A DNA stretch of 64,000 bases, from positions 3,454,501 through 3,518,500 of the forward strand of contig NZ_CP078138.1 in assembly GCF_019212185.1 (NCBI RefSeq), in the 5' to 3' direction. Positions 1-64,000 of this stretch are shown here, in pieces (position 1 is the stretch's first letter; each line of letters starts with the position of its first letter). The position numbers and the translations under genes were made by a program. The notes beneath the pieces are model-generated. The model was not told the origin of the DNA, searched no databases, and worked only from the letters and a program-made list of their open reading frames with translations. Source of the DNA: Pseudomonas fluorescens. Lineage in GTDB: Bacteria; Pseudomonadota; Gammaproteobacteria; Pseudomonadales; Pseudomonadaceae.

Positions 1-1847
1 CGGCTGTCCTTGAGCAACTCGACCAGCACGCCGCCGGCGCCGATCACCAGGGCCAGGGCGAAATCGCTCTCGCGCTTGATCCCGACAATCAGCTCGGCCA
101 GCGGTGGCTGGGCCATCGGTTCCAGCAGCAGATGCTCGACCGCCACGTCAGGCGCGTAGGCTTTGATACTGGCGGTCATCTTTGTCAGAGCGGCGTCAAG
201 AGCGGCTTCGTCCTTTAGATTGAGCGCCACGGCACCGGCCTCGGTCTTGTGCGGCAGTTGCGCACTGACGGCCTTGAGTACCAGCGGATAACCGAGCTTT
301 TGCGCATCCTTAAGTGCATTGGCCGGCGTGCTCAGCACGCCGTTCGGCGTCGGCAGGCCAAAGGCGCGCAACGCTTGCTTCGAATCCCATTCGTTGAGCA
401 ACCGGCCTTCGCCGGTGAGGGCTTGCGGGCACAGCGGCACCCGCGCCGATTCGCCCAGCGCCAACAAGGCTTGGCGATTTTGCTGATAACCGGCAATCCG
501 CCCCCAGGCAGCCAGGCCATCCTCCACCCCTTGCAGGGCCGCTACGCCTTGGGCGTGCAGACGTTCACGGGCGTGAGGCGGCAGCAGTTCGGGGAAGGCC
601 GAGGTGACGAAACCGGTCTTGCCATGGCGTAGCAGCGCCTTGCAATACAGGTCCAGCAGCAGGTCACATTCCTTTCGCTCGCCGGTGAATTCGGCCGGGT
701 AATCGAGTACCAGCATTGCCGCATCGGCTTCGGTGCGCAGGGCACTGTCGAGCATGCGGTTCAGGGCTTCGCCGTCACCCCAGATCGCCGTGGTGAAGTC
801 CAACGGGTTAACCAGGTTGGCGTAGCTCGGCAGCACCTGCGCCAGTTCGCCGACTTGTCCGTTGTCGAGCTTGGGCAGCGTCAATTCATTGCGTTCAGCG
901 TAATCGGCGATCAGTCCCGCATCGCCGCCAGAACAGGCCAGCGCGATCAGGCTGTTGCCCGCCGGCAGGTTGCCGCAGGCCGCCGCTTTCAGGGTTTCGA
1001 CAAAGCTCACCGGACCGCTGACGCGGATCACCCCGAGGCGCTCGAACAGCGCGTCATACAAGGTATCGGAGCCAGACAACGAGCTGGTGTGACTTAGGGC
1101 CAGCTCGGCACCGATCTGCGACACCCCGGTTTTCAGGGCAATGATCGGGATGCCTTTCTCCAGTGCCTTGTGCGCGGCGCGGGCAAATCCCGGGACATTT
1201 TTCAGACCTTCCAGGTGCAAGCCGATGGCGGTGACGCGCGGCTCGTCGAGCAGCACGTCCATCAATTCGGCGACGCCCAGTTGCGCCTGGTTGCCCACCG
1301 AAGCCATGTAGGCCACCGGCAGCGAGCGATCGCTCATCGACAGGTTGTAGGCGAAGTTGCCGCTCTGGGTCAGCACCGCCACCCCCTTCTCCACCGCCTT
1401 GCCGCCATGGGCCACCGGCCACAACGCCGAGCTGTGCAAGTAATCCAGCAGGCCGTAGCAGTTGGGGCCGAGCAAGGCCATCTCGCCAGCGGCCTGCAGC
1501 AATTGTTGCTGCAAGGCCTGGCCTTCGGCTCCGGATTCGGCAAAGCCGGAGGCATAGCAGATCGCTCCGCCGGCACCGATGGCCGCCAGTTCGGCGACGC
1601 AGGTCAGGGTCAGCTCGCGGTTGGTGGCGATGAACACCGCGTCCGGGCCACAGGGCAGCTCGGCGATGCTGCGCACGCACGGCACGCCTTCGAGGCTGTC
1701 GTGCTGCGGGTTGACCAGCCACATTTGTCCAGCGTAGCCGCCTTCGGCACAGCGTTTGAGGGCACGGGCCATGCTGCGGCCGCCGACAAACGCCACGTGC
1801 TGTGGTGCGAGCAGGCGTTTGAGGTTGTCACGAATCATCTGGGACAT
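1..1847 (-). CDS. Acyl-CoA synthetase, NDP-forming (acetate-CoA ligase family), C-terminus beyond window
   Basis: This partial gene gives 615 codons read from an ATG at 1847, with no stop before the window edge. It begins with a CoA-binding Rossmann-type domain (first ~130 residues, with AFVGGRS near residue 20) and continues with succinyl-CoA-synthetase-like domains. LALSHTSSLSG holds the His expected to be phosphorylated in this family. The tail (LGYPLVLKAVSAQLPHKTEAG) is the start of an ATP-grasp domain. The family makes acyl-CoA from a carboxylate, ATP and CoA through acyl-phosphate and phospho-His intermediates. It lies 19 bp downstream of an acyl-CoA dehydrogenase on the same strand, so it probably activates the acid that the next two enzymes process. 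The substrate cannot be told from sequence. Confidence in the family is high. Confidence 0.9.
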   Translation of the reverse strand, partial: MSQMIRDNLKRLLAPQHVAFVGGRSMARALKRCAEGGYAGQMWLVNPQHDSLEGVPCVRSIAELPCGPDAVFIATNRELTLTCVAELAAIGAGGAICYASGFAESGAEGQALQQQLLQAAGEMALLGPNCYGLLDYLHSSALWPVAHGGKAVEKGVAVLTQSGNFAYNLSMSDRSLPVAYMASVGNQAQLGVAELMDVLLDEPRVTAIGLHLEGLKNVPGFARAAHKALEKGIPIIALKTGVSQIGAELALSHTSSLSGSDTLYDALFERLGVIRVSGPVSFVETLKAAACGNLPAGNSLIALACSGGDAGLIADYAERNELTLPKLDNGQVGELAQVLPSYANLVNPLDFTTAIWGDGEALNRMLDSALRTEADAAMLVLDYPAEFTGERKECDLLLDLYCKALLRHGKTGFVTSAFPELLPPHARERLHAQGVAALQGVEDGLAAWGRIAGYQQNRQALLALGESARVPLCPQALTGEGRLLNEWDSKQALRAFGLPTPNGVLSTPANALKDAQKLGYPLVLKAVSAQLPHKTEAGAVALNLKDEAALDAALTKMTASIKAYAPDVAVEHLLLEPMAQPPLAELIVGIKRESDFALALVIGAGGVLVELLKDS

Positions 1848-1866
1848 GGCAGTTCTCCGGAACCGA

Positions 1867-3027
1867 TCAACGCAGCAGTGGGCGCAGCAGCTCTCGGGAA
1901 ATGATGTGGCGCTGGATTTCCGACGTGCCTTCCCAGATCCGCTCGATCCGCGCGTTACGCCAAATGCGTTCCACCGGTCCCTCGTCCATCAAGCCCATGC
2001 CGCCGAAAATCTGCACCGCCTCGTCGGCCGCGCGACCCAGCACTTCACTGGCGAACAGCTTGGCCATGCCGGCTTCGCCGTCGGTCATGCTGCCCTGATC
2101 CATTTTCCAGGCGGTGTGCAGGGTCAACAGTTCGGCCGCACGGATTTGCGTGGCCATGTCCGCCAGCTTGAACGACACGCCCTGATAGCTGCCGATCGGC
2201 TGGCCGAACTGTTGGCGGTCCGCCGCCCATTGCAGCGACACATCGAGTGCGCGCTGTGCCTGGCCGACGCAGTTGGCAGCGACCATCACCCGGCCAGCGG
2301 TCAGCCAGGCGTTGGCCACTTCCCAGCCCTTGCCCACTTCGCCAAGGACTTTGGACGCCGGCACGCGGCAGTCGTCGAAGAACATCTCAAAGGTGTGATA
2401 ACCACGGTTGCTCACGCACTTGGGACCGCGGCGGATGGTCATGCCCGGGGTGTCGCGGTCCACCAGGAACGAGGTCACGGCGTTGCGTTTTCGGCCGTTG
2501 TGCTCGTAGGTGTCAGTGACTGCGAAGACAATGGCGAAATCGGCGTGGCCGGCATGGCTGATGAAGTGCTTGCTGCCATTGAGGATGAAATCGTCGCCGT
2601 CACGCACGGCGCGGGTCTTGATCGCGTTGGCGTCGGAGCCGGCGCCCGGTTCGGTGAGGGCGAAGCAGTCGATCTTCTCGCCCTGGATGCACGGCAACAG
2701 GTAGTCGTTGATCTGCTCGTCTTTACAGGCCATGAGGATTTTCGACGGCCGTGCGACGAACACATGCAGCGCCCAAGAGACCTTGGACAGTTCGCGCTCG
2801 ATCAGCGCCTGGGACAGGTAGTCGAGGCCGCCACCGCCGACTTCTTCGGGCATGTTGAACGCATAGAAGCCCGCGGCAATCGCCTTGCCACGGATCTGTG
2901 CGGCCAACTCGGGCGACACTTCGTCAGCGCGGTCGACCGCTTCTTCATGGGGCAGCAATTCCTTGGCGACAAAGCTGCGGACCGCTTCCACCAACATTTC
3001 TTGTTCTTGGGTCAGTTGGAAATTCAT
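1867..3027 (-). CDS. Acyl-CoA dehydrogenase
   Basis: This is a full-length 386-aa flavoprotein that introduces a trans-2 double bond into an acyl-CoA using FAD and passes electrons to ETF. The N-terminal helical domain, the mid-domain motif FALTEPGAGSDANA (~residue 127) and the C-terminal motif RIWEGTSEIQRHIISREL are all intact. The Glu of WEGT is at the position of the catalytic base in short/medium-chain dehydrogenases. The gene sits between a crotonase (41 bp upstream) and an NDP-forming acyl-CoA synthetase (downstream), which suggests a three-gene operon for activating and oxidising one acid. CaiA-type or aryl-acid enzymes have similar architecture, so substrate assignment is open. Confidence 0.9.
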   Translation of the reverse strand: MNFQLTQEQEMLVEAVRSFVAKELLPHEEAVDRADEVSPELAAQIRGKAIAAGFYAFNMPEEVGGGGLDYLSQALIERELSKVSWALHVFVARPSKILMACKDEQINDYLLPCIQGEKIDCFALTEPGAGSDANAIKTRAVRDGDDFILNGSKHFISHAGHADFAIVFAVTDTYEHNGRKRNAVTSFLVDRDTPGMTIRRGPKCVSNRGYHTFEMFFDDCRVPASKVLGEVGKGWEVANAWLTAGRVMVAANCVGQAQRALDVSLQWAADRQQFGQPIGSYQGVSFKLADMATQIRAAELLTLHTAWKMDQGSMTDGEAGMAKLFASEVLGRAADEAVQIFGGMGLMDEGPVERIWRNARIERIWEGTSEIQRHIISRELLRPLLR

Positions 3028-3068
3028 GGTGTTACCTGTTGTGCGTGTGCTGTAGGAGTTCGGGTTGA

Positions 3069-3860
3069 TCAGCGACCGACAAAACGCGCGGGGCGTTTTT
3101 CCATGGCGGCGCGCAGGGCTTCGTTGCCGTCCTCGCTGCGACCGCAGAGCAGACCGGCATCCAGTTCGGCCTGCAGTTGATCGGCGAGGCTGCGTTCGGC
3201 GCCTTCGCGGATGAGCTTCTTGGTCTGCGCAAAGGCGAAGGTCGGGCCGTTGGCCAGGCGCGTTGCCAGCTCGGCGGCGACACTCTGCAGCTGCTCGTCG
3301 GCGCAGACTTCACCCACCAGGCCAGCCGCCAGGGCGCGATCGGCACCCCAGAGTTCGTCGAGGAACAACAGGCGCTTGGCCTGCTCGCTGCCGATCAGCC
3401 GCGGCAAGTGCCAACTGGCGCCAGCGTCTGGCGAATAGGCCATGCCGGTGTAGCCGGCCTTGAAACGTGCCGATTGCGCGGCGATGCGCAGGTCGCAGCA
3501 CAGGGTCAGGTCCATCCCGGCGCCCACTGCCGTGCCGTTGATGGCGGCGATGGTGGGTTTTTCCAGGCTGTGCAGACGGGTCATCAGGGCGTGGGCGGTT
3601 TGTGTCCAGCCGTAGGTTTCCAGAGCGCCGCGAGCTTCGGCTTCGGCCCATTCATCCAGGTCGGCGCCGGCACAGAAGCTGCGACCACTGCCGGTCAACA
3701 CCACCACGCGCACGGCCGGGTCGGCGTTGTGGGCGTCGAGCAAGGCATGCAGGGCTTTCAGGCTCGGGATATCCAGCGCATTGCGCTGGGCGGGACGGTT
3801 GAGGGTGATCCAGGCAACGCCTGCTTCGACCTGGCTGAGCAGGGACGACTGAGTAGTCAT
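3069..3860 (-). CDS. Enoyl-CoA hydratase/isomerase family protein (atypical crotonase)
   Basis: This 263-aa crotonase-fold protein is the first gene of the operon. The oxyanion-hole segments are present (SFCAGADLDEW and INGTAVGAGMDL). The two Glu residues that act in classical enoyl-CoA hydratase are not: the first position is Asp (GAGMDL) and the second is Tyr in KAGYTGMAYSPDAG. The Asp in SPDAG resembles the acidic residue of isomerase-type members (PaaG, dienoyl-CoA isomerase). The family is therefore clear, but simple hydration is doubtful and isomerisation or another crotonase reaction is more likely. The ATG at 3860 follows a GAGG-type ribosome site at about 7 nt. A palindrome upstream (3913-3930) is a likely operator. 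Confidence 0.88.
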   Translation of the reverse strand: MTTQSSLLSQVEAGVAWITLNRPAQRNALDIPSLKALHALLDAHNADPAVRVVVLTGSGRSFCAGADLDEWAEAEARGALETYGWTQTAHALMTRLHSLEKPTIAAINGTAVGAGMDLTLCCDLRIAAQSARFKAGYTGMAYSPDAGASWHLPRLIGSEQAKRLLFLDELWGADRALAAGLVGEVCADEQLQSVAAELATRLANGPTFAFAQTKKLIREGAERSLADQLQAELDAGLLCGRSEDGNEALRAAMEKRPARFVGR

Positions 3861-3912
3861 GGGAATCCTCGAATTATTGTGTTTGGCGTGAGGTGCTGCG
3901 ACTTGAGATCAT

Positions 3913-3930
3913 ACTAAACGAGTGTTCAGT
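3913..3930. promoter_or_regulatory. Candidate TetR-type operator upstream of the acyl-CoA operon
   Basis: ACTAAAC-N4-GTTCAGT is an 18-bp interrupted palindrome with half-sites ACTAAAC and, on the other strand, ACTGAAC. It lies 53 bp before the crotonase ATG. Interrupted palindromes of this kind are typical of TetR repressors of acyl-CoA genes, but the regulator is not in the window. Apart from this site, the 319-bp divergent gap 3861-4179 shows no gene or strong repeat. Confidence 0.4.
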
Positions 3931-4179
3931 AAGGCGGCAATCGCCGGCCAAATCCGCTGTAACAGTTTTCGAAAACGAGTAAGTACCTGATTTTCATGGG
4001 TTAATTGATATGGCCAGGAGGCAGGCCGCGGGCCCTGTTACAACTTTGTACAACTGGCCACAGAAACGCGGCGACTCTGGCAAGTTTTCAGCGCTGACGT
4101 ACACTGATAGACCCGGTTCAACGGATCGAGGGCGGTCTTCGCCACACCGGTAGCGTCTACTGATCTGAGTGATGCCAGT

Positions 4180-4830
4180 ATGAAAACGCTTACGTCCCTG
4201 GGTAGCTGTTTCTTAGCCTGTGCCCTGTGCAGCGACTGGGCCAGTGCGGCCGTCAATAACCGGTACTACGCCACCGGTTACGACTGCGCCGTCACGGCGA
4301 TCAGCATCGAAAAGCTGATTTGTCGCGACCCGCAACTGGCGCGCATGAATCTCGAAATGATCCGCCTGTACCGCCTGGCCCTCACTGATCAGCGCTCGCA
4401 ACCGCCACCCGACAAAATTGTCACCGACCAGCGTTTCTGGCTGCTGGCCCGTGATCAGTGCGCCAACGCCATTTACCCCAAGGTCTGCACCATTGAACGC
4501 TATGCCGAGCGGGCGTTCGAGTTGCGCCGCGGCTCGGCCATCGTCCGGACCAAAGACCCGGATCGCCTGACCGAAGGCCCGGTGGCGTTTCGCTGCAACG
4601 GACAACACGCGCCCATCACCGCCACTTACTTCAATGCCGGGCCGAATGTGGTCTATCTCAAGTGGGCGGACACCTCGATCACCCTGAGCCAGGTCTCCAG
4701 TGAAACCGGCACGCGCTACAGTAACCAGGGCAACGAGGACAATTACAGTTTCTGGCAGAACGGTGCTCTGGCGATGTTGTACCGGCCTGGCGCGCCGTCA
4801 GTCATCTGCAACCTCGAACCGGTGGGATAA
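4180..4830 (+). CDS. Secreted protein with C-terminal MliC-like (c-type lysozyme inhibitor) domain
   Basis: The 216-aa protein has a Sec signal peptide (cleavage probably after ASA, residues ~21-24). The N-terminal part, about residues 34-115, is Cys-containing (YDCAVTAISIEKLICRD, RDQCANAIYPKVCTIERYA) and resembles LprI/DUF1311-type helical domains. The C-terminal ~90 residues resemble MliC, the membrane-bound inhibitor of c-type lysozyme: FRCNGQHAPITATYFNAG is followed by GTRYSNQGNEDNYSFW and a closing Cys. MliC proteins are normally ~110-aa lipoproteins. Here the domain is attached to another and no canonical lipobox is seen, so the protein is probably periplasmic. Lysozyme inhibition is inferred from the fold signature only. 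Confidence 0.7.
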   Translation: MKTLTSLGSCFLACALCSDWASAAVNNRYYATGYDCAVTAISIEKLICRDPQLARMNLEMIRLYRLALTDQRSQPPPDKIVTDQRFWLLARDQCANAIYPKVCTIERYAERAFELRRGSAIVRTKDPDRLTEGPVAFRCNGQHAPITATYFNAGPNVVYLKWADTSITLSQVSSETGTRYSNQGNEDNYSFWQNGALAMLYRPGAPSVICNLEPVG

Positions 4831-4843
4831 ACAGGAGGTATCG

Positions 4844-5035
4844 ATGCGCCAGATACTCAGCAAGGAACCCTGGTGGGCCGTCCCGCCACAACCCGGACAG
4901 GATGAATCGGATCTGGACTGGGGCTGGCTGGTGACCTGGAATGAAGGCGAACCGCGCTTCGAGTTCGTCAAGCAACGGCCGTCAGACAATGAGATCCGCA
5001 ATCGCAAGAGTTGCCGGATTACCTCACCGGAATAA
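4844..5035 (+). CDS. Small hypothetical protein, 63 aa
   Basis: This is an unrecognised 63-aa protein, acidic and Trp-rich at its start (EPWWAVPPQPGQDESDLDWGW), with no signal peptide or membrane segment. A strong ribosome site (AGGAGG at 4833-4838) sits 5 nt before the ATG at 4844. The gene begins 13 bp after the MliC-like gene, so the two are very probably cotranscribed. No function is proposed. Confidence 0.6.
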   Translation: MRQILSKEPWWAVPPQPGQDESDLDWGWLVTWNEGEPRFEFVKQRPSDNEIRNRKSCRITSPE

Positions 5036-5041
5036 TCGTAC

Positions 5042-5068
5042 GCGGGCCTGCCTCGGATGCCGGCCCGC
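5042..5068. terminator. Hairpin between convergent genes
   Basis: GCGGGCC (5042-5048) pairs with GGCCCGC (5062-5068) around a 13-nt loop, 6 bp after one stop codon and 10 bp before the opposing stop. There is no T-run, so it is only a candidate bidirectional terminator. Confidence 0.4.
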
Positions 5069-5078
5069 TGCGCAGGTT

Positions 5079-5432
5079 TCAGACATTCACAATCCGCTCG
5101 AATCCGCCAAAGATCATCCGTTGGCCGTCGAACGGCATTTGATTGCCCTCGGCCTGCAGGCGCGGGTCGGCCATGAATGTGGCCATGGCGCTGTCGCGGG
5201 TCGGGCGGTCAGGCCAGATAATCCAGGAGAACACCACGGTCTCCCCCTCTTCGCACTTCACCGCCATCGGGAACGAGGTCACCTTGCCTTCCGGCACATC
5301 CTCGCCCCAGCACTCACTGACATTCAGCGCGCCGTTCTCTTTGAAGATCACCGCCATGCGCTCGGCGTGCTGGCGAAACTCTTCGCGTTTGGCGGTTGGC
5401 ACCGCGATAACAAATCCATCGACGTAGGACAT
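5079..5432 (-). CDS. DUF1428 domain-containing protein
   Basis: This 117-aa cytosolic protein has the dimeric alpha-beta barrel character of the DUF1428 family. It begins MSYVDGFVIAVPTAKREEF, which is the usual family start. An upstream in-frame start would add an unlikely basic leader, so the internal ATG at 5432 is chosen. WGEDVPEGKVTSFPMAVKC and the ending MIFGGFERIV are family-typical. The biochemical role is unknown. It is transcribed divergently from the Ais-like gene, with a 273-bp AT-rich gap between them. Confidence 0.85.
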   Translation of the reverse strand: MSYVDGFVIAVPTAKREEFRQHAERMAVIFKENGALNVSECWGEDVPEGKVTSFPMAVKCEEGETVVFSWIIWPDRPTRDSAMATFMADPRLQAEGNQMPFDGQRMIFGGFERIVNV

Positions 5433-5642
5433 GGTCGTTCTCCTGATCAATATGGGGGTGTGCTGATTAGTCGGCTGGCGTTGCAGCGGATCGACACCCG
5501 CCGCCCATCGCCCGACCAGCGGCAGCCTCAACAGGCGTTAATTAAAACGATCCACATCTCTTAATACTTGAAGATTAGTACTTTCAATTTTTTCACATTA
5601 GTTTCACCTCCGCCCCACCTGCCGCTCGGCAAAGTACCAACT

Positions 5643-5659
5643 ATTAATCGGCCATTAAT
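5643..5659 (+). promoter_or_regulatory. Candidate PmrA box
   Basis: ATTAAT-N5-ATTAAT (5643-5648 and 5654-5659, spacer CGGCC) fits the enterobacterial PmrA consensus HTTAAD-N5-HTTAAD. It lies 46 bp before the start of the Ais-like gene, which precedes arnT copy 1. Both are classic PmrA-regulated functions. The second half-site also lies inside the 12-bp palindrome GCCATTAATGGC (5651-5662). PmrA control is an inference from motif and context. Confidence 0.5.
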
Positions 5660-5705
5660 GGCATCCAGCCAATTGAACTGATTGTTTATAGACAACCAAT
5701 GACGG

Positions 5706-6395
5706 GTGAACTCCGTGACCAATAGCGCGTTGTCAACAACGTTCTTACAAACACTTCGCAAACATCCTCTCTTAAAATGGATACTCGCCTTATGGGGGCT
5801 CGGTCTGGCCGTTCTGGTCATGGGACTGATGCTGTGGCCAAGGTCGCCGACCCTGCTTGCGCAAGGCAATCATCTGGCCGAGAGCCGTCTCATTGAACAG
5901 TGGCAGGCTGGCGAACTGGTGGTGCTGGTACGGCATGCCGAACGCTGCGACCAGTCGAACAACCCCTGCCTGGGCCCGCCAGACGGCATTACCCGTGTCG
6001 GAGAGCTGGCCTCTGCCAATGTCGGCAAGGCCCTCAGTCTATTAGGGCTGGAGCGCACGGACGTGTTGACCAGCCCCACCACCCGGACCGTGCAAACCGC
6101 ACATTCGATGTTCTCTCGCGAGGTCACCCAGCAGGAATGGCTCGCGGCCTGCGGCACCACCCTGCGCGACGAAGTCGTGGCGCACAAAAGCGCCCGGCGC
6201 AATCTGGTGCTGGTGACCCACAGCGGCTGCATCAGCGAATTCGAAGCGCAAAATGGTTTCAGGCGGGCCATGAAGGCCGCCTACACCAGCGCGTTGTTTG
6301 TGACGATCAAACCGGATGGGCAACTTGAGGTGCTGGGCATTTTGAATACCGAAGACTGGCCCATCGTGCTGAATAAACAAATAGCCAAGAATTAG
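5706..6395 (+). CDS. Ais/PmrG-like histidine phosphatase, membrane-anchored
   Basis: This 229-aa protein of the histidine phosphatase superfamily carries the catalytic LVRHAERCD motif (~residues 74-82) and a second-half HSGC motif. The spacing and residues (RHAERCD, NPCL, GIT, GKALS, RTVQTAHSMF) follow Ais/PmrG, the phosphatase that removes phosphate from heptose II of the LPS core. A hydrophobic stretch at residues ~25-44 suggests an N-terminal membrane anchor with a periplasmic catalytic domain. GTG at 5706 is taken as the start; GTG at 5715 is an alternative, and later starts would lose the anchor. It is followed 148 bp later by arnT copy 1, and a PmrA-type box lies upstream. In enteric bacteria ais also flanks the arn operon. 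Confidence 0.75.
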   Translation: MNSVTNSALSTTFLQTLRKHPLLKWILALWGLGLAVLVMGLMLWPRSPTLLAQGNHLAESRLIEQWQAGELVVLVRHAERCDQSNNPCLGPPDGITRVGELASANVGKALSLLGLERTDVLTSPTTRTVQTAHSMFSREVTQQEWLAACGTTLRDEVVAHKSARRNLVLVTHSGCISEFEAQNGFRRAMKAAYTSALFVTIKPDGQLEVLGILNTEDWPIVLNKQIAKN

Positions 6396-6543
6396 ACCGG
6401 TTTATCGATGGAATTAACTGTGCTTACAGCATTTGGACAGTTTTCATTTCCTAGAATCCAACCCGCCATGTAACCCACTTTTACAACCTTACAGCGTGCT
6501 GCTGCGCGGTTGTGTTCATGCCTTTTGCCAACAAGGTTGCCTC

Positions 6544-8250
6544 ATGAAGAGCACGTGCACCTCGCTCACGTCGTTGCGCTCGGCGGATGACACTGTCTTG
6601 ACCTCCCGACGCTGGGCGTTGGGCGGACTGTTACTGGCCTTCGCCCTGTTCTACCTATTGCCCTTGATGTTCCATGGTCTGTGGATTCCCGACGAGCCAC
6701 GCTATGCGCAGATCAGCCAGGAGATGCTGCAGACTGGCAATTGGGTGGCGCCGCACTTCATGGGTTTTCGCTACTTCGAAAAGCCGGCGGCCGGCTACTG
6801 GATGATCGCCCTGGGCCAGGCGATCTTCGGCGAAAACCTGTTCGGGGTGCGTATCGCGTCCGCCCTGAGCACCGGGTTCAGCGTGTGGCTGGCGTACTGG
6901 CTGGCCAGCCGGCTGTGGAGTGACCCACGCAAGTCATTCGCTGCGGCGCTGCTCTATATGAGTTTTGGCCTGATCGCCGGCCAGGCGGGCTACGCCAACC
7001 TCGACCCGCAATTTACCCTCTGGGTCAACTTGAGCCTGGTGGCGCTGTGGCTGGCCCTCGACAGCCAAACGTCACCTGGCCGCCTGGGTGCCTGGACCTT
7101 GCTCGGCATTGCCTGCGGCATGGGGGTCATGACCAAGGGTTTTCTCGCCTGGTTGCTGCCCGTGGTGGTGGCCGTGCCTTACATGCTCTGGCAACGACGT
7201 TTTGCCGAACTGTTGCGCTATGGGCCGGTGGCGCTGATTGCAGCAGTTGCCGTGAGCCTGCCCTGGGCGTTGGCAATCCATAGCCAGGAACCGGACTTCT
7301 GGCGCTTCTTCTTCTGGAATGAGCATATTCGCCGTTTTTCCGCCGACAACGCCCAGCACCTGCGTCCCTGGTGGTTCTTCCTGCCGATCATGGTGGCGGC
7401 GAGTCTGCCATGGGCAGCCCTGCTGCCGACCACGCTGGCCCAGGCCTGGAACACCCGTCGGCAATCCACGGTCGGCTTTCTATTGCTCTGGTTCTTGCTT
7501 CCCCTGGGCATTTTCAGCCTGAGCAAGGGCAAGCTGCCCACCTACATCATGCCGTGCCTGTTGCCGCTGGCGTTGTTGATGGCCAGTGCCCTGATCGACC
7601 GGGTCAACCTGGGCAAAAGCCGGGTACTGCGCATCAACGGTCTGCTCAACGTGACCATTGCCAGTGTGGCGCTGGTGGGCCTGGTTTATCTGCAACTGCG
7701 CAAGCCGATCTTTGGCCACGGGGAGATGTTTACCCTGTCCCTGGGCTTTATTGTGCTGGTCGGCTGGATTCTCGCCAACGCCCTCCAGGCACTGCGTCCG
7801 TTACAGTTCTGGGCCGCTCCGGCGCTGGGCATCTGGCTGCTGGTGGCGCTGCTGCCGGCGTCGATGCCGGCTTCGTTGGTGCACGACAAAATGCCCGATC
7901 AGTTTATTGCCGAACATCAGCAGGTATTGAGTGAAACCCATTCGTTGCTGAGTAACGACCTGGGCGCCGCATCCGCCTTGTCGTGGCGCCTGAATCGGGC
8001 GCAAGTCGACCTGTACAACACGGTCGGCGAACTCAAGTACGGCAGCTCCTTTCCCGAGGCCGAGGCACGCAAAGTCGACCTGGCCGGCATACAGCAATGG
8101 ATGAGCGCAGCGCGCAAAGAGGGTTCGGTTGGTGTGGTGATGCGGGTCAACAGTGCCCTTGAGGAACAGGAAGTGTTGCTGCTGCCCACCGATGGCCAAC
8201 GCTATGAACGGGGCAACCTGCTGATCCTGATTTTCCCGCAGCAGCCTTGA
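6544..8250 (+). CDS. arnT: Undecaprenyl-phosphate Ara4N transferase ArnT, copy 1
   Basis: The 568-aa polytopic inner-membrane transferase moves 4-amino-4-deoxy-L-arabinose from its undecaprenyl carrier to lipid A, lowering negative charge and polymyxin binding. [12 protein letters not shown] (Asp expected to be catalytic) and [11 protein letters not shown] are intact, followed by many hydrophobic segments and a C-terminal periplasmic domain ([15 protein letters not shown]). ATG at 6544 is chosen because it follows a GTT-GCC-TC leader and gives family length; a longer frame from 6433 adds a non-hydrophobic tail. It is a paralogue of the arnT inside the arn operon (17707-19353), to which it appears about two-thirds identical by eye. 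It stands alone with the Ais-like gene. Confidence 0.92.
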
Positions 8251-8505
8251 AAATTGCTCCCTGGGCGCAATGGCGGATAGTCATGATTGACGTCGACAAC
8301 AAGGTGCCGCTGGCCATGCAAAACCACGGTGTGCCGTTGGTCCAGGCGGGGGCGGAGTCGAGGGACATCACAAACTCTAACAACAAGCATTCCCATTCAC
8401 ACTCATGCACCATTCAATCGAATGCAAATACAAACAACATTGATTAACGATTTATTTGACGTTTTTTTCTCATCACCCACACTAAATTGCCAGCCCACGA
8501 AATTC

Positions 8506-8522
8506 ATGCGAATGATTCGCAT
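8506..8522. promoter_or_regulatory. Fur-like box upstream of the Fe3+ ABC operon
   Basis: ATGCGAAT-G-ATTCGCAT is a 17-bp perfect palindrome around one base, 84 bp before the transporter start, and resembles Pseudomonas Fur sites (AAT-N-ATT core flanked by GC). With an iron transporter downstream, Fur repression is a reasonable inference. The rest of the 356-bp gap 8251-8606 has only short, unconvincing reading frames and AT-rich sequence. Confidence 0.55.
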
Positions 8523-8606
8523 TTTTTGCGCAAGCTGCACGGACTGCGGAACGGAAAGTGAGGCTTGCCCAACGATTCCATCACCACCGCAGGAGCTTGC
8601 CCCCTT

Positions 8607-9623
8607 ATGAATCCTCGCCTCCCCGCGCGCCTCAAGGCCGCCTTTCTCGTTACCGCCCTGCTCGGCGCAGGCCATGTTTATGCGGCGCCCAGCGCTGAAG
8701 GGATCGTGGTCTACAACGCCCAGCACGAAGGCCTGACCAAGGCCTGGGTCGAAGGGTTTACCCGTGAAACCGGGATAAAGGTCACCCTGCGCAACGGCGA
8801 TGACAGCGAGATGGGCAACCAACTGGTGCAGGAAGGTGCGGCCTCCCCGGCCGATGTATTCCTCACCGAGAACTCGCCGTCGATGGTACTGGTGGAGAAC
8901 GCCGGGCTGTTCACCCCGGTAGCGCCTGCGACCCTGGAGCAAGTCGGCGCGCCCTATCGTCCGGCCCACGGTAAATGGGTCGGTATTGCTGCGCGTTCAA
9001 CGGTGTTTGTCTACAACACCAGCAAGCTCAGCGAGGCCGCATTGCCCAAGTCCCTGATGGATCTTGCCGATCCGGCCTGGAAAGGTCGCTGGGCCGCCTC
9101 GCCGGCCGGCGCCGACTTCCAGGCAATCGTCAGCGCGGTGCTGGAACTCAAGGGCGAAGCCGCGACCCTCGAATGGCTCAAGGGCATGAAGGCCAACGCC
9201 ACGGCCTATCGCGGCAACAGCGCGGTGCTCAAGGCGGTGAATGCCGGGCAGATCGACGGCGGCGTGATCTACCACTACTACAGCTTCGTCGACCAGAACA
9301 AAACCGGGGAAAACAGCAAGAACACCACGCTGCACTACTTCAAGCACAAGGACCCGGGTGCCTTTGTCAGCCTGTCCGGCGGCGGCGTGCTGGCCTCCAG
9401 CAAACATCAGGAAGAAGCCCAGGCGTTCCTCAAGTGGATCACCGGCAAAGACGGTCAGGCGATTCTCAAGGACGGAAAATCCTTCGAGTACGCAGTCGGC
9501 AAAGACGCCGAGTCCAATCCGAAGCTGGTGCCGCTGGCGCAACTGGACGCACCGGCCATTGATGTTTCCCGACTCAATAGCAAAAAAGCCGTTGAACTGA
9601 TGACTCAGGCAGGGTTGTTGTAA
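8607..9623 (+). CDS. Fe3+ ABC transporter, periplasmic iron-binding protein (FbpA/FutA-like)
   Basis: The 338-aa protein begins with a Sec signal peptide (cleaved near [10 protein letters not shown]). The mature protein starts with [20 protein letters not shown] and continues as a class II binding fold. The segment [11 protein letters not shown], about residue 220, supplies the adjacent tyrosines that coordinate ferric iron in FbpA-type proteins. AGGAG at 8591-8595 precedes the ATG. It is the first gene of a three-gene operon (binding protein, permease, ATPase) and its promoter carries a Fur-like palindrome. Alternative ligands for this fold exist (thiamine, 2-aminoethylphosphonate), but the tyrosines and the Fur site favour iron. 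Confidence 0.85.
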
Positions 9624-9627
9624 GCCC

Positions 9628-11229
9628 ATGTCCAAGCCCGTTTCGCTAGCGGATAGCCGTGACGCTGCCCGCACGGCAACGCCCGTGACCCTGCGCCCGG
9701 TTTCCCGGCATCGCGTCGGCGGCTGGGTGATTGCGGCGTCGATCCTGGTGTCGTTGCTGGCGTTGATCCCCCTGGCGTTCGTCATCGGTGTTTCGCTGCA
9801 GACCGGCTGGGCGACCATCGTCCAGCTGGTTTTCCGTCCACGGGTCGGCGAATTGCTGATCAACACTGCCCTGTTGGTGTTGATCACCCTGCCACTGTGC
9901 ATTGTGCTCGGCGTGGCGTTGGCGTGGCTGACCGAGCGCACCGACCTGCCAGGACGGCGCCTGTGGTCGGTGCTGGCAATTGCGCCGATCGCGGTGCCGG
10001 CCTTCGTCCACAGCTACGCCTGGGTCAGTCTGGTGCCGCCGATCCACGATTTGTTTGCCGCGGTCCTGGTGTCGGTGATCGCCTATTTCCCGTTCCTCTA
10101 TTTACCCGTGGCCGCCACCCTGCGCCGGCTGGACCCGGCAATAGAAGACGTGGGCGAATCCCTTGGGCTGAAACCCTGGGCGGTGTTCTTTCGCCTGGTG
10201 CTGCCGCAATTGCGTCTGGCGATCTGCGGCGGCGCCTTGCTAGTGGGCCTGCATCTGCTCGCCGAATACGGCCTGTACGCGATGATTCGCTTCGACACCT
10301 TCACCACGGCGATCTTTGATCAGTTCCAGTCATCGTTCAACGGCCCGGCCGCCAATATGCTGGCCGGCGTATTGGCGTTGTGCTGCCTGGTGCTGCTGAC
10401 AGTGGAATCGGCGGCACGGGGCAAGGCGCGTTATGCCAGGGTCGGTTCCGGCAGCGCGCGCATCCAGCGCACCCAGCTATTGCGCGGCAAGAGCAGAGCC
10501 GTGGCGCTGGGGTTACCGATCATCACCAGCGCGCTGGCCCTCGGCGTGCCGTTGCTCACCTTGGGGCAGTGGCTGCTGGCCGGTGGCACCGAGGTGTGGC
10601 GCATGGCCGAGATCCTTCCGGCATTGCAGCAGACATTCTTGCTGGCTGGCTTTGGCGCACTCATTACCACGGTGGCGGCGGTGCCGGTGGCCTGGCTGTC
10701 GATTCGCGCTCCGGGCCGACTGCATCGCCTGCTGGAAAGCTGCAACTACATCACCAGTTCGTTGCCCGGCATTGTCGTCGCCCTGGCGCTGGTGACAGTG
10801 ACCATCCACTACGCCCGGCCCATTTACCAGACCACCGTGACCGTGCTGCTGGCGTACCTGTTGATGTTCCTGCCGCGAGCATTGGTCAGTTTGCGCGCCG
10901 GCATCGCCCAGGCCCCGGTGGAGCTGGAAAACATCGCCCGCAGCCTCGGTCGCTCACCGAGCCAGGCGCTGTGGCTGATCACCTTGCGCCTGGCCGCACC
11001 CGGTGCAGCGGCTGGCGCGGCCCTGGTGTTCCTGGCAATCACCAACGAACTGACCGCCACGCTGCTGCTGTCACCCAGCGGCACGCGCACCCTGGCCACC
11101 GGCTTCTGGGCGATGACCAGTGAAATCGACTACGCGGCGGCAGCGCCTTATGCGCTGATGATGATCCTGTTGTCGATGCCCCTGACCGCTCTTCTCTATC
11201 ACCAATCCAAACGTACGGCAGGCCGATGA
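9628..11229 (+). CDS. Fe3+ ABC transporter permease (FbpB-like, fused double permease)
   Basis: This 533-aa inner-membrane protein is made of two tandem binding-protein-dependent permease domains, as usual for FbpB/SfuB. Each half has the EAA-loop pattern: [23 protein letters not shown] in the first half, and [21 protein letters not shown] in the second. About 12 hydrophobic segments are seen. It begins 5 bp after the binding-protein gene and overlaps the ATPase gene by 4 bp (ATGA), so the three are translationally linked. It moves iron released from the periplasmic protein into the cytoplasm. Confidence 0.9.
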
Positions 11230-12347
11230 ACGCCCTTGAACTCAACGCCCTCTACAAGACTTTCGGCAGCCTGCCGGCGCTGGACGACGTCAATCTTTCG
11301 GTGCCGGCGGGCAGCCGCACGGCCATCGTCGGCCCTTCGGGCTCGGGCAAAACCACCTTGCTGCGAATGATCGCCGGCTTCGAGTTTCCCGACACTGGCA
11401 GCATCCGGCTCAGCGGCCAGACCCTGGTGGACGCGACCACTCAGGTGCCAGCCCATCAGCGCTCAATCGGTTATGTACCGCAGGACGGTGCGCTGTTCCC
11501 CCATATGACGGTGGCCGGCAATATCGGCTTCGGCCTGTCCGGCACGGCGGCGGCAAAGCTGCAACGCATCGCCGAACTGCTGGAGAGCGTGGTGCTGGAA
11601 CCCCACATGGCCAAGCGTTGGCCCCACGAATTGTCGGGCGGCCAGCAACAGCGTGTGGCGCTGGCCCGGGCGCTGGCTCAGCGGCCGCGACTGATGCTGC
11701 TGGATGAGCCCTTCTCGGCGCTGGACACCGGTTTGCGCGCCTCGATGCGCAAGATGGTTGCCAAACTGCTTTCAGACGCCGGCGTCACCACCATTCTGGT
11801 GACCCACGACCAGGCCGAGGCGTTGTCGTTCGCCGATCAGTTGGCGGTGATGCGCCAGGGACGACTGGTCCAGGCCGGACAGCCGATGGACCTGTACCTG
11901 CGCCCCCACGACAGCCAGACCGCGTTTTTCCTCGGCGATGCGGTGGTGATGCCGGCCCGGGTCGAAGACGGCTGGGCCACCTGCGACCTGGGCCGGATCC
12001 AGGTCAACAATCCGCTCCATCGCGGTCCGGCGCACATCATGTTGCGTCCGGAACAGTTGCATCTGGTGCCGCACTCGGGCCCGGCGCACCAGGCTAACGG
12101 CTGCCTGGGGGTGGTCACCGACCGCGATTTCGGCGGCAATGTCTGCACCTTGACCGTCGAGTTGCATACCCGGCTTTGCCCGCTGCACGGCCATCCCGGT
12201 AACCGCTCGCTGCTGGTGCGCAGCTCGGGCATCGGTGCGCCACCAACCGGCAGCACGGTACACATATCTGCCCTGGGTGACGCCCATGTGCTGGCCGACA
12301 CGGTGGTCCACGACAATGACGCCATTACTTCACAAGTCACTTTATAA
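11226..12347 (+). CDS. Fe3+ ABC transporter ATP-binding protein (FbpC-like)
   Basis: This is a 373-aa ATPase. Walker A is GPSGSGKTT (~residue 38), the signature is LSGGQQQR, Walker B is [12 protein letters not shown] and the switch His is in [12 protein letters not shown]. The C-terminal ~130 residues form a TOBE-type regulatory domain, as in FbpC. It powers the permease encoded just upstream. Its stop codon at 12345-12347 lies inside the left arm of an inverted repeat shared with the end of the converging recombinase gene. Confidence 0.9.
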
Positions 12348-12372
12348 AACAGCTGTAATGCACTGTTTATAA
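12341..12372. repeat. Inverted repeat between the iron ABC operon and the recombinase gene
   Basis: TTATAAAACAG (12342-12352) faces CTGTTTATAA (12363-12372); they are complementary apart from one extra A, around a 10-bp centre. It spans the stop of the ATPase gene and ends 3 bp from the stop of the recombinase gene. It may be a weak bidirectional terminator (no T-run), or a core-type binding site for the neighbouring tyrosine recombinase, whose targets are typically paired ~11-bp arms. Confidence 0.4.
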
Positions 12373-12375
12373 GGA

Positions 12376-13455
12376 CTAAAGATCGAAACGATCGACCGCA
12401 CGCCGGCGCTCGTTATCGTCGCGCACGTCGTAATTGGCAGTGGTCTGGATGTTGCTGTGGTGCGCCAGCTTCTGCGCGATCGACAGGTCGTGCTCCTCGA
12501 TCACCCGGGTAATGAATGAGCGGCGGAAGTCGTGGGGCATGATTTTCACCCCGACCTGGGTGCCACGCTGACGGGCGATGTAGTAGATCGCGTGCTTGGT
12601 GATGCGTTCGCGGGTGATGTGGCTGCCGCGGCGAATTCGGTTGAACAGAAAACCATCGTCTTCCTGGCCTTCCACCAGAAATGAGCGACGCAGGTCGAGC
12701 CAGGCCTGGAGCTTGTCGAACGCCCAGGTCGGGGCGTACTTGATCAACTGTTTATTCCCCTTGCCGGTCACCTGCAGGCTGCGCTCGCTGAAGTCGACCT
12801 GGGCCAGATCGAGGTTCACCGATTCGGACTTGCGCATTCCCGAGCCATATAACAAGGCAATCACTGCCGCGTCGCGCAGGCCCTGGGGGCGCGGGTCGGC
12901 GGCGCACACGGCCATCAGGTCGTGGATCAGCGTGCGCTTGAGGTTGCGCCCCTGGGACAGGCGCGTCCCGGCGATGCCCTTGACCGAGCGGATTTTCAGC
13001 AGGTGATCCTGGCTGATCAGGCTCATGCGCCAGGCTTCGTTCATCACCCCGCGTACCGCATTAACGTACAAGGACGAGGTATTGGGCGCGTAACCGTCAC
13101 TGCGCAGCGCTGCCACCAGGGCCACCACGTCTTCGGGCTGCAACTGGTGCCAGGGGATGTCGTCCATGTTGACTTCATCGAAACCCAGACGGTCAGCGGC
13201 ATCCTGCAGTACGTAGCGGATGGTCATCTGGCTGGAGGGAGCGAGCCGCGCCAGGTACAGGGATAACGGATTGGCACGCGGGGCATGTTGGACTGGAGTA
13301 GCGGGTAACTCGGACAAACGAACAGGACCTTGAATAAACACGGCTCGGATGGATTCGAGCGCTGATTGAAAACTATAGATGACCGGCAAGGATAAACCGC
13401 GAAATCCATGCTGTCTGCGCCAGTCCCTGTCTGGCAGAAATTTCCGATGAAACAA
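12376..13455 (-). CDS. Tyrosine-type site-specific recombinase/integrase (lone)
   Basis: The reading frame gives up to 359 aa. The C-terminal catalytic domain is complete: Arg208 (GSGMRKSE), Lys232 (TGKGNK), His308 and Arg311 (PHDFRRSF), His332 (LAHHS) and nucleophile Tyr342 (TTANYD). A SAM-like core-binding domain precedes it (~residues 62-160). The start is uncertain: 13455 is the longest, while GTG at 13341 would give a 321-aa protein closer to XerC/XerD size. No prophage, excisionase or transposon genes accompany it. It lies tail-to-tail with the iron ABC operon and head-to-head with arnC, in the place where arnB would be expected. The protein looks intact and its target is unknown. Confidence 0.82.
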   Translation of the reverse strand: MFHRKFLPDRDWRRQHGFRGLSLPVIYSFQSALESIRAVFIQGPVRLSELPATPVQHAPRANPLSLYLARLAPSSQMTIRYVLQDAADRLGFDEVNMDDIPWHQLQPEDVVALVAALRSDGYAPNTSSLYVNAVRGVMNEAWRMSLISQDHLLKIRSVKGIAGTRLSQGRNLKRTLIHDLMAVCAADPRPQGLRDAAVIALLYGSGMRKSESVNLDLAQVDFSERSLQVTGKGNKQLIKYAPTWAFDKLQAWLDLRRSFLVEGQEDDGFLFNRIRRGSHITRERITKHAIYYIARQRGTQVGVKIMPHDFRRSFITRVIEEHDLSIAQKLAHHSNIQTTANYDVRDDNERRRAVDRFDL

Positions 13456-13818
13456 TCCACTTCAGCCGAAGTCTGAACACTTGCTGTAAAGCTGCACGCT
13501 AAACGATTTGAACACCGTTTTTTCATGTCACTTTCACATTTTTGCGCTTACTCTCAGCGCCACCGCAACAACTGGCCGATTAACCACAACTGCCGCCTCG
13601 ATGAAACTAAAGTTAATCAATGTGCATTTTCAAAAAAATCGGCTAAATCTCTGATATGTATTATTTTTCTCGATAAAAGTCGTAAGGGACATCGTCTTGA
13701 AAGCCTGTTTCACGCGCAGCCACCTGCCGACCTGCCTTGCCACAATGCCCGACACCGAATGGAACTCGGCACACCGTTGTGTCAGCGGTGCCCCCGAACA
13801 CACCCAGGACTCAAGCCA
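13456..13818 (+). promoter_or_regulatory. arnC leader region (no arnB)
   Basis: The 363 bp between the recombinase start and arnC hold no recognisable gene. The in-frame upstream extension of arnC (from 13525) looks non-coding. The stretch 13600-13690 is strikingly AT-rich for this genome (TATGTATTATTTTTC near 13655) and probably contains the arn promoter. No HTTAAD-N5-HTTAAD (PmrA) or tandem GTTCAG (PhoP) motif was found here, unlike the Ais-like/arnT1 and efe promoters. No trace of the C-terminus of ArnB was recognised. Confidence 0.45.
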
Positions 13819-14838
13819 TTGAAGCCATATCCAATTAACTGCGTATCGATCGTCATTCCGGTCTTCAACGAAGAAGAAAGTTTGCCCGAGTTGCTGCGGC
13901 GCACTGAAGCGGCGTGCGAGCAACTCAAGCAGGACTATGAAATCGTCATGGTCGATGACGGCAGCCGCGACACCTCCGCGCACTTGCTCGAAGCCGCCGC
14001 TGAACGCGAGGGCAGCAAGGTGGTGGCGGTGATTCTCAACCGCAATTACGGCCAGCACGCGGCGATCATGGCCGGCTTCGAGCAGTGCCGGGGCGACGTG
14101 GTGATTACCCTGGACGCCGACCTGCAGAACCCGCCGGAAGAAATTCCGCGCCTGGTGGCCCAGGCCGAACTGGGCTACGACGTGGTTGCCACGGTGCGCA
14201 ACAATCGCCAGGACTCGGCCTTGCGCCGTTATCCGTCGAAGCTGATCAACCTCGCCGTGCAGCGCTCCACCGGCGTTGCCATGAGCGACTATGGCTGCAT
14301 GTTGCGGGCCTATCGGCGCACGGTGGTCGACGCCATGCTGGCCTGCCGCGAGCGCAGCACCTTTATCCCTATTCTCGCCAACAGCTTCGCCCGCCATACC
14401 ACCGAGATTCTGGTGCAGCACGCCGAGCGCGAGCACGGCGAATCGAAATACAGTGCCATGCGCCTGATCAACCTGATGTTTGACCTGATCACCTGTATGA
14501 CCACCACCCCGCTGCGCCTGCTGAGCATCATCGGCTTCAGCATGGCCGCGCTGGGCATGCTCTTCGCCTTCAGCCTGATCGTGTTGCGCCTGGTGTTTGG
14601 TGCCGACTGGGCCGGTGACGGCATGTTCGTGCTGTTTGCCATTCTCTTCGTGTTCACCGGCGGCCAGTTCATCGGCATGGGCCTGCTGGGCGAGTACCTG
14701 GGGCGCATGTACGGCGATGTCCGTGCCCGCCCGCGCTTTTTCATTGAAAAGGTCCTGCGCAGCCAACCTGCTCCGCGAGCCCCTGCTGTCACCGTCGACG
14801 GTTTGACTTCCACTCCTACTGACCAGGTTACGCCATGA
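13819..14838 (+). CDS. arnC: Undecaprenyl-phosphate 4-deoxy-4-formamido-L-arabinose transferase ArnC
   Basis: ArnC transfers formamido-arabinose from UDP to undecaprenyl phosphate on the cytoplasmic face. It is a family 2 glycosyltransferase: [18 protein letters not shown] starts the nucleotide-binding fold, LDADLQNPP holds the DxD-like motif, and two C-terminal membrane segments follow (~residues 235-255 and 268-290). The start is placed at a TTG (13819), because the sequence from there reads [12 protein letters not shown], the start I know for Pseudomonas ArnC, and gives exactly 339 aa. The longer frame from 13525 adds an implausible leader. It overlaps arnA by 4 bp. It is the first arn gene here; arnB is missing. 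Confidence 0.92.
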
Positions 14839-16826
14839 GTACCAAAGCTGTTGTCTTCGCCTATCACGACATTGGCTGTGCTGGTATCGAAGCCCTGCTC
14901 GACGCCGGCATCCAGATCGCCGCAGTGTTCACCCACGCCGACGACCCCAAGGAAAATACGTTCTACGGCTCGGTCGCTCAGCTCTGTGCGCGCAAAGGCA
15001 TCACCGTACATGCCCCGGAAGATGCCAATCACCCGCTGTGGGTCGAGCGCATTGCCAAGCTCAACGCCGACTACCTGTTCTCCTTTTACTACCGCAACCT
15101 GCTGAGCGAAGCGCTGCTGGCCACCGCGAGCAAAGGTGCATTCAATCTGCACGGCTCGTTGCTGCCGGCCTACCGTGGTCGCGCACCGGCCAACTGGGTC
15201 CTGGTCAACGGTGAAAGCGTCACCGGCGTGACCCTGCACCGCATGGTCAAGCGTGCCGATGCCGGTGCCATCGTCGCCCAGCAACAGGTTGCCATCGAGC
15301 GTCAAGACAGCGCCCTGACCCTGCACGGCAAGCTGCGTGAAGCGGCCTCAAGCCTGCTGCGCGATACCTTGCCGCTGCTGATCCAGGGCAAGACCACTGA
15401 AACCCCACAGGACGAGTCCAAGGCCAGCGTCTATGGCCGACGCACCGCCGCCGACGGCAAGCTGGACTGGAAGCTGCCGGCGGAGCAACTGTTCAACCTG
15501 GTGCGCGCCGTGACCCAGCCTTACCCAGGCGCATTTTGTGCGGTGGGCGAGCACAAGCTGATTGTCTGGAGCGCCGAGGTGGTCAAGGGCAACGAAGGCC
15601 AGGCACCGGGCCGGGTGATCAGTGTCGAGCCGCTGCGCATTGCCTGCGGTGAGGACTCGCTGGTGGTCGTTTCCGGGCAGCGCAATGACAACGGCCTGTT
15701 CCTCGGCGGCCCGCAACTGGCCGACGAACTGGGGCTGGTCGACGGTTCGCTGCTGCGCGGTGCCGAGTCCGGGCGCAAGCCACGTCGCACGCGGGTGCTG
15801 ATCCTCGGCGTCAACGGCTTCATCGGCAACCACCTGTCCGAGCGTCTGCTGCGTGACGAGCGCTACGAGGTCTACGGCCTGGATATTGGCTGCGACGCCA
15901 TCGAGCGCTTGCGCAATCACCCGAATTTCCATTACGTCGAAGGCGATATCAGCATTCACTCCGAGTGGATCGAGTACCACATCAAGAAATGCGACGTGGT
16001 CCTGCCACTGGTGGCCATCGCCACCCCCATCGAATACACCCGCAACCCATTGCGCGTGTTCGAACTGGATTTCGAGGAAAACCTCAAGCTGGTGCGCTAC
16101 TGCGTCAAGTACAACAAGCGCGTGGTTTTCCCGTCGACCTCCGAAGTCTATGGCATGTGCCAGGACCAGAACTTCGACGAAGACAGCTCCAACCTGGTGG
16201 TCGGGCCGATCAACAAGCAACGCTGGATCTACTCGGTGTCCAAGCAACTGCTGGACCGGGTGATCTGGGCCTACGGCCAGAAAGGCCTGAACTTCACGCT
16301 GTTCCGTCCGTTCAACTGGATGGGCCCGCGCCTGGACCGCCTCGATTCGGCGCGTATCGGCAGCTCCCGGGCGATCACCCAGTTGATCCTCAACCTGGTG
16401 GAAGGCACGCCGATCCGCCTGTTCGACGGTGGCGAACAAAAACGCTGCTTCACCGACATTGCCGATGGCATTGAAGCCTTGGCGCGGATCATCGACAACG
16501 ACAACGACGCCTGCAACGGCCAGATCATCAACATCGGTAACCCGGATAACGAAGCCAGCATTCGCCAGTTGGGCGAAGAGCTGCTGCGCCAGTTCGAGGC
16601 ACATCCACTGCGCGGCAACTTCCCGCCTTTCGCCGGCTTCCGCGAAGTCGAGAGCAAGGCGTTCTACGGCACCGGTTATCAGGACGTGGCTCACCGCAAG
16701 CCGAGCATCGCCAACGCCAAGCGCCTGCTGGACTGGACGCCGACGGTCGAAATGAGCGAGACCATCGCCAACACGCTGGACTTCTTCCTGCGCGAAGCCA
16801 TGCTCGAAATCGCGGACAAGCGCTGA
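14835..16826 (+). CDS. arnA: Bifunctional UDP-glucuronate decarboxylase / UDP-Ara4N formyltransferase ArnA
   Basis: This 663-aa bifunctional cytosolic enzyme has both active sites intact. The N-terminal formyltransferase (residues 1-~300) has Asn104 and His106 in [11 protein letters not shown] and Asp142 in RADAGAIV. The C-terminal oxidative decarboxylase (from ~315) has the NAD motif GVNGFIG (324-330) and the PSTSEVYG active-site segment with Ser435/Glu436. It makes UDP-4-keto-pentose from UDP-glucuronate and formylates UDP-Ara4N; the amination between these two steps is done by ArnB, which is not encoded here. Its ATG overlaps the arnC stop (ATGA), and its TGA overlaps the arnD ATG by one base. 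Confidence 0.96.
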
Positions 16827-17710
16827 TGCAGGCAGGCCTTCGCATTGATGTCGACACCTACCGGGGGACCCGTGACGGGGTCCCCCGGTTGTTGGAGTTG
16901 CTGGACGAAGCTCAGGTCAAGGCGACGTTTTTCTTTAGCGTTGGCCCGGACAACATGGGGCGCCACTTGTGGCGCCTGATCCGTCCGCAATTTCTCTGGA
17001 AAATGCTCCGCTCCAACGCCGTCGGCCTGTATGGCCTGGACATCTTGCTGGCCGGCACCGCCTGGCCGGGTAAGCCGATCGGTCGTGATCTCGGCCATCT
17101 GATGCGCCAGACTGCTGCCGCCGGTCATGAAGTCGGCCTGCACGCCTGGGATCACCATGGCTGGCAGGCCAATGCCGGGCGCTGGAGTGACGCGCAGTTG
17201 AGCGAGCAGATTCGGCGCGGGGTCGAGACCCTCAGCGACATTCTCGGCCAGGCGGTCGATTGCTCGGCGGCGGCCGGTTGGCGTGCCGATGAGCGAGTGA
17301 TCGAGGCCAAGCAGCGCTTTGGTTTTCGCTACAACAGTGACTGCCGCGGGCACAGCCTGTTCCAGCCACGACTGACGGACGGTAGCCTCGGCGCCGTGCA
17401 AGTGCCGGTCGACCTGCCGACCTTCGATGAAGTGGTCGGGCCGCTGGTATCCGTCGAAGCATTCAACGCTTTTATTCTCGAGCGCTTCAGCCCCAAGAAG
17501 CTGAACGTCTACACCATCCACGCAGAAGTAGAAGGGATTCTGATGGCTGATCATTTCCGAGCATTGCTCAAGGATGCGCGTGCGCGTGACATCCAGTTCC
17601 AACCCCTGGGCCAGTTGCTGCCCGCCGACCCCGCCGGCCTGCCGGCAGGCCAGGTGCAGCGCGGCACCCTCGAAGGCCGTGAAGGCTGGCTGGGAGTGCA
17701 AGGCGCATGA
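16826..17710 (+). CDS. arnD: 4-deoxy-4-formamido-Ara-undecaprenyl-phosphate deformylase ArnD
   Basis: The 294-aa NodB-type polysaccharide deacetylase removes the formyl group from the undecaprenyl-linked sugar before flipping. The metal-binding pattern is visible: [15 protein letters not shown] at the start (Asp8/Asp10) and HAWDHHGW (~residue 108-115) for the His pair. Length and ends match Pseudomonas ArnD. It shares one base with arnA and overlaps arnT2 by 4 bp. A very stable hairpin lies within its first 21 codons (separate entry). Confidence 0.94.
16861..16888 (+). repeat. Strong hairpin inside the 5' end of arnD
   Basis: CCGGGGGACCC (16861-16871) is perfectly complementary to GGGTCCCCCGG (16878-16888), with a 6-nt loop, starting 35 nt after the arnD ATG. 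The codons encode the conserved [11 protein letters not shown] segment, so the pairing may be a by-product of coding. An 11-bp all-but-two GC stem could still slow ribosomes or polymerase in mid-operon. Confidence 0.6.
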
Positions 17711-19353
17711 CCAGACGCTGGGCGTTGCCCCTTCTGCTGTTGGCCTTCGGCCTGTTCTACCTGCTGCCGACCGTCACCCACGGTTTGTGGATTCCCGATG
17801 AAGCTCGCTATGCGCAAATTGGCCAGGAAATGCTCCTGAGCGGGCATTGGGCGTCGCCGCATTTCATGGGCATCCGCTATTTCGAGAAACCGGTGGCCGG
17901 CTACTGGATGATCGCCATCGGCCAGGCGATTTTTGGCGACAACCTGTTCGGCGTGCGCATCGCCTCGGCGCTGAGTACCGGCTTGAGCGTGTTGCTGGCC
18001 TACATGATTGCCCGGCGCCTGTGGAATGACCCACGCAAGAGCCTGACCTGCGCCCTGCTCTACATGAGCTTCTGCGTGGTGGTCGGCCAGGCCGGCTATG
18101 CCAACCTCGATCCGCAATTCACCTTCTGGGTCAATCTGAGCCTGGTGGGGCTGTGGTTTGCCTGCGACAGCCAGACGCCGCGAGCGCGCGTCGGTTTCTG
18201 GGCGCTGACCGGATTCGCCTGCGGCATGGGCTTCATGACCAAGGGTTTTCTCGCCTGGTTATTGCCGGTGCTGGTGGCATTGCCCTATTTGCTCTGGCAA
18301 AAACGCCTGCGTGAACTGCTGACCTACGGCGGCATCGCCGTGCTGGTCGCGGTGCTCGTGAGCCTGCCCTGGGCCCTGACGATCCACGCCCAGGAGCCGG
18401 ACTTCTGGAATTTCTTCTTCTGGCATGAACACATCCGCCGCTTCTCTGGCGAGGATGCGCAACATGCCGAACCCTTCTGGTATTACCTGCCGTTGCTGGT
18501 CGCTTTCAGCCTGCCCTGGGTCGCGCTGCTGCCGGTGGCGTTCAAGCAAGCCTGGCAGGAGCGTCGTCAGGCAAGCATTGGCTTCCTGCTGATCTGGCTG
18601 CTGATGCCGCTGCTGTTCTTCAGCGTCGCCAAAGGCAAGTTGCCAAGCTACATCTTCCCCTGCCTGCTGCCGTTGGCCCTGCTGATGGGCCACGCCCTGG
18701 TGGATCGCCTGGCAGCCAGGCAAACCCGCGCCATCAGCGTCAACGGCGTGTTGAACCTGGTGCTTGGCCTGCTGGTGTTGCTGGCCCTCGTGTATTTCCA
18801 GATCAAGAAGCCGCTCTACCACAACGAGCCAAGTCACCTGGTACTGGTGTTTGTCGCGCTGCTCGGCTGGATCCTCTGCAGTGCCGTGCAAGCCCTGCGG
18901 CCGTTGCAGCTGTGGGCGGCGCCGGTGTTGGGCAGTTGGTTGTTCGTCGCACTGGTGCCAGCGGGTCTGCCCAATTCCGTGGTCTACAACAAGACCCCGG
19001 ACCAGTTCATCGCCGATCACGTTGCCGAACTCAGCCAAAGCACCCATCTGCTGAGCAATGACCTCGGTGCTGCGTCCGCCCTGGCCTGGCGCCTCAAGCG
19101 CCCGGACGTGGAACTCTACAACACCGTCGGCGAAGTGAAATATGGCCTGGCGTATCCTGACACCCTGCATCGTCGGGTCGACTTCCTCAAAGTCAGCCAA
19201 TGGATGGCCGATGCACGCAAGGAAGGCCAAGTCGGCGTGGTAATGCGCATCAACGGCGAGGAACACTATGAAATCGACCAGTTGCCCCAGGACTTCAAGC
19301 GGTACGACCAGGGCAACCTGGTGATCCTGATCTTCGCCAAGAGTCAGCCATGA
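17707..19353 (+). CDS. arnT: Undecaprenyl-phosphate Ara4N transferase ArnT, copy 2 (operon copy)
   Basis: This is the 548-aa ArnT in its normal operon place, with catalytic-loop motifs [12 protein letters not shown] and [11 protein letters not shown], about 12 membrane segments and the C-terminal periplasmic domain. It attaches Ara4N to lipid A on the periplasmic side. Compared with copy 1 (6544-8250) it lacks the ~20-residue N-terminal extension and differs throughout. Both look functional. ATGA overlaps join it to arnD and arnE. Confidence 0.95.
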
Positions 19354-19694
19354 GCCTGCTGTGGATACTCCTCGCCTGTCTGCTGACCTGCCTCGGCCAG
19401 GTGGCCCAGAAGTACGCGGTGGAAAGCTGGCGCGACCAGCCCTCCACCCTGCTGGCCAAATTGCGCTCGCCGTGGCTGTGGCTGGCCCTGGCGAGCCTGG
19501 GCCTGGGCCTGCTGGTGTGGTTGCTGGTGCTGCAACGCCTGGACGTCGGCGTCGCCTACCCGATGCTCAGCCTGAACTTTGTGCTGATTACCCTGATCGC
19601 GCGGTTTGTCTTTCACGAAAGCGTTGATCGCCGGCACTGGATCGGCGTCGCCGTGGTCATTGCCGGCGTGGCGCTGCTGGGAGGCCAGCTATGA
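19350..19694 (+). CDS. arnE: Ara4N-undecaprenyl-phosphate flippase subunit ArnE
   Basis: This is a 114-aa small multidrug-resistance-type protein with four hydrophobic segments ([20 protein letters not shown] at the start and [15 protein letters not shown] at the end). With ArnF it flips undecaprenyl-phosphate-Ara4N to the periplasmic leaflet. The position between arnT and arnF and 4-bp overlaps on both sides decide the assignment. Confidence 0.92.
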
Positions 19695-20101
19695 GTAGGC
19701 GCGGTATCGGCTTTGCCCTGGGCAGCGTGCTGTTGGTCAGCAGCGCCCAGTTGGGCATGCGCTGGAGCATGAGCCATTTGCCGCTGCCGACCCAGTGGCT
19801 GGCAGTCCTGGAATCCGGCGCGGTCGACCTGCTGGCGGTTGGCGTGGTGCTGGCCTCGATCCTGGCCTATGCGCTGTCGATGCTCTGCTGGCTGCTAGCC
19901 CTGCGCGACTTGCCGCTGGGACGTGCCTACTCGCTGCTGAGCATCAGCTACGCCCTGGTCTACCTGCTGGCCGCCAGCCTGCCGCTGTTCAACGAACCCT
20001 TCAGCCTGTCCCGGACCCTGGGAGTGGCTTTGGTCATTCTTGGGGTTGTCATCATCAATTCTCGCGGCAATCGCCCTTCAGACGTCAGGAACGCCTCATG
20101 A
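19691..20101 (+). CDS. arnF: Ara4N-undecaprenyl-phosphate flippase subunit ArnF
   Basis: This 136-aa, four-helix EmrE-like protein is the partner of ArnE. Recognisable stretches are [22 protein letters not shown] followed by [15 protein letters not shown] in the third and fourth helices, typical of ArnF. It overlaps arnE and ugd by 4 bp each, so the subunits are translationally coupled. Confidence 0.92.
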
Positions 20102-21474
20102 AAATCAGTGTAATCGGCAGTGGCTACGTGGGCCTGGTGCAGGCAGCTGTGCTGGCCGAAGTCGGCCATGACGTGGTGTGCATGGACATTGACGAGCACA
20201 AGATCGAGCTGCTCAAGCAAGGCCACGTGAGTATTTTCGAACCCGGCCTGTCGACCCTGGTACGCGACGGCATGGAGTCCGGCCGGTTGCGTTTCACCTG
20301 TGATGAAAAGCTGGCGATCCAGCATGGCCGGGTGCTGTTTATCGCGGTGGGCACGCCTTCCGATGAAGACGGCTCGGCGGACCTGCGTTACGTATTGTCG
20401 GTGGGGGACGCAGTGGCTCGTTATCGCGAGCAGCCGCTGATTCTCGCGGAAAAATCCACGGTCCCGGTGGGTACCGGCGACACCTTGCGCGCTCATATCG
20501 ACGGCAAGCTGCAAGCGGCTGGCCGTAGCCTGCAGTTCGACATTGTCTCGAACCCGGAATTTCTCAAGGAAGGTTCCGCGGTAGCCGACTGCCGGCGTCC
20601 TGACCGGATTATCATCGGTTGCGAAAATGAAGAAGTGCGCGAGGTCATGCGTGACCTGTACGCGCCCTTCAACCGCAACCACGACCGCATCCTGTACATG
20701 GACCTGCGCAGCGCCGAGCTGACCAAGTACGCCGCCAACTGCATGCTCGCAACCAAGATCAGCTTCATCAATCAGATATCCGAGCTGGCCGAGCACCTGG
20801 GGGCCGACATCGAATCGGTGCGCCTGGGCATCGGCGCCGACCAGCGCATCGGCTATCACTTCATCTATCCCGGCTGCGGCTACGGCGGCTCTTGCTTCCC
20901 CAAAGATATGCGGGCGTTGATCCACAGCGCCGAGCAGGCCAACTGCTCCAGCGATCTGTTGCAGGCGGTTGAGGCAATCAACGAACGGCAGAAACACAAG
21001 CTGTTCGAGCGGATCAAGGCGTTCTACAACGGTGACCTCAAGGGCCGCACCTTCGCCCTGTGGGGCCTGGCGTTCAAACCCAACACCGATGACATGCGCG
21101 ACGCACCGAGCCGGGTGCTGCTGGAATCGCTGTGGGCGGCCGGTGCGTCGGTCAGCGCGTTTGACCCCGAGGCCATGCAGGAAACCCAGCGCCTCTACCC
21201 GGACCAAAGCCAGCTGCTGCTGATGGGCACGCCAGAGTCGGTGCTCAAGGATGCCGATGCACTGATCATCTGCACCGAGTGGCAGCAGTTCAAGGCCCCG
21301 GATTTCGACCTGATCCGGCAACGTCTCAAGGCCCCGGTAGTCTTCGACGGGCGCAACCTGTACGACGCCGACCGCCTGGCTCGCGCGGGCTTCAAGTACT
21401 TCCCGATGGGACGTGGCGAGTCGCGCAGCCTGCCCATCTCGCAACACCCGCGCGCCAACACTGACGCCGCCTGA
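20098..21474 (+). CDS. ugd: UDP-glucose 6-dehydrogenase
   Basis: The 458-aa cytosolic enzyme oxidises UDP-glucose twice with NAD+ to UDP-glucuronate, the substrate for ArnA. The NAD fold starts at [14 protein letters not shown]. The catalytic Cys266 lies in YGGSCFPKD, the central segment [11 protein letters not shown] is intact, and the C-terminal UDP-binding domain reads [14 protein letters not shown] start in another frame-compatible position upstream (19795) is excluded because it would run through arnF; ATG at 20098 overlaps the arnF stop. In P. aeruginosa a ugd-type gene likewise closes the arn operon. Confidence 0.95.
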
Positions 21475-21483
21475 GTCGGCGGC

Positions 21484-23076
21484 GTGCCTTGCTCAACGAT
21501 ACGCCGACAGTCCCTGGGCCTGGGACTGTTGGCCTTGCTGCTGTTCTGCGCAGGCGTCTATCAACAGAGCGCCATTGGCTTCGATAGCCGCTTTGTGTTG
21601 TTCGCCGAAGAAATGCTGCGCCATGGGCCGGGGTTCTTCCCCACCACCTATGGCCAGCCCTACGCCGACTACTGGGCCACATCGACGATCTTCACCTGGC
21701 TGCTGTCGCTGCCGTTCGGTCAGGTCAATGCATTGACCGCCTGGTTGCCCAGCGCCCTCGCCTCGGCCGTCATAGTCACCTTGGTCTATCGCCTGCTGGC
21801 GCCCTGCTCCCGCACCTGGGCCCTGTGCAGCATCGCCCTGTTGCTGCTGAGCAATACCTTCATCAGCGAAACCCGTGCCGTGTCCCTCGACCAGATGATC
21901 GCGGCGCTGACATTCGCGGTGTTCTACCTGGGGTACGCCCACGACCACTATCAGGCACCCCGGCGCCTGCCGCTGATACTCGGGCTGGTGCTGCTGGGGT
22001 TTGCCATTCGGGGGCCGATTGGCCTGGTCGTGCCCACCGGCGTGTTGTGCAGTTACTACCTGCTCAGCGGCCAGTGGCGGCGGATGATTGGGTTTGGCGC
22101 AATGGCCGCCGTGTTGCTGGCGCTGGGCATCGGTTTGCTGCTGTGGCTGGCCTATATCAGTGGCGGGCCGGACTTCGTCCAGGACGTGATCCGCATGCAG
22201 TTCATGGGCCGAATGGATGGCAGCGAAGGCGCCAGCGAACCGCTGTATTACTTCACCAGTTCCCTGGGTAACTACGCGTTGGCCTATCCCCTGGCCGTGC
22301 TGGTGCTGGTTGCCCTGGCGTTTAGCCGTCGCGAGCACGGTCCGGCCCGGCGCCTGCTGATGTATTGCCTGGGAGCCGGGCTGCTGGTGATGATCGGCCT
22401 GTCGATTCCCATGGCGAAGAAAGCTCGGTACATGCTGCCCATGCTGCCGATGGCGGCGATCATTGGCGCCTATCCGTTCCAGGGCAGTTCGCTGCCGGTG
22501 TGGCGTTGGATTCGTGGCGTGATACAGGGCCTGTGGTTGATCATCCCGGGCGTGTTGATGGTCGGTGTGCTGGTGGCCAGGCGACGCTTCCCGGAACTGC
22601 TCGGCTCGCCGGGTTGGATCCTCGGGCTACTGGCGTTCCTGCAAGTGCTTGCCCTGGTCCTGCTGTTCCAGCCGCGCGCACGCACGGTCGGGTTGGCCTT
22701 CAGCGCAGTGCTGGCGGTGTGGTCGAGCTACATCATGGTGATCGAGCCTGCGCAGCGCTCGCTATACGACACGCGCACGTTCAGCCGCGCCGCCTTCGCG
22801 TTGATCCAGCAGGATCCTGCGCCGGTGCTGCTGCATGGCATGGGCAAGGATGCCAAGGCGATCAAGTTCATGGTCAACCTCGATCAGGACCTGTTGCCTG
22901 AATTCACCCATTCCGAGGAGCAAGTGCTGCATCGGGACGGCCCGGCCTGGCTGATGGTCGACAGCAGTGATTTTGCCGCCTTGAAAGATTCCCGCCTGAC
23001 GTCCCTGAAACCGGTGCTTAGCGGCACTTTCGACAAGGCCCCGTACCTGCTGCTGCGCCTTCCGGCGGCCCCCTGA
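21484..23076 (+). CDS. ArnT-like family 39/83 glycosyltransferase, third paralogue
   Basis: This 530-aa polytopic protein has the general plan of dolichyl-P-mannose/ArnT transferases: an N-terminal membrane segment (GLGLLALLLFCAGVYQQSA), then a periplasmic loop with GFDSRFVLFAEEMLRHGPGF, where an acidic residue replaces the PDE of ArnT, then 8-10 hydrophobic segments and a small C-terminal domain. The start is a GTG at 21484, 9 bp after ugd, so it is probably the last gene of the arn operon. The YFEKP motif of ArnT is not seen; YADYW takes that place. It probably transfers a lipid-linked sugar, but donor and acceptor are unknown. Confidence 0.75.
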   Translation: MPCSTIRRQSLGLGLLALLLFCAGVYQQSAIGFDSRFVLFAEEMLRHGPGFFPTTYGQPYADYWATSTIFTWLLSLPFGQVNALTAWLPSALASAVIVTLVYRLLAPCSRTWALCSIALLLLSNTFISETRAVSLDQMIAALTFAVFYLGYAHDHYQAPRRLPLILGLVLLGFAIRGPIGLVVPTGVLCSYYLLSGQWRRMIGFGAMAAVLLALGIGLLLWLAYISGGPDFVQDVIRMQFMGRMDGSEGASEPLYYFTSSLGNYALAYPLAVLVLVALAFSRREHGPARRLLMYCLGAGLLVMIGLSIPMAKKARYMLPMLPMAAIIGAYPFQGSSLPVWRWIRGVIQGLWLIIPGVLMVGVLVARRRFPELLGSPGWILGLLAFLQVLALVLLFQPRARTVGLAFSAVLAVWSSYIMVIEPAQRSLYDTRTFSRAAFALIQQDPAPVLLHGMGKDAKAIKFMVNLDQDLLPEFTHSEEQVLHRDGPAWLMVDSSDFAALKDSRLTSLKPVLSGTFDKAPYLLLRLPAAP

Positions 23077-23258
23077 ATCAGCAATTACTTCAAAATTAAT
23101 GCACTGAAACTGCACTAATATGAATTTGTCAGCACCGATACAGGGCGGCACACTGTGCCGGTTCCTCCCCCAATATGTTGGAACCCTTGAAGGGCTTTGC
23201 GGTGCTCCGTACAAGCCCTTGTTTTTTGCCCGCCCTTTGTCACTGGACCGATCTGCCC

Positions 23259-23960
23259 ATGCTTGCTCGCTGGATTCCCGCCGCCATCAATACCCGTCCC
23301 ACCGAATGGAGCCGCGCCGCCATCGGCATGTCGCTGGGCACGCTGCTCAGTGTCTGGGTGTGCGCACAAGTATTCGGCATGCAGGTGGCCATGCATCTGA
23401 TCGGCCCCTTGGGCGCTTCGGCGGTGTTGCTGTTTGCAGTGGCTTCCGGTGCCTTGGCCCAACCCTGGTCGATCATCGGTGGCTATCTCTGCGCCACCGT
23501 GGTCGCGCTGCTGGCGGCACACGTGCTCGGCCGCAGCCTGGGCAGCGCGTGCCTGGCAGCGGGCCTCGGCTTGCTGCTGATGTGCTGGCTGCGTTGCCTG
23601 CATCCGCCGGCTGGGGCCCTGGCATTGCTGATGGTGCTGGCCGACCCGGCGACCATCGCCCTCGACTGGAAAGCCCTGGGTCCGGTCATGCTCGGTGCCT
23701 CGACCCTGCTGCTGTTTGCCCTGGCCTACAACAACCTGACCCGTGTGCACTACCCCAAGCGTGCCGCCGAGCCGGTGCCCGAGGTGCTGCGTTCACCCAC
23801 CGACAATCAGGCAATCAATGCCGAGGACCTGAAAGCTGCCTTGGCCGATCTTGAAGCCTTCTTCGACGTTACCCCTGAAGACCTCGAACAACTGATCCAT
23901 GCCAGCGAACGTCACGCCAAACGCCGCAGCATCGGTGAGGTACTCAGCCGTAGCGCTTGA
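23259..23960 (+). CDS. HPP family membrane protein
   Basis: This is a 233-aa protein with four to five hydrophobic segments in residues ~20-155 and the signature LHPPAGALALLMVL that names the HPP family. A ~70-residue soluble acidic C-terminus follows (DVTPEDLEQLIHASERHAKRR). Many bacterial HPP proteins carry CBS domains after the membrane part; here none is complete. Some HPP proteins from other organisms are linked to nitrite transport, but no nitrogen genes are adjacent and I assign no substrate. ATG at 23259 is preferred over an earlier frame start at 23175, which would add a non-family leader. Confidence 0.8.
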   Translation: MLARWIPAAINTRPTEWSRAAIGMSLGTLLSVWVCAQVFGMQVAMHLIGPLGASAVLLFAVASGALAQPWSIIGGYLCATVVALLAAHVLGRSLGSACLAAGLGLLLMCWLRCLHPPAGALALLMVLADPATIALDWKALGPVMLGASTLLLFALAYNNLTRVHYPKRAAEPVPEVLRSPTDNQAINAEDLKAALADLEAFFDVTPEDLEQLIHASERHAKRRSIGEVLSRSA

Positions 23961-23962
23961 AG

Positions 23963-24913
23963 TCAACGGGCGCCCGGCCCGGCGGCAATGCTCGCCGGCA
24001 GGTGGGGATTCAGGTAGACCTCCGCCAACATGCACCGCGCGCTGCCGCCGCCAATGCGTTCGATGGTGTCGATGTTCACTGGCAGCGGCGTGCTGTGCGC
24101 CTCGATCATGCGTCGCTGAGCGGCATCCAGTGAGCGCCAGGCCGTGCGTGACATGACCAGGATCGGCTCTCCCCTGGCCCCCTGCACCTCCAGCATGTTG
24201 CCGGCAAAACTTTCCAGTTGCTCCCAGTTCAGTGCGACCAGGTGCTTGCCGCTGTCTTCCAGTCGCGCCTGCAAGGCCTGGCGCTCGTCAGTCAGCGCGA
24301 CCGATTCCAGGCACACCACCGCCAGTTGCGTGCCAACACTCATCATCACGTTGGTGTGATAGATCGGCACTCCCTGGCGATCGACCGCGTTGAATGCGCA
24401 CAACTCATAGCCCAGGTGATTGACCACCTGATCCAGCGCATGGGCATGGGTGCGGGTCGAGTAGCCGGCGTAGCAGATTCGCGCCTGGCGATCGAGGACC
24501 ATGCTGCCGGTGCCCTCGAGAAACATGTCCTGTAATTCCAGGCCGGACAGATCCAGCAAGTGCTCGACCCGGTAGTGATCCTTCAACCAGTCGAGCACGC
24601 CCTTGTCCCGTTCCAGCCGCCGGTTATGGCCTTGCATCGGGTACAGCACCAGGGTGCCGTCGGGATGGCTGCTCCACCAGTTGTTGGGAAAGATCGAATC
24701 CGGTGTATGCGGTGCTTCGCGGTCGTTATGGACCAGCACCTGCACGCCCTGCTGGCGCAGCGCGGCGACATAGCCGTCGAACTCCTCCAGAGCCTTGCGC
24801 TGGACGTCTTCGGCAACTTGCGCCGGACGCTGGAAACGGTTGTTGGCCGCCGTGTCCTGATTGAAGGAAAAGCGTGTCGGGCGAATCATCAAGACGGTAT
24901 TGGTGGTTTGCAT
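23963..24913 (-). CDS. ctlX: CtlX-type citrulline/arginine-related amidinotransferase-fold hydrolase
   Basis: This 316-aa guanidino-modifying enzyme fold is marked by IRPTRFSFNQDTAANNRFQ at the start, SIFPNNWWSSHPDGTLVLYPM, and the C-terminal catalytic Cys in GGGSARCMLAEVYLN. It matches my knowledge of CtlX (citrulline utilisation hydrolase) and arginine-deiminase-related proteins. ATG at 24913 is chosen; a start at 24943 would add ten residues. It ends 2 bp from the converging HPP gene. It follows an Lrp-type regulator and a polar amino acid ABC transporter on the same strand, which suggests uptake and breakdown of citrulline, arginine or a related guanidino/ureido compound. Confidence 0.78.
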   Translation of the reverse strand: MQTTNTVLMIRPTRFSFNQDTAANNRFQRPAQVAEDVQRKALEEFDGYVAALRQQGVQVLVHNDREAPHTPDSIFPNNWWSSHPDGTLVLYPMQGHNRRLERDKGVLDWLKDHYRVEHLLDLSGLELQDMFLEGTGSMVLDRQARICYAGYSTRTHAHALDQVVNHLGYELCAFNAVDRQGVPIYHTNVMMSVGTQLAVVCLESVALTDERQALQARLEDSGKHLVALNWEQLESFAGNMLEVQGARGEPILVMSRTAWRSLDAAQRRMIEAHSTPLPVNIDTIERIGGGSARCMLAEVYLNPHLPASIAAGPGAR

Positions 24914-25054
24914 GGGCACTGACTCAATGAGGGTTGGGAGCACTCATTGTCGGTGTCGCGGCGGGAAAAACCCGGCTGATAAACCTTGTGGCAGGGCTGG
25001 AATTGGCTGAAAACCCGAAGGCTTTCAGCCGAATTCGCGAGGGTGGTGAAGGGC

Positions 25055-25531
25055 TCAACTGGAGGTCTTGACCATCGCCAGTTCGGGGTGGCTGACCAGC
25101 TTGTCGATGTGCAGTTCCGGGTCATCGAACCAGAGTTCGGTGAGTACCCGGTAGTGCTCCATGTCCCGGCAGCGCATGCGCAGACTGTAGTCGAAGGCAC
25201 CGCTGATCAACTGGCATTCGAGCACTTGCGGGCAGGCACGCACGGTCGCCTCGAAGGCTTTTTGCGCGGCCCGGCCACTCTGGTTGGACAAGGCAACCAA
25301 CACCAGCAGGGACAGGCCCGGGGTCAGTTTCTTTTCGTCAAGAATCGCCCCGTAGCCGCGGATGACCCCCAACTGCTCCAGCTTGCGCACCCGTTCCAGG
25401 CACGGCCGGGGTGTCAGGTGCACGCGCTCGGAGAGCTTCTGATAGGTGATGCGCCCGTCGTGGCGCAGCACCTCGATGATCGCCTGATCGATACGATCAA
25501 GCACGATCGACAGATCGCGGATATCCGCCAT
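25055..25531 (-). CDS. Lrp/AsnC family transcriptional regulator
   Basis: The 158-aa regulator has an N-terminal winged HTH (LDRIDQAIIEVLRHDGRITY then LSERVHLTPRPCLERVRKLE) and a C-terminal RAM ligand-binding domain (LLVLVALSN...FEATVRACPQVLECQLISGAFDY). Proteins of this family sense amino acids. It starts 12 bp after the ABC ATPase stop and precedes ctlX on the same strand, so it probably regulates this transport and catabolism unit. Confidence 0.9.
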   Translation of the reverse strand: MADIRDLSIVLDRIDQAIIEVLRHDGRITYQKLSERVHLTPRPCLERVRKLEQLGVIRGYGAILDEKKLTPGLSLLVLVALSNQSGRAAQKAFEATVRACPQVLECQLISGAFDYSLRMRCRDMEHYRVLTELWFDDPELHIDKLVSHPELAMVKTSS

Positions 25532-25543
25532 GTACGTCTTGCC

Positions 25544-26305
25544 TCACTTCAAACGGCCCGATAAAAATTGCTGCAGACGCTCGCTTTGTGGCCGATCGAG
25601 GATACTTGCATCACCCTGCTCCTCGACTCGTCCCTGATGCAGGAACAGCACCTGGCTTGAGACCTTGCGGGCGAAGCCCATTTCGTGGGTCACCATGAGC
25701 ATGGTCCGACCCTCCTCGGCCAGCGCCTGAATCACCTTCAGTACTTCACCCACCAACTCCGGATCGAGGGCCGACGTCGGCTCGTCGAACAACAGGATTT
25801 GCGGCTCCACCGCCAACGCACGGGCAATCGCTACCCGTTGCTGCTGGCCTCCGGAAAGAAACGCCGGATACTGCTCGGCCACCCGTTGTGGCAGGCCGAC
25901 TTTGTCCAGATACGCCCGGGCGCTGGCTTCAGCCTCCTTGCGACTCACCCCCAGTACCTTGCAGGGTGCGAGCATAATATTTTCCAGCACGTTCAGGTGG
26001 CTCCACAGATTGAAATGCTGGAACACCATGGCCAACCGCGTGCGCAAACGCTGCAACTGTGCCGGATCGGCTACGCGCATGCCACCGGGGGCCTGGCGCG
26101 TGATGATACGCTCGCCGTCCAGGGCAATGGCACCCTCATCGGCGCGCTCGAGGAAATTGATGCAGCGCAACATGGTGCTTTTGCCCGAGCCACTGGCGCC
26201 GATCATGCTCACCACGTCACCGGCCCGGGCATTCAACGAGACGCCTTTGAGCACTTCGTTGTCGGCAAAACGTTTATACAGATTCTCAACAGTCAACTTG
26301 TACAT
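25544..26305 (-). CDS. Polar amino acid ABC transporter ATP-binding protein (HisP-like)
   Basis: This 253-aa ATPase has Walker A GASGSGKST (~residue 37), Q-loop, signature [15 protein letters not shown], Walker B ILLFDEPTSALDPE and the switch His in MVTHEMGFA. The insertion ITRQAPGGMRVADPAQLQRL is typical of HisP/OccP members that handle basic amino acids or opines. It powers the two permeases encoded upstream on the same strand. Confidence 0.92.
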   Translation of the reverse strand: MYKLTVENLYKRFADNEVLKGVSLNARAGDVVSMIGASGSGKSTMLRCINFLERADEGAIALDGERIITRQAPGGMRVADPAQLQRLRTRLAMVFQHFNLWSHLNVLENIMLAPCKVLGVSRKEAEASARAYLDKVGLPQRVAEQYPAFLSGGQQQRVAIARALAVEPQILLFDEPTSALDPELVGEVLKVIQALAEEGRTMLMVTHEMGFARKVSSQVLFLHQGRVEEQGDASILDRPQSERLQQFLSGRLK

Positions 26306-26384
26306 GTATCACCCCTGGACCCGCACCCTTGTCGGTGCCGGTCTGGATAGAAAGGAAAGGTTGTTGCGACAGCCACCCGCAGCC

Positions 26385-27095
26385 TCAGTGGCTCGGGCCG
26401 AGAAAACTCAGCCAGCGCTTCTCCGCCAGGCGGAAACCGCCGACCAGGGCGAACGACAGGCCCAGGTACAACAGCCCGGCGATGCCGAACGCCTGGAAGG
26501 TCATGAAGGTCGCGGCATTGGCGTCCCGCGCGACCTTGAGGATGTCGGGGATGGTGGCGGTGAACGCGACCGAGGTGGCATGCAGCATCAGGATCACTTC
26601 GTTGCTATAGAACGGCAGCGCGCGGCGCAGAGCCGAAGGCAGGATCAACTGCAGGTACAGGCGCCAGCCGCGCAGTCCATAGGCATGCGCCGCTTCGATT
26701 TCACCATAGGGAATGCTGCGGATCGCCCCGGCAAAGATCTCCACCGTGTAGGCACAGGTATTGAGCACGAACGCCAGCAACGTGCAGTTCATCGCGTCGC
26801 GAAAGAACGCTTCGAGCAGCGGCTGCGAGCGCACCACAGCCACGCCATAAATGCCGCTGTAGCAAATCAGCAACTGGATATACAACGGTGTGCCGCGAAA
26901 CACGTAGGTGAATAGTTGCACCGGCCAGCGCAACAGTGCTCGCCGTGAGGTACGCATCAGCGCCAGCGGCAACGACAGCAAAAAGCCCAGGACGATGCTC
27001 GCCACCAGCAACCACAGGGTCATTGCCAGGCCAGTGAGGTTGTAGCCGTCGCTGAAGAGGAAGGGTTTCCAGTATTCGGATATCAGTTCGATCAT
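26385..27095 (-). CDS. Polar amino acid ABC transporter permease (HisM-like)
   Basis: This is a 236-aa inner-membrane permease with five hydrophobic segments. The EAA loop reads IPYGEIEAAHAYGLRGWRLYLQLILPSALRRALP, given here in two pieces: IPYGEIEAAHAYGLRGW and LYLQLILPSALRRALP. It overlaps the other permease gene by 4 bp (27092-27095), as in HisQM-type pairs. Length and sequence are of the HisM/OccM type. Confidence 0.9.
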   Translation of the reverse strand: MIELISEYWKPFLFSDGYNLTGLAMTLWLLVASIVLGFLLSLPLALMRTSRRALLRWPVQLFTYVFRGTPLYIQLLICYSGIYGVAVVRSQPLLEAFFRDAMNCTLLAFVLNTCAYTVEIFAGAIRSIPYGEIEAAHAYGLRGWRLYLQLILPSALRRALPFYSNEVILMLHATSVAFTATIPDILKVARDANAATFMTFQAFGIAGLLYLGLSFALVGGFRLAEKRWLSFLGPSH

Positions 27096-27817
27096 GACGT
27101 CAACCCTCGTACGCCCTGGTTGTAATGCCGCTCCAGCACCCGCAGCAGATAGTTCGAGGCGCTGGTGATCAGCAGATACAGCGCGGCGGCGATGAGCAGG
27201 AAATCCAGCATATTGAAGGTGCTCTTGCCGGCTTCCTGGGCGACCTTGACCAGGTCCGACAGGCCGATGATCGATACCAGGGCAGTGGCCTTGAGCAGCA
27301 CCAGCCAGTTGTTGCCCAGGCTCGGCAAGGCGAAACGCATCATTTGCGGGAACACCACGCAGCGAAAGCGCTGCCAGCGATTCAGGCCGAAGGACGCCGC
27401 CGCTTCCTGTTGCCCACGCGGGACACTGAGAATTGCCCCGCGGAAGGTCTCGGTGAAGTACGCACCGTAGATGAAGCCCAGGGTCACGATGCCGGCAACG
27501 AAAGGATCAATCTCCATGTATGCCCAGCCCATAGCCTCGGTCAGGCTGCTCAACCAGCCTTGCAGGCTATAGAAAATCAGCAGCATCAGCACCAGGTCGG
27601 GCACGCCTCGGATCAGCGTGGTGTAGAAGGTCGCTGGCAGATTGAGCAAGCGCGAAGGCGACAGTTTCGCCGCCGCGCCGATTAGCCCCAGGAGCATGCT
27701 CACCAGCAGCGACAGCGCCGAAAGCTTGAGCGTTATCCAGGTGCCGTGCAGCAACAGTGGGCCATAGCCTTGCAGGGCCGAGAGGTCCAGGCCCAGTTCA
27801 GAGAGAAAGGTAGTCAC
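27092..27817 (-). CDS. Polar amino acid ABC transporter permease (HisQ-like)
   Basis: This 241-aa permease has the EAA-type loop VPRGQQEAAASFGLNRWQRF and five hydrophobic segments. GTG at 27817 is chosen because it has a CAGGTG ribosome site at about 6 nt and gives HisQ length; GTG at 27853 is possible. It pairs with the following permease gene and lies 75 bp after the binding-protein gene. Confidence 0.88.
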   Translation of the reverse strand: MTTFLSELGLDLSALQGYGPLLLHGTWITLKLSALSLLVSMLLGLIGAAAKLSPSRLLNLPATFYTTLIRGVPDLVLMLLIFYSLQGWLSSLTEAMGWAYMEIDPFVAGIVTLGFIYGAYFTETFRGAILSVPRGQQEAAASFGLNRWQRFRCVVFPQMMRFALPSLGNNWLVLLKATALVSIIGLSDLVKVAQEAGKSTFNMLDFLLIAAALYLLITSASNYLLRVLERHYNQGVRGLTS

Positions 27818-27892
27818 GCGAATCACCTGTATCGAGGCGCCACGGCTCACCACTGCACCGTGGAGTACGGCACAGGGGTAAGGACGCGGGGA

Positions 27893-28672
27893 TCAGTTGT
27901 TGTAGAGGTCGAGGTCGCCGAAATATTTGCGCTGGATCTGCGCGTAGATGCCCTTTTCGTGCAGGGCCTTGATGGCGCCATTGAGCATGGCCTTGAGTTC
28001 GTCATTGTCCTTGCGCAGGCCAATGGCGATTTGCGAAGGAATCAGCGGGTCACTGATGCCTTCGCTGTTCTTGAAGTCGGCGCCTTGGGGCGAAGCGAGG
28101 AAACTCATCTGCGCCTGCAGCTTGTCCTGGATCGAGGCATCCAGGCGCCCGTAAACCAAATCGGCGTAGACCTGATCCTGATTCTGGTAAGCGCGCAACT
28201 GCACACCACCCGGCGCCAGTTTGGCCCGGGCGTAGGTTTCCTGGATGGTGCCCTGCATGAAGCCCAGGGTCTTGCCCTTGAGGGATTCGGCAGTGGGTTG
28301 CAGGGTCGAATCCTTGCGCGTGACGATGGCGGTCGGTCCGGCGTACAGGCGGTCGGTAAAGTCAATCTGCTTGCTGCGCGCGTCGGTCACCGTCATCGAG
28401 GACTGGATGGCGTCGAATTTTCCGGCCTTGAGCGCCGGAATCAAACCGTCGAAATCATTGCTGATCCACACACACTTGAGTTTCAGTTCGGCGCAGATCG
28501 CATTGCCCAGATCGATCCCGAAGCCCTGGACGCCGCCATCGGCAGTGGTCGATTCAAAAGGTGGATAGCTGGGGTTGGTGCCGAATCGTAGTTCTTTCCA
28601 CTCTTTGGCGCTGGCGCCGGTCGAGCACAACAGCAACGCTACTACTGGCAAGGTCAACCATGAGGTTTTCAT
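27893..28672 (-). CDS. Polar amino acid ABC transporter, periplasmic binding protein
   Basis: The 259-aa class II binding protein has a Sec signal peptide (MKTSWLTLPVVALLLCSTGASA). The mature part begins with LRFGTNPSYPPFESTTADG and contains GFGIDLGNAICAELKLKCVW and FDAIQSSMTVTDARSKQIDF, typical of histidine/lysine/arginine/ornithine-binding proteins. It is the first gene of the transporter unit. Together with CtlX it points to arginine, citrulline or ornithine-like ligands. Confidence 0.9.
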   Translation of the reverse strand: MKTSWLTLPVVALLLCSTGASAKEWKELRFGTNPSYPPFESTTADGGVQGFGIDLGNAICAELKLKCVWISNDFDGLIPALKAGKFDAIQSSMTVTDARSKQIDFTDRLYAGPTAIVTRKDSTLQPTAESLKGKTLGFMQGTIQETYARAKLAPGGVQLRAYQNQDQVYADLVYGRLDASIQDKLQAQMSFLASPQGADFKNSEGISDPLIPSQIAIGLRKDNDELKAMLNGAIKALHEKGIYAQIQRKYFGDLDLYNN

Positions 28673-28918
28673 TTTCGTATGTCCCGATTTTCGTTTTTGT
28701 AATGGGGGATCCGATCGATCACCGCACCGCGCTTGAATGCCATGGAGCAGATGGCTTCAAATGCGCAGTCAGAATGCCAATTGAGGCACGGCGCGCGGTG
28801 TCGTTCGGTGCTTTGCAAACAGCACGCTTGCGCTGATGTCGGCAGATTCACAGCCGATTCTGTCGCGAATGCCCTTGGGCCACACAAACCTCCGATATAG
28901 CGCTTTTGATACTGCAAA

Positions 28919-28966
28919 AATGCATACCAGACCTGCATTCTTCGAGGTTGTACATCGCAAATTTGC
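28919..28966. promoter_or_regulatory. Inverted repeats in the divergent promoter region
   Basis: The 363-bp gap 28673-29035 separates two divergently read genes and contains no credible gene. Two palindromic elements stand out: AATGCA-N9-TGCATT (28919-28924 and 28934-28939) and the perfect decamer GCAAATTTGC (28957-28966). Either may bind the Lrp-type regulator or an acyl-CoA-pathway regulator. No assignment can be made from sequence alone. Confidence 0.3.
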
Positions 28967-29035
28967 ACTGTTACGATCGACCATCGCCCGCGCGCGGGTT
29001 TGTCTATAAAGAACAATAAAAGCAGGGAGTTACTG

Positions 29036-30142
29036 ATGACTGCTCAGGTTACATCTCCGGCAACCCAGTCCATGGACGCCACGCAGAACGAAGTCCTCGC
29101 CGAGGTCCGCAACCACATCGGTCACCTGACCCTCAATCGCCCCGCCGGTCTCAATGCCTTGACCCTGGACATGGTGCGCAATCTGCACCGGCAACTCGAT
29201 GCCTGGGCCGCCGATAACCAGGTGCATGCCGTGGTCCTGCGCGGCGCCGGCGAGAAAGCTTTTTGTGCCGGTGGCGATATCCGCTCGCTGCATGACAGCT
29301 TCAAGACCGGCGATACCCTGCACGAAGACTTCTTCGTCGAGGAATACGCCCTCGACCTGGCCATCCACCACTACCGCAAACCGGTGCTCGCACTGATGGA
29401 CGGTTTTGTTCTCGGCGGCGGCATGGGCCTGGTCCAGGGCGCCGACTTGCGCGTGGTCACCGAGCGCAGCCGCCTGGCGATGCCGGAAGTGGGCATCGGC
29501 TACTTCCCGGATGTCGGCGGCAGCTATTTCCTGTCGCGGATTCCTGGCGAGCTGGGGATCTACCTCGGCGTCAGCGGCGTGCAGATTCGTGCCGCCGACG
29601 CGCTGTACTGCGGCCTGGCCGACTGGTGCCTGGACAGCGCCAAACTGGCTGAACTGGACCAGCGTCTCGATCAACTGCAATGGCACGACACCCCGCTCAA
29701 GGACCTGCAAGGGCTGCTCGCCCAACTGGCCGTGCAGCAGTTGCCCGATGCACCGCTGCAGGCCCTGCGCCCGGCCATCGATCATTTCTTTGCCTTGCCC
29801 GACGTCGCGAGCATCATCGAGCAGTTGCGCGCGGTCACGGTCGCTGACAGTCGCGAGTGGGCACTGGCCACCGCCGACCTGCTGCAGACCCGCTCGCCCC
29901 TGGCCATGGCCGTGACCCTGGAAATGCTCCGTCGTGGCCGTGAACTGAGCCTGGAGCACTGTTTTGCCCTGGAATTGCACCTGGACCGCCAGTGGTTTGA
30001 ACGCGGTGACCTGATCGAAGGCGTACGCGCGCTGCTGATCGACAAAGACAAGAACCCTCGCTGGAATCCACCGACCGTGCAGGCGCTGGATGCCGCGCAC
30101 GTGGCGAGTTTCTTCAGCGGTTTTGCCCAGAGCGGGAGCTGA
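29036..30142 (+). CDS. 3-hydroxyisobutyryl-CoA hydrolase-like crotonase (valine catabolism)
   Basis: The 368-aa length is right for the hydrolase branch of the crotonase family (hydratases are ~260 aa). GEKAFCAGGDIRSLHDS forms one oxyanion-hole segment and GFVLGGGMGLVQGADLRVVT the other. MPEVGIGYFPDVGGSYFLSR carries the acidic residues used by HIBYL-CoA hydrolase. It releases 3-hydroxyisobutyrate from its CoA ester in valine breakdown. ATG at 29036 has AGGGAG about 9 nt upstream; an earlier frame start at 29000 lacks one. It is separated by 3 bp from an acyl-CoA dehydrogenase, consistent with a valine-degradation pair. Confidence 0.85.
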   Translation: MTAQVTSPATQSMDATQNEVLAEVRNHIGHLTLNRPAGLNALTLDMVRNLHRQLDAWAADNQVHAVVLRGAGEKAFCAGGDIRSLHDSFKTGDTLHEDFFVEEYALDLAIHHYRKPVLALMDGFVLGGGMGLVQGADLRVVTERSRLAMPEVGIGYFPDVGGSYFLSRIPGELGIYLGVSGVQIRAADALYCGLADWCLDSAKLAELDQRLDQLQWHDTPLKDLQGLLAQLAVQQLPDAPLQALRPAIDHFFALPDVASIIEQLRAVTVADSREWALATADLLQTRSPLAMAVTLEMLRRGRELSLEHCFALELHLDRQWFERGDLIEGVRALLIDKDKNPRWNPPTVQALDAAHVASFFSGFAQSGS

Positions 30143-30145
30143 GAC

Positions 30146-31297
30146 ATGCACGATATTGAATTGACCGAAGAACAGGTGATGATCCGCGACATGGCCCGGG
30201 ACTTTGCCCGCGGCGAAATCGCCCCCCATGCCCAGGCCTGGGAAAAAGCCGGCTGGATCGATGACGCCCTGGTGGCGAAGATGGGTGAACTGGGCCTGTT
30301 GGGCATGGTGGTCCCTGAAGAATGGGGCGGCACCTACGTCGACTACGTGGCCTACGCGCTGGCGGTGGAAGAGATTTCCGCCGGCGATGGCGCCACCGGT
30401 GCGCTGATGAGCATTCACAACTCGGTGGGCTGCGGCCCGGTGCTCAACTACGGCACTGAAGAGCAGAAACAGACCTGGCTGGCCGACCTCGCCAGCGGTC
30501 AGACCATCGGCTGCTTCTGCCTGACCGAACCCCAGGCCGGTTCCGAAGCCAACAATCTGCGCACCCGCGCCGAGTTGCGCGACGGCCAGTGGGTGATCAA
30601 TGGCGCCAAGCAATTTGTCAGCAACGGCAAGCGGGCGAAACTGGCGATCGTGTTCGCCGTCACCGACCCGGAGCTGGGCAAGAAAGGTCTGTCGGCGTTC
30701 CTGGTGCCCACTGATAATCCGGGGTTCATCGTCGATCGCAGCGAGCACAAGATGGGCATCCGCGCCTCCGATACCTGCGCAGTGACCCTGAACAATTGCG
30801 TGATCCCCGAGGCGAACCTGCTGGGCGAACGCGGCAAGGGCCTGGCGATTGCTCTGTCCAACCTTGAAGGCGGGCGCATCGGCATCGCCGCCCAGTCCTT
30901 GGGCATCGCCCGCGCCGCCTTCGAAGCAGCCCTGGCCTATGCCCGCGACCGAGTGCAGTTCGACAAGCCGATCATTGAGCACCAGAGCATCGCCAACATG
31001 CTCGCCGACATGCACACCCGCCTCAACGCCGCCCGCCTGCTGATTCTCCATGCCGCCCGCCTGCGCAGTGCCGGCAAACCGTGCCTGTCGGAAGCCTCCC
31101 AGGCCAAGCTGTTCGCCTCGGAAATGGCCGAAAAGGTTTGCTCCTCGGCGATTCAGATTCACGGGGGTTATGGGTATCTGGAAGATTATCCGGTGGAGCG
31201 CTATTACCGCGATGCGCGGATCACGCAGATCTACGAGGGGTCGAGCGAGATTCAGCGGATGGTGATTGCGCGGGAGCTGAAGAACTACCTGGTGTAA
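30146..31297 (+). CDS. Acyl-CoA dehydrogenase (isobutyryl-CoA type likely)
   Basis: This 383-aa FAD enzyme has [20 protein letters not shown] (mid-domain) and [20 protein letters not shown] with the base Glu in [24 protein letters not shown] is standard for short-chain members. The direct partner is a 3-hydroxyisobutyryl-CoA hydrolase gene, so isobutyryl-CoA is the likely substrate, which is inference. The gene ends 9 bp before a REP hairpin that faces the opposite operon. Confidence 0.9.
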
Positions 31298-31305
31298 ACC
31301 GATCG

Positions 31306-31341
31306 TGTGGGAGCTGGCTTGCCGGCAAGCCGGCTCCCACA
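31306..31341. repeat. REP-type palindrome between convergent operons, likely bidirectional terminator
   Basis: TGTGGGAG...CTCCCACA with inner GCTGGCTTGCCGGCAAGCCGGC forms a near-perfect 36-nt hairpin. The sequence type (GTGGGAGCTGGCTTGCCGGC) is a common Pseudomonas REP. It lies 9 bp after one operon and 27 bp before the stop of the opposing operon. GTTTATTTA follows on the plus strand. Confidence 0.75.
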
Positions 31342-31367
31342 GTTTATTTATTGCGCATCAAAAGGGT

Positions 31368-32141
31368 TTATTTACCCACAAACTCCGGCGCACGCTTGGC
31401 GATGAACGCGGCCATGCCTTCTTTCTGATCCTGAGTGGCGAACGCGGCGTGGAATACCCGGCGTTCGAAGCGCACGCCTTCGGACAGGCTGACTTCAAAG
31501 GCGCGGTTCACGCTTTCCTTGGTCATCATGGCAATCGGCAGCGACTTGCTGGCAATGACCGCAGCAACTTTCAGCGCTTCGTCCAGCAATTCATCCGACG
31601 GCACGATGCGCGCGACGATGCCGCAACGCTCGGCTTCGACCGCATCGATCAAGCGCCCGCTCAGGCACATTTCCATGGCTTTGGCTTTGCCCACCGCACG
31701 GGTCAGGCGCTGGGTGCCGCCCATGCCCGGCAGTACGCCCAGGTTGATTTCCGGCTGGCCGAACTTGGCGTTGTCACCGGCCAGAATGAAGTCGCACATC
31801 AGCGCCAGTTCGCAACCACCGCCCAACGCAAAACCGTTCACCGCGGCAATAATCGGCTTGCGGCGGTTGGCCACACGGTCACTGTCACTGAACAGGTCGT
31901 CGAGGTAGATCTGCGGGTAGCTCAGCTCGGCCATTTCCTTGATGTCGGCGCCGGCGGCGAAGGCTTTCTTCGAGCCGGTGATGACGATGCAACCGATCTG
32001 CGAATCAGCTTCCAGGCCGTCCAGCGCATGGTTCAGCTCACTGACAATCTGCGCGTTCAAGGCGTTCAGCGCTTGCGGGCGATTGAGAGTGATCAGGCCA
32101 ACCCGACCCTGGACGTCCAACAAAATCGTTTCGTAACTCAT
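31368..32141 (-). CDS. Enoyl-CoA hydratase
   Basis: This 257-aa classical crotonase has both catalytic Glu residues: [17 protein letters not shown] and [20 protein letters not shown]. It hydrates trans-2-enoyl-CoA. It is the last gene of a five-gene minus-strand operon whose other members fit oxidation of 2-methylbutyryl-CoA or short-chain acids, so tiglyl-CoA or crotonyl-CoA are plausible substrates. Compare the neighbour at 3069-3860, in which both Glu are absent. Confidence 0.93.
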
Positions 32142-32156
32142 GCAAGGGTTCCTTGT

Positions 32157-33284
32157 TCAAAGATTGCGCGAAATGACCATGCGCTGAATATCGCTGGTGC
32201 CTTCATAGATCTGGCAGACCCGCACGTCGCGATAGATGCGCTCCAGCGGGAAGTCGCTCAGGTAACCGTAACCGCCGAGGGTTTGCAAGGCGGATGAGCA
32301 GACTTTCTCGGCCATTTCCGAGGCAAACAGCTTGGCCATCGAGGCTTCCACCAGCGCCGGCTGGCCGCTGTCACGCAGGGCGGCGGCGTAATGCACCATC
32401 TGCCGGGCGACGGCGATCTGCGTGGCCATGTCCGCCAGACGGAACGCCACCGCCTGGTGTTCGATGATCGGCTTGCCGAAACTGTCCCGCTCGCGGGCGT
32501 AGTCACGGGCGGCTTCGAACGCGGCGCGGGCCATGCCGACTGATTGCGAGGCAATGCCGACGCGTCCGCCTTCGAGGTTGGCCAGGGCGATCCGGTAACC
32601 TTCACCCTCCTCCCCCAGACGATTGGCCACCGGCACCTTCACATCCTCGAAGAGGATCTGGCAGGTGTCGGAGGCGTGCTGGCCGAGCTTGTCCTCGACC
32701 CGCGCGACTTTGTAGCCCGGTGAGTCGGTGGGCACGATAAACGCGCTGATACCACGCTTGCCGGCACTCGGGTCGGTCACCGCGAACACGATCACCACCC
32801 CGGCGTTCTGCCCGGAGGTGATGAACTGCTTGCAGCCATTGAGTACATAGTGATCGCCGTTCAGCCGGGCGCGGGTTTTCAGGCCGCTGGCGTCGGAGCC
32901 GGCCTGGGGTTCGGTCAGCGCAAAGGCGCCAAGCATGGCGCCGCTGGCCAAAGGTGTGAGGAAGCGTTCTTTCTGTTCATCCGTGCCGTACTTGAGGATC
33001 GGCACGCAGCCCACCGAGTTGTGCACGCTCATGATGGTCGAGCAGGCGCCATCGCCGGCGGCGATTTCTTCCAGGGCCATGGCGTAGGCCAGGTAACCGG
33101 TGTCGCAACCGCCCCACTGTTCCGGCACCAGCATGCCGAAAAAGCCCAGCTCGGCCATTTCACCGATGGCCTCTTTGGGAAAGCGATGCTCGCGGTCCCA
33201 CTCGGCGGCAAAGGGTTTCAAGCGTTCCTGGGCAAACTGCCGGGCGGCTTCGCGGATTTGCAGTTGTTCGTCATTGGGTAGCAT
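32157..33284 (-). CDS. Acyl-CoA dehydrogenase (short/branched chain)
   Basis: The 375-aa FAD enzyme has [20 protein letters not shown] and [20 protein letters not shown], with the catalytic Glu in YEGT. It starts after CAGGAGCTGTCC, a good ribosome site. Flanking hydratase and thiolase genes suggest it carries out the first oxidation of 2-methylbutyryl-CoA or a short-chain acyl-CoA, with electrons going to ETF. Confidence 0.92.
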
Positions 33285-33305
33285 GGACAGCTCCTGGATC
33301 GGCCG

Positions 33306-34499
33306 TTAGTACAGGCATTCAACGGCCATCGCCGTGGCTTCGCCGCCGCCGATGCAGATCGCCGCAACGCCGCGTTTCAGACCTTTCTGGCGCAGGGCCG
33401 AGAGCAGGGTCACGAGTATCCGCGCGCCCGATGCGCCGATCGGATGGCCGAGGGCGCAGGCGCCGCCGTGGACGTTGACCTTGTCATGGGGAATTTCCAG
33501 CTTGGTCATGGTGACCAGGCTGACCACGGCGAAGGCTTCGTTGATTTCGAACAGCTCGACGTCGTCGATGTTCCAGCCGGTTTTCTTCAGCAACTTCTGA
33601 ATCGCCCCCACCGGTGCCACCGGGAACAGTCCCGGAGTATCGGCAAACGCCGCATGCCCGTGGATCACTGCCAGCGGTTGCAAGCCACGCTTTTGCGCCT
33701 CGCTGCGACGCATCAGCAGCAAGGCCGCGGCGCCATCGGAAATCGAACTGGAGTTGGCGGCGGTCACCGTGCCACCGTCGCGAAACGCCGGCTTCAGGCT
33801 GCTGATCTTGTCCAGCTTGGCCTTGGGCGGTTGCTCGTCATGGCTGATGGTTTTCTGCTCTTTGCCAACCATCACCTGCAACGGCACGATCTCGGCGTTG
33901 AAGCTGCCATCGGCGATCGCCTGTTGGGCGCGGGTGGTCGAGGCGATGGCAAAGGCGTCCTGGGCTTCCCGGGTGAAACCGTGCTCCTGAGCGCAATCTT
34001 CGGCAAAGGTGCCCATCAGGCGGCCCTTGTCGTAGGCATCTTCGAGGCCATCGAGGAACATGTGGTCGATCACGCTGCCGTGGCCCATGCGGTAGCCGCT
34101 GCGGGCACGGTCCAGCAGGTACGGGGCGTTGGACATGCTTTCCATGCCGCCGGCGACCACCACCTCGGCACTGCCGGCGAGCAGCATGTCGTGGGCGAGA
34201 ATCGCCGCTTCCATGCCCGAACCGCACATTTTATTGAGGGTGGTGCAACGGGTCGACTTGTCCAGACCGGCGCCGAGGGCTGCCTGGCGCGCCGGCGCCT
34301 GGCCGAGGCCGGCGGGCAGTACGCAGCCGAACAGCACTTCTTCCACCGCATCGCTGGCGACACCGGCACGCTCGACTGCCGCGCGGATTGCCGCGGCGCC
34401 CAGTTGCGGCGCGGTCAGGCTTTTCAGCTCGCCCTGGAACCCGCCCATCGGCGTGCGCACCGCGCTGACAATGACAATTGGATCGTTCTGAGTGGTCAT
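33306..34499 (-). CDS. Acetyl-CoA C-acyltransferase (thiolase)
   Basis: The 397-aa thiolase is complete: nucleophile Cys92 in NKMCGSGMEA, His in GGACALGHPIGASG, and second Cys in AICIGGGEATAM. It cleaves 3-ketoacyl-CoA; in an isoleucine pathway it would give acetyl-CoA and propionyl-CoA. ATG at 34499 is preferred because AAGGAG lies 8 nt before it; the upstream ATG at 34505 is almost on top of that site. The gene is close to the SDR gene upstream. Confidence 0.93.
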   Translation of the reverse strand: MTTQNDPIVIVSAVRTPMGGFQGELKSLTAPQLGAAAIRAAVERAGVASDAVEEVLFGCVLPAGLGQAPARQAALGAGLDKSTRCTTLNKMCGSGMEAAILAHDMLLAGSAEVVVAGGMESMSNAPYLLDRARSGYRMGHGSVIDHMFLDGLEDAYDKGRLMGTFAEDCAQEHGFTREAQDAFAIASTTRAQQAIADGSFNAEIVPLQVMVGKEQKTISHDEQPPKAKLDKISSLKPAFRDGGTVTAANSSSISDGAAALLLMRRSEAQKRGLQPLAVIHGHAAFADTPGLFPVAPVGAIQKLLKKTGWNIDDVELFEINEAFAVVSLVTMTKLEIPHDKVNVHGGACALGHPIGASGARILVTLLSALRQKGLKRGVAAICIGGGEATAMAVECLY

Positions 34500-34511
34500 G
34501 TTCATGACTCC

Positions 34512-35276
34512 TTATTTGGCGGCCATGCGCAAGGCACCGTCGAGACGGATCACCTCGCCATTGAGCATGCTGTTTTCAATGATGTGGCGTGCCAGCGCCG
34601 CGTATTCGGCAGGTTTGCCCAGGCGTGGCGGGAATGGCACACCGGCGGCCAGCGAATCACGCACTTCCTGGGTCATGCCGGCCATCATCGGTGTTTCGAA
34701 AATCCCTGGGGCTATGGTCATCACGCGGATGCCGAAGCGCGCCAGTTCGCGCGCAGCCGGCAAGGTCAGGCTGGCAATCGCCCCTTTGGAGGCGGCGTAG
34801 GCCGCCTGGCCGATCTGCCCGTCAAAGGCAGCGGCCGAGGCGGTATTGATGATCACACCGCGCTCGCCATTGGCATCGGGCGCGGTTTCGGCGATGGCGG
34901 CTGCGGCCAGGCGCAGCATATTGAAGCTACCGATCAGGTTGACGTTGATCACCTGGCTGAAACTTGAAAGCAGATGCGGACCGTTTTTGCCCAGGATCTT
35001 CTCGCCACGCACGATACCGGCGCAGTTGACCAGCCCGTTGACCGCGCCGAAGGCCTCGACCGTGGCCTGTACCGCCGCCTGGGCCGCGTCTTCGTTGCTG
35101 ATATCGGCCACCACACTGTGTGCTCCCAAGCGCTGGGCCTGAGCGGCAACGGCTTCGGCGTTCATGTCCACCAGCATGACCTTGGCGCCGGCGCCCACCA
35201 ACAGTTCGGCGGTGGCCGCACCCAGTCCGGATGCGCCGCCGGTGACGATAAATACCTTGTTCTCGATCTGCATCAT
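34512..35276 (-). CDS. SDR-family 3-hydroxyacyl-CoA dehydrogenase (HSD10-like)
   Basis: This is a 254-aa short-chain dehydrogenase: [16 protein letters not shown] (NAD site), NCAGIV, and the catalytic Tyr-Lys in [17 protein letters not shown]. The sequence, including [20 protein letters not shown], follows type II 3-hydroxyacyl-CoA dehydrogenases (17beta-HSD10), which oxidise 2-methyl-3-hydroxybutyryl-CoA. The start has two adjacent ATGs (35276 and 35273). It lies between an acyl-CoA synthetase gene and a thiolase gene. Confidence 0.9.
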
Positions 35277-35288
35277 GGTTTCCTTAAA

Positions 35289-36953
35289 TCAAGCTGTAGC
35301 CTTGTTAACCGCGGCCTCTTGAGCCTTGGCGATTTCCTGGTTGCGCAAGATAAAGCGCTGCAATTTACCGCTTGGGGTTTTCGGTAGATCGCTGACAAAT
35401 TCGATTTCACGGGGGTACGAGTGCGCGGCCAAGCGCTTGCGCACGTGTTGGCGCAGCTCTTCGGCGAGCGCTGGCGAGCCCAGGTATTGGGCGCTGAGCA
35501 CGACGAAGGCCTTGACCAGTTCGGTGCGCTCCGGATCGGGCTTGCCGACCACTGCCGCCTCGATCACCGCCGGGTGCTCGATCAGCGCGCTTTCGACGTC
35601 GAACGGACCGACCCGGTAGCCCGAGGTGGTGATCACGTCGTCGCTGCGTCCGACAAAGCTGATGCTGCCGTCCGGATTGAGCTCGACGGTGTCGCCGCTC
35701 AGGTAGTAATTGCCGACAAAGGCCTTGGTCGGTGCGCCTTCGTAGCCCGGGAACCAACACATCGGCGACTGGCTGCGGTCGATGGCCAGGATCCCCGGCT
35801 GGCCGACCGACAATTCATTGTAGTTGTCGTCCAGCACCACGATGCGGTGGCCCGGCGAAGCAAAGCCGGCGGCGCCGACATGCACCGGATGCTCAAGGCC
35901 ATGGTGGTTGCACAGCACCATGCCCAGCTCGGTCTGGCCATAGTGGTCATGAATGACGACATCGAGGTTGTCGGCGAACCAGCGGATCACTTCCGGGTTC
36001 AGCGGCTCGCCGGCACTGCTGACGATCCGCAGCTTGCCCTTGATGCTCTTGGCGAATTCATCGCCGCCGGCGATCAGCAAGCGGTAAGCGGTCGGCGAGC
36101 CGGTCAGGTTGGTGATCCCGTACTTGTTGATCACCCGGCAGGTGCTTTCGAGGGTAAACGGACCGTCGTAGAAGGTAATCGGGTGGCCCATGTTCAAAGG
36201 ACCGGTGACACCGAAGTAGATGCCGTAGGCCCAGCCCGGATCGGCGACGTTCCAGAACGCGTCTTCCGGGCGCAGGTCCACGGCGTCGCGGGTGTAGCTC
36301 TGGAACGCGACCATGGCCTTGAGCGGCACGTAGAGCGCTTTCGACGGCCCGGTGGTGCCCGAGGTGAACATCAACAGGAACGGGTCTTCGCCGTTCATCA
36401 GCAGCGGTTCACACTGATTGGAATGGTTGGCCAGTTCGGCCCAGAAACTGAAATCGCCACGCACCAGGCCCTGGCCCTTGGCGCCCGTGACGGTGACCGT
36501 GGTCGGGCAGTCCGGTACTTCGAGGAGTTTCGGCCGGTTCACCGCATCGGTGACCACCACGGCCGCGCCTGAGCTGCCGAGGCGATGTTCCAGGGCCTTG
36601 GGCCCGAAGGCGGTAAACAGCGGCTGGTACACCGCGCCGATGCGCCAGGTCGCCAGCACCACAATCAGCAGCTCGACGTTACGCGGCAGCAGGCCGGCGA
36701 CCTTGTCGCCCTTCTTCACGCCCTGGGCCTGGAGGAAGTTGGCAAAGCGCGCGGCTTTGTCCTGCAAGTCACTGAAGGTGTAGGTCGCGCTGGAACCGTC
36801 GCGCCCCTCCCAGAACAGGGCGATACGCCCGGGCAACGCATGCCGGTCGCAGCATTCGACACAGGCATTGAGCGCCGTCAGCGAGCCGTGCAGCGCCGCA
36901 TCGACAGTCTGTTGGTAGTTGAACTGAGAAGTTGCAGACAGGTAGTCGCGCAT
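35289..36953 (-). CDS. AMP-forming acyl-CoA synthetase
   Basis: The 554-aa ANL-family ligase has the P-loop-like motif LMFTSGTTGPSKALYVP (~residue 190-206), the adenylate motif HDHYGQTELGM, and LSGDTVELNPDGSISFVGRSDD. The C-terminal Lys is in TPSGKLQRFILR. It activates a short or branched carboxylate to its CoA ester through an acyl-AMP. As the first gene of the five-gene operon it likely feeds the dehydrogenase, hydratase, SDR and thiolase. The gene order recalls P. putida PP_2213-PP_2217, from memory. The 172-bp gap between its start and the AraC gene probably holds the operon promoter. Confidence 0.92.
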   Translation of the reverse strand: MRDYLSATSQFNYQQTVDAALHGSLTALNACVECCDRHALPGRIALFWEGRDGSSATYTFSDLQDKAARFANFLQAQGVKKGDKVAGLLPRNVELLIVVLATWRIGAVYQPLFTAFGPKALEHRLGSSGAAVVVTDAVNRPKLLEVPDCPTTVTVTGAKGQGLVRGDFSFWAELANHSNQCEPLLMNGEDPFLLMFTSGTTGPSKALYVPLKAMVAFQSYTRDAVDLRPEDAFWNVADPGWAYGIYFGVTGPLNMGHPITFYDGPFTLESTCRVINKYGITNLTGSPTAYRLLIAGGDEFAKSIKGKLRIVSSAGEPLNPEVIRWFADNLDVVIHDHYGQTELGMVLCNHHGLEHPVHVGAAGFASPGHRIVVLDDNYNELSVGQPGILAIDRSQSPMCWFPGYEGAPTKAFVGNYYLSGDTVELNPDGSISFVGRSDDVITTSGYRVGPFDVESALIEHPAVIEAAVVGKPDPERTELVKAFVVLSAQYLGSPALAEELRQHVRKRLAAHSYPREIEFVSDLPKTPSGKLQRFILRNQEIAKAQEAAVNKATA

Positions 36954-37125
36954 TAGCAGAATCCCTCTTTACTTTTTATTGGTTGGGGGAACCTCGAAAA
37001 TCCACGAAATACTCGCTCTGAGCGGCGCGCGCGACAATGGTCAAAGCTTTCAAGTTGCGTGACTGCTTTGGCCAACTCCACGCATCGCGCAAAACCTGGC
37101 GGCAGGTGTCTGGTTCGGGCCTCCC

Positions 37126-38139
37126 TCAGTGGGCTTCGCTGAGAATCAGGCTGCGGTAATGCCCAGGATTGGAGCCTGACCATTTGCGAAAGGCTTTATA
37201 GAACGAACTGGTATCGGCAAACCCGAGTCGCTCGGCGATCTCGGTGAAACTGATCGCCGGTTCCGCCAGCCAGGCAATGGCCAACTCCTTGCGCACACTG
37301 TCTTTCAAGCCCTGATAGGTCTGGCCCTCTTCGGCCAGGCGGCGACGCAGGGTCGAGGCGGACATGCACAGCTGCTGGGCCAGGCTCTCGGTTTCCGGCC
37401 AGCGCTCGGCGGGCAGTTGCCGCAGGTCGAGCTTGATCCGGCTAGCCAGGCTTTGCGGGTCGCGGTACTTGACCAGGATGTTGGCCGGGGCCAGGGCGAG
37501 GAAGCGTTTGAGCTCCTCGGCGCTGCGTTTGATCGGCAGGTCGAGGCAGTCGGCGGAAAAAATCATCCGCGTGCGTGGCCGGTCGAATCGCAGGTTCTGC
37601 GAGAACATCACCTGATAGTCGTCGCAAAAATCCGGCTCGGCGCAACGCAGCTCGATGGCGAGGATCGGGATCCGCCGCCCCGCCAGCCAGCACGCCACGC
37701 CGTGGACGATCATCCAATAAGTGAAATAGGTGAAAGCGCGCCGGGGCGGATGGTCGTCTTCCATCAGGACGATTTCCGCCAGGGTTTGTTGATGCACCAG
37801 TTGAGCCGGCATGCGCTCCAGCATTAACGACAGGAAACCCAATCCGGCGTTCAGGCCGGACGCCAGCGTTGGCTGGGCCATGGCGCATTGACAGAGAAAG
37901 GCCAGGCTGCCGGATTTCAACTGGCGCGGGTCCATGCCAAAGAACTCGTCGTCGCCGCGCCGCGCCAGCAGACGCCACAGCCGCGCATAGGCGCTGGCCG
38001 GGACGCGCGCGTCAGGCTGTTGCAACCCTTGCGGATCGATACCGACCTTGAGCAGGACTTCGGCGGTGGCCTCGGGCGTGCAGCTTTGCAGCAGCGCTTC
38101 GCGTACCAGTTGCATGGAGATGGTGTCTTTTTCCGACAT
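37126..38139 (-). CDS. AraC family transcriptional regulator (OruR-like architecture)
   Basis: The 337-aa protein has a large N-terminal effector domain of the Arabinose_bd/OruR type (residues ~20-210) and a C-terminal AraC HTH (LAQQLCMSASTLRRRLAEEG, then FTEIAERLGFADTSSFYKAFRKWSG). Starts further upstream in frame add a basic leader without a ribosome site, so ATG at 38139 is used. It lies upstream of, and reads in the same direction as, the acyl-CoA synthetase operon, whose regulator it probably is. It is divergent from efeU. Confidence 0.9.
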   Translation of the reverse strand: MSEKDTISMQLVREALLQSCTPEATAEVLLKVGIDPQGLQQPDARVPASAYARLWRLLARRGDDEFFGMDPRQLKSGSLAFLCQCAMAQPTLASGLNAGLGFLSLMLERMPAQLVHQQTLAEIVLMEDDHPPRRAFTYFTYWMIVHGVACWLAGRRIPILAIELRCAEPDFCDDYQVMFSQNLRFDRPRTRMIFSADCLDLPIKRSAEELKRFLALAPANILVKYRDPQSLASRIKLDLRQLPAERWPETESLAQQLCMSASTLRRRLAEEGQTYQGLKDSVRKELAIAWLAEPAISFTEIAERLGFADTSSFYKAFRKWSGSNPGHYRSLILSEAH

Positions 38140-38248
38140 TACGCGTGCAAGGCTCCTGTTGTTGTTTGCTCGCCATCTTAACGGATGGCCGGGGGAATCC
38201 ACAGGCGGCTAAAGGCTAAGGGCTCGGGGTCATGACGATTTAGGGGCT

Positions 38249-38265
38249 GTTCAGCATTGGTTCAG
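38249..38265 (+). promoter_or_regulatory. Candidate PhoP box upstream of efeUOBM
   Basis: GTTCAG-N5-GTTCAG (38249-38254 and 38260-38265) is a tandem repeat with an 11-bp period, which is the form I recall for Pseudomonas PhoP sites such as that of oprH-phoPQ. It lies 81 bp before efeU and 27 bp upstream of the Fur-like core. PhoP binding is an inference. Confidence 0.45.
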
Positions 38266-38291
38266 ATAAATGCCAATTATCCGTGTTTAGC

Positions 38292-38304
38292 AATGAGTAT
38301 CATT
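38292..38304. promoter_or_regulatory. Fur-like box upstream of efeUOBM
   Basis: AATGAGTATCATT matches the core of the Fur consensus (AATGATAATCATT) with two mismatches and sits 42 bp before the efeU start in an AT-rich stretch. Given the downstream iron genes, Fur control is likely. Confidence 0.65.
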
Positions 38305-38345
38305 AAGTTACAAATTTTTCTTCCTCCTGCAAGATGCGGTGCTCA

Positions 38346-39209
38346 ATGCTGGTTCCCTTTCTGATCATGCTGCGCGAAGGCATTGAGGCGGCGCTCATCG
38401 TCGGCATCATTGCCAGTTACCTCAAGCAAACCGGGCGTGGGCAATGGCTGCCCGCGGTGTGGATCGGCGTGTTTCTCGCCGCCGCGCTGGCGCTGCTGGT
38501 GGGTGGTGGCCTGGAACTGCTCAGCGCTGAATTCCCGCAGAAACAGCAGGAATTGTTCGAAGGAGTGATCGGTCTGGTGGCGGTGGCCATCCTCAGTTCG
38601 ATGGTGTTCTGGATGCGCAAGGTCGCGCGTTCGATCAAGCATTCACTGCAGCTTTCGCTGGAAGCGGCCATGACCGGCTCGCGGCATCAGGTCACCGCGC
38701 TGATCGCCATGGTGTTTTTCGCCGTGGCCCGCGAAGGCCTGGAAACCGTGTTCTTCCTCCTGGCCGTGTTCCAGCAGAGCGAAGGCCCCGGCGCACCGAT
38801 CGGCGCCCTGCTCGGCCTGCTGCTGGCGATTCTCATCGGCTGGCTGATCTACAGCGGCAGCCTGCGCCTGAATCTTTCAGCGTTCTTTCGCTGGACCGGA
38901 CTGTTCATCCTGGTGGTGGCCGCCGGGATTCTCGCCAGTTCGGTCCAGGCCCTGCATGAGGCCGGGGTCTGGAACGACCTGCAGGAGGTGGTGTTCGACA
39001 TCAGCGCCAGCCTGCCCGTGGACGGCCCGCTGGGCTCGGTGCTGGCCGGCATGTTCGGCTATCAGGACGCGCCGACCGTCAGCACCCTGGGTGCCTACCT
39101 GATGTACCTGGTCGTGGCGTTGCTGATGTTTTTCCTGCCAGCCGGCTCTGGCGACAAACCGGTCACCACCCCGACTTCTTCCGTTTCCCGTCAACAAGGG
39201 CACTCATGA
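38346..39209 (+). CDS. efeU: Iron permease EfeU (FTR1 family)
   Basis: This is a 287-aa inner-membrane iron permease with seven hydrophobic segments. The two REXXE motifs that carry iron in FTR1/EfeU are present: LREGIEAALIVG (residues 9-20) and VAREGLETVFFL (~130-141). ATG at 38346 starts MLVPFLIMLREGIE, the family start. It overlaps efeO by 4 bp. It takes up ferrous iron together with EfeO and EfeB. Confidence 0.93.
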   Translation: MLVPFLIMLREGIEAALIVGIIASYLKQTGRGQWLPAVWIGVFLAAALALLVGGGLELLSAEFPQKQQELFEGVIGLVAVAILSSMVFWMRKVARSIKHSLQLSLEAAMTGSRHQVTALIAMVFFAVAREGLETVFFLLAVFQQSEGPGAPIGALLGLLLAILIGWLIYSGSLRLNLSAFFRWTGLFILVVAAGILASSVQALHEAGVWNDLQEVVFDISASLPVDGPLGSVLAGMFGYQDAPTVSTLGAYLMYLVVALLMFFLPAGSGDKPVTTPTSSVSRQQGHS

Positions 39210-40405
39210 CCAGTCAGCCACCGTTTTCCCCACCGCCGGCGCGTGCCTTGCGCTGGGCCCTGGCCGGCTCGGTGATCGTGATGATCGCTGCTGGCGGGTT
39301 GTTCTACTACGCCTCGAACATGGCCGCCGCCAAGCGTCAGGCCCATCTCGGCGAGATCACCGTCAACATTGACGCCCACAGCTGCGAGCCCAACGCCCTC
39401 ACGGTCGCGGCGGGACACAGCAGCTTTCGCATCGTCAACCGCTCCGAACGGGCGGTGGAGTGGGAAATCCTCGACGGCGTGCTGGTGCTTGAAGAACGGG
39501 AAAATATCGCCCCAGGCTTGAGCCAGGTGATTAATGCGAATCTGCAGCCGGGTGACTACAGCATTACCTGTGGCCTGCTGAGCAACCCACGCGGCATCTT
39601 GCACGTAACCCCGACCGCTGCCTCTAATGCTGCGGCCAAGGCCCGACCGTCACTGATAGCCTTTGTGGGCCCGTTGTCGGAGTTCCGCGTTTACCTCAAT
39701 GGCCAAAGCAATGCGCTGATCAAGGCGGTTGGCGCCTTGCAACAGGCCATTGATGCCGGCGATCTCAACCAGGCGCAGGCACTGTACCTGACGGCACGGG
39801 TGGCCTATCAGCGCCTGGCACCGGCGGCGCAACGCCTGTCGGAGCTGGACAACGCGATCAATGCTCGCGCCGATTACTTCGAGCAGCGCGAGCAGGATCC
39901 ACAGTTTGTCGGCTTCCACCGCATCGAATACGGCCTGTTCCAGCAGCGCAGCACGACAGGCCTGAACAGCATCGCGGCGCGCTTGCTGGCTGACGTCAGC
40001 CAGCTCAAGCCACAACTGTTGGCGCAATCGCTGCCACCCGAACAACTGGTCAGCAGTGTGGTGCGCAACCTGCGCAGCCTGGCTGATGTGCGAGCAACCA
40101 GTGGCGAGGAGGAACGCTACAGCCACCTCGACCTCAACGGTTTTGCCGCCAATCTCGAGGCTGCCCGCAAAGTCTTTGAGCTGTTGCGTCCGTTGCTGAG
40201 CAAGGGCAACGGCCCGTTGCTGGAGCAGATCGATCGCAGCGCCACGGCCCTTGATGCCGAACTCGACAGCCTGCGGCTGAAGGATGGCTACCGCCATTAC
40301 GACAGCGTCGACCCTGACAGGCGCAAACGCATCGCCGACCAAGCCAGGACATTGGCCGACGCACTCGACGCAATCGATCCCGCCCTTGGCCTTTCCGGCC
40401 TGTAA
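39206..40405 (+). CDS. efeO: Periplasmic iron-uptake protein EfeO (cupredoxin + M75 domains)
   Basis: The 399-aa protein has an N-terminal membrane/signal segment (ALRWALAGSVIVMIAAGGLFYY). A cupredoxin-like domain (~50-130) follows, with Cys residues in HSCEPNAL and SITCGLLSNP, then the M75 peptidase-like (imelysin) domain (~150-395) with the HxxE motif in FHRIEYGLF. EfeO is the periplasmic partner of EfeU and is thought to bind iron through these domains. It sits between efeU (4-bp overlap) and efeB (16-bp gap). Confidence 0.92.
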   Translation: MTSQPPFSPPPARALRWALAGSVIVMIAAGGLFYYASNMAAAKRQAHLGEITVNIDAHSCEPNALTVAAGHSSFRIVNRSERAVEWEILDGVLVLEERENIAPGLSQVINANLQPGDYSITCGLLSNPRGILHVTPTAASNAAAKARPSLIAFVGPLSEFRVYLNGQSNALIKAVGALQQAIDAGDLNQAQALYLTARVAYQRLAPAAQRLSELDNAINARADYFEQREQDPQFVGFHRIEYGLFQQRSTTGLNSIAARLLADVSQLKPQLLAQSLPPEQLVSSVVRNLRSLADVRATSGEEERYSHLDLNGFAANLEAARKVFELLRPLLSKGNGPLLEQIDRSATALDAELDSLRLKDGYRHYDSVDPDRRKRIADQARTLADALDAIDPALGLSGL

Positions 40406-40421
40406 GCAGAAGACCCCACTG

Positions 40422-41720
40422 ATGAACGATCCAGATCAAATCAACGCCCAACGCCGCCGCGTCTTGCTTGGCATGGGTGCCGCCGGCGTCGCACTCGCCG
40501 GCAGCAGCTTGAGTTGCCCGGCCATGGCCGCCAATCCGGCGCCCGTCACCGTGGCCCCCAGCAGTGAGAAAACCCACGAGCGCCAGGCCTTTCATGGCCT
40601 GCACCAGAGCGGCATTGTCACACCGCGACCGACCTCGGGCATGCTGGTGTCGTTCGATGTGCTGGCCACTGACCGCAAGGATCTGGAGCGCCTGTTCCGC
40701 ACCCTCGATCAACGCATCGCCTTTCTCATGCACGGCGGACCGGTGGCCGAGGTCGACCCGAAACTGCCGCCCGTGGACTCCGGAATTCTTGGCCCGGTGG
40801 TGACCCCGGACAACCTGACCATCACCGTGTCGGTGGGTGAGTCGCTGTTCGACGAACGCTTCGGCCTGGCCGCGGCCAAGCCCGGACGGTTGATCCGCAT
40901 GGTCGGATTTCCCAACGATGCGCTGCAGCCGGACTATTGCCATGGCGACTTGAGCCTGCAGTTTTGTGCCAACAGCATCGACACCAATATTCATGCCCTG
41001 CGCGACATCCTGAAAAACCTGCCGGACCTGCTGGCGGTGCGCTGGAAACAGGAAGGCAGCGTGCCGCCGCAGGCCCCGCGCAAGCCCGGCGAACCGGCGC
41101 AAAGTGCGCGCAATTACCTGGGTTTTCGCGACGGCTCGGCCAACCCGGACTCCAACGACCGGCCGTTGATGAATCAGCTGGTGTGGGTCCAGCCCGGCGG
41201 CGACGAACCGGCCTGGGCCAGCCATGGCAGCTATCAGGCGGTGCGGATCATCCGCAACCTGGTGGAGCGCTGGGACCGGACGCCGCTGCAGGAGCAGGAA
41301 AGTATTCTGGGCCGGGTGAAAACCAGCGGCGCACCGATTGGCGGTCAGCATGAAAGCCAGGTCCCGGATTACGCCAAAGATCCCCAGGGCAAGCTGACCA
41401 AACTCGATGCCCACATCCGCCTGGCCAACCCGCGCACCGCGCAGACCCAGGCCAACCGGATCCTGCGCCGGCCGTTCAACTACTCCAACGGCGTGAGCAA
41501 GAACGGCCAACTGGAGATGGGCCTACTGTTCATCTGTTACCAGGCTGACCTGCACAAGGGCTTTATCACCGTGCAGAACCGGCTCAATGGCGAGCCTCTG
41601 GAGGAGTACCTGAAGCCGATTGGCGGTGGGTATTTCTTCACGCTGCCTGGGGTCACCGATGACAAGGATTTCATTGGTCGTTCGCTGCTTGATGCCACGC
41701 AGCCGAAAACCTCGGTTTGA
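40422..41720 (+). CDS. efeB: Dyp-type deferrochelatase/peroxidase EfeB
   Basis: This 432-aa exported haem peroxidase carries a Tat signal ([20 protein letters not shown]). The Dyp GXXDG-type motif is in [13 protein letters not shown] (~residue 231-243). In EfeUOB systems it works in the periplasm with EfeO and has been proposed to oxidise ferrous iron or release it from haem. ATG at 40422 is chosen because it precedes the Tat motif properly; a longer frame from 40284 would overlap the efeO coding sequence. Confidence 0.93.
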
Positions 41721-41785
41721 TCGTCATCTCCCGCTCCTACAAAGATCGGCACTTTGATTTTCCCACCCACCCGCGGAACAGTCCC

Positions 41786-42610
41786 ATGAAAAAGTCGTCT
41801 CTCGCTTTGCTGGTCGCCCTTGGTTTGCTGCACGCCCCCGCTTCGGTCTTCGCCGCCACCGCGCCGCTGGACCTGGTGGGGCCGATTTCTGATTACAAGA
41901 TCTACGTCACCGAACAGCTTGATGAGCTGGCCAGTCATACCCAGGCCTTCACCACGGCGGTGAAGCAAGGCGATCTGGCTACCGCGCAAAATCTCTACGC
42001 GCCGACGCGGGTGTACTACGAGTCGATCGAACCGATCGCTGAGTTGTTCAGCGATCTCGACGCCTCTATCGACTCGCGGGTCGATGACCACGAGCAAGGC
42101 GTCAAGGCCGAAGATTTCACCGGTTTCCACCGTATCGAATACTCGTTGTTTTCCGAGAAGAGCACTCAGGGACTGGACGCCCTGGCCGATGGCCTGGACA
42201 AGGACGTCAAGGACCTGCAAGCACGGGTTGCCGGCCTGACCTTCCCGCCTGAGAAAGTCGTCGGCGGCGCTGCAGCGTTGCTCGAAGAAGTGGCCGCGAC
42301 CAAGATCTCCGGTGAGGAAGACCGCTACAGTCACACTGACCTCTACGACTTCCAGGGCAACATCGACGGAGCGAAGAAAATCGTCGAGCTGTTCCGCCCG
42401 CAACTGGAACAGCAGGACAAGGCTTTTGTGGCCAAGGTCGACAAGAACTTTGCCAGCGTCAACACGATCCTCGCCAAGTACAAAACCGCTGACGGTGGCT
42501 TTGAGACGTACGACAAGGTCAAGCCGAACGATCGCAAGGCGCTGGTCGGACCGGTCAACACCCTGGCTGAGGATCTGTCGACGCTGCGGGGCAAGCTGGG
42601 CTTGAACTGA
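41786..42610 (+). CDS. EfeM-like secreted M75 (imelysin) domain protein
   Basis: This 274-aa protein has a Sec signal ([23 protein letters not shown]) and a single M75 domain, [19 protein letters not shown], with the HxxE motif in FHRIEYSLF. It resembles the second half of EfeO (39206-40405) without the cupredoxin domain, which is the definition of EfeM-type proteins. It lies 65 bp after efeB and ends before a hairpin, so the operon is probably efeU-O-B-M. A role in periplasmic iron delivery is inferred from the family. Confidence 0.88.
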
Positions 42611-42621
42611 GTCCGGTTCAT

Positions 42622-42657
42622 CCAGTCGAGGGCGCTGCTCCACAGCCTCTCGACTGG
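42622..42657. terminator. Hairpin after the efe operon
   Basis: CCAGTCGAG (42622-42630) pairs perfectly with CTCGACTGG (42649-42657), extended by GGC/GCC. No T-run follows on the plus strand (GCTGGTCGAAAAAA). It is a candidate terminator or transcript stabiliser. Confidence 0.5.
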
Positions 42658-42744
42658 GCTGGTCGAAAAAACCGTTAGCCTGCTTCCTTTTGCCCCCGTC
42701 CCGCGCCATGATGCGGCTTACCGCCCGCCCGCGAATGAGCCACC

Positions 42745-43935
42745 ATGTCTGCGCAGCAAGCCCCCCACGTCAGCTCCATGGCGATCACCCTGCAAATCGT
42801 CTCCATCGTCTTCTATACCTTCATTGCCTTCATCTGCATCGGCCTACCGATCGCGGTGCTGCCCGGCTACGTGCATGAGCATCTGGGCTTCAGTGCCGTG
42901 ATTGCCGGTCTGACCATCGGTTCGCAATACCTGGCCACCCTCCTTAGCCGGCCCATGGCCGGACGCACCTGCGACACGGTCGGCACCAAGCGCGCCATTG
43001 TCTATGGCCTGACGGGGATTTTCCTCAGCGGACTGCTGACCCTGTTCAGCACGTTTCTGGAGAACTGGCCGTTGCTGAGCCTCGGCGTACTGATCGCTGG
43101 GCGACTGCTATTAGGGGTAGCCCAGGGGCTGATTGGGGTGGGCACCATCAGTTGGTGCATGGGCAAGGTTGGCGCCGAGCACACCGCGCGTTCGATCTCC
43201 TGGAACGGCATTGCATCCTACGGCGCCATCGCCATTGGTGCGCCACTCGGCGTGGTGATGATCGATGCCTGGGGGTTTGCCAGCCTGGGGATCGCCCTTT
43301 CGGTCCTGGCGGCGGGTGCCCTGCTGTTGATCCGCAACAAACCTGCAGTGCCGGTGATTCGCGGTGAGCGGATGCCGTTCTGGTCGGTGTTCGGCCGGAT
43401 AGCGCCCTTTGGTGCCAGCCTGTGCCTGGCCTCGATTGGTTACGGGACACTGACCACCTTTATCGCGCTGTATTACGTCAACCGTGGCTGGGCCGGTGCC
43501 GCTTATTGCCTGACGGTGTTTGGCGTGTGTTTCATCGTGGCGCGGCTGCTGTTTATTTCCAGCATCAATCGCTTTGGCGGTTACCGATCGGCCATTGCCT
43601 GCATGAGTATTGAGGCAGTGGGGTTGACGCTGTTGTGGTTAGCGCCCTCGACCGGCTTCGCTCTGATTGGCGCCGGGCTGACCGGTTTTGGTCTGTCGCT
43701 GGTGTATCCGGCGTTGGGCGTAGAAGCGATTAAGCAAGTGCCTGGCAGCAGCCGGGGGGCCGGCTTGAGTGCCTATGCGGTGTTTTTTGACCTGGCACTG
43801 GCCATTGCTGGGCCGTTGATGGGGGCGGTGGCGTTGAATCTGGGCTATTCGTGGATTTTCTTTTGGGCGGCGGCGTTGTCGGTGGGTGGGTTGGGCTTGA
43901 CGGTGTGGTTGAAGCAGCGTGGCCAGGGAGTTTGA
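42745..43935 (+). CDS. MFS transporter (YhhS/YfcJ-like)
   Basis: The 396-aa major facilitator protein has 12 hydrophobic segments. The loop 2-3 motif is replaced by SRPMAGRTCDTVGTKRAIVYG, typical of the YhhS/YfcJ (arabinose-efflux-like) branch. Its substrate is unknown. It stands alone after the efe hairpin and converges on a hybrid kinase gene. Confidence 0.88.
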   Translation: MSAQQAPHVSSMAITLQIVSIVFYTFIAFICIGLPIAVLPGYVHEHLGFSAVIAGLTIGSQYLATLLSRPMAGRTCDTVGTKRAIVYGLTGIFLSGLLTLFSTFLENWPLLSLGVLIAGRLLLGVAQGLIGVGTISWCMGKVGAEHTARSISWNGIASYGAIAIGAPLGVVMIDAWGFASLGIALSVLAAGALLLIRNKPAVPVIRGERMPFWSVFGRIAPFGASLCLASIGYGTLTTFIALYYVNRGWAGAAYCLTVFGVCFIVARLLFISSINRFGGYRSAIACMSIEAVGLTLLWLAPSTGFALIGAGLTGFGLSLVYPALGVEAIKQVPGSSRGAGLSAYAVFFDLALAIAGPLMGAVALNLGYSWIFFWAAALSVGGLGLTVWLKQRGQGV

Positions 43936-43950
43936 TGAGCGCTCGGAAGT

Positions 43951-45879
<1,929 letters not shown>

Positions 45880-45919
45880 GCAGGCTTCCGAGGTGTTGAG
45901 AATAGATGACAAGCCATGG

Positions 45920-46195
45920 CTACGGCAGCGGATTGCCCCCGGTCACACCAAATACTTCGCCGGTGATGTAACAGGACTCCTGGAGGCCAGAAACACATAG
46001 AGTGGTGCGCATTCTGCGGGCTGGCCGGGGCGCTTCATAGGGGGGTGACCGCCGAAGTCGGCGATTTTCTCCCGGGGCTGGCCGCCGCTGGGTTGCAACA
46101 CGTTCCAGATCGGCCCCGGCGCCACCGCATTAACCCAAATGCCGTGTTCGATTACCTGCTTGGTCAGAGCCTTGGTCATGGCGACGATGAAAACA
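45920..46195 (-). pseudogene. Remnant of an SDR-family oxidoreductase gene
   Basis: Only the last third of an SDR remains. Reading begins around [22 protein letters not shown] (~46190) and passes [20 protein letters not shown], then loses frame near 45975-45990. Shifting by one base restores the usual ending [19 protein letters not shown] and a TAG at 45920-45922. The NAD-binding and active-site parts are missing; upstream sequence is unrelated. It is thus a truncated and frameshifted relic. The 450-bp gap 45913-46362 otherwise holds the probable promoter of the four-gene operon that follows. Confidence 0.75.
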
Positions 46196-46362
46196 AAGCC
46201 TGTACAGGTAGAAAGCAAGGTCGTGTGGAAGGTTTGGAATTTTTCCTCGATGGCCGACAGACGGGGCGGCCAGCCCGCTGCAAAGAATTTGAACTCCGGA
46301 AAAAACCGTCTCTCACAATGCATATGCAGGCACAGCCGCCGCGCAGATATTGGGGGAGAAGG

Positions 46363-47403
46363 ATGATGGACGTATCGACTGTGCAGGACTCCATGAGCCA
46401 GTTGCTCGCTGAATTCGCCGGGCGTGGGGCCCCTCTCGAACTGGACCGACGCCTGCCCGAGTTATTGCAAGCTTGCATCGAGGCAGGCCACACCGACCTG
46501 CCGCTGCCCGGTCACGGCCATACGTTGCAACGCTGGCGCAGTCTGGCCCAGGTTGCCGGTGCCGACCTGGCGCTGCTCAAGCTGTACGAAGGCCACACCG
46601 ATGCCCAGGCGATACTTGCTGAATTGCACGCGCAGGCATTGAACCAACCGGGTATCTGGGGGGTGTGGGCCGCTGAACCGCCGAATGCCAAAGTACAGAT
46701 TGTTGCTCGTGAGCAAGGTCGGGTACGCCTCAGTGGGACCAAGGCCTGGTGCTCTGGCGCACTGCAAATCGAGCACGCATTGCTCACCGCCTGGGATGAA
46801 CAACAACGGCCGCAATTGGTCGCGCTGACCCTGGCGCAACCGGGTGTCAAACTGCGCAGTGACGACTGGCAGGCACGCGGCATGGCGCTGACCGCCAGCG
46901 CGAATGTCGAGCTGGATCACGTGTTAGCGGACTGCGTCGGCATCAGCGGCGCTTATGTTCAGCGCCCGGGTTTCTGGCAGGGCGGCGCGGGGATCGCCGC
47001 CTGCTGGTATGGCGCGGCCCAGGCGCTGGCCGAGCGTCTGCGCAAGCAGTGCAGCGGCCCGCGCGAGGATCCTCACGCCCAGGCCCATCTGGGTGCCGTC
47101 GATGCAGCCCTGCAGGGCGCCGCCGACAGCCTGCGCCAGTGCGCGGCATGGATTGACCAGCAGCCTGACGCCGATGTCGAGTTGATCGTGCGTCGCACCC
47201 GGGCCCAGGTCGAAGCGTCGGTGGAACAGGTGCTCTGGCATGTCGGTCGGGCATTGGGCGCCACACCGTTTTGTCGTGATCCGCAGTTCGCCCGCTTGAG
47301 CGCCGACTTGCCGGTGTTCATCCGTCAAAGCCACGCCGAGCGTGACCTGGCGGAACTGGGGCGGCAACTGGCTGCCGATGCGCGCCAGGGCTGGTGCCTA
47401 TGA
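46363..47403 (+). CDS. Acyl-CoA dehydrogenase-like flavoprotein, first gene of an uncharacterised four-gene operon
   Basis: The 346-aa protein has the acyl-CoA dehydrogenase plan but is short (usually ~380 aa). [19 protein letters not shown] and [14 protein letters not shown] match the mid-domain. The C-terminal end is [23 protein letters not shown], which lacks the YEGT Glu of normal dehydrogenases and looks more like the HxxD-type end of flavin monooxygenases or type 2 members (DszC-like). It may therefore be an oxygenase or an unusual oxidase. Start ATG 46363 (or 46366) follows GGGGGAGAAGG. Its stop overlaps the PIG-L gene by 4 bp. Confidence 0.8.
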
Positions 47404-48167
47404 GCGAGGATGCGGAAAAATCTTTTCACGGCACCGGTACCACCCTCGCCCAGTGGCAAGCCTCTCGGGCCTTGCAATCAGTGCCGACGATTTCCCGCGA
47501 TCTGCTACTGCCCGCTGGCCACCGGCTGGTGGTGGTGGCGCCGCATCCGGATGACGAGGTGCTGATGTGTGGCGGCCTGCTGGCCAATCTGGCGGTGGAC
47601 GACAACGAGTTGCTGCTGATTTCCGTGACTGACGGCACCGGCAGTCATCCGGACTCGACCCTGTGGCCGGTGGAACGGCTGCACAGAGAGCGTCCTCGGG
47701 AAAGTGCCGAGGCCCTGTCGCGCCTTGGCTTCGATCCGCGCACGGTTGAATGGCGGCGCCTGGAGCTGGCCGACAGTGCCGTCGCCGACAGTCACGAAAT
47801 CCTGCTTCAACAACTCTGTGCAGTCCTGCGCAGCGGCGACCGCGTGCTCACCACCTGGCGCCATGACGGCCACTGCGATCACGAAGCCGTGGGCCGCGCC
47901 TGCGCCAGTGCCTCCAGGCGATGCCAGGCGCAGTTGCTGGAGGTTCCCGTCTGGGCCTGGCACTGGGCACATCCCGAGGATCCGCGTCTGCCCTGGCTAC
48001 GGGCACGCAAGCTGGCAGTGCCGGCCCATACCCTCGAACGCAAGCGCGCGGCCCTCGCCGCCCACCGCAGCCAAGTGCTGGCCGACCCGAGTACCGGGCG
48101 TCCGGCGATTCTTTCTACGGCGACCCTGGAGCGCCTGCTGCAACCTTTCGAACTGGTATTCCTATGA
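47400..48167 (+). CDS. PIG-L family deacetylase
   Basis: This 255-aa, zinc-dependent N-deacetylase fold (LmbE/MshB/BshB/PIG-L) has the metal motif APHPDDEVLMCGG (residues ~47-59, HPDDE at 49-53) and the distal TWRHDGHCDHEAVGRA (~150-165), both intact. Such enzymes remove an acetyl group from N-acetylglucosaminyl compounds. Genes on both sides overlap it by ATGA, so it works in the same pathway as the methyltransferase and glycosyltransferase. The substrate is unknown. Confidence 0.9.
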   Translation: MSEDAEKSFHGTGTTLAQWQASRALQSVPTISRDLLLPAGHRLVVVAPHPDDEVLMCGGLLANLAVDDNELLLISVTDGTGSHPDSTLWPVERLHRERPRESAEALSRLGFDPRTVEWRRLELADSAVADSHEILLQQLCAVLRSGDRVLTTWRHDGHCDHEAVGRACASASRRCQAQLLEVPVWAWHWAHPEDPRLPWLRARKLAVPAHTLERKRAALAAHRSQVLADPSTGRPAILSTATLERLLQPFELVFL

Positions 48168-48763
48168 GCCTGGACGCGACCTACTTCGAGCAGTTGTTCA
48201 CCGCCGACCCCGACCCCTGGGCCTTGGGCAATCGCTGGTACGAGCAGCGCAAGCGCGCCCTGACTCTCGCGGCGCTGCCCCGGCAACGTTATGCGCGGGC
48301 GTTCGAACCGGCCTGCGCCAATGGCGACCTGAGTGCCCTGCTCGCCCCCCGTTGCGAGCACTTGCTGTGCATGGACGCCAGTGCCACCGCCACGCAACTG
48401 ACCTGCCAGCGCTTGCAGTGCCAGCCGCAGGTCGAAGTGCGGCAGGGGCATTTGCCCGCCGACTGGCCCGAGGGTGAGTTCGAACTGATCGTCCTCAGCG
48501 AGTTTGGCTACTACCTCGACAGCAGCGACTGGGCTCAGGTAATCGACCAGGCGCAAGCCAGCCTCAGCCCCCAGGGTTCACTGCTGGCCTGCCACTTCTT
48601 GCGGCCAATGGCCGAGTGTCCGCAAACCGGGCAACAGGTGCACGAGCAGTTGCAGGCGCGGCTGGACCTGGTGCGTGTGATGCAGCACCGGGAAGCGGAT
48701 TTCCTGCTCGAACTCTGGTGCCGCGAACCTGGCGGCGTGGACCTTGAGGAGCCGTGCTTATGA
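48164..48763 (+). CDS. NodS-like SAM-dependent methyltransferase
   Basis: The 199-aa protein starts YFEQLFTADPDPWALGNRWYEQ, typical of NodS-type N-methyltransferases. SAM-binding motif I is RAFEPACANGDLSALLA (~residue 40-56) and the post-motif is FELIVLSEFGYYL. NodS methylates the free amine left after deacetylation of Nod-factor sugar. Here it directly follows a PIG-L deacetylase gene (4-bp overlap) and precedes a glycosyltransferase gene, so N-methylation of a deacetylated amino sugar is a reasonable but untested idea. Confidence 0.88.
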   Translation: MSLDATYFEQLFTADPDPWALGNRWYEQRKRALTLAALPRQRYARAFEPACANGDLSALLAPRCEHLLCMDASATATQLTCQRLQCQPQVEVRQGHLPADWPEGEFELIVLSEFGYYLDSSDWAQVIDQAQASLSPQGSLLACHFLRPMAECPQTGQQVHEQLQARLDLVRVMQHREADFLLELWCREPGGVDLEEPCL

Positions 48764-49416
48764 TCGGTGTCGTCGTTCCTGCCCATAATGAACAAGCGCT
48801 GCTCAAGGACTGCCTGGAGGCACTGCGGTGTGCGGCCGATGAGGCCGGCGAAGAGGTGCGAATCCTCGTAGTGCTCGACGCCTGCACCGACCGTTCCCGG
48901 GAAATTGCCCAAGCCTGCGGGGTGCAGACCCTGGAGATTGAGGCCGGCAATGTCGGCTATGCGCGGCGCGCCGGTGCCGCCCATTTGCTGGATCAGGGAG
49001 CGCGCTGGCTGGCCTGCACCGACGCCGACAGTCGAGTGCCAGGCAATTGGTTACGCCAGCAACTGGCGTTCAACGCCGATGCGGTGTGCGGTACGGTGAG
49101 TATCGAGGAGTGGGATCCGCTGCATTCACCCGAAGTACGCCAGCGCTACCAGAGCCTGTACCAGTCCCATGAGGGCCACCGGCACATCCACGGCGCCAAC
49201 CTGGGGGTCTGCGCCGAAGCCTATCGGCGCGTGGGTGGCTTCCAACCGCTGGCGGTGCACGAGGACCGCTACTTGATCGAAGATCTGCAGCGTAGCGGCG
49301 CGAGCATCGTCTGGACCGCGCTCAACGGTGTGCGCACCAGCAGCCGTCTGGATTGCCGGGCCCAGGGTGGTTTCGGCGATTACCTGAAGGCGCTGGCGCG
49401 GGAGGGCGAAGCTTGA
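48760..49416 (+). CDS. Family 2 glycosyltransferase
   Basis: The 218-aa GT-A fold enzyme begins IGVVVPAHNEQALLKDCLEAL. The DxD-like motif is CTDADSRVPGNWL (residues ~87-99), and HGANLGVCAEAYRRVGGF and EDRYLIEDLQ complete the acceptor half. No membrane segment is seen, so it is a soluble or peripheral enzyme. It is the last gene of the operon (4-bp overlap with the methyltransferase). The sugar and acceptor are unknown. The frame before the ATG also has a GTG at 48754, less likely. Confidence 0.9.
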   Translation: MIGVVVPAHNEQALLKDCLEALRCAADEAGEEVRILVVLDACTDRSREIAQACGVQTLEIEAGNVGYARRAGAAHLLDQGARWLACTDADSRVPGNWLRQQLAFNADAVCGTVSIEEWDPLHSPEVRQRYQSLYQSHEGHRHIHGANLGVCAEAYRRVGGFQPLAVHEDRYLIEDLQRSGASIVWTALNGVRTSSRLDCRAQGGFGDYLKALAREGEA

Positions 49417-49430
49417 AGGGTTAAGCCGCG

Positions 49431-50057
49431 TCAACGGCGGCGTACTACCCTCACCCGGCCACTGTTGCCACCGCCACAGAAAAACCGCTCGCCGCCATCC
49501 GACTCCAGCCCCGACACGCCAATGCCGGCGGGCATGCGCAAGGTTTCGAGGACTTCTGCGGTTTGCGGATCGATCCGGCGGATCTCGCTTTCCTCACCTT
49601 CCCAAGTGCCGTGCCAGAACTCACCGTCGACCCAGGTCACCCCGGTGACAAAGCGGTTCGATTCCAGGGTGCGGAGGATCTTCCCGGTCTGCGGGTCGAG
49701 TTGGTGAATCTTGCGGCCCTGGTACTGACCGACCCACAGCGAGCCCTCGGCCCAGGTCAGCCCTGAATCGCTGTCGCCTGGCGCCGGGATAGTGCTGAGT
49801 ATGTCTCCGGTCTGTGGGTCGATTTTATGAATCGAATTCTCGGCGATCTGGTACAGGTAACGGCCATCGAAGGCGGTGCCGGCATCGGCGGGCATGGCGA
49901 AGTTGCGCTGGGTCTTGCCGTCCTGTGGGTCGAATGCAGTGAGTCCCTGATTGTTGGCGAACCACACACGCTCACCGTCCCAGGTCACGCCGTGGACACT
50001 CTGCACACCCTCGAAGGGGCCGTATTCCTGCACGATGGTTGCGGCTGACTGTTTCAT
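49431..50057 (-). CDS. Beta-propeller protein, glutamine-cyclotransferase/Vgb-like repeats
   Basis: The 208-aa protein is made of ~40-residue repeats ending in IDPQTGDIL, LDPQTGKILRTL and IDPQTAEVLETL, each with a GVTW or GLTW element (residues ~20-195). These are blades of a small beta-propeller of the glutamine cyclotransferase/PQQ-repeat sort. No signal peptide is seen. Four to five blades are visible, fewer than the usual five to seven. It lies 32 bp after the HTH gene on the same strand. Its function is not recognised. Confidence 0.72.
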   Translation of the reverse strand: MKQSAATIVQEYGPFEGVQSVHGVTWDGERVWFANNQGLTAFDPQDGKTQRNFAMPADAGTAFDGRYLYQIAENSIHKIDPQTGDILSTIPAPGDSDSGLTWAEGSLWVGQYQGRKIHQLDPQTGKILRTLESNRFVTGVTWVDGEFWHGTWEGEESEIRRIDPQTAEVLETLRMPAGIGVSGLESDGGERFFCGGGNSGRVRVVRRR

Positions 50058-50089
50058 CTGGACATCCTCATCTGGGCTGAGTCTGCAGC

Positions 50090-51310
50090 CTAATCACTGG
50101 GCAGCGTCGGCGTGAGTAACAATGCCGTCGCGAATCCGGGCAGCAGCGGAATCAGCCAGCGCGCTGCTCGACCCCGGCCGAACACTTGTACTTTGCCGGC
50201 GCTGGCCAGGCTCTCGAGTGCGCGCTGCACGCTGCGCTGGCTGATGCCCAGGGCCAGCGCCAGGGCTGAACTGGACCAGGCCTGGCCATCCATCAGCAAG
50301 GCCAGGACGTCACCGTAGTGAGTGTCCTGTGGCCACGCCAGTACCGCCACCCCGGGTTGACCGCGAGCGATCAAGGCATAGCCATCGGCAGTAGCGCTGA
50401 CCTCGGCAAGGGGTTTGAGCAGCACCCGCAGGCGGCCGATTTCTACGCGCAGGCGGGCGCGATGGGACTCATCGCTGAGCTTGAGATTGAATGCGCGGGC
50501 AATCAAGGTCGCCCGGTCCACTGCGGCCGGCCAGGCTTCGCCAAGGCTGCGCAGCAACGCCATCAACACCGGGCGCCCGGCCAGGGAGACTTGTTTATGA
50601 GCATCCTGCAGCAACTGCCGGCGGTCATCGATCACCAGCATCGGCGAATCCAGTAGCGCCTGTATCTGCTCCAGCAGCAACAGGCGTTCGTCGCCAGGAC
50701 CGGTGATGCGCGCCGCCGGGGTGTCGAGCACCTGCCAGGCGTCCTGCACTTCGGCGCTGAGGGCCGGGATATGGGCCTGGTGCGCGGCAGCGCTGGCATG
50801 GGTAAGCGCGCTGTGGGCGGTGGCGATGTCCAGCTTGCGGATCGCCAGGCCGGCGCGGGCCAAGCCATGAATCGCCTGCAGCGAAGCAGGTAAACGGGTG
50901 GGATCGATTTCGTTGAGTTGTGCCTCGGCCTGGTCGAGGGCACCGAGCAACGACAGTCGACGAATCGCCACGAAACGAGCATGGGCGGCATTGGCCCAGT
51001 CGCCCTGCTGTTCGAGCACGGCGCGGGCTGCTTCCAGAGGTTTGTCGGGTTGGCCGAGATCCCGGGCGGCAAAGGCGATCTCCGCCTCGGCCACCACACA
51101 ACGGGCCCGGGCCAGGGTCTGTCGCGGACTGAAGGCCCGGGCGGCACTGCGCAACAGTGTACGGGCACGGGCAAAATCACCCAGTTGCGCCATGGCGATG
51201 CCACGCAGGGCCAGCGCCGGTGGATCATCGCGCAAGGCCACGCGGTCCAGCGCACCCAGCGGATCGCCGGCCGCCAGTGCGCGGGCGGCGGCCGTGATCA
51301 GTGCGTCCAT
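50090..51310 (-). CDS. HTH transcriptional regulator with N-terminal helical repeat domain
   Basis: In this 406-aa protein the first ~230 residues are Ala/Leu-rich helical repeats (TPR-like; DFARARTLLRSAARAF, LGALDQAEAQLNEID). Two winged-helix-like parts follow: ~residues 250-315 (DRATLIARAFNLKLSDESHR) and ~330-390 (SSALALALGISQRSVQRALE). The combination suggests a large one-component regulator. Because the beta-propeller gene follows in the same direction, regulation of that gene is likely. The ligand is unknown. Confidence 0.75.
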   Translation of the reverse strand: MDALITAAARALAAGDPLGALDRVALRDDPPALALRGIAMAQLGDFARARTLLRSAARAFSPRQTLARARCVVAEAEIAFAARDLGQPDKPLEAARAVLEQQGDWANAAHARFVAIRRLSLLGALDQAEAQLNEIDPTRLPASLQAIHGLARAGLAIRKLDIATAHSALTHASAAAHQAHIPALSAEVQDAWQVLDTPAARITGPGDERLLLLEQIQALLDSPMLVIDDRRQLLQDAHKQVSLAGRPVLMALLRSLGEAWPAAVDRATLIARAFNLKLSDESHRARLRVEIGRLRVLLKPLAEVSATADGYALIARGQPGVAVLAWPQDTHYGDVLALLMDGQAWSSSALALALGISQRSVQRALESLASAGKVQVFGRGRAARWLIPLLPGFATALLLTPTLPSD

Positions 51311-51378
51311 GTCGAACCCGGCACGGCGGGCACTCCTTGGATTGGGGGGGTGCCGTGCAGTCTAGCTGGCGTCTGCCG

Positions 51379-52812
51379 TCACGCCGCCGGCAGGCTCGGC
51401 GCCAACACGCCCTGGCGTTTGCGGTGGATCAGAAAGTACGCGCCGTAGCACAGGGCAATGAAGCCAAAGCCCCAGTACAACGACGGCCGCTGGGTTTCAT
51501 CCAGCGCGAGGAACACGAACAGCGAGCAGCACAGGGCGATGCAGGTCAGCGGAAGCACCGGGAACCAGGGCGCACGGTATTTCAAGTCGCTGAGCTGGCC
51601 GCCATCGCGCAGATAGGCCTTGCGGAACCGGTACTGGGCCAGGGCAATGACGATCCAGGTCACGGTGCCGGACATGCCGCTGACCGCCATCAGCACCATG
51701 AACAGGGTGTCGGCGGCGATGAAGCTGGTCATCAGCGACACCAGGGCAAAGCACAGGGTAATGCTCAGGGCGCGCAAGGGAACGCCACGTTTGCTCAGCG
51801 GCGACAGGCTTTTCGGCGCCATGCCGGTTTTCGACATAGCCCAGAGGATCCGCGTCGAGGCATAGAGGCCGGAGTTGCCCACCGATAGAATCGCGGTGAG
51901 GATGACGAAGTTCATCAGGTCTGCGGCGTAGGGAATGCCAACCATGTCGAACACCTGGACGAACGGGCTTTCCATCAGGCCCGCCTGCTGCCACGGGACG
52001 ATGGCCGAGAGCACGACGATCGCCAGCACGTAGAAAATCAGCACGCGGAACACCACGTTGCGCACCGCACGGGGGATGCTTTTTTCCGGCTGGTCGGTTT
52101 CACCTGCTGCCACGCCCATGATCTCGCAACCCTGGAAGGCGTAGACCACAGTCATCATCACCGCGAACACTGCCGACAGGCCGTTGGGGAACAGCGAGTC
52201 GCCGATCAGGTTGTTCATCATCGGCGCCGGTTCGCCGCTGGTCAGCGGGATTGCGCCGAAAATCACCAGTACACCGACCACGATAAAACCGAGAATCGCC
52301 GCCACCTTGATCCCCGAAAACCAGTACTCGGCTTCACCAAAGGCGCGGGTCGCCAGAGCATTGAGGCCGAACAACACCACCACGAACAGCGCCGACCAAT
52401 ACCAGATCGGCACCTCGGGGAACCAGCGCGTCATCAGCATGCCGGCGGCGGTGAATTCCAGGCCGACGGTGGTGGCCCAGCTCATCCAGTAGACCCAGCC
52501 GATCATGAAGCCGGTGGCCGGGCCGATGAATTGGGTGGCGTGGGTCTGGAACGAGCCGGAGACCGGCATCTGCACCGACAGTTCGCCGAGGCAGACCATC
52601 ACCAGGTACATCAGGAATCCCGCCACCAGGTACGCCAGAATCGCCCCCACCGGCCCGCCCTGATTGATCGTCACCCCCGAGCCCATGAACAACCCGGTGC
52701 CAATCACACCGCCCAGGGACAACATGAAAATGTGCCGGCTTTTCAGGGCGCGGGTCAGGTGGATGCCGTTGCGTTCGTTTGCTTCGCTCATGTCGGCTTT
52801 GCGGCCATTCAT
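51379..52812 (-). CDS. Amino acid permease (APC superfamily, MmuP/LysP-like)
   Basis: This 477-aa, 12-segment amino acid transporter begins with HIFMLSLGGVIGTGLFMGSG, the substrate-binding unwound helix of the family. GELSVQMPVSGSF, GFNALATR-type stretches and NSGLYASTRILWAMS are characteristic. By eye the whole sequence is closest to S-methylmethionine permease MmuP of E. coli among those I know. No homocysteine methyltransferase gene is adjacent, so the substrate stays open. ATG at 52812 follows TTGGAGATAAT, a usable ribosome site; 52791 lacks one. Confidence 0.87.
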   Translation of the reverse strand: MNGRKADMSEANERNGIHLTRALKSRHIFMLSLGGVIGTGLFMGSGVTINQGGPVGAILAYLVAGFLMYLVMVCLGELSVQMPVSGSFQTHATQFIGPATGFMIGWVYWMSWATTVGLEFTAAGMLMTRWFPEVPIWYWSALFVVVLFGLNALATRAFGEAEYWFSGIKVAAILGFIVVGVLVIFGAIPLTSGEPAPMMNNLIGDSLFPNGLSAVFAVMMTVVYAFQGCEIMGVAAGETDQPEKSIPRAVRNVVFRVLIFYVLAIVVLSAIVPWQQAGLMESPFVQVFDMVGIPYAADLMNFVILTAILSVGNSGLYASTRILWAMSKTGMAPKSLSPLSKRGVPLRALSITLCFALVSLMTSFIAADTLFMVLMAVSGMSGTVTWIVIALAQYRFRKAYLRDGGQLSDLKYRAPWFPVLPLTCIALCCSLFVFLALDETQRPSLYWGFGFIALCYGAYFLIHRKRQGVLAPSLPAA

Positions 52813-52942
52813 TATTATTATCTCCAATAAGCTTCGAAGACCGCGCCAGGGCGGTTGCCTCGATTATTGGAAGGTCATGTAAGGTGCTGTTGACCCTGAG
52901 GATCGAAGTTGTGCGAAGTCGTAACAAAGATGTAGGGGGCGT

Positions 52943-55198
52943 TTACATCAACCCCTCCAACACCCCCAACGCCCGCTCCATCTGCTCATCCACCCCAACC
53001 GCCAACCCTCGAACCCGAGCCTCGGCATTGGCCAGTGCCGCTTCCTCCAGCTTGCGCAGAACCCCAGCCAACCCACGCAGCCCCAGGGAATCACTGCTAC
53101 CCGCCAAACGATGGGCCAAGTGCGCGACCTCGGTGCAATCATCGGCAGCAATCGCTTCACCGAGCGCCGCGCGATGGGCAATGATCGAAGTGTGCAACAC
53201 CCGCAACAGGCCCTGGACCTTCTGCTCGCCGAGCAACAGCCGATGGTTATTCAACAGCGGCCAGTCAACGGCCGAGTCAGTCGCTTCGACAATCGCTGCG
53301 CGAGACTCGCCGGCCAGTGCCCGACGCAGATCGTCCAGCCGCAAGGGCTTGGCGAGCACGCCGTCCATCCCGGCTTCCAGATAGCCACGCACCGCCGCCG
53401 GTTGCACACTGGCGGTCAGGGCGAAAATCCGCGTGGTCGCGTTCGGACCGCCGCCATCGCGGATCCGTTGACACAGCTCGACGCCACTGAGCCCCGGCAA
53501 ATGCACGTCCAGCAGCATCACATCGAAGACCTGGGCGGCACACTCGGCCAAGGCCTGGACAGCCTCTTCGGCCAACCACACCTGATGCCCGTCGCGTTGC
53601 AGCAAACCACTGACCACCTCGCGATTGAGCGCGACGTCCTCGACCACCAGAATCTTTAATGACGGGCCCGGCGTAAATACCGGATGGACGTCGGCGACAG
53701 CAGCAGCCGGCTGCAACTCGAGTTCGAACCAGAAGCAACTGCCACGCCCCGGCTGGCTGTCGACGCCAATCACTCCGCCCATTTTCTCCACCAGATGTTT
53801 GCAGATCGCCAGGCCCAGCCCGGTGCCGCCAAACCGTTGCGCCACCTCCTCACTGGCCTGGGTAAAGCGCTCGAAAATCTTCGCCTGCATGTCTTCGGCA
53901 ATACCTATGCCGTTGTCCGTGATGCTGATCCGCAAACGCTGCCCGCCTTGCAACGGAACAGGCGCCAACCCCTGCACCCGCACACTGACCTGCCCGCCTT
54001 CGGTAAACTTGATCGCATTGGCCAGCAGATTACTCAGCACTTGTCGCAGGAATTGCTCGGCGCCCTGATGGCGTTGGCCAACCGCTGGATCGACCTGCCA
54101 ATCCAGCCGGGTGTGGTTGCTTAGGGCCCGGGGTTCGAGCAGGGTCAGCACTTCATCGAGCAACTGGCGAATCGAGAAATTCACCGGCTCGGGATGGCTT
54201 TCGCCCTCCTCCAGCCGGGCGAAGTACAGCACTTCGTTGAGAATTGCCAACAAGCCTTCGCCAGCCTTGTACAGCGCATCCAGGCGCTTGCCGTCGCGCT
54301 CGTCCAGACTGGCCCCGCGCAGCAGTTGTGCCATGCCGAGAATGCCATTGAGCGGCGTGCGCAGTTCATGGCTCATGGTTGCCAGGAACCGCGACTTCGC
54401 CAGGTTGGCCGCCTCGGCCTCCTCCTTCGCGTGCATCAGGCTGGCGGTCCGCCGCTCGACCATGCGCAGCAGTTCGTCACGTTTGTCCTGCAGGGCCAGG
54501 CGATCGGTTTCGCGGCGATCGATGTCGCTGAGAATCGCCCGGCGCATGTCATCCAGGGCATGGGCCACGGTATCGATTTCGTCGGCGACGCCGCTGCGAC
54601 TCTTGTCCAGGCGCAAGGGCTCCTGCCATTCGCCGGCCGCGATGCGCCGGGCAAACTCGGCCATCACTTGCAGGTGGCGGGTGACCAGGCGATAGAACAA
54701 CCCCGACAACGCTACCGCCAGGCCGCACAGAAACACACTCATCCACAGCAGGCTGGTCAGGCCGGTGGCGTACAGGCGTTGATGCACGGCCCCCAGATCC
54801 GTGCTGACTTCCAGCTCACCGAGGTGACGAATCCCACCGCTGGGAGGCTGGTAATTAAGCGCGAAGCGTTCGATACGCAGCGGACCGACCGGCGCCGGAT
54901 TGCCCTGCAGCAGATCGAAGTCAGGGCTGTTCAGGCGGACCCGGGCCACATCGGAGAAATCCACCAGGCCCCGCAGTTGCACATTCAACTGCTCCTGGTT
55001 GAGGTCCCACAGACTGCGCTCGAGGCTGGCCAGGTAGCCGGCGCGGATCAGTTCCATGCGCGCATCAATGTCGCGCATCTCCCGGCGGTACTCGATATAC
55101 AACTGCACACTGCTGGCGAGCACGGTGAAACACAGACTGAACAGCAGGATAAACAGCAGCAGCCGACGCAGCAGGCCACCGGGTTTGGCGCGGATCAT
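52943..55198 (-). CDS. Membrane hybrid sensor histidine kinase with receiver and Hpt domains
   Basis: The 751-aa protein has TM1 (~11-32), a ~115-residue periplasmic domain, TM2 (~148-169), HAMP (~171-225), a coiled coil and dimerisation domain with His277 ([20 protein letters not shown]), and an ATPase domain ([15 protein letters not shown]). A receiver ([17 protein letters not shown]) and a C-terminal Hpt domain ([14 protein letters not shown]) follow. The domain order is that of TorS/EvgS-type phosphorelays. Its start overlaps the preceding periplasmic binding-protein gene by 4 bp, and a response regulator gene lies just upstream. It probably senses a ligand through that binding protein. 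Confidence 0.92.
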
Positions 55199-55968
55199 CG
55201 GGCGTCCGCCGGCAGGCTGACCATGTCGCGGTAGGTGACCTCGCTTTCATTGAGCCAACGCTCGATATCACCGGCATCGACCATACGCTGCAGTTGCGCA
55301 TCGATCCTTGGCATCTGACTGGCCAGCGGCGAGCGGCGCGACACCGCGACCCGCAGGTAGTCCACGTTCAAGGCCTTGGGCAAGGCGACGATGTCCTGCG
55401 CCCCGGCCAGGTGCTCGACGTAGAGCTCGCCCGTACGCCGTTCCTGGGTGATGAAGTCGATGCGTCCGCGAATCAACTTGCCGAAATTTTGCCGGCTGTC
55501 CGAGACCCACTCGATGTTGTCGTGAGCCGCCACCATGCGATCGAACGCCACGCCGTAGCTTTCGCCGAACAACAGGCCGCCGCGATAACGCGTCAAATCC
55601 TCCAGGCGTTCGAACTGCACCGGGTGCTGGCGATTAATGAACAGCGCAACTTCTTCGCGCAGCACCGGCACCCGGGAAAACAGCAGGGTTTGTTCGCGTT
55701 GCGCGGTACTGTAGGCCAGCACCACGTCGACCCGGCCTTCGGCGGCGTCCAGCAGGCAACGCTTCCAATTGCCGAGCACGACAATTTCAACCTGATACCC
55801 CAGCTCGGCAAACAGCTGCTTGACCACACTGGGTGCAAGACCGCGCACCTGTTTGCCGTCGCTCCAGGAAATTGGCGGGTACACCGGGTAATCGCAATAG
55901 CGTACGGTCTGTTGCGCCACGGCATTGCCGGCCAGCAGCGCCAGCCACAGGCCAAACAGGCAACGCAT
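55195..55968 (-). CDS. Periplasmic solute-binding protein of a three-gene signalling unit
   Basis: This 257-aa protein has a signal peptide ([19 protein letters not shown]) and a PBPb-type fold: [39 protein letters not shown] and [20 protein letters not shown]. It is not next to any ABC permease. Instead it is translationally coupled to the hybrid kinase gene (overlap ATGA) and follows the response regulator gene by 5 bp. A role as sensor protein (TorT-like) for the kinase is therefore more likely than transport. Confidence 0.85.
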
Positions 55969-55973
55969 GGGAA

Positions 55974-56690
55974 TCAGGCCGCCACGCTGGCGGTAAACAG
56001 GTAGCCGGCGCCGTGGATGGTGATGATCAGTTGCGGTTCGGCCGGGTCGTCATGCAGCTTGCGCCGCAGGCGGCCAACCAGCACGTCGATCGAGCGATCG
56101 TTGGGCACCCATTCGCGGTTGCGGATCTGGTCCATCAACTGGTCGCGGCTCAGGGTGTGGCCGCTGTTGCGCAGGAACACGCTGAGCAGTTGATACTCGC
56201 CGTGGGTCAACAGCGTCTCGCCGCCGTCGGGGTCGATCAGGCGGCGGCGGTCGGTGTCCAGGGCCCAGGCGGCGAACTGCTTGACCGGCTTGATGGTGGC
56301 GACGGGCGCTTGCGGGGTTTGCGCGTGACGCACCCGGCGAATCAGGTTTTTCGCCCGAGATACCAGTTCCCGAGGGTTGAGGGGTTTGATCACGTAGTCG
56401 TCGGCACCGCACTCGAGGCCGACAATGCGGTCGATCTCGTCGTTGCGCCCGGTGATCAGAATGATCCCGACTTCCGAACGCACCCGCAGTTCGCGGGTCA
56501 GGGTCAGGCCGTCCTTACCGGGCAGACGGATGTCGAGCATCACCAGGTCGACCGCCTGGTTCGCCAGGAAAGTCTCCGCCAGTTCCGCCGTGGCGGCGCA
56601 GTGGACGTCGTAGCCTTCCTGGGAGAGGTAGGCGTGCAGCAGTTCGCGAATCAGCGGATCGTCATCGACGATCAGTACCCGAGGAGTCAT
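55974..56690 (-). CDS. OmpR/TorR-type response regulator
   Basis: The 238-aa regulator has a receiver domain with the acidic pocket LIVDDDP (residues 6-12), phospho-acceptor Asp53 (MLDIRLPG) and Lys in VIKPLNPREL. It ends in a winged-helix DNA-binding domain (TLSRDQLMDQIRNREW, then DRSIDVLVGRLRRKL). It is the probable output of the phosphorelay formed with the binding protein and hybrid kinase encoded downstream in the same operon. Target genes are not known; the amino acid permease at 51379-52812 is a possibility. Confidence 0.92.
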   Translation of the reverse strand: MTPRVLIVDDDPLIRELLHAYLSQEGYDVHCAATAELAETFLANQAVDLVMLDIRLPGKDGLTLTRELRVRSEVGIILITGRNDEIDRIVGLECGADDYVIKPLNPRELVSRAKNLIRRVRHAQTPQAPVATIKPVKQFAAWALDTDRRRLIDPDGGETLLTHGEYQLLSVFLRNSGHTLSRDQLMDQIRNREWVPNDRSIDVLVGRLRRKLHDDPAEPQLIITIHGAGYLFTASVAA

Positions 56691-56781
56691 CGCCTGGTGT
56701 CCTGCGTGTGGCCGTAGGCCTGTTTCTTATTAGAGGGGTGAAGCGTGCTGCGCTAGATCCTATCTATTGCTGAACAAGTGA

Positions 56782-57429
56782 TCAACAGCTAACGATCGGC
56801 AGGCAGTAACGTTTCCTGCCTCCGGCCTGCAGACCGTCAACCCACGCCTCGCAGATCTGGATGCCCTGCTCCGGGCTGAAGGTTCCCGGATTGAGCCCGG
56901 ACTCCAGCCACAAGCCATCGAGCAAGGCACTCAGGCCAATCGCCGCGAGGTCGGCGTCGAACTGCTCCCAGCCCTCTTCCTCGGCCAACTCGGTCAGGAC
57001 CTTGCGCAGGATGCTGCGGTATTCGCCATAGGAGTGTTCGTGGGCCTGGTTGATCGCCTCGGCGGTTTTTACCGCGCCCCAGAAGGCCAGCCAGGCATCG
57101 ATCAGTTGCGGATCGAGCAATTCGGCGGAAAACGAGCCACGGAAAAACGCCGACAGCCGTTCGCGAGCATTCGGCGCCGCCTCGGCCATGGCGTCGCGCA
57201 GCAAATTCATGACCCGTGCGGTGATCGAGCGATAGGCTTCGGCGACCAGTTCGTCCTTGCCGGAGTAGTGATGGCTGATCAGCCCCACCGACACCCCGGC
57301 CTCGGCGCAGATCTTGCGGATCGACGCGCCCTGGAAGCCGTGTTGCTGCAGGCACACCAGCGTCGCTTCGATCAGCTTGGCCTTGCGCAGCTCCGGCTCC
57401 ATGCGAGAAAAACGGGCTTCCTGATTCAT
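56782..57429 (-). CDS. TetR family regulator (BetI-like)
   Basis: The 215-aa repressor has an N-terminal HTH (LIEATLVCLQQHGFQGASI, then AEAGVSVGLISHHYSGKDEL), a pattern close to BetI, and a helical ligand domain (~90-205) containing LLDPQLIDAWLAFWGAVK. A long upstream frame (from 57690) is rejected because it reads through a REP-like sequence; ATG at 57429 starts MNQEARFSRMEPELRKAKL. It may control the aldolase and binding-protein genes that lie upstream on the same strand. Confidence 0.88.
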   Translation of the reverse strand: MNQEARFSRMEPELRKAKLIEATLVCLQQHGFQGASIRKICAEAGVSVGLISHHYSGKDELVAEAYRSITARVMNLLRDAMAEAAPNARERLSAFFRGSFSAELLDPQLIDAWLAFWGAVKTAEAINQAHEHSYGEYRSILRKVLTELAEEEGWEQFDADLAAIGLSALLDGLWLESGLNPGTFSPEQGIQICEAWVDGLQAGGRKRYCLPIVSC

Positions 57430-57549
57430 CCGCGACACGCTCCTGGTTGCAATCGTAGGGCTCGCGATGAGTTGGCGAGCTGAACGACTGTACAGCAGGA
57501 TGAGCGGTTTGTGGGCGGTAAAAAAACTGCGCCTCACCCAAAATCTGAA

Positions 57550-57611
57550 GGAGCTGGCTTGCCAGCGAACCCTGCACCGCGGTGTGTCTGATACACCGCC
57601 TTCGCCGGCAA
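57550..57611. repeat. Degenerate REPIN-like element
   Basis: GGAGCTGGCTTGCCAGCGA (57550-57568) is a Pseudomonas REP arm. It is followed by GCGGTGT-N7-ACACCGC (57579-57599) and a truncated opposite arm TTCGCCGGCAA (57601-57611). It lies between the end of the aldolase gene and the TetR start. Confidence 0.6.
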
Positions 57612-57635
57612 TTTCAGCGCACTTCAGAATAACGG

Positions 57636-58397
57636 TTAATCCCGATACCCCGGCGCCACCCGATCCAGCAGCCGCAACATGGCCGCCCACGCCAGCTGCA
57701 TACCATCCGGATCACTCAACTGCCCCTCTTCCAGCGGCCGCCCAGGGTCGTTGAACTGACGCTCGGTGTGGGCGCACACCTCATGAGGTGGCAGTACCAG
57801 TTCACCGGCCGCCTGAGCCGCCAATTGAATCTCGCAGGCCTTTTCAAGGTAATACATGCGCAGAAACGCCTGGCTGACCGTCTCGCCCAGTGTCAGCAGG
57901 CCATGGTTACGCAGCATCAACACCGACTTGTCGCCCAAGTCCCGCACCAGTCGCTGCTGTTCGCTCAGGTCCAGCGCCACGCCTTCATAGTCGTGGTAGG
58001 CGACGCGGCCGTAGAACTCCATGGAGATCTGGTTCACCGGCAGCAATCCACACTGCAAGGCGGCCACCGCACAACCGGCTTTGGTGTGAGTATGCAGCAC
58101 GCACTGGGCATCATGCCGGGCACCGTGGATCGCGCTGTGGATCACGAAGCCGGCGGGATTGACCAGGTACGGCGTCGGCTCAACCGCACGGCCTTGAAGG
58201 TCGATCTTGACCAGATTGGACGCGCTGATTTCGTCGAACATCAAACCGTAGGGGTTGATCAGGAAGTGATATTCCGGCCCCGGCAGGCGCACCGAGATGT
58301 GGGTGAAGATCAGGTCGGTCATGCGAAAGTGCGCGATCAGGCGATAGCAGGCGGCCAATTCCTCGCGCAGTTGTTGCTCAGTTGCATTGCTATTCAT
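57636..58397 (-). CDS. Class II aldolase/adducin family protein
   Basis: This 253-aa zinc-dependent aldolase-fold protein shows the metal-binding pattern: HTHTKAGCAVAALQCG (~residue 101) gives two His, and RNHGLLTLG (~162) the third. Family members cleave sugar phosphates or decarboxylate related compounds. It begins after GGGGAGCACA, a strong ribosome site, 70 bp after the binding-protein gene. The substrate is unknown. Confidence 0.9.
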   Translation of the reverse strand: MNSNATEQQLREELAACYRLIAHFRMTDLIFTHISVRLPGPEYHFLINPYGLMFDEISASNLVKIDLQGRAVEPTPYLVNPAGFVIHSAIHGARHDAQCVLHTHTKAGCAVAALQCGLLPVNQISMEFYGRVAYHDYEGVALDLSEQQRLVRDLGDKSVLMLRNHGLLTLGETVSQAFLRMYYLEKACEIQLAAQAAGELVLPPHEVCAHTERQFNDPGRPLEEGQLSDPDGMQLAWAAMLRLLDRVAPGYRD

Positions 58398-58467
58398 TGT
58401 GCTCCCCAGGCTGAACGGTAGACGCAGACACTAAGGCTGGACGCCACACACGTCCAGCCTGGCAGGC

Positions 58468-59520
58468 TTACTTGCTGGCCCAGGCGTTGAAGCGCTCTTC
58501 CAGCTCTTCGCCGTGATCGACCCAGAACGCCACGTCCATCGACAACGCGCCTTTGAGATTCTGCGGCGCCGTGGGCACCCAGCGCGCGAGTTTGTCGTCC
58601 AGGCGTGCGGCGGCTTCGGTGTTGGTCGGGCCGTAGGGGATCTGCTGCACGTAGTTGACCTGGGCCTGGGGCTGGTTGGCGAAGGCAATGAAGCGCTTGG
58701 CCTGATCGACGTGTTTCGAGCCCTTGATGATCGCCCAGTAGTCCATGCCGTACAGGCTGCCCGGCCAGACCAGGCCGAGGTGACTGCCACTCTGCGCGGC
58801 GGCGGCGATCCGGCCGCTGTAGGTCGAGGTCATCACCACATCGCCGGCAGCCAGCCACTGCGCCGGTTGCGCCCCGGCTTCCCACCACTGGATATTCGGC
58901 TTGAGCTCGGTGAGTTTGGCGAAGGCGCGGTCAACGCCTTGCGGCGTGCTCAGCACCTTGTACACGTCCTCGACCTTGACCCCGTCGGCCAGTAGCGCGA
59001 ATTCAAGGTTGTACACCGCACGCTTGCGCAGCCCGCGCTTGCCGGGGGTCTTCTGCACATCCCAGAAATCCGCCCAGGAAGTCGGCGCCTGGGCCAGTTT
59101 GTCAGTGTCATAGGCGATCGCCACGCTCCACACCAGCGCAGCCGAGCCGCACTCCTGCGCAGCCTCGGGAATCAGTTGCGCGGCATGGCCGAGGGCGCTC
59201 CAGTCGAGGCGCTCGTACATGCCCTCTTCGCAGCCGCGCATCAGGTCAGGTCCTTCGATCTGCACCACGTCCCAATCGACGTTGCCGGTGTCGACCATCA
59301 CCTTGATCCGCGCCATCTCGCCGTTGTATTCGCTCTGGATCAGCTTGCTCTGGTCTGCTGCGCTGAACGGTTGGAAAAACGCCACGTCCTGGGCTTTCTG
59401 TCCAGCTCCGCCGTAACCGACCACCACCATGTCCGGTGCTGCCTGGGCACTGCCCAGGCCCATGGCCAGGGAGACAACCAAGGGATAAAAACCGTGCTTG
59501 AGCGTATTCGATTTCATCAT
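58468..59520 (-). CDS. Polyamine-type ABC transporter binding protein (PotD/PotF-like), orphan
   Basis: The 350-aa periplasmic protein has a Sec signal (cut after SAQA-APDM) and the class II binding fold of the spermidine/putrescine group: MVVVGYGGAGQKAQDVAF, YNGEMARIKVMVDTGNVDWDVV, then LVWPGSLYGMDYWAIIKGS. No permease or ATPase gene is next to it. Its promoter region carries a 35-bp palindrome. Ligands in this group are polyamines and related amines. Confidence 0.87.
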   Translation of the reverse strand: MMKSNTLKHGFYPLVVSLAMGLGSAQAAPDMVVVGYGGAGQKAQDVAFFQPFSAADQSKLIQSEYNGEMARIKVMVDTGNVDWDVVQIEGPDLMRGCEEGMYERLDWSALGHAAQLIPEAAQECGSAALVWSVAIAYDTDKLAQAPTSWADFWDVQKTPGKRGLRKRAVYNLEFALLADGVKVEDVYKVLSTPQGVDRAFAKLTELKPNIQWWEAGAQPAQWLAAGDVVMTSTYSGRIAAAAQSGSHLGLVWPGSLYGMDYWAIIKGSKHVDQAKRFIAFANQPQAQVNYVQQIPYGPTNTEAAARLDDKLARWVPTAPQNLKGALSMDVAFWVDHGEELEERFNAWASK

Positions 59521-59621
59521 GGGTTCCTCGTGCAGGTGCCCGCCGGATGAATGCCGGCGTGACCCTTTTTTATTGTTGTGAGGGTGCCCCGGGGGTGGGG
59601 GCGGATTGAAAGTACTTCAGG

Positions 59622-59656
59622 CGCCAGTAAAAAAACAAGTTGATTTTTTACTGGCG
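59622..59656. promoter_or_regulatory. 35-bp near-perfect palindrome in a divergent promoter region
   Basis: CGCCAGTAAAAAA (59622-59634) and TTTTTTACTGGCG (59644-59656) are exact complements. The centre ACAAGTTGA continues the symmetry (CAA-G-TTG) with one A/A mismatch. It lies 102 bp before the start of the binding-protein gene and 197 bp before the flavin oxidoreductase start. Both neighbours start here, so it is not a terminator and is best read as an operator. The rest of the 332-bp gap 59521-59852 holds a REPIN. Confidence 0.6.
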
Positions 59657-59714
59657 GTAAATTTCTATAGGCGAAAATAACAACAACCTGATGCGTCTGC
59701 CGCTGTTGCTTTTT

Positions 59715-59812
59715 GTAGGAGCGAGCCTGCTCGCGATGAACGTAAGGACGACGCGTTAATCCAGACAACACGCGTTATCGTTGGCGTTCTTCGCGAGCAG
59801 GCTCGCTCCCAC
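59715..59812. repeat. REPIN: two inverted REP sequences
   Basis: GTAGGAGCGAGCCTGCTCGC (from 59715) faces GCGAGCAGGCTCGCTCCCAC (ending at 59812). The ~54 bp between them are also imperfectly complementary (TCGCGATGAACG against CGTTCTTCGCGA), as in REPIN cruciforms. This is the common P. fluorescens REP family, mobilised in other genomes by RAYT transposases; no RAYT gene is in the window. Confidence 0.88.
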
Positions 59813-59852
59813 AAGGGATAGTGGGGATTAGCCTGACTGGAGTATGCGCACC

Positions 59853-61808
59853 ATGTCGTCCACCGCCTTCGCCCACCTGTTCGAACCGCTGCAGATCCGT
59901 GGCAAGCGCCTGAAAAACCGGATCATGTCCAGCGGTCATGACACCTCGATGCCCACCGACAACCTGGTCAACGAGCAGTTGATTGCCTATCACCGGGCGC
60001 GCGCCGAGGGCGGTGTGGGGTTGATTGTGTTGCAGGTGGCCGGGGTGCATGACAGTGCGCGCTACACCTCCCATGTGCTGATGGCCACCGACGATGCGTG
60101 CATTGCCGGCTATCGCGCGCTGGCCGAGACCTGCCATGCCCACGGCACCGTGGTGCTGTCGCAGATTTTTCACCCGGGCCGGGAAATCATGGAATCCAGC
60201 GACGGCTTGCTGGCGGTCGCCTACTCGCCGTCGGCGGTGCCCAATGAGCGCTTCCGGGTGATGCCTCGTGCCCTTGACCAGGGGATGATCGATGAGATCG
60301 TTGGCGGTTACGGCGCGGCGGCGCGACGCCTGCATCAGGCCGGAATCGATGGCGTCGAAGTGGTCGCCAGCCACGGCTATCTGCCGGCGCAATTCATCAA
60401 TCCACGGGTTAACCGCCGTACCGATGGCTACAACGGCGACCTCGAACAGCGTCTGCGTTTCTTGCGTGAAGTGATCGCCTGCGTGCGTGCCAACACCGAC
60501 GAACAGTTCATCATCGGCCTGCGGATTTCCGCCGACGAGCGCGACCCCGAAGGCCTGACCGAAGACGAATCGCTGCTCGCCGTGCAAGCGCTGCAAGGCG
60601 AACTGGATTACGTGCACATCGTCGCCGGCACCTCGGCGTCCTTGGGTGGCGCGGTGCACATCGTGCCGCCGATGGCCATCGAAGCGGCGTACCTGGCGCG
60701 GGAAGCCGGGACTTTCAAGGCCGGTTTGTCGATTCCGCTGTTCGTCACCGGCCGCATCAATCAGCCCCAGGAGGCCGAGCTGATCCTCGCCCGTGGTCAA
60801 GCCGACGTGTGCGGCATGACCCGTGCGCTGATCTGCGATCCACAGATGCCGAACAAGACCGACGCCGGCCGCGCCGAAGATGTGCGCGCCTGCATTGCCT
60901 GCAACCAGGCGTGCATCGGCCACTTCCACAAAGGCCTGCCGATCTCCTGCATCCAGCACCCGGAGACCGGCCGCGAGCTGATCTACGCGCAACGCCAGCC
61001 GGCGCAACAGCGCAAGCGAGTCATGATTGCCGGCGGTGGTCCGGCAGGGATGAAAGCCGCCACCGTGGCCGCTCAGCGCGGGCATGAGGTGACGCTGTAC
61101 GAAGCCAGCGCGCAACTCGGCGGCCAGGTGCTGCTGGCACAATTGCTGCCGCGCCGGGCCGAATTCGGTGGCGCCAGCACCAACCTGCAACGCGAGATGG
61201 AGTTGGCCGGGGTGCGTGTGGTGCGCAACACCCGGGTCGACCGCGCCCTGGTGGAACAGCAGAAACCCGATGTGTTGATCGTCGCCACCGGCGCCCAACC
61301 CTACTGGCCTCCCTTCGAACGCGGCGGTGAATTGCAGGTGGTGGATGCCTGGCAGGTGCTGCGCGACGAGGTACAGGTCGGCCGCTCGGTGGTGGTGGTC
61401 GACTGGCGTTGCGACTGGATCGGCCCCGGCATCGCCGAACGCCTGGTTCGCGCCGGGCATCAGGTGCAACTGGCGGTCAACGGCACCCATTGCGGGGAAA
61501 ATTTGCCGCTGTACGTGCGCGATCACCTGGCCGGTGAGCTGCACAAGCTCGGGGTGCCAATCACCCCCTACGCCCGTCTCTATGGCTGCGACGACAACAC
61601 GGTGTACCTGCAACACACCGCCAGTGGCGAGCCGATGCTGCTGGAAAACATTGACACCTTGGTACTGTGCCAGGGCCATCAGCCAGTCGACAGCCTTGGC
61701 GCTGAGGTACAGGACCTGGTGGAGATCCGCCGGATCGGCGACTGCCTGGCCCCGCGCACTGCCGAGGAAGCGATTTATGAAGGGCTGAAAGTCGCCTGGG
61801 AGCTTTGA
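59853..61808 (+). CDS. NADH:flavin oxidoreductase, DgcA/2,4-dienoyl-CoA-reductase type
   Basis: This is a 651-aa three-part enzyme. An Old-Yellow-type TIM barrel comes first (residues 1-~330; LFEPLQIRGKRLKNRIMSSG, HPGREIM). The 4Fe-4S Cys cluster CIACNQACIGHFHKGLPISC (~346-365) follows, and then FAD/NAD domains (RVMIAGGGPAGMKAATVAA). This is the plan of N-demethylases for dimethylglycine or N-methylproline (DgcA, StcD) as well as dienoyl-CoA reductase. ATG at 59853 is preferred, as GGAG lies 10 nt upstream; ATG at 59844 is too close to it. Amine catabolism fits the neighbours. Confidence 0.88.
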   Translation: MSSTAFAHLFEPLQIRGKRLKNRIMSSGHDTSMPTDNLVNEQLIAYHRARAEGGVGLIVLQVAGVHDSARYTSHVLMATDDACIAGYRALAETCHAHGTVVLSQIFHPGREIMESSDGLLAVAYSPSAVPNERFRVMPRALDQGMIDEIVGGYGAAARRLHQAGIDGVEVVASHGYLPAQFINPRVNRRTDGYNGDLEQRLRFLREVIACVRANTDEQFIIGLRISADERDPEGLTEDESLLAVQALQGELDYVHIVAGTSASLGGAVHIVPPMAIEAAYLAREAGTFKAGLSIPLFVTGRINQPQEAELILARGQADVCGMTRALICDPQMPNKTDAGRAEDVRACIACNQACIGHFHKGLPISCIQHPETGRELIYAQRQPAQQRKRVMIAGGGPAGMKAATVAAQRGHEVTLYEASAQLGGQVLLAQLLPRRAEFGGASTNLQREMELAGVRVVRNTRVDRALVEQQKPDVLIVATGAQPYWPPFERGGELQVVDAWQVLRDEVQVGRSVVVVDWRCDWIGPGIAERLVRAGHQVQLAVNGTHCGENLPLYVRDHLAGELHKLGVPITPYARLYGCDDNTVYLQHTASGEPMLLENIDTLVLCQGHQPVDSLGAEVQDLVEIRRIGDCLAPRTAEEAIYEGLKVAWEL

Positions 61809-61867
61809 GGCTGTTTATACTCCGGGGCTTTAGGTTTTGGCTTGAGCGCAAATCCGCGATTTTAACT

Positions 61868-61889
61868 GTAGGAGCGAGCTTGCTCCTGC
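61868..61889 (+). repeat. Single REP sequence
   Basis: GTAGGAGCGAGCTTGCTCCT (from 61868) is a lone REP of the same family as the REPIN 2 kb upstream, sitting 60 bp after the flavin oxidoreductase stop. It may act as a transcript end or stabiliser. Confidence 0.75.
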
Positions 61890-61928
61890 AGGGACCGCGC
61901 CCAAGCCCCTCCCGGTCTGGAATTCGCC

Positions 61929-62525
61929 ATGAGCAACAACAACATGCCTGCGCCCGACACCGCCAGCGCCTCACCGCATTTCCTCGGCACCCGCATCCGT
62001 GGCCTGCGCAAGCGCCGGGGCATGACCCTGGCGCAGTTGGCGCAGCTGAGTGAATTGACTGCCGGCTACATCAGCCAGCTGGAGCGCAACCTCGCCTACC
62101 CGTCGATCCCGGCGTTGTTCAACATCGCCCGCAGCCTGGGCGTGACCATCCAGTGGTTTTTCGCCAGTGAAGCCAATACCGCCCCCGAAGACGACGGCGT
62201 GGTGGTGCGCAAGAACAGCCGCCTGAGCGTGCATTACGAAGACGGCATCGTCGACCAGTTGCTCACCCCGCAACCCAACCGCCAACTGGAAATGCTCCAT
62301 TCACGCTTCCCGCCCGGCACCTACAGCCAGCAAAGCTACAGCCACGAAGGCGACGAAGCCGGCTACCTACTGTCCGGCACTTTCGAGTTGTGGGTCGGCG
62401 AGCGGCATTTCCAGCTCAACGAGGGCGACAGCTTCAGCTTCCCCAGCCAGCAGCCGCATCGCTACGGCAATCCCGGCGAGGTCGATGCCGTGGTGATCTG
62501 GGTGATTACGCCGCCGACTTTCTAA
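61929..62525 (+). CDS. XRE-family regulator with cupin domain
   Basis: The 198-aa protein has an N-terminal XRE HTH (residues ~20-75; IRGLRKRRGMTLAQLAQLSE, YISQLERNLAYPSI) and a C-terminal cupin ligand domain (~115-195; GYLLSGTFELWVGERHF, FPSQQPHRYGNPG). This is the design of PuuR-like regulators of polyamine or amino-acid use. Its stop overlaps the convergent AraC gene by 4 bp. It may bind the palindrome at 59622-59656, which is inference. Confidence 0.9.
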   Translation: MSNNNMPAPDTASASPHFLGTRIRGLRKRRGMTLAQLAQLSELTAGYISQLERNLAYPSIPALFNIARSLGVTIQWFFASEANTAPEDDGVVVRKNSRLSVHYEDGIVDQLLTPQPNRQLEMLHSRFPPGTYSQQSYSHEGDEAGYLLSGTFELWVGERHFQLNEGDSFSFPSQQPHRYGNPGEVDAVVIWVITPPTF

Positions 62526-63454
62526 CGCCGCCCTCGTCCCGCAACCTGCACCACCGGCGCGCGCTTGAGGGTGTCGCTGGGCAGCTCCTGGAACAAGGCG
62601 CGGTAACTGCTGGAAAAGCGCCCCAAATGCCAGAACGACCAGTGCATCGCCACTTCGGCGACGGTGGTCTGCTCGGGGTCGCGGCTGAGCAAATCGCGGC
62701 GCGCGCTGTTGAGGCGGCGCAGGCGCAGCCATTGGCTCGGGGCCATGCCGGTGAACGTCTTGAAGGCATGCTGCAACTGGCGCAGGGACACCCCGGCGAC
62801 ATTCGCCAGTTCCAGCAGGTTGAGGTTTTCTTCCGGGGTGTCGGCCGCCCACTCGCCGACGCGCTGCATGATCACCCGCTCCCCGGCACGACGCTGCAGC
62901 GCGCCCGGGTCGAGGCGCACGCAGGCGTTGTCGAGGATGAACAGACAGTCGTCCAGCAGTTGCTCGGTGAGGGCTTCGCGGCTGGGTGGATCGAGGGTCT
63001 CGGACAATCGGGTCAGGGTGCCGCTGAGCCAACGACTGAACAGCGCGTTCTGCTGGGAATTGAGCGGCGCGAGGAACAATCCCTCAAGGCGTTCGCTGGA
63101 CAACCCATGACGCTGCACGAACTCGGGACCGAACACCACGGCCACTTCCTGATAGTTCTCCGGGGTGATCCAGATGTTGCGGCTTTCACCGTTCAGCACA
63201 TACAGCGCGTTATCACTGCGATCGAAACAGAACGCCAGCGCCCCCGGCGGCGCGCTGAAATTCTGCTCGACCCGGGTGTTCATGCACTCCTCGTAGATCT
63301 CCACCCCCTGCAGGTCGAGATAGCGCACCCGGCCGGCGAAATGCCCCGGCGACATCTGCTGGTAATGCTGCACCCAGCCAGGGGTGGCACGGATCTGGTC
63401 GGCGACATCGGCGGTGTTGAAAGCCTGCACGTGCAACGGGTTTGGCGCTGTCAT
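62522..63454 (-). CDS. AraC family transcriptional regulator
   Basis: The 310-aa regulator has an N-terminal AraC-binding-like domain (~20-190) and a C-terminal double HTH (ELANVAGVSLRQLQHAFKTF, then TVAEVAMHWSFWHLGRFSSS). The C-terminal part resembles EutR and related amine-responsive regulators. A longer frame to 63925 is rejected because it runs back over the glutamine-synthetase gene; ATG at 63454 is used. It is divergent from that gene and likely controls it. Confidence 0.88.
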   Translation of the reverse strand: MTAPNPLHVQAFNTADVADQIRATPGWVQHYQQMSPGHFAGRVRYLDLQGVEIYEECMNTRVEQNFSAPPGALAFCFDRSDNALYVLNGESRNIWITPENYQEVAVVFGPEFVQRHGLSSERLEGLFLAPLNSQQNALFSRWLSGTLTRLSETLDPPSREALTEQLLDDCLFILDNACVRLDPGALQRRAGERVIMQRVGEWAADTPEENLNLLELANVAGVSLRQLQHAFKTFTGMAPSQWLRLRRLNSARRDLLSRDPEQTTVAEVAMHWSFWHLGRFSSSYRALFQELPSDTLKRAPVVQVAGRGRR

Positions 63455-63616
63455 GAGAAAGTCCGCGCACTCTTTTGGTGCGCTTTGCGGCTGCGGAAAG
63501 TGGATAGATAAGGACCATAACTGTCGCCCAAGATAGACCTCAACGCGCTTCAGGGGAAGCCTCTGTGCAAAGCCTGCCGGACCCTGGCGCGGTATAAAAC
63601 CAATAACGAGGTCTTT

Positions 63617-64000
63617 ATGAACGCCCCTTTCGATCAGCTCTCCACCTGGCTGAAAGATCACAAGATTACCGAAGTCGAATGCGTGGTCAGTGACCTGACC
63701 GGTATCGCTCGCGGCAAGATAGCGCCCACCAACAAGTTCCTGCATGAGCGAGGCATGCGCCTGCCGGAAAGTGTGCTGTTGCAAACGGTAACCGGGGATT
63801 TTGTCGACGACGACATCTACTACGACCTGCTCGACCCGGCCGACATCGACATGGTCTGCAAGCCGGTGGCGGACTCGGTGTACGTAATACCTTGGGCGAT
63901 CGAACCGACCGCCATCGTGATCCACGACACCTTCGACAAGTTCGGCAACCCGATCGAGCTGTCGCCGCGCAACGTGCTGAAGAAAGTCCTGCAGCTGTAC
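63617..64000 (+). CDS. Glutamine-synthetase-like gamma-glutamyl ligase, N-terminal part
   Basis: The 128 codons present form the beta-grasp N-domain of GlnA/PuuA-like ligases: ITEVECVVSDLTGIARGK and PADSVYVIPWAIEPTAIVIH-type sequence (here PVADSVYVIPWAIEPTAIVI). Many Pseudomonas PuuA/SpuI enzymes that attach glutamate to polyamines or other amines begin this way. An AACGAGG site precedes the ATG at 63617. The active-site domain lies beyond the window, so glutamine synthetase or polyamine ligase cannot be separated here. The context of amine genes favours the latter. Confidence 0.85.
   Translation, partial: MNAPFDQLSTWLKDHKITEVECVVSDLTGIARGKIAPTNKFLHERGMRLPESVLLQTVTGDFVDDDIYYDLLDPADIDMVCKPVADSVYVIPWAIEPTAIVIHDTFDKFGNPIELSPRNVLKKVLQLY

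Follow-up and report, generated by a model that had tools for sequence, protein, structure and literature searches.

Four overlapping genes of Pseudomonas fluorescens form a real conserved unit, whose grouping goes beyond chance because loci chosen by its flavoprotein gene alone mostly carry the other three genes. The slightly favoured reading is that of a single conserved biosynthetic cassette, which would combine glycosylation by a family 2 glycosyltransferase (GT2), deacetylation by a PIG-L family protein, N-methylation by a NodS-type enzyme and oxidation by a flavoenzyme with the acyl-CoA dehydrogenase (ACAD) fold. A literature search, judged by titles and the openings of abstracts, found no study of this four-gene cassette and no product in print, in line with an earlier note on this DNA that had described the set as having no known product.

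Organization and distribution of the cassette

The genes lie on the + strand at positions 46363-49416 of the window, i.e. the whole stretch of 64,000 nucleotides that was analysed, and the open reading frame (ORF) coordinates confirm what the earlier note had reported, with each stop codon overlapping the next ATG as ATGA (joins at 47400, 48164 and 48760).

46291..46317, + strand: AlgU-like promoter sequence GAACTC-N16-TCACA upstream of gene 1 (weak lead)
46363..47403, + strand: gene 1, ACAD-fold flavoprotein, 346 aa (ORF call; AlphaFold fold; DszC as top PDB sequence match; Gln322)
47400..47403, + strand: ATGA stop/start overlap, gene 1 (flavoprotein) to gene 2 (PIG-L)
47400..48167, + strand: gene 2, predicted PIG-L (LmbE) family deacetylase, 255 aa (Pfam; HPDDE and GHCDH motifs intact)
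48164..48167, + strand: ATGA stop/start overlap, gene 2 (PIG-L) to gene 3 (methyltransferase)
48164..48763, + strand: gene 3, NodS-related SAM methyltransferase, 199 aa (Pfam; PDB profile matches)
48760..48763, + strand: ATGA stop/start overlap, gene 3 (methyltransferase) to gene 4 (GT2)
48760..49416, + strand: gene 4, family 2 glycosyltransferase, 218 aa, one GT-A domain (Pfam; TDAD and ED motifs; AlphaFold)

Among the best 80 of 102 flavoprotein matches, which were taken as named genome loci by the flavoprotein alone, ATGA or GTGA is found at the flavoprotein stop in 80/80, at the PIG-L stop in 75/79 and at the methyltransferase stop in 71/79. A standard PIG-L gene adjoins in 79 of these 80 loci, the methyltransferase in 79 and the GT2 gene in 71 (same strand in 67, opposite in 4), and locus L117 holds the flavoprotein with a second-type PIG-L only. 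Upstream of the cassette, a loose AlgU-like motif occurs in 6 of 19 stretches (window included; four of the six closely alike) vs about 2% of random stretches, a strict AlgU motif and an RpoS -10 motif occur in none of the 19, and no sigma-70-like site was found in 46000-49600 of the window.

The earlier note had named a lack of co-occurrence in other genomes as one outcome that would refute it; this was tested, and the genes do co-occur. Of 149 Pseudomonas genomes surveyed as one set, 92 encode the flavoprotein, and the methyltransferase and a strong GT2 match are both found in the same 91 of those, the sole exception (G076) having a flavoprotein fragment only. PIG-L is encoded in 121 of the 149, including 91 of the 92 flavoprotein-positive genomes, and the GT2 gene is retained even in the 10 of 91 genomes where more than 30 kb separates it from the rest or it is placed on a different contig. 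Seven genomes in which PIG-L does not stand beside the flavoprotein were examined: in five of them a member of the family lies elsewhere, at a distance of 12 kb in G284 and farther off in the other four, and in the remaining two there is none. A wider sample, 398 genomes from across the phylum, includes 30 with the flavoprotein, each of which also carries the methyltransferase, and the cassette set recurs in families other than that of the window.

The glycosyltransferase and the PIG-L protein

The glycosyltransferase scores 55.1 bits with Pfam Glycos_transf_2 (PF00535; cut-off 23.3), and its AlphaFold model (pLDDT 92.3) has a GT-A fold with TDAD (DXD-type) and ED motifs, as is typical of GT2. 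It remains under the cut-offs for the arsenosugar glycosyltransferase (TIGR04283; 50.4 vs 182 bits) and MftF (TIGR03965; 37.8 vs 280 bits), NodC (TIGR04242) gave no match to this 218-aa single-domain protein at E 0.001, and fold scores gave no indication of its donor.

The second protein belongs to the PIG-L superfamily (PF02585; 88.3 bits vs cut-off 28.2), and the best PDB relatives of its profile are TT1542 and the de-N-acetylases of diacetylchitobiose and of the bacillithiol and mycothiol precursors, the hydratase 5cgz being also among the matches. It shares family and zinc motif with BshB1, MshB and the diacetylchitobiose deacetylases, whereas it falls under the bacillithiol/mycothiol deacetylase cut-offs (TIGR04001, 41.1 vs 182.5; TIGR04000, 27.8 vs 195.25; TIGR03445, 19.5 vs 224.35 bits) and its gene partners differ from theirs. 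NodB, which falls in the polysaccharide-deacetylase group, gave no match to it (TIGR04243, E 0.001). The cassette PIG-L is classed as a predicted de-N-acetylase with a putative amino-sugar substrate.

The NodS-related methyltransferase

The methyltransferase scores 29.6 bits with Pfam NodS (PF05401; cut-off 24) and slightly higher, 33.9 bits, with a general methyltransferase model. On the NodS equivalog (NF041650; cut-off 300) it reaches 54.6 bits, the NodS genes of L203, L205 and L206 reaching 332-351 bits, and no nodABC genes adjoin the window cassette. Its profile retrieves PDB 4isc at 229 bits, NodS at 106 bits and the next entry at 55 bits; since the first match spans 164 of the 190 profile positions, 4isc, deposited as 'Methyltransferase', very likely represents a cassette enzyme whose structure has been solved. 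Its molecule name gives no function, and the literature search found no paper tying 4ISC to a Pseudomonas methyltransferase. The closest characterised relative is NodS (PDB 3ofj/3ofk), and both occur with glycosyltransferase and deacetylase genes, but the cassette has no relatives of nodA, nodB or nodC.

Across the 398 genomes the profile gave 49 matches, comprising 33 in cassettes (one of them, L201, a PIG-L-methyltransferase fusion), 9 fusions to a CE4 deacetylase, 5 NodS proteins and 2 stand-alone genes. Four of the NodS matches adjoin nodB and nodC relatives and one has none on its 10-kb stretch. Of the 16 matches outside cassettes, 13 are accompanied by a deacetylase gene or domain, and the other three are the NodS on the short stretch and the two stand-alone genes. 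In eight of the nine CE4 fusions (L196, L197, L202, L208-L213) a single polypeptide combines GT2, the NodS-like enzyme and a de-N-acetylase domain, the L211 ORF being without the GT2 part; the fusions differ from the cassette in that CE4 replaces PIG-L and a flavoprotein part is absent, as judged by Pfam in three and by similarity to L196 in the others. The families of the CE4-fusion genomes in part also carry nod genes. In a midpoint-rooted tree NodS and three CE4 fusions are joined with a support of 100, and cassette enzymes of the other class are nearest with a weak support of 65; this topology is no proof of where NodS came from.

The flavoprotein

The flavoprotein scores 22.5 bits with the acyl-CoA dehydrogenase middle domain, under the Pfam cut-off of 33.3, and its AlphaFold model (pLDDT 91.6) shows the complete ACAD fold. 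Among PDB sequences it matches the monooxygenase DszC best (63.8 bits), with true acyl-CoA dehydrogenases and other monooxygenases close behind; its relatives in sequence and fold include DszC, MsuC and TdsC, the SfnB family and the nitrososynthases KijD3 and DnmZ. It lies far under the DszC (NF043015; 23.6 vs 850 bits) and SfnB (46.7 vs 430.9 bits) equivalog cut-offs, and fold scores did not separate oxygenase from dehydrogenase.

An assignment as an acyl-CoA dehydrogenase was rejected because the catalytic Glu of the YEG(S/T) loop is absent, the position it holds in canonical enzymes being occupied by Gln322, which is invariant in 25/25 rows of the family alignment. Of six acyl-CoA-dehydrogenase-like proteins of the same genome that were aligned, three have the YEG(S/T)-loop Glu opposite Gln322 and the other three are also without it; isovaleryl-type enzymes use an alternative Glu site, distinct from this loop. 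Ser131 and Trp169 align with DszC Ser163 and Trp205, residues with flavin roles, whereas Lys73 and Gly77 take the places of DszC His92 and Tyr96. By kinship, the protein appears to be a relative of the ACAD-fold flavin-dependent monooxygenases.

Proposed pathway and alternative readings

In the proposed pathway, the GT2 enzyme would glycosylate an acceptor with an N-acetylated amino sugar, the PIG-L protein, given its family and zinc motif, would remove the acetyl group, and the NodS-type enzyme, in view of its kinship and fusions, would methylate the freed amine. The flavoenzyme, in which the dehydrogenase glutamate is gone but two flavin-site positions of DszC are retained, may oxidise either the amino-sugar conjugate itself or some precursor of it, perhaps at nitrogen, and this is the weakest step. 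That an amino sugar is first deacetylated and then N-methylated has good support without being proven, and is backed by natural fusions of the methyltransferase to CE4 (nine cases, eight with GT2) and once to PIG-L. The reading of the earlier note is partly supported: its 'NodC/NodB/NodS-like logic' holds as regards NodS kinship, the intact zinc motif and the fusions, and is not supported as homology to NodC and NodB. The flavoenzyme with which it let the pathway end may also act earlier in the order.

With a distinctly lower probability, the cassette may modify an existing larger molecule, such as a glycolipid, surface glycan or glycoprotein, instead of building a free small molecule. Three further glycosyltransferase genes accompany the other-class cassettes L145 and L147 (more weakly L139), the same three stand beside GT2 in Pseudomonas G023, and the L196 CE4 fusion lies among other GT2 genes; however, the extra GT1-like gene occurs in only 7/149 Pseudomonas genomes, and neither an exporter nor a polymerase is among the four genes. 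Less probable again is a different chemistry, in which PIG-L is no deacetylase and methylation falls on oxygen or another atom to give an O-methylated glycoside: the hydratase among the PIG-L homologues and the methyltransferase score far under the NodS cut-off would fit, but HPDD is intact in 79/79 cassette PIG-L copies, the second-motif His is present in all 72 readable by pattern, and 13 of the 16 methyltransferase matches outside cassettes accompany a deacetylase gene or domain.

A low-molecular-weight thiol pathway is very improbable: a glycosyltransferase plus PIG-L is present in both mycothiol and bacillithiol pathways and the cassette PIG-L weakly resembles BshB1, but the four genes do not include a ligase that would add cysteine, MshA/BshA are GT4 whereas the cassette enzyme is family 2, and neither a methyltransferase nor a flavoenzyme is known to belong to these pathways. 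A Nod-factor-like lipo-chitooligosaccharide signal, suggested by the NodS kinship, is equally hard to credit, as none of the four proteins matches NodA, NodB or NodC and the cassette is common in free-living pseudomonads.

Genomic context and stress

The favoured amino-sugar pathway may be linked to stress. Of the 79 named Pseudomonas loci, 64 have the cassette after glgX, a gene of the trehalose/glycogen operon, and 9 others have ligD nearby; this setting in relatives was out of sight for the earlier note. In P. syringae, PSPTO3131-3134, which follow PSPTO3125-3130, presumably correspond to the cassette. PMC8982409 names the operon PSPTO3125-3130, from glgA to glgX, but not what comes after it, and a dependence on the sigma factor EcfG has been reported for Ku, GlgX and a series of glycosyltransferase genes (PMC6599016). 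In most of the named Pseudomonas loci the neighbours are trehalose/glycogen genes or a DNA-end-joining ligase, and this position suggests that the product is there probably formed in stationary phase or during desiccation or osmotic stress.

The window copy has neither trehalose/glycogen genes nor ligD nearby, its neighbours, named by eye, being EfeO/EfeB-like proteins, sensor kinases and a permease. These surroundings were dropped as an explanation of the cassette, since they were not seen recurring in the gene-order table of named loci, except for antisense and kinase/permease-type cluster matches.

Outside the genus, markers chosen in advance from the Pseudomonas loci showed no enrichment (4/29 cassette loci vs 4/40 controls, Fisher p 0.45), and markers added after inspection, none counted in its own source locus, were found in 17/29 vs 5/40 (p 6e-5), the stress-marker loci being non-independent, as several share a genus. 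The 40 control stretches of 18 kb come nearly all from the same genomes as the 29 loci, some of which are shorter than 18 kb. Among five further loci that played no part in the choice of markers, two carry them: in L255 GlgX adjoins the flavoprotein and PIG-L, and in L260 Ku and LigD adjoin an extra methyltransferase; L254 has the flavoprotein alone, and L256 and the short L257 are full cassettes with no marker.

Significance

A unit whose flavoprotein is found in 92/149 sampled Pseudomonas species, and which extends to other proteobacteria, has no product that could be found in print. Only tentatively, and as a rather doubtful whole, can it be proposed that the product is an unrecognised, stress-linked, N-methylated and further oxidised amino-sugar conjugate made in several orders of at least two proteobacterial classes (the second probably Alphaproteobacteria), and that NodS is a late recruit from an older, non-symbiotic methyltransferase family. 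The cassette is small, mostly intact and simple to knock out or express, and a structure (4isc) has very probably already been solved for its methyltransferase family, so that it can be tested directly which amino-sugar compound is made and when. The cassette also offers a non-symbiotic background for NodS, the origin of which could then be studied.

Conservation of the cassette

The four genes of the cassette (window 46363-49416, + strand) and the three ATGA overlaps joining them lie, within a chromosome of 6.34 Mb, exactly at the positions given by an earlier note. The chromosome is assigned to Pseudomonas on the basis of its closest relatives at protein and locus level. The PIG-L, NodS-like methyltransferase and family 2 glycosyltransferase (GT2) domains proposed there hold in Pfam; the first protein's score for the acyl-CoA-dehydrogenase middle domain stays under the Pfam threshold, yet the predicted structure of this protein spans the whole acyl-CoA-dehydrogenase fold (pLDDT 91.6, alignment of 53 sequences). 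Just upstream, a 126-aa ORF (window 45943-46323, - strand) matches only residues 200-281 of the 300 of the SDR oxidoreductase family PRK06128 and is apparently a remnant. Window 39206-42610, also upstream, holds EfeO-like, EfeB/Dyp-like and second EfeO-like genes, a cluster of the Efe iron-uptake type named by eye from sequence.

When named loci were chosen by the flavoprotein alone (the best 80 of 102 matches, 79 from Pseudomonas and one from Duganella), the standard PIG-L was found in 79/80, the methyltransferase in 79/80 and GT2 in 71/80, with the stop/start overlaps likewise conserved; in locus L117 the flavoprotein is accompanied by a second-type PIG-L alone. Across one set of 149 Pseudomonas genomes, used for all four genes, the flavoprotein is present in 92; it is split in two pieces in genomes G052 and G080 and contains an internal TGA in G018 and G050. 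The methyltransferase occurs in 91 of the 149 and a strong GT2 likewise in 91, a further 12 having only GT2 matches below 60 bits. Comparison of the lists showed that methyltransferase and strong GT2 share one set of 91 flavoprotein-positive genomes; G076 carries just a fragment of the flavoprotein. PIG-L reaches 121 genomes because of the second paralogue and lone copies. Separated genes are still kept, GT2 lying more than 30 kb off or on another contig in ten Pseudomonas genomes and PIG-L elsewhere in G003 and G144. Nine genomes were searched with a profile, among them seven in which no PIG-L adjoins the flavoprotein; in five of the seven it was located elsewhere (just 12 kb off in G284), and in the genomes of G466 and G399 nowhere.

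In a phylum sample of 398 genomes the flavoprotein occurs in 30, all with the methyltransferase; a single-sequence search missed the cassettes of G473, G489 and G536. A class-level sample of 369 genomes, overlapping partly with the other sample, gave seven matches, four of them new genomes; here a 6.7-kb contig of G739 bears the full set, G701 has each of the four genes, G621 flavoprotein and PIG-L as far as the contig start, and G566 the flavoprotein alone.

Methyltransferase and glycosyltransferases

The profile of the METHYLTRANSFERASE family, that of the cassette methyltransferase, ranks the PDB entry 4isc first (229 bits), followed by NodS (106) and others at 55 bits or less. Among the 398 phylum genomes it has 49 matches, 33 of which adjoin a flavoprotein, one of them (L201) being fused to PIG-L. 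Another nine lie inside ORFs of 753-1218 aa, with a part from CE4, the polysaccharide-deacetylase group of NodB, in 9/9 and a GT2 part in 8/9 (three assigned by Pfam, all by similarity). Five are NodS (L203-L207), and the NodS cut-off is exceeded by three of these, all three that were scanned. NodA, NodB, NodC and NodU relatives accompany NodS of L203 and L205, and NodB and NodC relatives that of L206 and L207; L204 has no Nod relatives within the 10-kb stretch examined. The remaining two stand alone, in G472 and as a second copy in G415, the latter (L260) near Ku and LigD. This pattern of genomic association is the best indication that members of the family methylate de-N-acetylated sugars.

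Extra glycosyltransferases have also been found: the GT2 of Pseudomonas G023 has beside it another GT2, a GT4 and a GT1-like protein that scores below the Pfam cut-off, and relatives of all three occur at the L145 and L147 cassettes, more weakly at L139. The GT1-like gene is present in 7/149 Pseudomonas genomes, all seven flavoprotein-positive.

Fusion proteins and extra glycosyltransferases at cassette-related loci
L196:5373-8381, L197, L202, L208-L213: methyltransferase-CE4 fusion proteins, ~750-1220 aa
L145:1572-5685, L147, L166:7538-11189: glycosyltransferases beyond the cassette's own (GT4, GT1-like and a second GT2), in some genomes linked with the cassette or with its GT2

Flavoprotein and second PIG-L

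Against the PDB, the flavoprotein profile scores highest with DszC (63.8 bits), followed by acyl-CoA dehydrogenases (47), MsuC (44), KijD3 (40) and DnmZ (36); in NCBIfam the best match is SfnB (46.7 bits), far below its cut-off, and fold scores do not discriminate between oxygenase and dehydrogenase. Ser163 and Trp205 of DszC, residues with a flavin role, align with Ser131 and Trp169 of the flavoprotein. The YEG(S/T)-loop Glu, present in 3/6 acyl-CoA-dehydrogenase-like proteins of the window's genome, aligns with Gln322, invariant in 25/25 family rows. We interpret the flavoprotein, with modest confidence, as a flavin-dependent oxygenase or oxidase.

Among the best 80 of 102 loci, an additional PIG-L lies downstream of the block in 59, giving with L117 60 second-type copies; in most of the glgX-linked loci of Pseudomonas, L059, L060 and L114 among them, it lies downstream of GT2, and none was seen adjoining the window's cassette. 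HPGD replaces HPDD in 58/60, and the second-motif His is found in 0/47 copies with a readable second motif. This paralogue is conserved, but its product is unlikely to be an ordinary deacetylase. A further PIG-L-family gene of the window's genome (L151, G000:C1:1446000-1458000) seems, by eye, to lie within a gallate-type catabolic cluster, and its product is presumably a GalB-kind hydratase rather than a deacetylase.

Novelty and possible link to stress

No paper on the four-gene set was found in the open-access literature, and a search there for work on the methyltransferase-CE4 fusion proteins returned nothing. Nod factors already exemplify the pathway logic; for the combination of genes, the flavoenzyme and the hosts we saw no precedent.

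The best 80 of 102 loci include 79 named ones from Pseudomonas, and in 64 of these the flavoprotein gene starts within about 100 bases of where glgX ends; glgX is itself preceded, wherever the contig extends that far, by treZ, malQ and treY together with a small DUF2934-like gene (GlgX, MalQ, TreY, LigD and Ku types checked by Pfam; TreZ and DUF2934 named by eye). The remaining 15 have ligD within the locus in nine, with ku too in five, and neither in six; the window's own cassette has no glgX/trehalose or ligD/ku-type neighbours. In flavoprotein-negative Pseudomonas G007 and G134 (L178, L179) a lone PIG-L adjoins LigD, with Ku near, and at L145, from a different class of the phylum, catalase, Ku and LigD come after the cassette. 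A controlled count outside the genus found stress markers fixed in advance not enriched at cassette loci, and was positive only with a post-hoc marker set. An osmotic or water stress response of trehalose operons in Pseudomonas is described in PMC8084333. In conclusion, because of the glgX/ligD context, the controlled count and this response, the link of the cassette to stress is unproven outside Pseudomonas and likely within it.
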